Shown here: positions 1 to 24,717 of the stretch, piece by piece | Layout: each line of letters opens with the position of its first letter | Position numbering within the stretch: the stretch's first letter is position 1 | Virus record (IMG/VR): IMGVR_UViG_3300046529_000501 | Coordinates: 1-24,717 of that record | DNA: 24,717 nucleotides | Direction: 5' to 3' (one strand) | Origin: a virus | The notes under the pieces: model-generated | The model's input: only the letters and a program-made list of their open reading frames with translations | Databases searched by the model: none | Told to the model about the DNA's origin: nothing | Program-made: the position numbers and the translations under genes

Positions 1-228
1 GGCGGTGGCGGCGTCCGGCCCGTTCAACCCGAGCAGATCGGACGAAGCCGTCAGCCCGGCCTGGCCTTGCGTGTTGTAAGGCAGCAGATCCTGACGCGCC
101 CGCTCCTCCGCCGCCTGTTGCGCCGCGTTGGCGGCCGATTGCGCGCTTTTGGTGGCGTCGGCCTGAATCAATGAACCGGCGATCCCACCAACGGCGGAGA
201 CACCGGCGGCGGCTGCTGCCCATGGCAT
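1..228 (-). CDS. Phage DNA injection/internal tail protein, N-terminal part (runs off left edge)
   Basis: Only the first 76 codons are in the window. The protein starts at an ATG 8 bases after a GGAGG, just past the stop of the cupin gene. It opens with an Ala/Gly-rich hydrophobic stretch (residues about 4-22, MPWAAAAAGVSAVGGIAGS) followed by an Ala/Gln-rich helix (SAQSAANAAQQAAEERARQ) and then QDLLPYNTQGQAGL. This pattern, a glycine-rich hydrophobic head, an ADATKSAQ-like helix and then a LPYxxxGQxGL segment, is common at the start of proteins annotated as internal or injection proteins at the end of podovirus tail operons. Position after the tail genes agrees. The function is inferred from this N-terminus and place; the remainder of the protein is not visible. 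Confidence 0.7.
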   Translation of the reverse strand, partial: MPWAAAAAGVSAVGGIAGSLIQADATKSAQSAANAAQQAAEERARQDLLPYNTQGQAGLTASSDLLGLNGPDAATA

Positions 229-231
229 GGC

Positions 232-579
232 TCAGTCCTCCAGTTCCAGGTGATGTTCGGCGGCGATCGACGGCTCGCCGTCCGGGTCGGCATGGTCGGC
301 GTTGTGGATGCAGGCAAGCACGCAATCGTCCGTCAACGTGTGAAATTCGTGCATCCGATGCGCCAGGATTTTAATGGTGTCAGGCGCGCTGAAATCGCCC
401 ACCGCGTCGCCATCGCACCAGAGACGCACCGAGCCACTCAATAGTGCCGTCAAATGATCGTAGTGGTGAGAATGCTGCGGAATGATCGTGCCGGCGTCCG
501 GCACCGACCACACCCGGTAGTAGATGCCGCCGAAGATCGTCAGGCTGATCGTGTAAGGTTGGTTCTCAGCGCGCTTCAT
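232..579 (-). CDS. Small cupin-fold protein
   Basis: A 115-residue single-domain protein. The metal-binding cupin signature is visible: H36-x-H38-x3-H42 in PQHSHHYDHLTALLSGSVRL (residues 34-53), a Gly-containing turn, then a second His cluster at H74/H77/H80 (HRMHEFHTL). Cupins of this size bind a divalent metal and may be enzymes, sugar-binding proteins or structural proteins; the sequence does not say which. The start is ATG at 579, overlapping the TGA of the oxygenase gene by one base (TGATG), so the two are likely translated together. It sits between a 2OG-dependent oxygenase and an injection-type protein, an unusual place for a metal-binding enzyme-like gene. Substrate unknown. Confidence 0.8.
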   Translation of the reverse strand: MKRAENQPYTISLTIFGGIYYRVWSVPDAGTIIPQHSHHYDHLTALLSGSVRLWCDGDAVGDFSAPDTIKILAHRMHEFHTLTDDCVLACIHNADHADPDGEPSIAAEHHLELED

Positions 580-1124
580 CACTCACACCTCATAGAAACG
601 ATGCAGACGATCCTGTCGCGGTCCCCTTCATTGGATATCGAGTGAACCAAAAGGTTGTCGAACGTCCAGACCGTGCCGGCCGCGAACGTGACCGCCTCGT
701 TCTCGCAACAGACCAATGCCGACCCGGCCAGTGTGACATGCGCCTTGCAGTTGTAAAATTCCGGTGCCCAGTTCCCCGCGTCCGAATGCGGCTGGATCAT
801 TTTGCCGGGCGGTAGTTTCGTGATCAGAATGGAACCCAGCTCGACCGCCTGCACCCGCGTCATCAGCGCGAACACCATCGGCCGCAGCGCCGGCAACGCG
901 TGCCACGCCGGCCAGAACACGTTGCGATGCTCCAGCCGCCGCGCCTCCATCGTGACATCGGCCACCGGCATGTAACGCACGGTGATGTCAGTCATCGCCG
1001 CGTGGGGTGTTCCTGGATAGAGCCGCCGCTCCGGGTTGCGGTCCCACAGGTGATCCGCGCGGTTCAAATCCAGCAGCGCCGGAACGCAATCAACGCCGTT
1101 CGCGAGTTGAACGAACCGGCTCAT
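579..1124 (-). CDS. 2-oxoglutarate/Fe(II) oxygenase, aspartyl/asparaginyl beta-hydroxylase-like
   Basis: A 181-residue protein with the double-stranded beta-helix signature of 2OG-Fe(II) oxygenases: H113-S-D115 in KMIQPHSDAGNW, a distal H161 in FDNLLVHSISNEG, and R171 ten residues later (GDRDRIV) in the place that binds 2-oxoglutarate. The two His, the Asp and the Arg fit the Asp/Arg-hydroxylase family (PF05118), which contains aspartyl/asparaginyl hydroxylases and also free-proline cis-hydroxylases. The family assignment is by motif only. It would act in the host cytoplasm. It overlaps the gene before it by ATGA and the cupin after it by TGATG, so it belongs to the tail operon. Target unknown; a virion protein or host metabolite are both possible. 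Confidence 0.8.
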   Translation of the reverse strand: MSRFVQLANGVDCVPALLDLNRADHLWDRNPERRLYPGTPHAAMTDITVRYMPVADVTMEARRLEHRNVFWPAWHALPALRPMVFALMTRVQAVELGSILITKLPPGKMIQPHSDAGNWAPEFYNCKAHVTLAGSALVCCENEAVTFAAGTVWTFDNLLVHSISNEGDRDRIVCIVSMRCE

Positions 1125-1468
1125 CCGATCGCCACCCAGGTGTAATCCGCGTTCGCGCTTGGCGCCGTCGCGGTAAATGCCACGGCATCAGCGACGATGC
1201 CGGTGAGAGCACGCAGGATGCCCGTCGCGTCATAGAGCGAAATGATCGGCGCCGTCGTGAACGGCGGGTCGAACGTCCCCGTGATCACGCCGAGAAAGTC
1301 GGAGTGCGCGCTGCCGGTCCTGGCCGAGCCCGCGTTGCCGGTCGCCTGCCGGTCGGCGAGCGCCTGGAACCACTGCGCCCAGACCGGCCTGATGATGCCG
1401 GCTTCGTCCAGCATCGGCTCCTGCACGGGCGGCTCCAGCCGCGTGGGGGATGTCATGGTCGCGGACAT
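1121..1468 (-). CDS. Conserved-looking phage tail-region protein
   Basis: A 115-residue protein starting at ATG 1468, which overlaps the previous stop by one base (TGATG) behind GGGAGCGCATTG. The N-terminal part has a proline-rich lead and the segment QEPMLDEAGIIRPVWAQWFQ (residues about 17-36), a pattern I have seen in short tail-operon proteins of many podo- and siphoviruses (a DExGxIxxxWxxWF signature). The C-terminal half alternates small and hydrophobic residues and looks beta-rich. No catalytic motif is visible. It lies between an 87-residue gene and the oxygenase. A role in the virion, for example as a small collar or fibre-associated protein, is possible but not shown. Confidence 0.75.
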   Translation of the reverse strand: MSATMTSPTRLEPPVQEPMLDEAGIIRPVWAQWFQALADRQATGNAGSARTGSAHSDFLGVITGTFDPPFTTAPIISLYDATGILRALTGIVADAVAFTATAPSANADYTWVAIG

Positions 1469-1746
1469 CAATGCGCTCCCGGCTGTCGCTCGGTCATCCT
1501 GCGACGAACATGGCTAACCAACCGTACCCCTGCATCGGCATCATCACGTCCATTCGCCACGGCGACAAAGCCGACGCGCTGGCCATCCTTCAATTCAACG
1601 ATAAGACCAACGCAGGCGCCGTGATCCCGTTCGGCGACGTCGATGCTGGCGACCTCGTCGCGCAACTCTCCCTCGCAATACGCACGAATGGCGCTAACTT
1701 CGTCCGGTGTGAACATGGGCATGACAGCCATCAGTGCGCTCCCGGC
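1466..1746 (-). repeat. Duplicated junction flanking the 87-residue gene
   Basis: GCCGGGAGCGCAYTGATG on the minus strand at 1729-1746 and 1466-1483, 17 of 18 identical; encodes PGAH plus stop, with Shine-Dalgarno and the overlapping next ATG. Confidence 0.8.
1468..1731 (-). CDS. Hypothetical 87-residue protein (cassette-like, shared PGAH tail)
   Basis: The protein begins MAVMPMFTPDEVSAI at ATG 1731, one base inside the TGA of the gp10-like gene (TGATG), with GGAG seven bases upstream. It is acidic in the N-terminal helix and has a beta-like middle (CVGLIVELKDGQRVGFVAVA). I do not recognise a family. It ends in QPGAH, and the upstream gp10-like protein ends in TPGAH: the 18-base junction carrying the 3' codons, Shine-Dalgarno and overlapping stop/start occurs at both ends of this gene with a single mismatch. 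That suggests it was inserted or duplicated as a unit into the coupled operon. Confidence 0.75.
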   Translation of the reverse strand: MAVMPMFTPDEVSAIRAYCEGELRDEVASIDVAERDHGACVGLIVELKDGQRVGFVAVANGRDDADAGVRLVSHVRRRMTERQPGAH

Positions 1747-3209
1747 GTGATGTCGGCATCGACGGCATAAAACCGCGTCAGCCCATGCGTTGTAAGCCGG
1801 AAAACACGCTGGCGAAACGAGCCGAGCCGCGTGGTGAACACCCGGTGGCGGTAATCGCCGGAGACGCCGGCCGACATGGTGCGCCCCGGGTTGTAGGTGC
1901 GCCCGCCGTCGTCGGACCACTGGAGGAGCACCGGTCCCGGCGTTTGCGCGCCGCCGACCTCCATCTCTATTTCGGCCCGGCTGCAAAACGCGCGGGCGCC
2001 CCGGACGCTGCTGACGACCAGCGGCGGCAACGTCGCCTGCCGGATGACCGCCACGCCCGCGTCGTTCGCCTGCATCGCCAGCGTGTAGAGTTGCCCGGAG
2101 GCGCGGTCGCCGAACAAATGGAGCGAGTTGTTGTCGGTTGCGGCGGTGTTCGCCCGCCATGGCCCGGAGCCGTTGGTGCTGGTCGATCGTTCGTGCCAGA
2201 CGCCGGTCCCGATGTCATAAACGAGCGTCCGGTTGTCCGCCGTCGTCAGGCAATAGAACAAATGCCCGCGATAGGAATGGGTCAGGCCGACGAGGCCGAT
2301 CGACTGCACGCCGACAATCGCCTCGATCGCGTGCGTGGAAACCCGTTTCGGCGTGTAACCGTTCGATCGGTAGACGATGCCATCGAGCCCCAGCCACCAC
2401 ACCGAACTGTCGGCCCGGCAGACCGATTGCGGCGAGCCGGTGCCGCCATTGATCACGCCGCCGGTCTGTCGCCGGAACGGAAAGTCGGCGTTGCCACTGT
2501 CATACCAGACCTCGAAACCGTTCTCGCCCACCGTCCAGATCTGATTGCGATGCGCGATCACCCGGCGAATGACGTTCGGCGTGGCGTCGGAAAACACGAA
2601 GTCCAGGGCGTCGAAGTCGGAGGGGTTGAGCAGCCGCGAGATGAACCACTCCGCCGTGTCGCCCAGCGACGAAAACGCGAAATATCCGTCAACGTAACAA
2701 ACCGACGACGCGCCGGGGAAGTCGGGGTCGGTGATCTTGTTCAGCGGATCGCCGGGGAGGTGCCCGCACGTCCAGGCATTGGGCGCCACGCAGACCACGG
2801 CCGCCGTTGGGCCCGCGGCGATCGTCGGGAAGCTGTTCCAGGGCGACGAGCCGGCGTTGGCGGTGCCGACGTCCGCGAGCATCTCCACGGCCGGTGCGCC
2901 GCCTGGGAACCGCACGCGGTAAAACTTCGTTCCGCTAACGACATAAAGAACGCCGACCATGTCGTCGTTCATCGCCAGGATCGGCCCGTCGCCGACCATG
3001 AGATACGGCACCAGGGCCGGCGTCGAGACGAGCGCCGCGGCGGTGAGCGCGTCGGCCGGCTGCTGCTCCGCCATCAGGTTGATGAGGCGCTTGGAGACCA
3101 GAGGCAGCGACGGGTGCTCGTAGCTCTCCAGCGGGAACGGAATGCGCTGCATCCCGGTCTTCGGCTTGAGGGCCTGCTGTAGCGCCTGGAGCGTCGCGGA
3201 GTCGGACAT
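1731..3209 (-). CDS. P22 gp10-like packaged-DNA stabilisation / tail hub protein
   Basis: A 492-residue protein resembling the phage stabilisation family (P22 gp10). Such proteins plug the portal-adaptor channel after packaging and carry the tail fibres. Visible support: an N-terminal LPLVSKRLINLMAEQQP segment (contact region with the neck), followed by repeated beta-strand units including WWLGLDGIVYRSNGYTPKRV (about residues 270-290), a motif typical of this family, and later WSDDGGRTYNPGR and GSFRQRVFRL. The start at 3209 overlaps the TGA of the preceding tailspike by one base. In P22 the gene follows gp4 directly; here about 6.8 kb of fibre, spike and small genes lie between the two. Confidence in the family is good, in the exact mechanical role moderate. 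Confidence 0.85.
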   Translation of the reverse strand: MSDSATLQALQQALKPKTGMQRIPFPLESYEHPSLPLVSKRLINLMAEQQPADALTAAALVSTPALVPYLMVGDGPILAMNDDMVGVLYVVSGTKFYRVRFPGGAPAVEMLADVGTANAGSSPWNSFPTIAAGPTAAVVCVAPNAWTCGHLPGDPLNKITDPDFPGASSVCYVDGYFAFSSLGDTAEWFISRLLNPSDFDALDFVFSDATPNVIRRVIAHRNQIWTVGENGFEVWYDSGNADFPFRRQTGGVINGGTGSPQSVCRADSSVWWLGLDGIVYRSNGYTPKRVSTHAIEAIVGVQSIGLVGLTHSYRGHLFYCLTTADNRTLVYDIGTGVWHERSTSTNGSGPWRANTAATDNNSLHLFGDRASGQLYTLAMQANDAGVAVIRQATLPPLVVSSVRGARAFCSRAEIEMEVGGAQTPGPVLLQWSDDGGRTYNPGRTMSAGVSGDYRHRVFTTRLGSFRQRVFRLTTHGLTRFYAVDADITPGAH

Positions 3210-4918
3210 CAGGGATTGTCGTATGGTGTATCGTTCAGATAGACGCCCGCCGAGACATTGATACCTCCCACGACCGCGCCGCCACCAGGATGGCCGACCG
3301 ACATTCCGCCGTCTGGCAACAAGAAATTACCACTCGGCATCACGCCGCCCATGGTAAGTTCGTCAAGGCCGGCGTCCACCGTCAGGCTCGCGGTGGCATT
3401 CAAAGCCAGATCAGCCCCCCAGATCAGCACACCCGCGGCGTTGGTAAGGAAAATCCCGTGCTGCTGTGAGGTGGACCCCCGGAGATTGCCGGCACGCACG
3501 GAGAAGAAAGAGACTCTGCCGGCTGTCTGATAGAACCCCACCTGGCCGGGGGCCGTCGATGCGCCATTGTTGATCGCCCTGCACCCGGTGAATTGAGCCT
3601 CGGCGGCGGCGGTGACGAAGCCGGCGTTTGAATTGCCCTCGGAATGACAATCGTTACAAAGCACGTCTGTATTGTTGATGCCGAACTCGAACCCGCTACC
3701 GGCATTACTGGCTGGGGTGCCCAGTGTCGGCCCGGTCGGTCCCGTGCCCGCCAGTTCGGTGTAGACGCCTATGATCTTGTGGTCGCCGCCATAAGTGTCG
3801 AGAAAGACCTCGCTATTGCCGTCCTGGCCGAAAAGACCTCCGGTCAGTCGTATGCCATTGATCGGGCAGGCGGGCAGTCCAACGGCCGAGAAGCCAGGTT
3901 CGACATTGGCGAAGCTGCTGCAGTTGACAATCTCCCCAAGCGAGATCCGATCGGGGCCGCCCCCCTGGGCAAAAACAAGGAAGCCGTGGCCGCCGTTTTG
4001 CGTCGAAAGGCAGTTGTTGAGCGACCACTGCAACGCGCCATTCGACGCCGTGTTGGTCCAGAAGAACCCGTCATCCAGATTGAGGTAGGAGATGACGTTT
4101 TCGATAAAGGAATATCCCGTTGGTCCCAGCCGGAGACCCTTGAATTGATTTTGCACGATCAGATTGGATAGCCGGCAAAACTGTACGTAACCCGGAGCAC
4201 TGATCCCGTCCGCGCCATCTGTGGCGGGCACACTCCGGTCAATCGTCAGGTGCTCGATCACGACGCTGGTTACGTTCGTCTCAAGTGCCACCACTTGCGC
4301 CGTGCTTGAGTTGGAGACGATGCGGGTGGCGTTGCGCCCGGCACCGACGATGTGGGTGCCGTCGCGTGTGATATACAGCGGGTCGGTGGTCAGGTAGGCG
4401 CCGGCTGGAAAGAGGATGGACGGTCCCGCCGCGAGGGCCGCGTTGATGGCTCCCGTGTCGTCGGTGGTCCCGTTTCCCCTGGCGCCGAATTGCCGCACCG
4501 AAACCGGCGCGCCGTACGGCTGGAGGTAATAGGTCGCGCCCGGCGACGCGATGACCGAGCCGCCGTTGTCAGGAGCCGGCGGCCCCTGGACATACGTTCC
4601 GCCACCGCCGTCTCCGGGCGCGTAATATCCCAGCACGTCGATGCACGGATGAGCGACGGACAGGGCGCGCAAAGCTCCGATCGAACTGACGAATTGCGTT
4701 GCTTTCGCGGCCACGGCGGCATCCCCCGCGATGCGCGCCGCCGTTTCGGCCTCCAGGTTGGCGGCGACGATCGCCGACATGTACGTCCGCATCGCCGGCG
4801 CGCTGAACAGGCCCGACCCGGCGCGTTCGCCGACGACCCACGACGTGTCGCTGACCGCGCCGAGGTCGGGCAGGTCGTAGATGCGGATGCCGGGGAACGT
4901 GCCTATGGTCGTGCTCAT
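3209..4918 (-). CDS. Tailspike with right-handed beta-helix (pectate-lyase-like) domain
   Basis: A 569-residue virion spike. The start ATG 4918 has GGGAGG eight bases upstream. The N-terminal part (residues about 1-75, FPGIRIYDLPDLGAVSDTSW) looks like a virion-anchoring domain found on podovirus spikes. A helical Ala/Glu stretch follows, and then the signature entry to a beta-helix, VSVRQFGARGNGTTDDTGAI (about residues 139-158), with many Asn/Gly-turn coils up to about residue 500. Such spikes bind and often cleave capsular or O-antigen polysaccharide; catalytic residues cannot be picked out from sequence alone. It is one of three beta-helix proteins in a row, and ends one base into the gp10-like gene. 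Confidence 0.88.
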   Translation of the reverse strand: MSTTIGTFPGIRIYDLPDLGAVSDTSWVVGERAGSGLFSAPAMRTYMSAIVAANLEAETAARIAGDAAVAAKATQFVSSIGALRALSVAHPCIDVLGYYAPGDGGGGTYVQGPPAPDNGGSVIASPGATYYLQPYGAPVSVRQFGARGNGTTDDTGAINAALAAGPSILFPAGAYLTTDPLYITRDGTHIVGAGRNATRIVSNSSTAQVVALETNVTSVVIEHLTIDRSVPATDGADGISAPGYVQFCRLSNLIVQNQFKGLRLGPTGYSFIENVISYLNLDDGFFWTNTASNGALQWSLNNCLSTQNGGHGFLVFAQGGGPDRISLGEIVNCSSFANVEPGFSAVGLPACPINGIRLTGGLFGQDGNSEVFLDTYGGDHKIIGVYTELAGTGPTGPTLGTPASNAGSGFEFGINNTDVLCNDCHSEGNSNAGFVTAAAEAQFTGCRAINNGASTAPGQVGFYQTAGRVSFFSVRAGNLRGSTSQQHGIFLTNAAGVLIWGADLALNATASLTVDAGLDELTMGGVMPSGNFLLPDGGMSVGHPGGGAVVGGINVSAGVYLNDTPYDNP

Positions 4919-4951
4919 CTCATGGCCTCCCGGCGTCGGGCAACATTCATG

Positions 4952-6706
4952 CTAAAAGCCCCTACATTGAACGGCGACCCTGTCGTGATCACTCCAGTTG
5001 AGGCCGATTCCCGTGGTTCGGCTGTAGTTCGACAGGACCACGCTGTGGTTTGTCGCGGCGGTTACCACGGGGGCGGACCCCACCGAGTTCGACTGATTGA
5101 CCGCGGAACAGACATACCCAACCGGGGCGGCGACCGGTATGTCAACCACGCCGTTGTTTCGCGTGGCGCCGGTCCCGGTATCCACCAGAAATGTCAGAAA
5201 ATCAGCGCCCACGGTCATCGCCGGAGCCGTGCCGAAACCACTTTCAATCGTCGGAACGGGCGGTTTGTCCCATGTATTCTTTCCCAGCCCACTTCCCAAC
5301 CCGGTTAGAATAATGGAGGAAGCGCCAGCCGTAAAAGCCGAGACATTCCCTGAAATCATAGTGGACGCCGAGAAATCCGAAACCAGCACATCGGTTTGAT
5401 AAAGGAAGGTATTATCGGTCATGACGAGTCCAGAGGGCGTGTGTCCCGTCGCTACGATACCGTGGACATGAAGATGTTGATTGTTGGTCGTATTCGCCGT
5501 GCCCCCGAACAAACCATTTTGCACGGTAATGCCTGGGTTCCCTCCCGTGATTTTGATCTGGGCGTAATCACCACCGTCCAGGATGCCGCCAACTATCCTG
5601 TTGTCGGTGTTTCGTAACGACACGTTGCTTCCCGCTGTAACAATGAAACTGCCATTCGCTCCCTGACTCAGAAAGTTCATTAACGTGAGTTCGCCGTTCG
5701 CTCCCAAATTGAAACATGGCTGGTTGCCTCCGTTCGGCTCACCCCAGGTCGTGGCTGGTGTGGCGCATGACGCGTTCGCACCGCTGAAGTTTATCCCCGA
5801 CGACCACGTGCCCCCCGCCGATGTATCGACAATCGTAGCCACTACATCCCATCCAGCGGCAATGTTGGACTCCGCCAGGACGGCTCCGGCATCCAGGTAG
5901 AAACCGTATCGCGCACCAATTACTCCCACCCCGCTCAGTCCCAGATTCACGGTCCCGCCGCTTTTGATATGAAACACGGTCTGTGTACTGGCCGCCGTTC
6001 CCACCGCCGCGTTGGTTCCCCCCATCAAAAGCCACGCTCCCGGCTCGACGCGCACATCGTTGAACGCCAAACCGTCCCCGGTATTCTGAAGCGTGATCAG
6101 GTCATGGGCGGCGAACGCCTGAACACCCTTGAATGTCCAGTTACCCCAACCCAGGTTGGACGTCTGCTTGATGCCATCGTAAGCATTTACAATGATGACG
6201 TTCTCGATCCTGATCAGGCCACATTGAACCGTGCCGTCATCCGAGATGAGCGGGAGATATGAGTCAGCCCCGGTTTGATTGGGCCAGAAAAAGATCATCC
6301 CAGTCAACGCCCAGTTACTTCGACAAAGGAACGGTTTAACGGTTCTGTTTGTCAGAACGAACGTCGTCCCATTGTTATCGCCGATGGTCACACCAACAGT
6401 GGGGACACCAACCCCCATTAAATGACAGTTCGATAGCGTGATGGAGGCCGCTCCGGTCAATAAGATCCGGCCAGGAGGCAACAGGAGCCGGGTGCCCTTC
6501 GCCGCGCACGCATCCACGGCGGCCTTCAACGCCACATCGTCCGATGTCGTACCATCGGCTTTCACACCGTAGGCCGTGGCATACATCACCGACCCCGACG
6601 TTTCGGACGTCATCGGGTTGCCGCACGTCGGCGGATTGCCGGGACACGCCGCATGCGCCGCGAACGAAACGAGGGAGAGCAGCAGGCCGAGGATCACGCG
6701 ACGCAT
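4952..6706 (-). CDS. Beta-helix (pectate-lyase-like) protein with N-terminal Sec signal peptide
   Basis: A 584-residue protein. The chosen start is ATG 6706, six bases after a GGAGG located inside the preceding gene; the longer frame from 6727 lacks such a site. The first 20 residues are a textbook signal peptide: MRR, a hydrophobic core (VILGLLLSLVSFAA), then AHA-A as the likely signal peptidase I site. After a Cys-containing link (CPGNPPTCGN) comes ATAYGVKADGTTSDDVALKA, the standard entry to a right-handed beta-helix, and Asn/Gly-rich coils continue to the end. It looks like a tailspike or depolymerase, but a cleavable export signal is not expected on a cytoplasmically assembled virion protein. 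It may be a secreted depolymerase, or the signal may be decayed or have another role. Confidence 0.85.
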   Translation of the reverse strand: MRRVILGLLLSLVSFAAHAACPGNPPTCGNPMTSETSGSVMYATAYGVKADGTTSDDVALKAAVDACAAKGTRLLLPPGRILLTGAASITLSNCHLMGVGVPTVGVTIGDNNGTTFVLTNRTVKPFLCRSNWALTGMIFFWPNQTGADSYLPLISDDGTVQCGLIRIENVIIVNAYDGIKQTSNLGWGNWTFKGVQAFAAHDLITLQNTGDGLAFNDVRVEPGAWLLMGGTNAAVGTAASTQTVFHIKSGGTVNLGLSGVGVIGARYGFYLDAGAVLAESNIAAGWDVVATIVDTSAGGTWSSGINFSGANASCATPATTWGEPNGGNQPCFNLGANGELTLMNFLSQGANGSFIVTAGSNVSLRNTDNRIVGGILDGGDYAQIKITGGNPGITVQNGLFGGTANTTNNQHLHVHGIVATGHTPSGLVMTDNTFLYQTDVLVSDFSASTMISGNVSAFTAGASSIILTGLGSGLGKNTWDKPPVPTIESGFGTAPAMTVGADFLTFLVDTGTGATRNNGVVDIPVAAPVGYVCSAVNQSNSVGSAPVVTAATNHSVVLSNYSRTTGIGLNWSDHDRVAVQCRGF

Positions 6707-7017
6707 ACGAAGCCTCCATTCTCCCAAAGGTCTTGCGACGCGAGCCCGTCGCTGCTGAGCGGCAGGATTCCCCCGCCGGGCACGACGCAGACGAACCGGC
6801 CGTTGTTCCAGTAAGCCCCGGGCGCGAGCCCTTCGTCGCTCAGCGGCAGATCCGCCGCCGGGGGTAGACCTTTCACGGTCACGGACGATCCGCTTCCCGC
6901 CGATACCGGCGACACGGACGGAGGCCCCGGCGTTCCGTCGATGTAGATCGCCGCGACCTCCGGGTCGGTCAGCACCGCCGGCACCGGAGGATTGGTCGAA
7001 ATGATCAGCTCACGCAC
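6694..7017 (-). CDS. Small tail-region protein with two LPxS..GL..WxNG.F.CV repeats
   Basis: A 107-residue protein starting at GTG 7017, six bases after GGAGG; it overlaps the upstream gene by 13 bases. The N-terminal half (PAVLTDPEVAAIYIDGTPG) is unassigned. The C-terminal half holds two copies of a roughly 22-residue unit, at residues 57-78 (LPLSDEGL...YWNNGRFVCV) and 85-106 (LPLSSDGL...LWENGGFVCV). A third copy forms the C-terminus of the preceding gene's product. The final copy's codons (GGA GGC TTC GTA TGC GT) also supply the Shine-Dalgarno and start codon of the next gene. I recognise no family. The aromatic and Cys-bearing repeats may be small beta-hairpin attachment or binding modules. 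Confidence 0.78.
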   Translation of the reverse strand: MRELIISTNPPVPAVLTDPEVAAIYIDGTPGPPSVSPVSAGSGSSVTVKGLPPAADLPLSDEGLAPGAYWNNGRFVCVVPGGGILPLSSDGLASQDLWENGGFVCVA

Positions 7018-7076
7018 AGAAAGCCTCCGTTGTTCCAGTAGGTGTCCGGAGGGAGTCCCTCGCTGCTGGTCGGCAG
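6694..7076 (-). repeat. Repeated C-terminal module and junction flanking the 107-residue gene
   Basis: Three copies of a roughly 22-codon unit at about 7008-7076, near 6780-6850 and 6697-6765. The outer two end in GGAGGCTTYSTRTGCGT, which serves as Shine-Dalgarno plus start codon of the next gene. Confidence 0.78.
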
Positions 7077-7598
7077 GCTGTCGTCCGTCAGCATGATCAG
7101 CGGCGCGATCGACCGCGAAACCATCGGGCGGACATGGAGGTGCCCCTCGGCGAGCAGCTCGGCCTCGCCGCCGCCGTTGGCGTCGAACAGGATCGCCCAG
7201 CGGCAGCGAAGCGGCCACGCGCCCAGGGTGCCGGCGGGGACGACGAGGCGGAACGTGGCGGTGGCCATGTCGTAAATCGTGGCGGTGGCGGACCACAGCA
7301 CCGTGCCGGGTCCGGCGACCCCGCCGCCATACCAGCCACCCCAACCATAATCCCATCCGCTCCCCCATCCGCCGAAGTTCCGCCCGTAGCCGCCCCGGTG
7401 GTCGGGCCAGACGAACAGGGAGAGCGCCGGCCCGCCGATGCCGCCGGACAGCTCGATCGGCAGCGCGTCGGGGCTGTCGCGATCGACCACCGAGACGAGC
7501 AGCGTGACGCTGTCGGAGCCGCCCAGGACCAGGTCGCGCGTGGGCACGCGCACGGGCGAGACGCGGTCGAGCGGCAATGTGAGCGGGAAGGTGGTCAT
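7005..7598 (-). CDS. Tail-region beta-sandwich-like protein with Gly/Trp/Tyr-rich loop
   Basis: A 197-residue protein starting MTTFPLTLPLDRVSPV at ATG 7598 (ATGA overlap with the preceding gene). The first about 50 residues (TFPLTLPLDRV...GSDSVTLLVSVVDRDSPDALPIELSG) resemble the N-terminal immunoglobulin-like fold seen in baseplate upper (BppU-type) proteins; this is a resemblance only. Residues about 70-95 form a low-complexity Gly/Trp/Tyr insert (GGWGSGWDYGWGGWYGGG). A second beta-rich segment follows (TVLWSATATIYDMATATFRL). The C-terminus is one copy of the LPTSSEGL...YWNNGGFLCV repeat shared with the next gene. It probably belongs to the tail fibre assembly. Confidence 0.75.
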   Translation of the reverse strand: MTTFPLTLPLDRVSPVRVPTRDLVLGGSDSVTLLVSVVDRDSPDALPIELSGGIGGPALSLFVWPDHRGGYGRNFGGWGSGWDYGWGGWYGGGVAGPGTVLWSATATIYDMATATFRLVVPAGTLGAWPLRCRWAILFDANGGGEAELLAEGHLHVRPMVSRSIAPLIMLTDDSLPTSSEGLPPDTYWNNGGFLCVS

Positions 7599-7816
7599 TC
7601 CTCCGACTCGGCGCCGGCCCACGCGGCCCGGTTAAACGGCGCGGGCGAAGTCGATCGTTTCGCCTCCTCCGCCATGGCCTGGGTGGTGATGGCGGTGATC
7701 AGTGGCGCGGCGACGCAATAGCGTGCGTCCTGCAATACCGCGATGATCGTGTTCCATTGGTCGGCGCGCAACGTGATCGCGACCAGTTCGGATGCGTGCA
7801 TGGGTTGTCCGTTCAT
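7595..7816 (-). CDS. Hypothetical 73-residue protein
   Basis: A small protein ([20 protein letters not shown]...) read from ATG 7816, overlapping the fibre gene's stop by ATGA and itself overlapping the next start by ATGA. The sequence predicts mostly helix: residues about 9-50 (ELVAITLRADQWNTIIAVLQ, then PLITAITTQAMAEEA). The segment LRADQWNTIIAVLQDARY is typical of small phage helical proteins that follow tail fibre genes, but no function is known to me. It may be a fibre-associated or assembly factor because of its position between the collagen-like fibre and the BppU-like protein. Confidence 0.72.
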   Translation of the reverse strand: MNGQPMHASELVAITLRADQWNTIIAVLQDARYCVAAPLITAITTQAMAEEAKRSTSPAPFNRAAWAGAESEE

Positions 7817-9984
7817 GCCGTCGTCGAGTCAGTAACGAGGCCGTAACTGGCCAGCGCGGTCAGCAGGCTGGCGAGCGCGGCGTTGGACCCCTTGGCGCCG
7901 GAGACGACGGGCCTCGTTGCCGGGGGTGATGCCGCGTTGAACACGCCAAGCGTGTTCGCCATGAGCATGGCACCCGTTATCGACATCGTGCCGGCCTGGT
8001 TGAGCGTCGCCGTCACGCTCGTTCCGCTATACCAACTGAATGTTGACCCGGTGGTATTACCAAACCACATTCCAGTGCCCTGAGCGCCTATCGCGCTGTC
8101 GGTCTGGCTGGGCGACAGCGCGTCATACAGCACCAGCTTCGTCCCCAGACTGCGCGTCGTCATCGTCGGTGCACCAAGTCCATGATTACTGAGGTTAATC
8201 AGGTTCGAGGCAGCGCCAGCCGAAGCGATCAGACCACCCGAGGCCGTCAGCGTCGTGGCGGTGAGCGGGCCACTCAATGTCCCGCCTGACATCGGCAACC
8301 CGGTGACGCTGAAGTGCCAGAGCGTACCGTCAAACATGCCCGTGATCGGCACGCCGGAAACCGCGACGACGCTGTTCGCGATGTTGCCGCCCGCGACAAA
8401 GCTGGCGGCGCCAGTCGGTATGATGGTGATCGTACGCCCGGTCGCGGCGCCAAAAGTCGCGTCGATGGCCGTGATGGCGACGGCGCCGGTCAGCCGTACG
8501 ACCGGGTTGGGCGGAAACGAAACGGTCGCGGCGGAAGCCAGGGTCGGGATGACGTTGTCGTAACCGGTATTGAAACCGATGACTTTATTTTGTCCGGCCC
8601 CGTGATCGACGATGCCAACCAGCGTATTTGGCGTCACGATGTTGCCGACAATCGTGTAGCGGTCCGACGCGCCAGTGCCGACGTATATCCCCGCTCGCAT
8701 CTGAGGTGTCGCGCGGTCGTCGGAGATGCGATTGCCGCTCACCACGAAATCGGACACGCCCGGCTGAATGGAGATGCCGTCGATGCCTGGAGCGCCGACA
8801 TTGTGCAGAAAGTTCCCGGTGATCGTCGTCCCGCCGCTGATCACGAGAATGCCGTAGCCACCCACTCCGTCGATGGAATTACCCGACACCAGCATGTTCG
8901 CGGCGCCGCACTCGATACCGTGCGCCGCGCCAGAGCCGCCAGGCCCCACGGAGTTGCCGGCGACAACGATATGATCGCCAACCCCACCGCCCGAGGTTGG
9001 ATAGGTCGCGATCTGACCGCCTGAGCCGGCGGCGTAGCAATGACAACCGAAGACCCGGTTCCCCAGGATTTGAGTGCCTTCGCCGTCCGCGCCGATACCG
9101 TCGATACCGGTCCCGCTGATCGTATTGCCCTGGATCAGCACCCTGTCGTGGTTGCACGCCCAGATGCCGTAACCGGTTTCCAGGCCGAGATCGACGCCGG
9201 GCGCGATGATTGTGTTGTACAACGCCCGTGAGCCGGCGCCGGCCAGACAGAGACTTATCGTTCCCCGGCAATTGATGATCTGGCAGCGGCGCACGAGGCA
9301 GTCCGCCGCCGCCACGTTCAGCTCGGAACTGCTTGTGGCGACCACGTTGTTACCGTCGAAAGTTATGCCTTCCGCCATGCTTCCGGCGCCGCGCAACCAC
9401 ACCAGGATACCCGTCGTCAGGGTCGGAGCGCGCCGGATGATGGTGCTCCAGCCTGGCGCCCAGAGTTGGACATTCGGCTTCGTGGTGACGACGCCCGTGG
9501 TGAGCACATAGGTCGTGTTCGGGCTCAGCACGACCCGACCCCCGGTGGCCGGCAGAGCGTCCAGCGCGGCCTGGATCGAGGGGAATTGCGACACGTACAG
9601 CACGACGGGCGGCGTCCTGGCATCGACGTACTGCTTCGTCGCGGCGCCCAGGGCGGTTCCAGGATCGGCCGCCAGCGTCAATGCCCCCGCCATCGCACCG
9701 CCCGCCAATTGGAGGAACGGCGCACCGGGCGGCAACGGCCCCGCCGGCCCTGGTGGTCCCACTGGCCCAGGGACGGTGCTGTCGGCTCCCGGTGGCCCTG
9801 GCGGCCCTGGTGGTCCTATTGGCCCAGGAACGGCACTGGGTGGACCGGGCGGCCCAATCGGCCCCGGCGGCCCTGGCACCGTGCTTGGTGGCCCCGGCGG
9901 TCCTGGCGGCCCTACCCACCGCTCCGGGTCGGGCGGCCCGGTGTCGGTGCCAGGGTAATCTGAGAAGTGGATCTTGTAGGCCAC
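7813..9984 (-). CDS. Collagen-like tail fibre with beta-helix domain
   Basis: A 723-residue fibre. It begins [14 protein letters not shown] at GTG 9984, after the stop of the head-completion-like gene. Residues about 25-87 are an almost uninterrupted collagen-like Gly-X-Y run rich in GPP, GPI, GPV, interrupted by S-T-V-P/S-A-V-P linkers. Next is [20 protein letters not shown] and ATKQYVDAR, a motif common at the trimeric necks of tail fibres. From about residue 130 to 480 there are repeated SGNxISG-type coils of a right-handed beta-helix ([24 protein letters not shown]). The C-terminal part repeats [17 protein letters not shown], another fibre-neck motif, then a tip domain. It should form a trimeric fibre for surface attachment. 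Pro-rich collagen stretches raise the question of hydroxylation by the nearby oxygenase. Confidence 0.88.
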
Positions 9985-9985
9985 G

Positions 9986-10957
9986 TCAGAAGTATTCCGC
10001 GACCACCCGCTCGCCGCTCGTCGGCAACGCGGTGATCGTGAACAGCGTCCGCATGGCCTGCACCACGTCAGCCGGCTTCTGCTCGGCCGGCGGGAACTTC
10101 GGCGCCAGATTGTAGGCCGCGAGCATCTCGTAGGCCGGCGCCGCCATCTCCGGGATGTCCATGCTCGTCCACCGCGCGATGCCCTTGCCCACCAGCTCCG
10201 TGTGAACCGCCATCACGCCCTCGACCGCGATATCGTGCGACGCGATGCCCATCGCGCCCCGCCGGACGCGCCCCTCCAGCAGCGTCACGGTCGCCGGATC
10301 GGCCGCCTTGCCGAAGCTGGAGGCGGTCTGCGCCGCGGTCAGCTTGACGTATTCCTCGACGAACGCGCGCGGCACGGCGGTGCCGTCCCACCAGACCACC
10401 GCCATGGCATCGAGCGCGGCGTGAACGCTCGCCACCTTGTCGAGCGCCAGCGCGTATGCGCCCATCATCGTGGCAATATCGCCGATACGTTTCTCCAACA
10501 TCGGAATCAACGCCGGATCAGTCGTCTTCCCGAACGCCGAAGCGATGTGCGAAGCCGTCAGCATCGCGTATTCCTCGGACACGGAGGTCGTGATTTCGGC
10601 GCTCGTCCAATCGACGATCCCCCGTGCCGCGAGTGAATCATGCACCGCGATCACGGCGGCTCGGGCGAGCGCCTGGTCGGACTCCAACGGCGGTTCGTCC
10701 GAGGCGATGACGCCGATCTTGGTCAAAGCGTTCGTGGCGATGGCATCTACGGTGACGATTGTTCCCATCGCGGCGGGATCATCCACGAGCGCCGAGTTGG
10801 AGGCGATGACGCCGAGTTCGACCAGCGCCATCGTGGCGATGGTGGCGACCGGCACCATCTCGGTCATGGTCGGCCGGTCGTCGAGCGGCACCACGGTGAC
10901 ATTGAGCCGCCGCAGCGTCCGCTCGGCGATCGTCGAGACGGAGACGGTCGCGGGCAT
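9986..10957 (-). CDS. Head-completion (P22 gp4-like) protein with tandem repeated domain
   Basis: A 323-residue protein located where podoviruses encode the gp4-type neck adaptor. It contains three diverged tandem copies of one unit: about residues 103-170 (VHDSL...W...EEYAMLTASHIASAFGK), about 178-245 (VHAAL...WW...VEEYVKLTAAQTASSFGK) and about 250-315 (VHTEL...RW...APAYEMLAAYNLAPKF). Before them are two shorter related repeats (VATIATMALVELGVIAS and VDAIATNALTKIGVIAS). LGVIAS followed later by W, then YxxLxxxxAxxFGK, matches the layout of head-completion proteins with one copy. The assignment is by layout and position. The tripling is odd, as the usual family member is about 150-200 residues. 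Confidence 0.72.
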   Translation of the reverse strand: MPATVSVSTIAERTLRRLNVTVVPLDDRPTMTEMVPVATIATMALVELGVIASNSALVDDPAAMGTIVTVDAIATNALTKIGVIASDEPPLESDQALARAAVIAVHDSLAARGIVDWTSAEITTSVSEEYAMLTASHIASAFGKTTDPALIPMLEKRIGDIATMMGAYALALDKVASVHAALDAMAVVWWDGTAVPRAFVEEYVKLTAAQTASSFGKAADPATVTLLEGRVRRGAMGIASHDIAVEGVMAVHTELVGKGIARWTSMDIPEMAAPAYEMLAAYNLAPKFPPAEQKPADVVQAMRTLFTITALPTSGERVVAEYF

Positions 10958-10960
10958 CGC

Positions 10961-11398
10961 TTACCGCCGCGCCGCTGATCCGCTGAGCGACTCCGGAGGC
11001 GGCGCCGGAAGGTCATTCGCGTCGGTGATGATGCCCGCCGCGAGGCTGGACATGCGCGTGGCCGGCGCGGCCGGCGCCACATGCCGCGCATCGGGCGGCG
11101 GCGGCGGCTCCCACGGCACGCCGGTGGGCGGTCCTGACGGGGCGTTCGGGTCCAGCCCAAGACCGATCAGGTGCGCGTCGCGGGCCATTGTGTTTTCCTC
11201 GATCGTGCCACCCGCGCCGCCTCGCGCGCCGATCGAGCCGTCGCCGTTGTAATCGAGGATGATCTGCGCGCCGATCGTCGCGGCGGCCATTGCCTGCCGC
11301 TGCTCCGGCGTGCGTGTGGTCGCGGCGGCCGGCTGTGCCTTGGGCTGGGACGCGGCGCCGCTCGTGGTCGACGCGTGTTCGTCGGGTTTCGTTGCCAT
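10961..11398 (-). CDS. Hypothetical 145-residue low-complexity structural-region protein
   Basis: The start ATG 11398 has a strong AGGAGAG six bases upstream. The protein is Ala/Pro-rich and looks largely disordered: an Ala/Thr/Gln N-terminus, a short helix (TPEQRQAMAAATIGAQIILD), a Gly-rich loop containing DYNGDGSIGARGG, which resembles a calcium-binding DxNxDG loop (D49, N51, D53), and a long Pro-rich tail (VPWEPPPPPDARH). No family recognised. It lies between the small membrane protein and the neck gene, three bases before the latter's start. It may be a head decoration or minor structural protein, but that is only position-based. Confidence 0.72.
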   Translation of the reverse strand: MATKPDEHASTTSGAASQPKAQPAAATTRTPEQRQAMAAATIGAQIILDYNGDGSIGARGGAGGTIEENTMARDAHLIGLGLDPNAPSGPPTGVPWEPPPPPDARHVAPAAPATRMSSLAAGIITDANDLPAPPPESLSGSAARR

Positions 11399-11410
11399 TT
11401 CAGTCTCTCC

Positions 11411-11599
11411 TCATGGTTGACGCGGCGGCCCGCGGATAAGCTGCTCGAGCAGATCGCGCAGGTGATCGAGTTCTCTGACGTTGTCGTCCAGCCGCGCGCC
11501 GAGAACCGCCATGGAATGCGAATTGTTCCACGCGATGCCGATCAACGCGGCCAGCATCAACGGCGCGAGCGCCACCGCGAGTTTGAGCCACGGCGACAA
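11411..11599 (-). CDS. Small single-pass membrane protein with coiled coil
   Basis: A 62-residue protein starting at TTG 11599 directly after the TAA of the capsid gene. Residues about 5-25 (LKLAVALAPLMLAALIGIAW) form one transmembrane helix, and residues about 30-56 (SMAVLGARLDDNVRELDHLR...) form a short coiled coil with Leu spacing. The N-terminus is short and positively charged, so the C-terminal coiled coil may face either side. Membrane proteins of this size in phage operons include holins and spanin-like or injection-linked factors, but the location just behind the capsid gene is not typical for lysis genes. No clear Shine-Dalgarno; coupling to the capsid stop is likely. Confidence 0.62.
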   Translation of the reverse strand: MSPWLKLAVALAPLMLAALIGIAWNNSHSMAVLGARLDDNVRELDHLRDLLEQLIRGPPRQP

Positions 11600-12709
11600 T
11601 TACGCATCTGCAACGGCGGCGGTGAAGACACTCACGATGCCTGCATCTACTGGCTTCGTGGTATCGACTGTCGGATCGGTGCCGAAGCGTAACTTGCCGA
11701 TGCCGCGCATCTCCTGGATGCCGACCCCGTGCATATATCCATAGTCACGCGTGTTCGTCGTGCTCTTCATCCGTTGCGCCCACGCAACGCCCAGCGCCTG
11801 CGCGCCGCACAGCGCCGACATCGCGACGTCGATGCCGCCCGTGCCCGCCCCGGCGATGATCGGCATCTCCGGCACCTCGCGGATGATGACGCCGTTGTAG
11901 AGAATGTCTCCAGCCGTGAACAACGGATTGTCGCGGCCACGATCCCACGCGTATTGCAACGTGTTGATGATCACCGGGTCCTGCATGAGATCACGGAACG
12001 GCAGCGACGGCATGAACATCACGAACCATTCCTCGTCGTCGTTGACGCTGATCGGCCGGATGCGCGGTGACGCGGTGCGGGCGATGCGTTTCGCCAGCGT
12101 GACGGTCGCGGCGGTCATCTTGTCGGCGGTGTTGTCGATCGTCAGCAGCGCCGTGGCCATCACGCCAGAGACCGCGTTCGATTTCGACGCGCCGAACAGC
12201 ACCCGGTCGGCGTTGTTCACCATCCAGGTATTGCGCTGGCCGGCGGTCGCGGCGGCGTAGGACACCTGCACATTGTTGTCGGCGGTGATCGCCTCCAGCG
12301 ACGTGATGATGTCGTTCCGCATCTTCTCCAGTTCCCAGACCATCAGGGCTTCCCTGGCGGCCTCGCGGAGGTCGATGACGCTCTTCTGTTCGTCCCAGTC
12401 CGAGACGGCGACGGCATGGCGGAACGCGGACACGACCAGGTTCAGCGACCGGGCGTTGAGGATTTCCTCGTTGCCCTCCAGCACGGTGTTGCCGGTCACG
12501 CCCGCGCCAACCAGCCGGCGGACGGTCGGGAACACCACGGTGTCGCCGGGCTTGCGGGTCAGATCCTCGCGGACCTGGATCATCGCGCCCATGGTCGTGC
12601 CCATGTAGCGCGCGAACTGGTTCTTCCGGACGTACTCGGTGAAAAACTCGCTGTCCCAGATGAGGGGCGTCAGCCCCTGTCTGGCGGGGGTGACGTTCAT
12701 GTCGGCCAT
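11600..12709 (-). CDS. Major capsid protein, N4-gp56-like (DUF4043-type)
   Basis: A 369-residue protein that should form the icosahedral shell. Features matching the N4-gp56/DUF4043 capsid family: an N-terminal WDSEFFTEYVRKNQFARYMG segment, LTRKPGDTVVFPTVRRLVGA (about residues 50-70), GNTVLEGNEE, then SAFRHAVAVSDWDEQKS, followed by the alpha/beta body and, late, RDYGYMHGVGIQEMRGIGKL. Length is usual for the family. ATG 12709 is preceded by GGAG nine bases upstream. It follows a scaffold-like gene and five small genes. The non-coding bases just upstream hold two hairpin repeats described separately. Confidence 0.92.
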   Translation of the reverse strand: MADMNVTPARQGLTPLIWDSEFFTEYVRKNQFARYMGTTMGAMIQVREDLTRKPGDTVVFPTVRRLVGAGVTGNTVLEGNEEILNARSLNLVVSAFRHAVAVSDWDEQKSVIDLREAAREALMVWELEKMRNDIITSLEAITADNNVQVSYAAATAGQRNTWMVNNADRVLFGASKSNAVSGVMATALLTIDNTADKMTAATVTLAKRIARTASPRIRPISVNDDEEWFVMFMPSLPFRDLMQDPVIINTLQYAWDRGRDNPLFTAGDILYNGVIIREVPEMPIIAGAGTGGIDVAMSALCGAQALGVAWAQRMKSTTNTRDYGYMHGVGIQEMRGIGKLRFGTDPTVDTTKPVDAGIVSVFTAAVADA

Positions 12710-12752
12710 TTGGCCGGGCTCCTGTCGCTATGAGGGAAGGGACGTGAACGGA

Positions 12753-12908
12753 CGCCCGGATAAAGCCCGGCGACGGCTCAACGCCCGCAATCCCCCCGGC
12801 GACGGGGTCACACCAATGTCAGGCCTCGGTGGCCGGCCGAACGCCCGATTGACCCCGGCGACGGGTTGCCTTCGCGTCCGCGATACGCCCGATTGTGCCC
12901 GGCGACGG
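12753..12908 (-). repeat. Four copies of a 23-24 bp hairpin-bearing repeat
   Basis: On the plus strand the unit reads CGCCCG, then 6-7 variable bases (GATTG is shared by two copies), then CCCGGCGACGG. Copies lie at 12753-12776, 12782-12805, 12842-12864 and 12886-12908. The end of each can fold as CCCG-GCGA-CGGG. The two right-hand copies lie inside the 3' end of the 89-residue gene and are read in different frames there. The two left-hand copies are in the 109-base gap before the capsid gene. Sharing across frames argues for a nucleotide-level element rather than a protein repeat. Confidence 0.8.
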
Positions 12909-13088
12909 CGGCGGTTGCTTTGGCGTGGCCGTCGCGGAACGAGTGTCCTCGACCACGGCGGCCAGGATCAGCTTAGCATCGGCCAGCGCGTCGGCAATAG
13001 CCCGGCGTTTTTCGGCATCTGATTCGGGGACACGGCGCTGAAGGCGCGCGGCGTAGAGGATGGCGGTCAGGGTGGCGAGGTCGGTCAT
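12819..13088 (-). CDS. Hypothetical 89-residue protein
   Basis: Starts MTDLATLTAILYAARLQRRV at ATG 13088, overlapping the preceding stop by ATGA. The N-terminal 45 residues form one or two amphipathic helices (DAEKRRAIADALADAKLILA). From about residue 60 the protein becomes Pro/Arg/Gly-rich, and this tail is made of two copies of a nucleotide repeat that continues beyond the gene. The tail may therefore have been created by repeat insertion or expansion. Family not recognised. It is the last gene before the capsid gene. Confidence 0.68.
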   Translation of the reverse strand: MTDLATLTAILYAARLQRRVPESDAEKRRAIADALADAKLILAAVVEDTRSATATPKQPPPSPGTIGRIADAKATRRRGQSGVRPATEA

Positions 13089-13312
13089 GGCCGGCCGCGC
13101 CGCTCGCGGACCTCTGGTGTGGGTGCCATTCTGGCCACCTCGTCAAGCCGGAGCGGTTTCCGCCACTGCATCGTGCGCGGCGCGATTCCGACCTCCGCCG
13201 CTATCTGCCCGTAGTGCACCGGGATCAGCGGCTCATGTGTTCCGCACATCGTCATGATTCGGTCCCTGATTGCCTCAATCTTGCGAACCGTCGTCCGGCT
13301 CCAACGGAGCAC
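13085..13312 (-). CDS. C-terminal fragment of an interrupted phage gene, or a reinitiated small protein
   Basis: The frame is open from 13384 down to 13085, but the first standard start is GTG 13312, which has no good ribosome site. A better-supported start is ATG 13255 (MTMCGTHEPLIPVHYG), which has AGGGA seven bases upstream. Upstream of GTG 13312 the same frame already looks like protein (YAGGRPLWHLSLCHQRDG, then PVLRWSRTTVRKIEA) up to an in-frame TGA at 13385-13387, beyond which it continues in the 43-codon ORF. The C-terminal part HYGQIAAEVGIAPRTMQWRK resembles a helix-turn-helix. The simplest reading is one 143-residue gene split by a stop codon. Whether the downstream part is expressed is unknown. 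Confidence 0.55.
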   Translation of the reverse strand: MLRWSRTTVRKIEAIRDRIMTMCGTHEPLIPVHYGQIAAEVGIAPRTMQWRKPLRLDEVARMAPTPEVRERRGRP

Positions 13313-13384
13313 GGGAACCGGCGTGCCGTCTCGCTGGTGGCACAGTGAGAGGTGCCAAAGCGGCCGGCCGCCGGCATAAACGGC

Positions 13385-13516
13385 TCACTCCATGCCGATG
13401 TTCACCGTCAGGCACGCCGAGACATCACGATCGGCCCACCAGTAGTGATCCCCGATGATCTGCGTTACAGGATCGAACACCGGATGTGCGAGCGCGATCT
13501 CAATCTGACTTTTCAT
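13385..13516 (-). CDS. 43-codon ORF, probable N-terminal part of an interrupted gene
   Basis: Reads MKSQIEIALAHPVFDPVTQI, continues with IGDHYWWADRDVSACLTVNI, and stops at TGA 13385-13387. Its ATG overlaps the previous stop by ATGA, and CCGGAG lies nine bases upstream, so initiation is well supported. The frame resumes immediately after the TGA without a shift and stays protein-like for another 100 codons. It could be a true tiny gene, or the first third of a gene disrupted by a nonsense codon or subject to readthrough. No homologous family identified. Confidence 0.6.
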   Translation of the reverse strand: MKSQIEIALAHPVFDPVTQIIGDHYWWADRDVSACLTVNIGME

Positions 13517-13704
13517 CGTTTCCGCTCCGGCAGGTCCATTGGAGGGTGCAAGGCCTCCAGTAACGCCTCGGAGGGACTCAACCCCCGCACGTTCTCACAC
13601 TCGGTCAACGCGGCGCCAATCGTCAGACCGCTCATGCCGCACAGCCGACAGGTGCCGATGAACGGCCCGCCTTTGGGCGATGTTCGGTCAACAAGATGAT
13701 TCAC
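13513..13704 (-). CDS. Small Cys-containing phage protein (cassette-like, shared PERKR tail)
   Basis: A 63-residue protein starting at GTG 13704 (GTGA overlap with the scaffold stop). It carries C19-x2-C22 in FIGTCRLCGMSGLTIG and a third Cys in LTECEN, so a small metal-binding knuckle is possible. The segment GTCRLCGxSGLTIxxALxxCEN is a pattern I have seen in tiny phage proteins of unknown role. It ends PPMDLPERKR; the upstream scaffold ends PSMDDILRRPERKR. The shared tail, seen at nucleotide level too, marks it as one of the repeat-flanked small genes. Confidence 0.72.
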   Translation of the reverse strand: MNHLVDRTSPKGGPFIGTCRLCGMSGLTIGAALTECENVRGLSPSEALLEALHPPMDLPERKR

Positions 13705-13743
13705 CGTTTTCGTTCCGGTCGGCGAAGGATATCGTCCATTGAG
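13513..13743 (-). repeat. Duplicated gene junction flanking the 63-residue gene
   Basis: 13701-13718 and 13513-13530 share CCGGARCGRAAACGRTGA on the minus strand (15 of 18). Similarity resumes after a 12-base gap as GTCCATTG/GAGGG (plus strand), so tails P-x-MD...PERKR are related. Confidence 0.72.
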
Positions 13744-14546
13744 GGCGGCCCCGTGAAACCGTTCATCCCCCGCGGTGCGCTGCTCCGCGCGTTCGCGAGG
13801 CTCGGCGGCATCCCGGCGACCGGCGAGACCGGCGGCGGGTCGGCGCCGCGTTCGGCCTCCCATTTGGCCCGAAGTTTTTGTTCATACGCCGCCGGGTCGG
13901 TGCCGATTTCCTCGTGCAACCGCGCCGTCGCGTTGTTGTCGATCATCCACTGGTAGGGATGCGGCTGCGAATACAGCTCGGCCCACAATCGCGGATCGGC
14001 CTCGCCGCGCTTTTTGAAGTACTCGGTTTCCCGGTCGATGACCTCTTTGCCGTGCTTGTCGAGCGCCATCATCTCGCTGGTGTTCAGGCGCTCGTTCAGC
14101 ACCACGCCGCGCATCCGGCGCGTGTAGCCCTCCGGGTCCGTTGCCGGGTCGATGGGCGGCAGCGGCTGTGGCGGCGGCGGTGGCGGGCCTTTCTTCGCGT
14201 CCTCAAGTTGCTTCGCCAGTGCGTCCCGCTCGGCCTCGGCGCGGCTCGCGCGCTCGACCCAGTTCTGCCGCCTGGCCCGTTCCTTCTCGTAAGCCGTGCG
14301 CGGGACGATCGGCTGGCCCGGCTCCGGATCGCCGGGCTCCGCGTCGTCGTCCGGGTCCGGTGTGGCGGCCGGCTTCGCGGGTGCCGCATTCTTGTTCGCT
14401 GCTTGACCTGGGTCGGGCTTTCCCGCGTCGGGCTTTCCATCACCCGTACCACTGGCTGGCGCGGCTGTGCCGCCGTCCGTGGAGGTTGGTGGCGATGCCT
14501 CCGGCGGGTTGCCGCCCTTCAGGAATGCGTCGAGGTCACCGGACAT
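13701..14546 (-). CDS. Scaffolding-like protein
   Basis: The chosen start is ATG 14546 (MSGDLDAFLKGG), with AGGTGG nine bases upstream; the longer frame from 14606 overlaps the preceding gene and reads unlike protein. The 281-residue product is highly charged and lacks hydrophobic core patterns: a Pro/Ala/Asp-rich disordered N-terminus (to about 75), a coiled coil (AYEKERARRQNWVERASRAE, then LAKQLEDAKK, about 85-120), a poly-Pro stretch (GPPPPPPQPLPP), a helical middle and a basic C-terminus (RPERKR). This composition and its place between portal and capsid genes fit a phage scaffold that guides capsid assembly. Positively charged C-termini of scaffolds commonly contact the coat protein. Confidence 0.78.
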   Translation of the reverse strand: MSGDLDAFLKGGNPPEASPPTSTDGGTAAPASGTGDGKPDAGKPDPGQAANKNAAPAKPAATPDPDDDAEPGDPEPGQPIVPRTAYEKERARRQNWVERASRAEAERDALAKQLEDAKKGPPPPPPQPLPPIDPATDPEGYTRRMRGVVLNERLNTSEMMALDKHGKEVIDRETEYFKKRGEADPRLWAELYSQPHPYQWMIDNNATARLHEEIGTDPAAYEQKLRAKWEAERGADPPPVSPVAGMPPSLANARSSAPRGMNGFTGPPSMDDILRRPERKR

Positions 14547-14550
14547 CAGG

Positions 14551-14799
14551 TTACGCCACCTCGTATGTCGCCGCGAAAATGTCCGGCTTGCAGGGGTAGA
14601 GTTCACCCTTCACGCCGCGAATGATCCAGTCGCCGGGTCGGGCCTCCATCGTGCCTTCCAGCGTCATTATCAAAATTGTGTCCTGATCAGTGTAACGCAT
14701 ATGGCCTGACATCACGTAGGGCGCCAGATCGCTCTCTTGCTCACCGCGCCGGTACCGCCATGCGTCGATCACGACCGGCTTCTTGCGATATTGAGGCAT
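14551..14799 (-). CDS. Conserved small phage protein (YRKKPV-type)
   Basis: An 82-residue protein beginning MPQYRKKPVVIDAWRY at ATG 14799, six bases after AGGAGG; ATG 14802 is an alternative only three bases from that site. It contains the YRKKPVVIDAWRY N-terminus and the PGDWIIRGVKGELYPCKPDI segment (about residues 55-74) followed by FAATYE, the layout of a very common small phage protein of unknown function. The protein is usually encoded singly among accessory or structural genes. It overlaps the preceding 70-residue gene by one base. Family recognition is confident, function is not known. Confidence 0.83.
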   Translation of the reverse strand: MPQYRKKPVVIDAWRYRRGEQESDLAPYVMSGHMRYTDQDTILIMTLEGTMEARPGDWIIRGVKGELYPCKPDIFAATYEVA

Positions 14800-15011
14800 C
14801 ATGGTCCTCCTGTTTGCTCCGGCGGCGCGAGCCCGGCCAGCGGCACGCCCAGGCGCTCGCGCGCATCGCCATGGTGTTCAGGCGCGACGTTGTCCCTGAT
14901 CCACTGGCACGAATTGCAACGCATGCCTTCCTCGGCCGCGCCAAAGAACCCGAACGCGATCACATGCCGGCCGCAGTCCGTGCAGTCGTATTCGAGTGCC
15001 CCGTCGCTCAT
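14799..15011 (-). CDS. Small zinc-finger-like protein (cassette-like, shared APPEQ tail)
   Basis: A 70-residue protein read from ATG 15011, overlapping the portal stop by ATGA with GGGAGG six bases upstream. It has two Cys pairs: C10-x2-C13 (YDCTDCGRH) and C32-x2-C35 (MRCNSCQW), a probable zinc-ribbon. It ends GLAPPEQTGGP, while the upstream portal ends ALAPPEQPGGGP. An identical 18-base stretch underlies this at 15027-15044 and 14815-14832. It is one of the small genes held between duplicated junctions. Function unknown. Confidence 0.75.
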   Translation of the reverse strand: MSDGALEYDCTDCGRHVIAFGFFGAAEEGMRCNSCQWIRDNVAPEHHGDARERLGVPLAGLAPPEQTGGP

Positions 15012-15044
15012 GGCCCGCCTCCCGGCTGCTCCGGCGGCGCGAGC
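14815..15044 (-). repeat. Duplicated junction flanking the 70-residue gene
   Basis: TGCTCCGGCGGCGCGAGC is identical at 15027-15044 and 14815-14832 (plus strand), followed on the minus strand by GGAGG and an overlapping ATGA in both. Confidence 0.8.
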
Positions 15045-17131
15045 GCGTTCTGCCGGGCAACCATGACATCGTTGATCCGCTGCACCGCGCTGTGCCGCAG
15101 ATCGTTGGCCCTGGCTTCATCGACCGCCGCCTTCGCGTGCATGCCTCGCAGGCTCGCGCCGTCCATCGCCGCCTGCACCTCCGGCGGCACCACGGTCCCC
15201 GGGTCTGACGGCGGGTCCGGCGGCGCGTTCATGTCGTTCCATCCGGTATGCACGTCGGCGATGTGGTGAACCACCGCGTGTTGGCGCTCCTTGGCCAAAG
15301 CAAAGTCGGCCGCCGCTTTGGCGTTGGTCGCCGTGGTGTCGGCCTGGGCTTTGTCCTGCGCCATCTTCTGCATGGTCTGCTGCTGCTGCGCCTGCGCCTG
15401 CTGGTGCTCTTTCAGTTGCTGCAAAATCTGATCCTTGTTCCGCAGGTTGCTGGCCGCGATCAGGATCTCCGGCGGGATCAGGCCCGGCTGCGTGCCGGCG
15501 AGCTGGATGAGAACCTGGAACTGCTCGGCCTGGATCGAGGGCACGTCGATCCCTTCCTCGATCGTGATGTCCACGTCCAGGTCGGTGATCTTGTTGTCGA
15601 TCCGAATCACCTGGTTCAATCGCGGGTCGCCCGGCACGATCTGCATCGCCTGCATCGCCTGCGCCCGCTGCTGCTCCGGCATCGCCGCCAGTTCGTCCAT
15701 CAGCCGCACCGGCTGATTGATGCCCACCCAGCGCGTCGAACCGAGATCGTCGGTCACGCGCACCCAGCGCCCCGCCGTCCAGTATTGCCGCGCCGCCATC
15801 CACGCCACCTGGTAGACCGTCCGCGACCACATCCGCAGCGTGTCGGCGATCGGCTCGTTGGCCGCCGCGCCGCCGGCCTGCTGCGCGAGGATGGCGCGGC
15901 CGGACAGCTCGCGCGGATCGGTGCCGGACATCGAGGCGTTCGGCCCGGACGCCTGCATCTCGGCGGTCGCGTGCTGCAGCAGCTTGAACTGCCCCTCGGC
16001 CAGGTCGGCGCCGTCGTTGATCTCAAACTTCATGCCGGGATTGATGACGACCAGCCCGTCCGGCCGGGCGACCTCGCGCCGTGCCTTGTCGATGTCCTCG
16101 ACCGCGCCATTCTCCATGATCACTTGCTTGACGCTCAACAGGTGCAGCGCCTTGCTGCGTCGCTTGTTGATTTCGTCCTGCTCGGAGATCAGGTCGCGGA
16201 CCATGCCGTAACGGTTATTCTCACGGTCTACGTGCGCGCTCGCGAGGATCAGGCCCGACGTTGACGTGCCCTTGCTGTTCAGGAACGGCGACCGGCTCGG
16301 CTCGGCGAGGAAACCCACGCGGGTGTACGTCGCCACCCACCATTCGTTGCGCTCCTGCCAATGGCACTGCACAATCCGCACCCGCTCGCGCTTGCTGTCG
16401 CACCAGACCACTTCGTTCGGCCGGTCGCTGTAGGAACCGGTCTGCGTCGCGAAACTGTCGGTAATCAGGCCTTCGGCGTTGGGCCACGTTTCATAGGCCT
16501 GTTCCTTGTCCATCCACAGGACAAGCCCCTTGTAGCGCGCGTCGCTAAAGTCCAGCCGGCGCGAATGCGGGTCCCAGAACAAACGATCGAACGGCACCTG
16601 TGTGATGGTGATGTTCGCGCCGCCCTGGCCGTCATCCTCCAGGCCAAGCTCGCCGCCGCCCACGCCCTCGACCATGAGGTTCTCGTAAACGTCAGACCGG
16701 ATCAACGGGAAGTTGTTATCGTCGGCGATGTAACGAAGTCCCTGCGTCGCCGCGTCGGCCTTGTCCTCGTCGGCCGGGTTGCGCGCGAACGCCTTCGGGT
16801 CGGTGCGCGACTTGCGCTCCAGGCCGCACATCAGTTCAATCTTGCGGCTGCAATAATTGATCGTCACGTCCGGCTGTCCGCGCGCCTTCAGCACGTCCAG
16901 CTCGGCCCGCGTCCATTGGTTCCCACAAACATAATCCCGGTCCCGTTGCGACAGGCGGCGGCCATCAGCGGTCGTCGTCTCGCCGTCCTCGAACCACCGC
17001 ACTAGCCGCGCGTGGAGGTCGTCGAGATTGCGCGGGTAGCGGTCGGACGCGATGCCGGGGCCACCCTTCGGCCGGGACGCCTCGGCGGCCTCCGGGTCTG
17101 TCGGCGGGTCGGGGTAGAGGGATTGCGACAT
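15008..17131 (-). CDS. Portal protein, P22-like
   Basis: A 707-residue protein forming the dodecameric vertex through which DNA is pumped. The N-terminal half matches P22-type portals: QRDRDYVCGNQWTRAELDVL (about 62-81), RGQPDVTINYCSRKIELMCG, RSDPKAF-like TDPKAFARNP, and VPFDRLFWDPHSRRLDFSDA (about 178-197), a hallmark segment. The middle carries RDLISEQDEINKRRSKALHL and QQAGGAAANEPIADTLRMWS. A Gln-rich coiled coil (QQLKEHQQAQAQQQQ, about 575-600) near the C-terminus is expected for the barrel. Size is usual for the family. Start at ATG 17131 overlaps the previous stop by one base. It follows three small genes behind the large terminase. Confidence 0.93.
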   Translation of the reverse strand: MSQSLYPDPPTDPEAAEASRPKGGPGIASDRYPRNLDDLHARLVRWFEDGETTTADGRRLSQRDRDYVCGNQWTRAELDVLKARGQPDVTINYCSRKIELMCGLERKSRTDPKAFARNPADEDKADAATQGLRYIADDNNFPLIRSDVYENLMVEGVGGGELGLEDDGQGGANITITQVPFDRLFWDPHSRRLDFSDARYKGLVLWMDKEQAYETWPNAEGLITDSFATQTGSYSDRPNEVVWCDSKRERVRIVQCHWQERNEWWVATYTRVGFLAEPSRSPFLNSKGTSTSGLILASAHVDRENNRYGMVRDLISEQDEINKRRSKALHLLSVKQVIMENGAVEDIDKARREVARPDGLVVINPGMKFEINDGADLAEGQFKLLQHATAEMQASGPNASMSGTDPRELSGRAILAQQAGGAAANEPIADTLRMWSRTVYQVAWMAARQYWTAGRWVRVTDDLGSTRWVGINQPVRLMDELAAMPEQQRAQAMQAMQIVPGDPRLNQVIRIDNKITDLDVDITIEEGIDVPSIQAEQFQVLIQLAGTQPGLIPPEILIAASNLRNKDQILQQLKEHQQAQAQQQQTMQKMAQDKAQADTTATNAKAAADFALAKERQHAVVHHIADVHTGWNDMNAPPDPPSDPGTVVPPEVQAAMDGASLRGMHAKAAVDEARANDLRHSAVQRINDVMVARQNALAPPEQPGGGP

Positions 17132-17424
17132 CAGGTCAGCGGCGCCCCCGGATTGTTCAAACTCTCTTCGTCGCCGACGAGAATATCAGGGTCGTCCGGA
17201 TCGGCCTGCGACCGCCAACGCGAGGGCAACCCCGATTCATCCACGACAATCTTTCCGGTTCGCAGATCAGCGACGTTGAACCACCAGCCGCTTACGCAAT
17301 CCTCGGCAGGCTCCGCCGCCGCCTCGACGGCCTGTTCTTTCGTTTCAAAGAAGCCGACAAAATCATACCATCCACCAGCCGGGTAGAACTCGTCGCCAAC
17401 AAACAGCGCGAACGGTTTGATCAT
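17131..17424 (-). CDS. Hypothetical 97-residue protein
   Basis: Starts MIKPFALFVGDEFYPAGGWY at ATG 17424, overlapping the preceding stop by ATGA. Content: an aromatic-rich beta segment (YPAGGWYDFVGFFETKEQAV), a short helix, then WWFNVADLRTGKIVVDESG, and an acidic tail (ADPDDPDILVGDEESL). This layout, a GGWxDFVGxFxTxxEA motif followed by a WxxVxDLxTxxIV motif, looks like a small single-domain alpha/beta protein. I have no function. It overlaps the portal start by one base. Confidence 0.76.
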   Translation of the reverse strand: MIKPFALFVGDEFYPAGGWYDFVGFFETKEQAVEAAAEPAEDCVSGWWFNVADLRTGKIVVDESGLPSRWRSQADPDDPDILVGDEESLNNPGAPLT

Positions 17425-17630
17425 GGCACGGCCGGCCGGATCACTTCGCGGATCGAACCCTCACGGGCGGCGGCCATGGCGTCGGCGAGCAGCGATCGTA
17501 TCCAATCCCGATCGATTTTGTAGCCCATGTCCTCGGCCGCCACCATCGCCGCGTCGGCCCACTTGTCCGGATCGTCGCGCACCGAACGCTGGAACTCCGC
17601 GCCGGACATTTCGAGGAAATTGAGTGTCAT
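17421..17630 (-). CDS. Hypothetical 69-residue protein
   Basis: Starts at ATG 17630 (MTLNFLEMSGAEFQRSVRDD), with AGAGG five bases upstream; a GTG three bases further up gives the same protein plus one residue. Predicted nearly all helix: DPDKWADAAMVAAEDMG and WIRSLLADAMAAAREGS. The segment FxRSVRDDPDKWADAAM resembles tiny phage proteins found near terminase genes; no function is known. The end overlaps the next gene by ATGA. Confidence 0.72.
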   Translation of the reverse strand: MTLNFLEMSGAEFQRSVRDDPDKWADAAMVAAEDMGYKIDRDWIRSLLADAMAAAREGSIREVIRPAVP

Positions 17631-17643
17631 CACAGCCTCTCGC

Positions 17644-17952
17644 TCACTGCCGCCTGCCCTTTTCGATCGGAGGGCCGATCTTCGCGTGCATCAACTTGAC
17701 GCCGGCGATTGTTCCGGCCAACCCATCATTGATCCCCTCGCGTATTTCCGAGGCGATCTCCGCCTCGACCTCCGCGCGTGGCGGGATCTCGACTTTTAAT
17801 CCAGGACCGAACCGTAGGACGCCGGCGCAGGCCATGCACACGGTCCAATCTCCGACGTCCGGAACGCTGTCACCAACAAGCGAGCTGGCGGAATTGAGCG
17901 TATACCCACACCAGGGGCAGAGCGTCGGCGTATGTCGCGTTATCCGACTCAA
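17644..17952 (-). CDS. Small zinc-binding phage protein
   Basis: A 102-residue protein. The start is TTG 17952, which overlaps the terminase TGA (TTGA) and lies five bases after GGAGG; a longer TTG start at 17964 has no site. It begins MSRITRHTPTLCPWCGYTLN, with C12-x2-C15 in the chosen frame, and a second pair in WTVCMACAGVLRFG, together a likely zinc ribbon. The rest is helical (EVEAEIASEIREGINDGLAG). Such zinc-ribbon plus helix proteins occur next to terminase genes, but role is unknown. Confidence 0.75.
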   Translation of the reverse strand: MSRITRHTPTLCPWCGYTLNSASSLVGDSVPDVGDWTVCMACAGVLRFGPGLKVEIPPRAEVEAEIASEIREGINDGLAGTIAGVKLMHAKIGPPIEKGRRQ

Positions 17953-19409
17953 ACCGTCCTCCAATCCCGGATTTCGCCTTCGTCTCGATTGAACGCCGCG
18001 TCCCAGGAGTCACGCGGCCGTTGCCGCTCCGCTTCCCGAATGAATGGTCTGCTCATCATTGCGTATCTGCAACTATCTCCGCAGTGATCTTCCGACTCCG
18101 TATCGACGTCCTCGGCCCGGCTCGCGTCGTGTTGCAACGCCGGTAAAGTCCGAATCAGATCCCTGCACGTCGAGAAGAACACCACCATCGGCTTGCCGTC
18201 CGCGTCGCCCACCAGCCGCGCGCGGACCTGATCCCAGCCGCCCATGGCACCTCGCTGCGGCACTCGCTTGTTGTCCCCGGGCCGGAACACGATGCGCGCG
18301 GCGCGTGTCATGCGCGACGCGATGCTCGGCCCGCCGTCCTCGGCGAAGATCGAAGGGTCGGCCACGCCGACGAACCCCCCATCCTTCGGTTTGGGATCGT
18401 CACGCTCCCGGTCCCTGATGCCTTCGGCGACTTGTTCGGCGGTCATGTGCAACCCCACGTTGGGCTCGCCCGGCTTCATGCCATACCACTCCCTGTAGCA
18501 GACGAGGCAACCGCGCGCGATATCCGGTAGTGTCCCATCCGAAACGGCCCACCAATGCACCGCGAATGGCCGGGCCGATCCCCAGTCGAACGAGCGGAAC
18601 CGCGCCCAGTGCTCCGGGAGGGCCCGCGGCGCGATGATGTGGCGATCGCTGGACCACTCGGAAAAGAACGCGCCCGCGATGACATTCCAATCACCTTCGA
18701 GCCACGCCTTGACCAGCTCCGGCGTGCCGACGCCGCGCAGGCGCCGGACATAGTCCTCGCCCAGATAGCGGTTCTGGGCGATGCGGCTGGGCAGGTATAT
18801 CCGCTGCGAGCCGGTGTCCGGGTCGGTGATCACCTTCCATCCACGCGGCGCCGGGTCGATGTAGCGCGCTTTGACCCACTGGTGACCGGAGCCGCCGGGA
18901 TTGCCGGTGAGGCGCATGCCGACCGGAACACCAGTGCCGCTTCGCAGCGTCGCCAGCAATTTCAGTATCGGCGTCGGCGACGGGAAGTTGCCAACCTCCT
19001 CGACATACACTCGCGAAAACGACGCGCCCTGGTAATTTTCGGCGTCGGCGTCGCGGTCGAGATACGCGAACGTCAGGCGCCCGCCGCCGGGCATGACAAC
19101 ACGAGCCGGCCGATAGGTGAACCGCCCGCCGATCTTGCCGTAGATGACGCGCGCGCGTTCCTGGGTCTCGATCAATTCGGTCGCGGTGCGCCGGACCATC
19201 AGCCCGATCGCGTTCTCCTTGTATCGATCCGCGTGGTCGATCCAATCACCCAGGACGCCGTCAGTCTTGCCGCCGCCGCGACTGCCTCCCCCGAATATCT
19301 CCTCAATCGGACAGGCGATGAACGCGGCCTGCCACGGCTGCGGCTCCCAGGCGACATTTACGATGGTTCGCGCTCCCTTCGCGCAACAACGTCCGGGCGC
19401 TTTAGCCAC
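17949..19409 (-). CDS. Terminase large subunit
   Basis: The packaging motor ATPase and nuclease. Walker A is GGGSRGGGKT (residues 40-49 counted from 19409), Walker B is VYVEEVG (134-140), the coupling motif is LTGNPGG (168-174). The C-terminal RNase-H-like nuclease has SFDWGSARPFAVHWW (D275), GVADPSIF (D351) and EDHCGDSCRYAMMSRP (D441 or D445). Start is unclear: GTG 19409 is the only standard codon near, but it lies 51 bases inside a small ORF that has a good site; relatives usually start just before WEPQP. A strong AAGGGAG lies eight bases before an in-frame ATC (at 19364), so a rare ATC start is possible. Length is usual. Confidence 0.93.
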   Translation of the reverse strand: MAKAPGRCCAKGARTIVNVAWEPQPWQAAFIACPIEEIFGGGSRGGGKTDGVLGDWIDHADRYKENAIGLMVRRTATELIETQERARVIYGKIGGRFTYRPARVVMPGGGRLTFAYLDRDADAENYQGASFSRVYVEEVGNFPSPTPILKLLATLRSGTGVPVGMRLTGNPGGSGHQWVKARYIDPAPRGWKVITDPDTGSQRIYLPSRIAQNRYLGEDYVRRLRGVGTPELVKAWLEGDWNVIAGAFFSEWSSDRHIIAPRALPEHWARFRSFDWGSARPFAVHWWAVSDGTLPDIARGCLVCYREWYGMKPGEPNVGLHMTAEQVAEGIRDRERDDPKPKDGGFVGVADPSIFAEDGGPSIASRMTRAARIVFRPGDNKRVPQRGAMGGWDQVRARLVGDADGKPMVVFFSTCRDLIRTLPALQHDASRAEDVDTESEDHCGDSCRYAMMSRPFIREAERQRPRDSWDAAFNRDEGEIRDWRTV

Positions 19410-19492
19410 TCACGGAATTGTTGCGGTGACAGGATCAGGCGCACGACCTCACGTATTTCCGGCCAAGGTGTATCGTTCCACCAACTAATCAC
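19358..19492 (-). CDS. 44-codon ORF between the terminase subunits
   Basis: Too short for many gene finders. It begins GTG 19492, overlapping the small terminase stop as GTGA, with GGGAG five bases upstream, a very good initiation site. The product starts MISWWNDTPWPEIREVVRLI, then LSPQQFREWLKRPDVVARRE and REPS; it is amphipathic and rich in Trp and Arg. It ends EREPS, as does the small terminase (ETEREPS). The codon content looks like protein (coherent WPEIREVVRLILSPQQFREW). It overlaps GTG 19409 of the large terminase in another frame by 52 bases. Role unknown; possibly a packaging accessory peptide. Confidence 0.65.
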   Translation of the reverse strand: MISWWNDTPWPEIREVVRLILSPQQFREWLKRPDVVARREREPS

Positions 19493-19507
19493 GACGGCTC
19501 CCGCTCC
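19358..19507 (-). repeat. Duplicated gene junction flanking the 44-codon ORF
   Basis: 19489-19507 and 19358-19376: GGAGCGGGAGCCGTCGTGA versus GGAGCGCGAACCATCGTAA (minus strand), 15 of 19 identical. Both encode EREPS plus stop. Confidence 0.65.
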
Positions 19508-19902
19508 GTCTCCGGAACATAGGCGTCCATCCATTGCCGCACCGACTCAACCGGCGTCGGCATCCGGACCACGTAGCTTTGCCCCGGCGGATTGAGCGGC
19601 GTTCCGCCCGGCCCGCTGAACTCGTGCTTTTCGCTCCAGCCCATGCGTGCCTGCGTCCACCACTTCGCCGCCGCGACCGCCGCGTTCGGGTGATCGCCGG
19701 TCGCGTGCCGGTAGAGGTTGCCCACGACCATCGCGTTGGCCAGGATGCCGCCCGCTTTCAGTTCGCGTTTGTAATGGGTTTTGAGCGAGCTGCGGCTGAT
19801 GCCGATCGCGGCGGCGATGTCGTCGTAGATGATGCCGCCCGCCACCATCATGCGGACCATGCGCCGGTCCCGCTCGTTCGCCTCATGCTTGGGTTTAGGC
19901 AT
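19489..19902 (-). CDS. Terminase small subunit
   Basis: A 137-residue DNA-recognition subunit of the packaging motor. Residues about 12-50 (RRMVRMMVAGGIIYDDIAAA, then IGISRSSLKTHYKREL) form a helix-turn-helix typical of these proteins. A helical centre (ANAMVVGNLYRHATG, AAVAAAKWWTQARMGW) follows, and then a short beta/proline tail (GPGGTPLNPPGQSYVV). It is immediately upstream of the large subunit. ATG 19902 has AAGGGA six bases upstream, partly overlapped by a small hairpin. Tail EREPS is shared with the next ORF. Confidence 0.88.
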   Translation of the reverse strand: MPKPKHEANERDRRMVRMMVAGGIIYDDIAAAIGISRSSLKTHYKRELKAGGILANAMVVGNLYRHATGDHPNAAVAAAKWWTQARMGWSEKHEFSGPGGTPLNPPGQSYVVRMPTPVESVRQWMDAYVPETEREPS

Positions 19903-19911
19903 GCGATTTCC

Positions 19912-19926
19912 CTTGCCGCCGGCAAG
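19912..19926 (-). promoter_or_regulatory. Hairpin next to the terminase ribosome site
   Basis: CTTGCC, three bases, GGCAAG: a perfect 6-bp stem ending within the AAGGGA Shine-Dalgarno of the small terminase gene. It could limit access to that site. The stem is short and the role is inferred. Confidence 0.4.
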
Positions 19927-19941
19927 AGTCTCGCACGAATG

Positions 19942-20166
19942 CTACCGCCGCGTCACGCCTTCGGCGTGTTCGGCGTTGGCCGCCGCGCGCGCGACGACCC
20001 GCCCCAGCGACGCCAACGCCGATTCGAGCGGCCCCGAATCCGAGTCGGCCGCCCGAGTCGGACCCGAGTCGGCCTCGCGCGACAGCCGTGCCTCAAGCGC
20101 CGCGACGCGACGCTCCAGGCGCTCGATGTCCGGGTCCCGAACTGCTGATTTTCGCAAATGGAACAT
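19942..20166 (-). CDS. Hypothetical 74-residue coiled-coil protein
   Basis: Starts MFHLRKSAVRDPDIERLERR at ATG 20166. Residues about 14-30 (IERLERRVAALEARLSRE) have clear heptad spacing of a coiled coil; the rest is Asp/Ser/Ala-rich and probably disordered. No ribosome site is evident, so the start or the gene itself is less certain. It precedes the small terminase by about 40 bases, and the AT-rich gap before it (20167-20253) could hold a promoter for the late genes. No family assigned. Confidence 0.52.
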   Translation of the reverse strand: MFHLRKSAVRDPDIERLERRVAALEARLSREADSGPTRAADSDSGPLESALASLGRVVARAAANAEHAEGVTRR

Positions 20167-20253
20167 GATAAGAACATAGTGCTGAAACGCGCGGAAAACA
20201 ACGGATTATCGTGTGTCAGACTGATGATTTATCGTTACAGCGATCGGTGGTCA

Positions 20254-20607
20254 TCAAGGTTCCTTGGCGATGAAATGCGGCATCGGCCTTGTCAGCGCAT
20301 CAAGTCGCATTTTCTCCAACGCGAGCAATTCCTCGACCGTCCAGCCGTCAAGGCCACGAGGCGGAAGCCCGGCCTCCTGCCGGTCATAATCGGTAAAGAC
20401 CTCGACACCCTGCGCCATCATCTCATCCTGGATGATCCGAGATACGCGCCGGGGCAGATCAAGTTCGGGGTCGGCCATATCCAGGATCGGATTGAGAAGG
20501 TGCATCAAATGGGCAGTGAGCCGCATTGCGCGGTTGTATCGGACATCCGGCCGCAACGTGCCGCCTGGCCAGCGAGGCTTGGTCGTCTTCGTTTCAGTAG
20601 GTGGCAT
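20254..20607 (-). CDS. Hypothetical 117-residue protein
   Basis: Starts MPPTETKTTKPRWPGGTLRP at ATG 20607 with AAGGA eight bases upstream. The N-terminus is basic and Pro-rich; the centre is helical (YNRAMRLTAHLMHLLNPILD and VSRIIQDEMMAQGVEVFTDY), and the C-terminus is helical (VEELLALEKMRLDALTRP). I recognise no family. It follows the ribbon-helix-helix candidate by three bases, so the two form one transcription unit. It does not look like a toxin. Confidence 0.68.
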   Translation of the reverse strand: MPPTETKTTKPRWPGGTLRPDVRYNRAMRLTAHLMHLLNPILDMADPELDLPRRVSRIIQDEMMAQGVEVFTDYDRQEAGLPPRGLDGWTVEELLALEKMRLDALTRPMPHFIAKEP

Positions 20608-20610
20608 GGT

Positions 20611-20940
20611 TCAATTCCTTCTCACGCGCGCCAGCAACTTCCGCACCGTCGCCCGCGCGGCGCGCATGAGCGGGTCGTCCGGGCCGCTGCTGACCTCCTT
20701 GGCGGCGCGGATCAGTTCGGCCACGTCCCGGCCCGATGGCGCGTCCCGCCGCGGCGTCGGCCGCGCGATGGCGAGCGCGGTGCCGGGTTCCAGGTGCGGC
20801 CGGACGACAGCCTCCAGCCATTGGCCAACCGTCACGCCCTCGGCGCGCGCGGCCCTGGTGATTCCGGTGATGACGTCGGTCGATATCGCCTTGACGGTCA
20901 TCGGCTTCAGCACATCGATGCGAGGTTCTTCGTCATCCAT
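20611..20940 (-). CDS. Putative ribbon-helix-helix DNA-binding protein
   Basis: The chosen start is ATG 20940 (MDDEEPRIDVLKPMTVKAIS), giving 109 residues; a GTG at 20991 would add residues encoded by the repeat array and is less likely. The core MTVKAISTDVITGITRAARA followed by EGVTVGQWLEAVVRPHL (about residues 14-50) follows the ribbon-helix-helix layout: a short beta strand, a helix, a turn with Gly, and a second helix with W and L. Such dimers bind tandem short repeats. The C-terminal half (SGRDVAELIRAAKEV, RAARATVRKLLARVRR) is basic and helical. The region just upstream has five copies of a GGTTTACC-like octamer, suggesting autoregulation. A partner toxin gene was not seen. Confidence 0.68.
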   Translation of the reverse strand: MDDEEPRIDVLKPMTVKAISTDVITGITRAARAEGVTVGQWLEAVVRPHLEPGTALAIARPTPRRDAPSGRDVAELIRAAKEVSSGPDDPLMRAARATVRKLLARVRRN

Positions 20941-20945
20941 GGGGA

Positions 20946-21008
20946 GGTTTACCTGGTTTGCCGGTCTCGGTTTACCAGACAATCCGGCCACGGTAAACCC
21001 GGTTTACG
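20946..21008 (-). promoter_or_regulatory. Operator-like array of five GGTTTACC octamers
   Basis: Sites on the plus strand: GGTTTACC 20946-20953, GGTTTGCC 20955-20962, GGTTTACC 20969-20976, GGTAAACC 20992-20999 (inverted), GGTTTACG 21001-21008. Two pairs are spaced nine bases apart; the first, third and fourth are spaced 23 bases apart. 20993-21007 forms a perfect 7-1-7 inverted repeat. The left end overlaps the likely ribosome site of the ribbon-helix-helix gene. Binding by that protein is inferred. Confidence 0.7.
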
Positions 21009-21039
21009 CCGAGGGTTATCGGCTACACCAGCGCGCGCG

Positions 21040-21261
21040 TCAGTCGTCGGGCCACGCCGTCACGTACAAGCCAACGATCGGAGGCCGCTTGTTCTTCATC
21101 TGCGCGGCCGTGTGGGTGACGGGGGACACCATCGGCGGCCCGACCTCGACGCGAAGGCCGGGATACTCGCGGCACCAGTCGGCGATGTCCGCCTTCGGGC
21201 TGCTCGTGTTCGTGAACCAGCCGCGACCGTCCGGCAGATGGGCCTTGCGCCGCTTATTCAT
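21040..21261 (-). CDS. Hypothetical 73-residue protein
   Basis: Read from ATG 21261 (MNKRRKAHLPDGRGWFTNTS), which overlaps the stop of the upstream gene by ATGA. There is no separate strong ribosome site, so coupling is likely. The sequence has a beta-like core (WCREYPGLRVEVGPPMVSPV and PPIVGLYVTAWPDD) and two Trp. The longer frame above the ATG is a shadow of the neighbouring gene. Function not known. Confidence 0.7.
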   Translation of the reverse strand: MNKRRKAHLPDGRGWFTNTSSPKADIADWCREYPGLRVEVGPPMVSPVTHTAAQMKNKRPPIVGLYVTAWPDD

Positions 21262-21641
21262 TTCGGAAAAGTTCTGAAAACATGCGCGGGCCTCAACTCG
21301 GTCGTGTGCTTCTTCACCAGCCGCGCCAGCTTCCGGGGGTCGAGGCCGAGCTTCTCCACGTCCTCGACGAACGCCTGATGGTCGAACCGCTCCAGCGCCG
21401 TGACGACAGTCATGACAATCCGGACCTTCTTGCCGTCGAACACCGTCAGTTGAGTCCCCGCCTCGAATGGATCGCGTTCGTAGTCCGGCATCGCGCCGGT
21501 CGCGATGCACTGGGCCTTCGCCTTGCCGCGCCGGACCTCATCCTTGCGGAGTGCCTCGGAGGCCTCGTGGTATTCCAGCGCGGCCTGCTCGCGTTTTGAC
21601 AGCGGGGTGGTGCCGGCTTTGGGTTTCGGTTTGGCGGCCAT
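21258..21641 (-). CDS. Hypothetical basic 127-residue protein
   Basis: Starts MAAKPKPKAGTTPLSKREQA at ATG 21641; ATG 21653 or 21650 would add three or four residues (MMFS). None has a clear ribosome site. The protein is Lys/Glu-rich with a helical start (SKREQAALEYHEASEALRKD), a beta middle (AGTQLTVFDGKKVRIVMTVV) and a helical end (AFVEDVEKLGLDPRKLARLV). It opens the leftward run of genes; its start overlaps, in opposite orientation, the start of the rightward regulatory gene at 21652. A strong leftward terminator lies just upstream. Function unknown. Confidence 0.68.
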   Translation of the reverse strand: MAAKPKPKAGTTPLSKREQAALEYHEASEALRKDEVRRGKAKAQCIATGAMPDYERDPFEAGTQLTVFDGKKVRIVMTVVTALERFDHQAFVEDVEKLGLDPRKLARLVKKHTTELRPAHVFRTFPK

Positions 21642-21651
21642 GGAGAACATC

Positions 21652-22053
21652 ATGCCAGACGCGCGCGCAAAAAAAACCGCCGGACACGGAGCCGGCGGTG
21701 GGAAAGGGGGTGTTGTTTCGTCGAAAGCGAATACGCGTGGTCCCGCACCATTGGCCGATCCGGCACCGGACGCAAGATCCCGGCGCGGGTTCCGCGCGCG
21801 ATCGTCCTACCTGACGCCCCAGGAGCGGCTGGAGCGGCTCGCCATGACAGGGTGGCCTCCGGCATGGGTCGCGGCCCGGTGGGGCGTCACGGAGGCCGAG
21901 TTGGCCGCCTGGATGGCCGGCACGGCCCGGCAGCGGGTGGGGTTCGACAAGTGGCTCTGGCGGATGGCGAACGTGATCACGGCCGCGCTGCCGTCCGAGC
22001 ACCCGCCGCGGCTCAAGCCGCCGCCGGTGCGGTTGCGGGACATGGCGAAATAA
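21652..22053 (+). CDS. Small putative DNA-binding protein, rightward
   Basis: Chosen start ATG 21652 (MPDARAKKTAGHGAGGG), six bases after GGAG; the frame upstream is a shadow of the opposite-strand gene. 133 residues. The N-terminus is basic and Gly-rich, encoded in part by A8 and a GC hairpin. The C-terminal half has LTPQERLERLAMTGW, then PAWVAARWGVTEAELAAWMA (about residues 75-95), with helix-turn-helix spacing, and ends with a proline-rich tail. A phage regulator such as a repressor or Cro-like protein is plausible given its place beside the HTH gene, but the family is not firmly recognised. Confidence 0.62.
   Translation: MPDARAKKTAGHGAGGGKGGVVSSKANTRGPAPLADPAPDARSRRGFRARSSYLTPQERLERLAMTGWPPAWVAARWGVTEAELAAWMAGTARQRVGFDKWLWRMANVITAALPSEHPPRLKPPPVRLRDMAK
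21669..21699 (-). terminator. Rho-independent terminator, leftward
   Basis: On the minus strand an 8-bp stem (ACCGCCGG with CCGGCGGT, loop of 8 bases) is followed at once by a run of eight T. The only leftward gene beyond it, the ParB-like gene, ends about 0.9 kb upstream, and the leftward structural genes start just below it. It also lies inside the first codons of the rightward gene. Confidence 0.75.
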
Positions 22054-22079
22054 ACCTTGCCCATCATGACGAACCAGCC

Positions 22080-22110
22080 TTGACCATTAGGACGAAACGT
22101 CCTACATAAG
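22080..22110 (+). promoter_or_regulatory. Candidate rightward promoter with palindromic operator
   Basis: TTGACC at 22080-22085 could be a -35 box and CATAAG at 22105-22110 a -10 (spacing 19; TACATA at 22103 is an alternative with spacing 17). Between them sits TAGGACGAAACGTCCTA (22088-22104), a perfect 7-3-7 palindrome in an ideal place for repressor binding. Start of transcription and repressor are inferred. Confidence 0.5.
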
Positions 22111-22155
22111 ATCCACCGGACGGTAATGGTGCCGGACGGGACTGGAGGACCAGAG

Positions 22156-22227
22156 ATGAAGTTCCACTTCGTCTTGGAAATCCAGGTCGGGAAGTGGAAG
22201 GTCAGCGTTCACCTGACCTTCCGCTAA
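22156..22227 (+). CDS. 23-codon ORF (putative leader or microprotein)
   Basis: Starts ATG 22156 with GGAGG eight bases upstream, a very good initiation site, and stops at TAA 22225-22227. The product begins MKFHFVLEIQVGKWKVSVHL and alternates polar and hydrophobic residues on both sides of a Gly-Lys turn, as expected for a two-strand beta-hairpin. A perfect 10-bp hairpin lies in its last codons and more RNA structure follows before the HTH gene. It may be a regulatory leader peptide or a functional microprotein. No known homologue recognised. Confidence 0.62.
   Translation: MKFHFVLEIQVGKWKVSVHLTFR
22196..22222 (+). promoter_or_regulatory. Perfect 10-bp hairpin in the leader
   Basis: GGAAGGTCAG (22196-22205), loop CGTTCAC, CTGACCTTCC (22213-22222). 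It overlaps the final codons of the 23-codon ORF, so ribosome transit would open it. No T run follows, so it is not a classical terminator. Confidence 0.65.
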
Positions 22228-22236
22228 GTACCCGGA

Positions 22237-22295
22237 CCTGGGGGGCGGCTCGCGAAAGCGGGTCGCCTGCCCAGGGTAACACTCTGGTGAGGGCA
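22237..22295 (+). promoter_or_regulatory. Structured 5' leader with alternative hairpins before the HTH gene
   Basis: Fold A: CCTGGG (22237-22242) pairs with CCCAGG (22270-22275), and inside it a 10-bp helix 22244-22253/22258-22267 (two G-U pairs) is closed by a GAAA tetraloop. Fold B: CCAGGGT (22271-22277) pairs with ACTCTGG (22281-22287), and TGCCC (22268-22272) can pair with GGGCA (22291-22295), covering the likely ribosome site GTGAGG. The two folds share bases and exclude each other, which would suit a switch. Function is inferred from base pairing only. Confidence 0.55.
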
Positions 22296-22300
22296 CGCAA

Positions 22301-22594
22301 ATGACAGAATGGAAAGATGATCCGGCGCGGACGGGACCGATTGGCGGGACACCCGAAAGCGCCGAATGGTTCAAGACGATGCTTGTCGAGCTTGGCGAGA
22401 CACAGGCCAGCATGGCGCGGCTGATGAAGCGCAAGGGCGATGACCGCCAACCGGCCACCATCGAACGGCACATCCGGCGTATGGCCAACGGCGAGGCGCG
22501 CGTGTCAGGCGAGATGCGCGTGATCCTGACGATGATGAAGCGCGCGAAAAGCCGGGCGGAAAAGCGCATCGCCGCGGAGAAGGCCGTGGCGTGA
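22301..22594 (+). CDS. Helix-turn-helix transcriptional regulator
   Basis: A 97-residue protein starting MTEWKDDPARTGPIGGTPES, with GTGAGG about eight bases upstream. Residues about 27-65 (MLVELGETQASMARLMKRKG, then DDRQPATIERHIRRMANGEA) follow an XRE-like helix-turn-helix layout (LGxTQxxxARxM...ATIxRxIxRMxxGEARVSGEMR). The C-terminus is a basic helix. It is the last gene of the short rightward unit and ends 10 bases from the convergent ParB-like gene. A natural candidate for the phage switch, though its operator is not known. Confidence 0.75.
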   Translation: MTEWKDDPARTGPIGGTPESAEWFKTMLVELGETQASMARLMKRKGDDRQPATIERHIRRMANGEARVSGEMRVILTMMKRAKSRAEKRIAAEKAVA

Positions 22595-22602
22595 GCACGG
22601 CC
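22582..22602. terminator. Hairpin between convergent genes
   Basis: GGCCGTG (22582-22588), loop GCGTGAG, CACGGCC (22596-22602) covers the end of the rightward HTH gene and reaches to within three bases of the stop of the leftward ParB-like gene. No T run on either side, so termination would be weak or factor-dependent. Confidence 0.45.
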
Positions 22603-22604
22603 GC

Positions 22605-23303
22605 CTACTTCCGCGCCGCGATAAGCCGGAAGGTCTTGGATATCGTCTGGAACTCATGCCCACACCCCGGGCAGCGCACCTTGCCCTGCAGGGTGCCCTC
22701 GGCCGATCCGTCCGCCTCGTCTTCGACGTCGGGATCGCTCGCGAACAGCTTCTCGACCTCCAGCGGATCGAACCCGGTCAGATCGAGGTCGAAGTCCATT
22801 TCCTTCAGCGAGCCCATCTCGATCCGCAGGAGGTCATCGTCCCAGGAAGCCTCATCGGAAAGACGATTGTCCGCGATGACGTATGCCCGGCGCTGCGCCG
22901 CCGTCAGGTGCTTCAGCTCGATCGTCGGCACCGTCTCCAGGCCGAGCTGCTGCGCGGCCAGCAGCCGGCCGTGCCCGGCGATCACGCCCGCCTCGCCATC
23001 CGTGAGGATCGGGTTGGTGAAACCGAACTCCCGGATCGAGCGGACGATCTTGGCCACCTGGTCGTCGCTGTGCGTCCGGGGGTTGTTCTCGTAGGGCACC
23101 AGCTCGTCGGTTTTGACCATCCGGTAGCGCGGAAACCGGGCGGCCAGGGCCTCGCCGTCCGCTACCTCACGCGCGTGAGGAGTCAATTTGGGTGGCGGCC
23201 GGGGGCGGCCGGCGCCCGCGCGCGGCGCGCCTGCGGCCTCCGGTTCTCGTTCCGAAGAATTATCGACCGGTTTCTTCTTCGCCGTCATCTCCGACACTTT
23301 CAT
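22605..23303 (-). CDS. ParB-like nuclease/partition-fold protein with C-terminal zinc knuckle
   Basis: A 232-residue protein. Residues about 60-150 are a ParB/Srx-like domain: VPYENNPRTHSDDQVAKIVR, then FGFTNPILTDGEAGVIAGHG and RLLAAQQLGLETVP, with the GHGR box at 110-113. Then AAQRRAYVIADNRLSDEASW, a segment typical of the phage ParB-like proteins that accompany or are fused to DNA methyltransferases. The last 25 residues carry VRCPGCGHEFQ (C211-x2-C214), half of a zinc ribbon. The N-terminus (to about 40) is basic and disordered. No methyltransferase is seen in this window. A palindrome covers its start; ATG 23303 has no Shine-Dalgarno, so the mRNA may be leaderless. Confidence 0.83.
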   Translation of the reverse strand: MKVSEMTAKKKPVDNSSEREPEAAGAPRAGAGRPRPPPKLTPHAREVADGEALAARFPRYRMVKTDELVPYENNPRTHSDDQVAKIVRSIREFGFTNPILTDGEAGVIAGHGRLLAAQQLGLETVPTIELKHLTAAQRRAYVIADNRLSDEASWDDDLLRIEMGSLKEMDFDLDLTGFDPLEVEKLFASDPDVEDEADGSAEGTLQGKVRCPGCGHEFQTISKTFRLIAARK

Positions 23304-23321
23304 TCCGGTTATATACCGGAA
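23303..23321 (-). promoter_or_regulatory. 19-bp palindrome across the start of the ParB-like gene
   Basis: TTCCGGTTATATACCGGAA: 7-bp perfect arms and a TATAT centre, ending in the A of the start codon. The centre on the minus strand reads TATATA and could be a -10 box giving a start point at the ATG. Possible autoregulatory operator. Confidence 0.55.
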
Positions 23322-23380
23322 ACCGTATTTAACTCGTTGCGATAAATTACTGATACTCGGGACGGCCGGGAAACCGGGGA

Positions 23381-24286
23381 TCAGGTTGGGAGGTATTTCG
23401 CGGAGGAATCACCCGGCCGGGCGTGCGTATATCGCGTGGTGGTGGTCAAACTGGCATGACCCAGGGTTTGCTGGACGACGTGCACCGGGGCGCCGCGATC
23501 GAGCGAATGCGATGCGTGCGCGTGGCGGAGGTAATGCGGCGATATCTCGCGAGGCAGGTTGGCGCGCTGGACGGCCTTGCGGAGGATGACCCAGACATCG
23601 CGCCCCAGGATCGAGGCGCATCGTTGCGCGTGCCCGTGGCTTCGGAACACCGGATCGTCGGGACCGTCCAACCGGCGCTTGAGCGCGAAGAGCTGCCGGG
23701 CCATCGTCGCCGGAATCAGGACCTCGCGGGTTTTGCCGCCCTTGCCGAACACCGTGAGTTGCGCCTCGCCGCCGTCGCGTGGGGTCACGTGACGCCAGCG
23801 CAGGCCAGCCGCCTCGGAGATCCGCAGGCCGGCGATATACAGCAGCCGGAGGAGCGCGTTGTCCCGCGGGTTCCGGAGCGCGGCGAGGAGCTTCCGGACC
23901 TGATCCTCCGTCAGGATGCGCTGGCCGAGCTTGTCCTCGATCGGCGGCATCGTGACGGCCGCCCCGACGTTCCAGGCGACGTATCCGACCTTGTGCGCGA
24001 AGCTGAACAATGACCGGACGGCCGAGAGCCGGCGGGCCACGCTCGCGGGCTTATGGACGGCCTCCATGGCCAGGCCCCAGCCTTGGATATCGCGCAGGAC
24101 CACCTCGCGGAGCGGCTTCGGGACCGCGCGGCGGAAATGCTCCACGTCATTGCGGAACGCCGCCAGGGTCTTCAGGGAACGGTAGCGTCCGAGCCACAAC
24201 TCGACCATCTGGTCATCGGATGACGCCTGGACCGGACCGTTCCCGGTCAGGTCATAGGGCACGACAGCGATGCTATTCGTTGCCAT
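23381..24286 (-). CDS. int: Tyrosine recombinase (phage integrase, Xer-like)
   Basis: A 301-residue site-specific recombinase. Residues about 25-112 form the helical core-binding domain. The catalytic domain shows R155 (IAGLRISEAAGLRW), K182 or K185 (VFGKGGKTREVL), H251-x-x-R254 (HYLRHAHASHS), H277 (QTLGHASL) and nucleophile Y286 (TTTTRYTHA): the complete R-K-H-R-H-Y set. It ends GDSSAKYLPT, as in many Xer-like phage integrases. It would insert the phage into the host chromosome; the att site was not identified. The start ATG 24286 has no strong site of its own; a tiny ORF with AAGGA overlaps it. Length is usual for the family. Confidence 0.93.
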   Translation of the reverse strand: MATNSIAVVPYDLTGNGPVQASSDDQMVELWLGRYRSLKTLAAFRNDVEHFRRAVPKPLREVVLRDIQGWGLAMEAVHKPASVARRLSAVRSLFSFAHKVGYVAWNVGAAVTMPPIEDKLGQRILTEDQVRKLLAALRNPRDNALLRLLYIAGLRISEAAGLRWRHVTPRDGGEAQLTVFGKGGKTREVLIPATMARQLFALKRRLDGPDDPVFRSHGHAQRCASILGRDVWVILRKAVQRANLPREISPHYLRHAHASHSLDRGAPVHVVQQTLGHASLTTTTRYTHARPGDSSAKYLPT

Positions 24287-24323
24287 AGGGAATCATCTAA
24301 TAGTCCTTACATGGTACAAATCG

Positions 24324-24337
24324 GGCGGAAATCCGCC
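24324..24337. repeat. Short inverted repeat upstream of the integrase
   Basis: GGCGGA-AA-TCCGCC, a 6-2-6 inverted repeat in the 118-base gap between the integrase and the next gene. It could be a weak terminator or an arm site; no T run. The rest of the gap shows nothing I can assign. Confidence 0.3.
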
Positions 24338-24404
24338 ACTTTCCGTTCCGGCTCATCACTGACGAACGGGGATCGTCACCACAAAAGTCCAGTCGGCGAC
24401 TCAG

Positions 24405-24704
24405 TTATCGGCGCTCGCCGGCCGAGGGGTCAACGGACGGGTTCGCCATGGCACCGAAGGCCCCGAGGCTCTTGATCGTCCGCGAGATACGCAGGCCAAT
24501 CTTGCCGTCGCCAAAGGGTCGCATGTCGAACTCCAGCAGCCCCTGTTCAATCATCAACAGCGTTGCCAGCCGCGCCTTGTCGTGCGGCGTACCGGGCATC
24601 GAGTCGTCATCCCCCATGTCGGCGATGACCATTTCCATGAACCCTGGCCGCGCCAACTGGTGATCCACCACCGCGAGCAATGCCTCCAGTTGAGCATCCG
24701 TCAT
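24405..24704 (-). CDS. Hypothetical 99-residue protein
   Basis: Starts MTDAQLEALLAVVDHQLARP at ATG 24704. An upstream frame that would end in TGA 24701-24703 (ATGA overlap) may be the tail of a further gene outside the window. The N-terminus is an amphipathic helix; the middle is acidic (MGDDDSMPGTPHDKA), followed by a helix (RLATLLMIEQGLLEFD) and a beta-like segment (GKIGLRISRTIKSLGAFG). No family recognised. It may be phage early or flanking DNA. Confidence 0.6.
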   Translation of the reverse strand: MTDAQLEALLAVVDHQLARPGFMEMVIADMGDDDSMPGTPHDKARLATLLMIEQGLLEFDMRPFGDGKIGLRISRTIKSLGAFGAMANPSVDPSAGERR

Positions 24705-24717
24705 CGATGACGGCTTC

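What the first reader, a model, noticed from the sequence alone, without database searches (positions are those of the whole stretch)
22156..22300. Tiny ORF plus mutually exclusive RNA hairpins ahead of an HTH regulator: possible new cis-regulatory leader
A 23-codon ORF with a strong ribosome site ends inside a perfect 10-bp hairpin (22196-22222). Downstream a long hairpin of 6 plus 10 bp closed by GAAA (22237-22275) competes with a second fold (22268-22295) that can cover the HTH gene's ribosome site. This is the layout of a translation-sensing attenuator or switch. The two G-U pairs in the GAAA helix are compatible with selection on RNA. I could not match it to a known leader family.
Basis: partly seen in the sequence, partly recalled or inferred. 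Interest (0 to 1): 0.72.

Follow-up and report, generated by a model that had tools for sequence, protein, structure and literature searches.

The report
Hairpin-wrapped tiny gene with phage repressor
A phage of acetic-acid-type soil bacteria carries a 23-amino-acid gene whose messenger RNA is folded into several evolutionarily conserved hairpins and which shares a self-repressing operon with a small DNA-binding protein; this RNA-and-peptide unit is in no RNA or protein family library searched here.

Summary
The tiny ORF (22156-22227) and both main hairpins are real and conserved. Eighteen leaders from phages and Acetobacteraceae genomes keep a 10-bp hairpin in the last codons of the ORF (P2) and a long, mostly GNRA-capped hairpin after its stop (P3). 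In the final alignment 16 of 20 pairs show changes on both sides (0/500 shuffles). P2 also exceeds synonymous recoding of the peptide, and a third hairpin (P1) covers the start codon. No Rfam, Pfam, PHROG or NCBIfam family matches. The proposed switch is not supported: the alternative fold is about 2-5% populated, has no counterpart noted in relatives, and a ribosome at the stop codon does not change access to the HTH gene. A palindromic operator fills the space between the -35 and -10 boxes, and its sequence changes with the HTH protein's recognition helix. Relatives put a different protein between the same operator and HTH, or nothing. Three chromosomal copies of the peptide-hairpin unit have no HTH gene. 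The best reading is a moron-like, self-repressed small-protein operon built like acr-aca operons. Its cargo is a cationic, probably beta-hairpin peptide whose hairpins most likely control its own translation and mRNA stability. What the peptide does is unknown.

The parts
22080..22108 (+). Predicted promoter: -35 TTGACC (22080-22085), 17-nt spacer, weak -10 TACATA (22103-22108)
   Evidence: Read from sequence; the strict consensus scan did not report it, so weak on its own; the same position is used in relatives
22088..22104 (.). Operator-like palindrome TAGGACG-AAA-CGTCCTA filling the promoter spacer
   Evidence: P 0.014 against shuffles; palindromes at about -71 to -48 from the first start codon in L003, L013, L018, L164, L167, L169, L171 and at -63 to -43 in L019; sequence covaries with the HTH recognition helix
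22116..22146 (+). 5' UTR hairpin P0 (weak here)
   Evidence: z -1.6 here; -0.4 to -4.7 in relatives
22142..22149 (+). Ribosome-binding site of the tiny ORF (GGAGGACC)
22154..22174 (+). Start-codon hairpin P1 (AGAUGAAGU/ACUUCGUCU, 9 bp)
   Evidence: over 16 members Fisher p 6e-8 against recoded ORF plus shuffled UTR; 0.005 with the UTR held fixed in 10 members
22156..22227 (+). Tiny ORF, 23 aa, cationic peptide with beta-hairpin-like alternation (cargo)
   Evidence: Conserved pattern and ribosome site in 16 members; pN below pS among L014, L101, L102, L103
22196..22222 (+). Hairpin P2, 10 bp, 7-nt loop, inside the last codons
   Evidence: Covariation; exceeds synonymous recoding
22237..22275 (+). 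Hairpin P3, 11+6 bp with 1-nt bulge, GAAA tetraloop
   Evidence: Covariation; fold z -4.9
22301..22594 (+). 97-aa protein predicted to fold as an all-helical HTH domain; proposed autorepressor
   Evidence: AlphaFold2 pLDDT 85; weak Foldseek matches to YdiL, HigA2, Aca7, Aca2, Aca1; no Pfam, PHROG or NCBIfam hit for the window protein

Best explanation
The region is a small, self-contained, self-repressed operon of the moron type. A promoter whose spacer is a palindromic operator drives a 23-aa cationic, probably beta-hairpin peptide and then a small HTH protein that binds the operator and represses the operon. This is the plan of acr-aca operons. The peptide's message carries three conserved hairpins: P1 over the start codon, P2 in the last codons, P3 just after the stop. 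They travel with the peptide gene rather than with the HTH gene, so they most likely act on the peptide message itself: P1 limits initiation, and P2 and P3 stabilise or insulate the 3' end of the peptide cistron from the HTH cistron. Shown by computation: the hairpins, their covariation, conservation of the peptide, operator position, operator-HTH covariation and exchange of cargo. Inferred: repression by the HTH, the translational role of P1, the 3'-end role of P2 and P3. Unknown: what the peptide does.
For: Covariation of P2 and P3 in 7, 12 and 18 sequences. P2 beyond synonymous recoding. Start-codon hairpin. Peptide conserved with its ribosome site; pN below pS among L014, L101, L102, L103. 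Operator about 70 to 45 nt before the first start codon in HTH-linked members. Recognition-helix Leu pairs with ACG-type and non-Leu with AGG-type operators, 7/7 and 6/6, p 6e-4, not corrected for kinship. Same operator and HTH with a different 81-aa cargo in L169 and with no cargo in L168 and L170. Peptide-hairpin units without an HTH gene in L101-L103; those three genomes had no HTH match. Access to the downstream gene unchanged by a ribosome at the ORF stop. In known acr-aca operons an inverted repeat lies in the core promoter and the Aca protein represses from it (PMC9410906; PMC8434428).
Against: The HTH protein matches no known repressor family and its structural matches are weak (best E 0.35). 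The -10 box is weak. P1 significance is modest when the UTR is held fixed (p 0.005). pN/pS is uninformative over distant pairs (about 1 in the first 13 codons). L013 keeps P2 poorly. In L122 only P2 and P3 survive, so these hairpins may have a role independent of the peptide. No expression data.
Confidence: 0.55

Rival explanations
1. The HTH protein represses at two levels: it binds the promoter palindrome and also the start-codon hairpin or P2 in the RNA, as reported for Aca2.
For: acr-aca-like anatomy; weak Foldseek match to Aca2 and YdiL; an RNA- and DNA-binding HTH protein is reported for phage anti-CRISPR control (title only seen, Birkholz 2024).
Against: The hairpins are well kept in L101-L103, whose genomes had no HTH match; the P2 sequence does not follow the operator class.
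Confidence: 0.17
2. Translation-sensing attenuator or switch: the ribosome on the tiny ORF decides whether the HTH gene is expressed.
For: Tiny ORF with a conserved ribosome site ending inside a hairpin ahead of a regulator gene.
Against: No terminator; alternative fold about 2-5% and no counterpart noted in relatives; downstream access unchanged with a ribosome at the stop; unit also occurs without the HTH gene.
Confidence: 0.08
3. Type I toxin-like unit: a cationic peptide whose structured, poorly initiating mRNA is held in check, in some elements with a linked repressor.
For: Tiny cationic peptide, start codon paired in a hairpin, strong 3' structure, sporadic presence in chromosomes.
Against: No transmembrane helix; alternating beta pattern; no antisense RNA shown; no toxicity data.
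Confidence: 0.12
4. P2 and P3 are a small mobile palindromic element (REP-like) that happens to overlap the ORF end.
For: In L122 only these 81 nt remain, 95% identical to the window while the flanks are about 80% identical.
Against: One copy per genome where checked, always at the 3' end of the same peptide gene in the other members apart from L002, which lacks the ORF start; peptide and hairpin are conserved together.
Confidence: 0.08

Closest known systems
acr-aca operons (Aca1, Aca2 and others; PMC9410906, PMC8434428)
   Same: Mobile-element operon of a small protein followed by a small HTH protein; inverted repeat inside the core promoter; HTH family found with different cargo genes.
   Different: Cargo is only 21-27 aa and not a known anti-CRISPR; HTH protein matches no family searched; the message carries conserved hairpins inside and after the cargo ORF.
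Aca2 control of acrIF8-aca2 by DNA and RNA binding (Birkholz 2024, title seen only)
   Same: HTH protein, operator in promoter, stem-loops at the first cistron (from own knowledge).
   Different: RNA binding not tested here; hairpins persist in three genomes with no HTH match.
Phage morons (from own knowledge; compare pid of P22, PMC3573128)
   Same: Independent small transcription unit on the opposite strand between phage genes; position differs among phages.
   Different: Usually lack covarying hairpins in the message.
Leader-peptide attenuators
   Same: Tiny ORF and hairpins ahead of a gene.
   Different: No terminator, no supported alternative fold, no fixed downstream gene.
HK022 put RNA (from own knowledge)
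   Same: Two hairpins early in a phage transcript.
   Different: Here the operon ends after the HTH gene in the window and the hairpins overlap a translated ORF.

Membership tests
acr-aca operon | Inverted repeat within the core promoter of the operon | tested here: met
   window -35 and -10 read by eye, not reported by the consensus scan
acr-aca operon | Downstream gene encodes an HTH protein | tested here: met
   fold; HTH matches, all weak
acr-aca operon | HTH protein belongs to a described Aca family | tested here: inconclusive
   No Pfam or NCBIfam hit; Foldseek to Aca1, Aca2, Aca7 with E above 1; Aca HMMs not at hand
acr-aca operon | Cargo inhibits a CRISPR-Cas system | not testable with these tools
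   No function known for the peptide
Leader-peptide attenuator | Intrinsic terminator or sequestered ribosome site in competition with an antiterminator fold | tested here: not met
Leader-peptide attenuator | Translated tiny ORF upstream | tested here: met
   coding signature only, translation itself not shown
Known Rfam family | Match above gathering score | tested here: not met
Type I toxin | Hydrophobic membrane-spanning peptide | tested here: not met
   Peptides alternate charged and hydrophobic residues, net +3 to +8
Type I toxin | Antisense RNA | not tested
   No transcript data

The most novel reading that the evidence does not exclude
A new kind of genetic unit: a tiny protein gene whose own coding sequence is shaped into covarying RNA hairpins at start and end, moving between phages, islands and chromosomes, and bound in RNA by its product or by a linked DNA- and RNA-binding HTH repressor.
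Probability: 0.25. Interest if true: 0.82.

Novelty: new variant of a known kind. Interest (0 to 1): 0.62.

Why it matters
It gives a structured mRNA element with strong covariation, a linked family of 21-27-aa peptides and an HTH family, none of them in the libraries searched. The way operators change with the recognition helix makes the regulation directly testable. As HTH-linked cargo in phages, the peptide and its neighbours (the 46-58-aa and coiled-coil membrane proteins) are good candidates for phage accessory functions such as anti-defence or exclusion. It is also an unusually clear case of RNA structure and peptide sequence constraining the same codons.

Tried and rejected
DNA similarity search of the leader in phages: nothing; of a related leader in phages and plasmids: only chance-level matches. 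R1 and R2 hits below about 45 bits that I inspected (L106-L110, L129, L159-L161) were terminators or coding hairpins and were dropped; L111-L118 were not inspected and not used. R2 over 367 genomes of the class gave no true member, and a narrow DNA pattern over 397 genomes of the order gave none. N-type or put-type antitermination considered and set aside because the window operon ends at the HTH gene. Start-codon hairpin alignment across all members failed in MAFFT because registers differ, so P1 rests on per-sequence tests, not on a covariation count. Search for empty chromosomal sites of L101 and L102 in related genomes: flanks are rearranged, so no clean empty site. No paper on this unit found. 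AlphaFold was not run on the 23-aa peptide (below the size limit).

Full report
What the window is. It is a phage record. The portal, large terminase, major capsid, ParB-like and integrase genes lie on the minus strand. The finding and the 97-aa gene behind it (22301-22594) are a short plus-strand unit that faces the ParB-like gene 22605-23303. Relatives of the 97-aa protein were found in Acetobacteraceae genomes and in phage contigs.

Observation. The alternative fold 22268-22295 exists only on paper: -9.1 against -33.1 kcal/mol, and about 2-5% of the ensemble.

Relatives. Homologues of the HTH protein gave the first leaders. A covariance model from seven of them, R1, found four more in Acetobacteraceae genomes: L101, L102, L103 and L105. 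DNA patterns and a second HTH search gave L122 and L125 and L164, L165, L167, L171, L172 and L173. Apart from L002, L125 and L122, where the start is missing, each has a ribosome site, a 21-27-aa peptide of the type MKIxIxIRxWKWKxxFxLxR, P2 in its last codons and P3 after the stop.

Covariation. With 7, 12 and 18 sequences the pairs with changes on both sides number 10, 14 and 16 of 20, and none of 500 shuffles reaches the observed values; sliding the partners by one to three columns destroys the signal. The later alignments were fitted to the model, so they lean towards it; the first (A2) was not. Because P2 lies in codons, I recoded each ORF synonymously with the window's codon use. The peptide alone predicts 3 to 8 of 10 pairs, so part of the palindrome follows from the peptide, but the observed pairing is still in excess (Fisher p 1.5e-9 for ten members; 8e-15 for sixteen members on folding energy). 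The members are related, so these p-values are optimistic. P3 lies outside the ORF, has fold z-scores of -2.7 to -7.9, and mostly ends in a GNRA loop (GAAA, GCAA or GCGA).

Start-codon hairpin. Fifteen of sixteen predicted folds pair the start codon or loop it out in a 4-9-bp hairpin that uses UTR bases, with different sequences (for example CACGAT/ATCGTG, CGATGCA/TGCATCG, CAATGCG/CGCATTG); L173 is the weak case. Against recoded ORF plus shuffled UTR the combined p is 6e-8; with the UTR fixed it is 0.005 for ten members. In the window the start codon is predicted fully paired.

Peptide. Hydrophobic residues sit at odd positions up to residue 9 and at even positions from residue 14, as expected for two strands and a turn (inference); net charge is +3 to +8. 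Among L014, L101, L102 and L103 pN is well below pS. NCBIfam and Pfam give no match.

HTH protein and operator. AlphaFold2 gives an all-helical HTH-type fold (pLDDT 85). Foldseek matches are weak but mostly of HTH type near the top: YdiL, HigA2, Aca7, Aca2, Aca1. In the HTH-linked members a palindrome lies about 70 to 45 nt before the first start codon; in the window it fills the spacer between TTGACC and TACATA, a -10 that the strict scan did not accept. The residue before the conserved Arg of the recognition helix is Leu in 7 of 7 members with ACG-type half-sites and something else in 6 of 6 with AGG-type half-sites (p 6e-4, uncorrected for kinship; table compiled by hand).

Cargo exchange. 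L169 has the same operator and HTH but an unrelated 81-aa coiled-coil membrane protein in place of the peptide; L168 and L170 have operator and HTH only; L019, L165, L172 and L173 have an extra 46-58-aa protein between peptide and HTH. Conversely L101, L102 and L103 carry peptide and hairpins in chromosomal intergenic regions without an HTH gene, and those genomes gave no HTH match. Operator goes with HTH; hairpins go with peptide. This argues for a self-repressed operon with interchangeable cargo, the plan described for acr-aca operons (PMC9410906; PMC8434428), and against a leader made for the HTH gene.

Switch test. Folding the transcripts with and without a ribosome parked at the peptide stop leaves downstream ribosome-site access unchanged within 0.07 in seven leaders, and no terminator-like site was found.

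Decay cases. L002 and L125 have lost the promoter and ORF start next to a virion-gene-cluster gene. L122 keeps exactly P2 and P3 (81 nt, 95% identical to the window, flanks about 80%) between the same neighbours. This could be recent recombination plus deletion, or a role of the two hairpins on their own; it is the least explained point.

Verdict. I file it as a new variant of a known kind (self-repressed phage accessory operon) with a new structured-mRNA and peptide cargo.

Noticed in passing
L122:12521-12600 (minus strand): Window-like phage in which only hairpins P2 and P3 remain of the operon, 95% identical while the flanks are about 80% identical.
   Followed up: partly
L169:1501-1998; L025: Same HTH family preceded by a small coiled-coil plus membrane-helix protein (weak match to phrog_6330, unknown function), a candidate alternative cargo.
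   Followed up: partly
L019, L105, L165, L172, L173: An extra 46-58-aa ORF (MAYAD/MAYAGT...DPEDRRPWWRR) follows the hairpins; no family match for the two versions scanned.
   Followed up: partly
window 22116-22146 and L013, L018, L164, L167, L169: 5' UTR hairpin with a loop like AATGG(G/T), also present in front of the different cargo in L169, so it seems to belong to the HTH-promoter unit.
   Followed up: no
L018 (upstream of the peptide ORF): Two copies of the operator palindrome AGGTCA-nnn-TGACCT about 20 nt apart, like IR1 and IR2 of some aca promoters.
   Followed up: no
L099:1818-1889: tRNA gene near the L019 copy, suggesting an island at a tRNA site.
   Followed up: no
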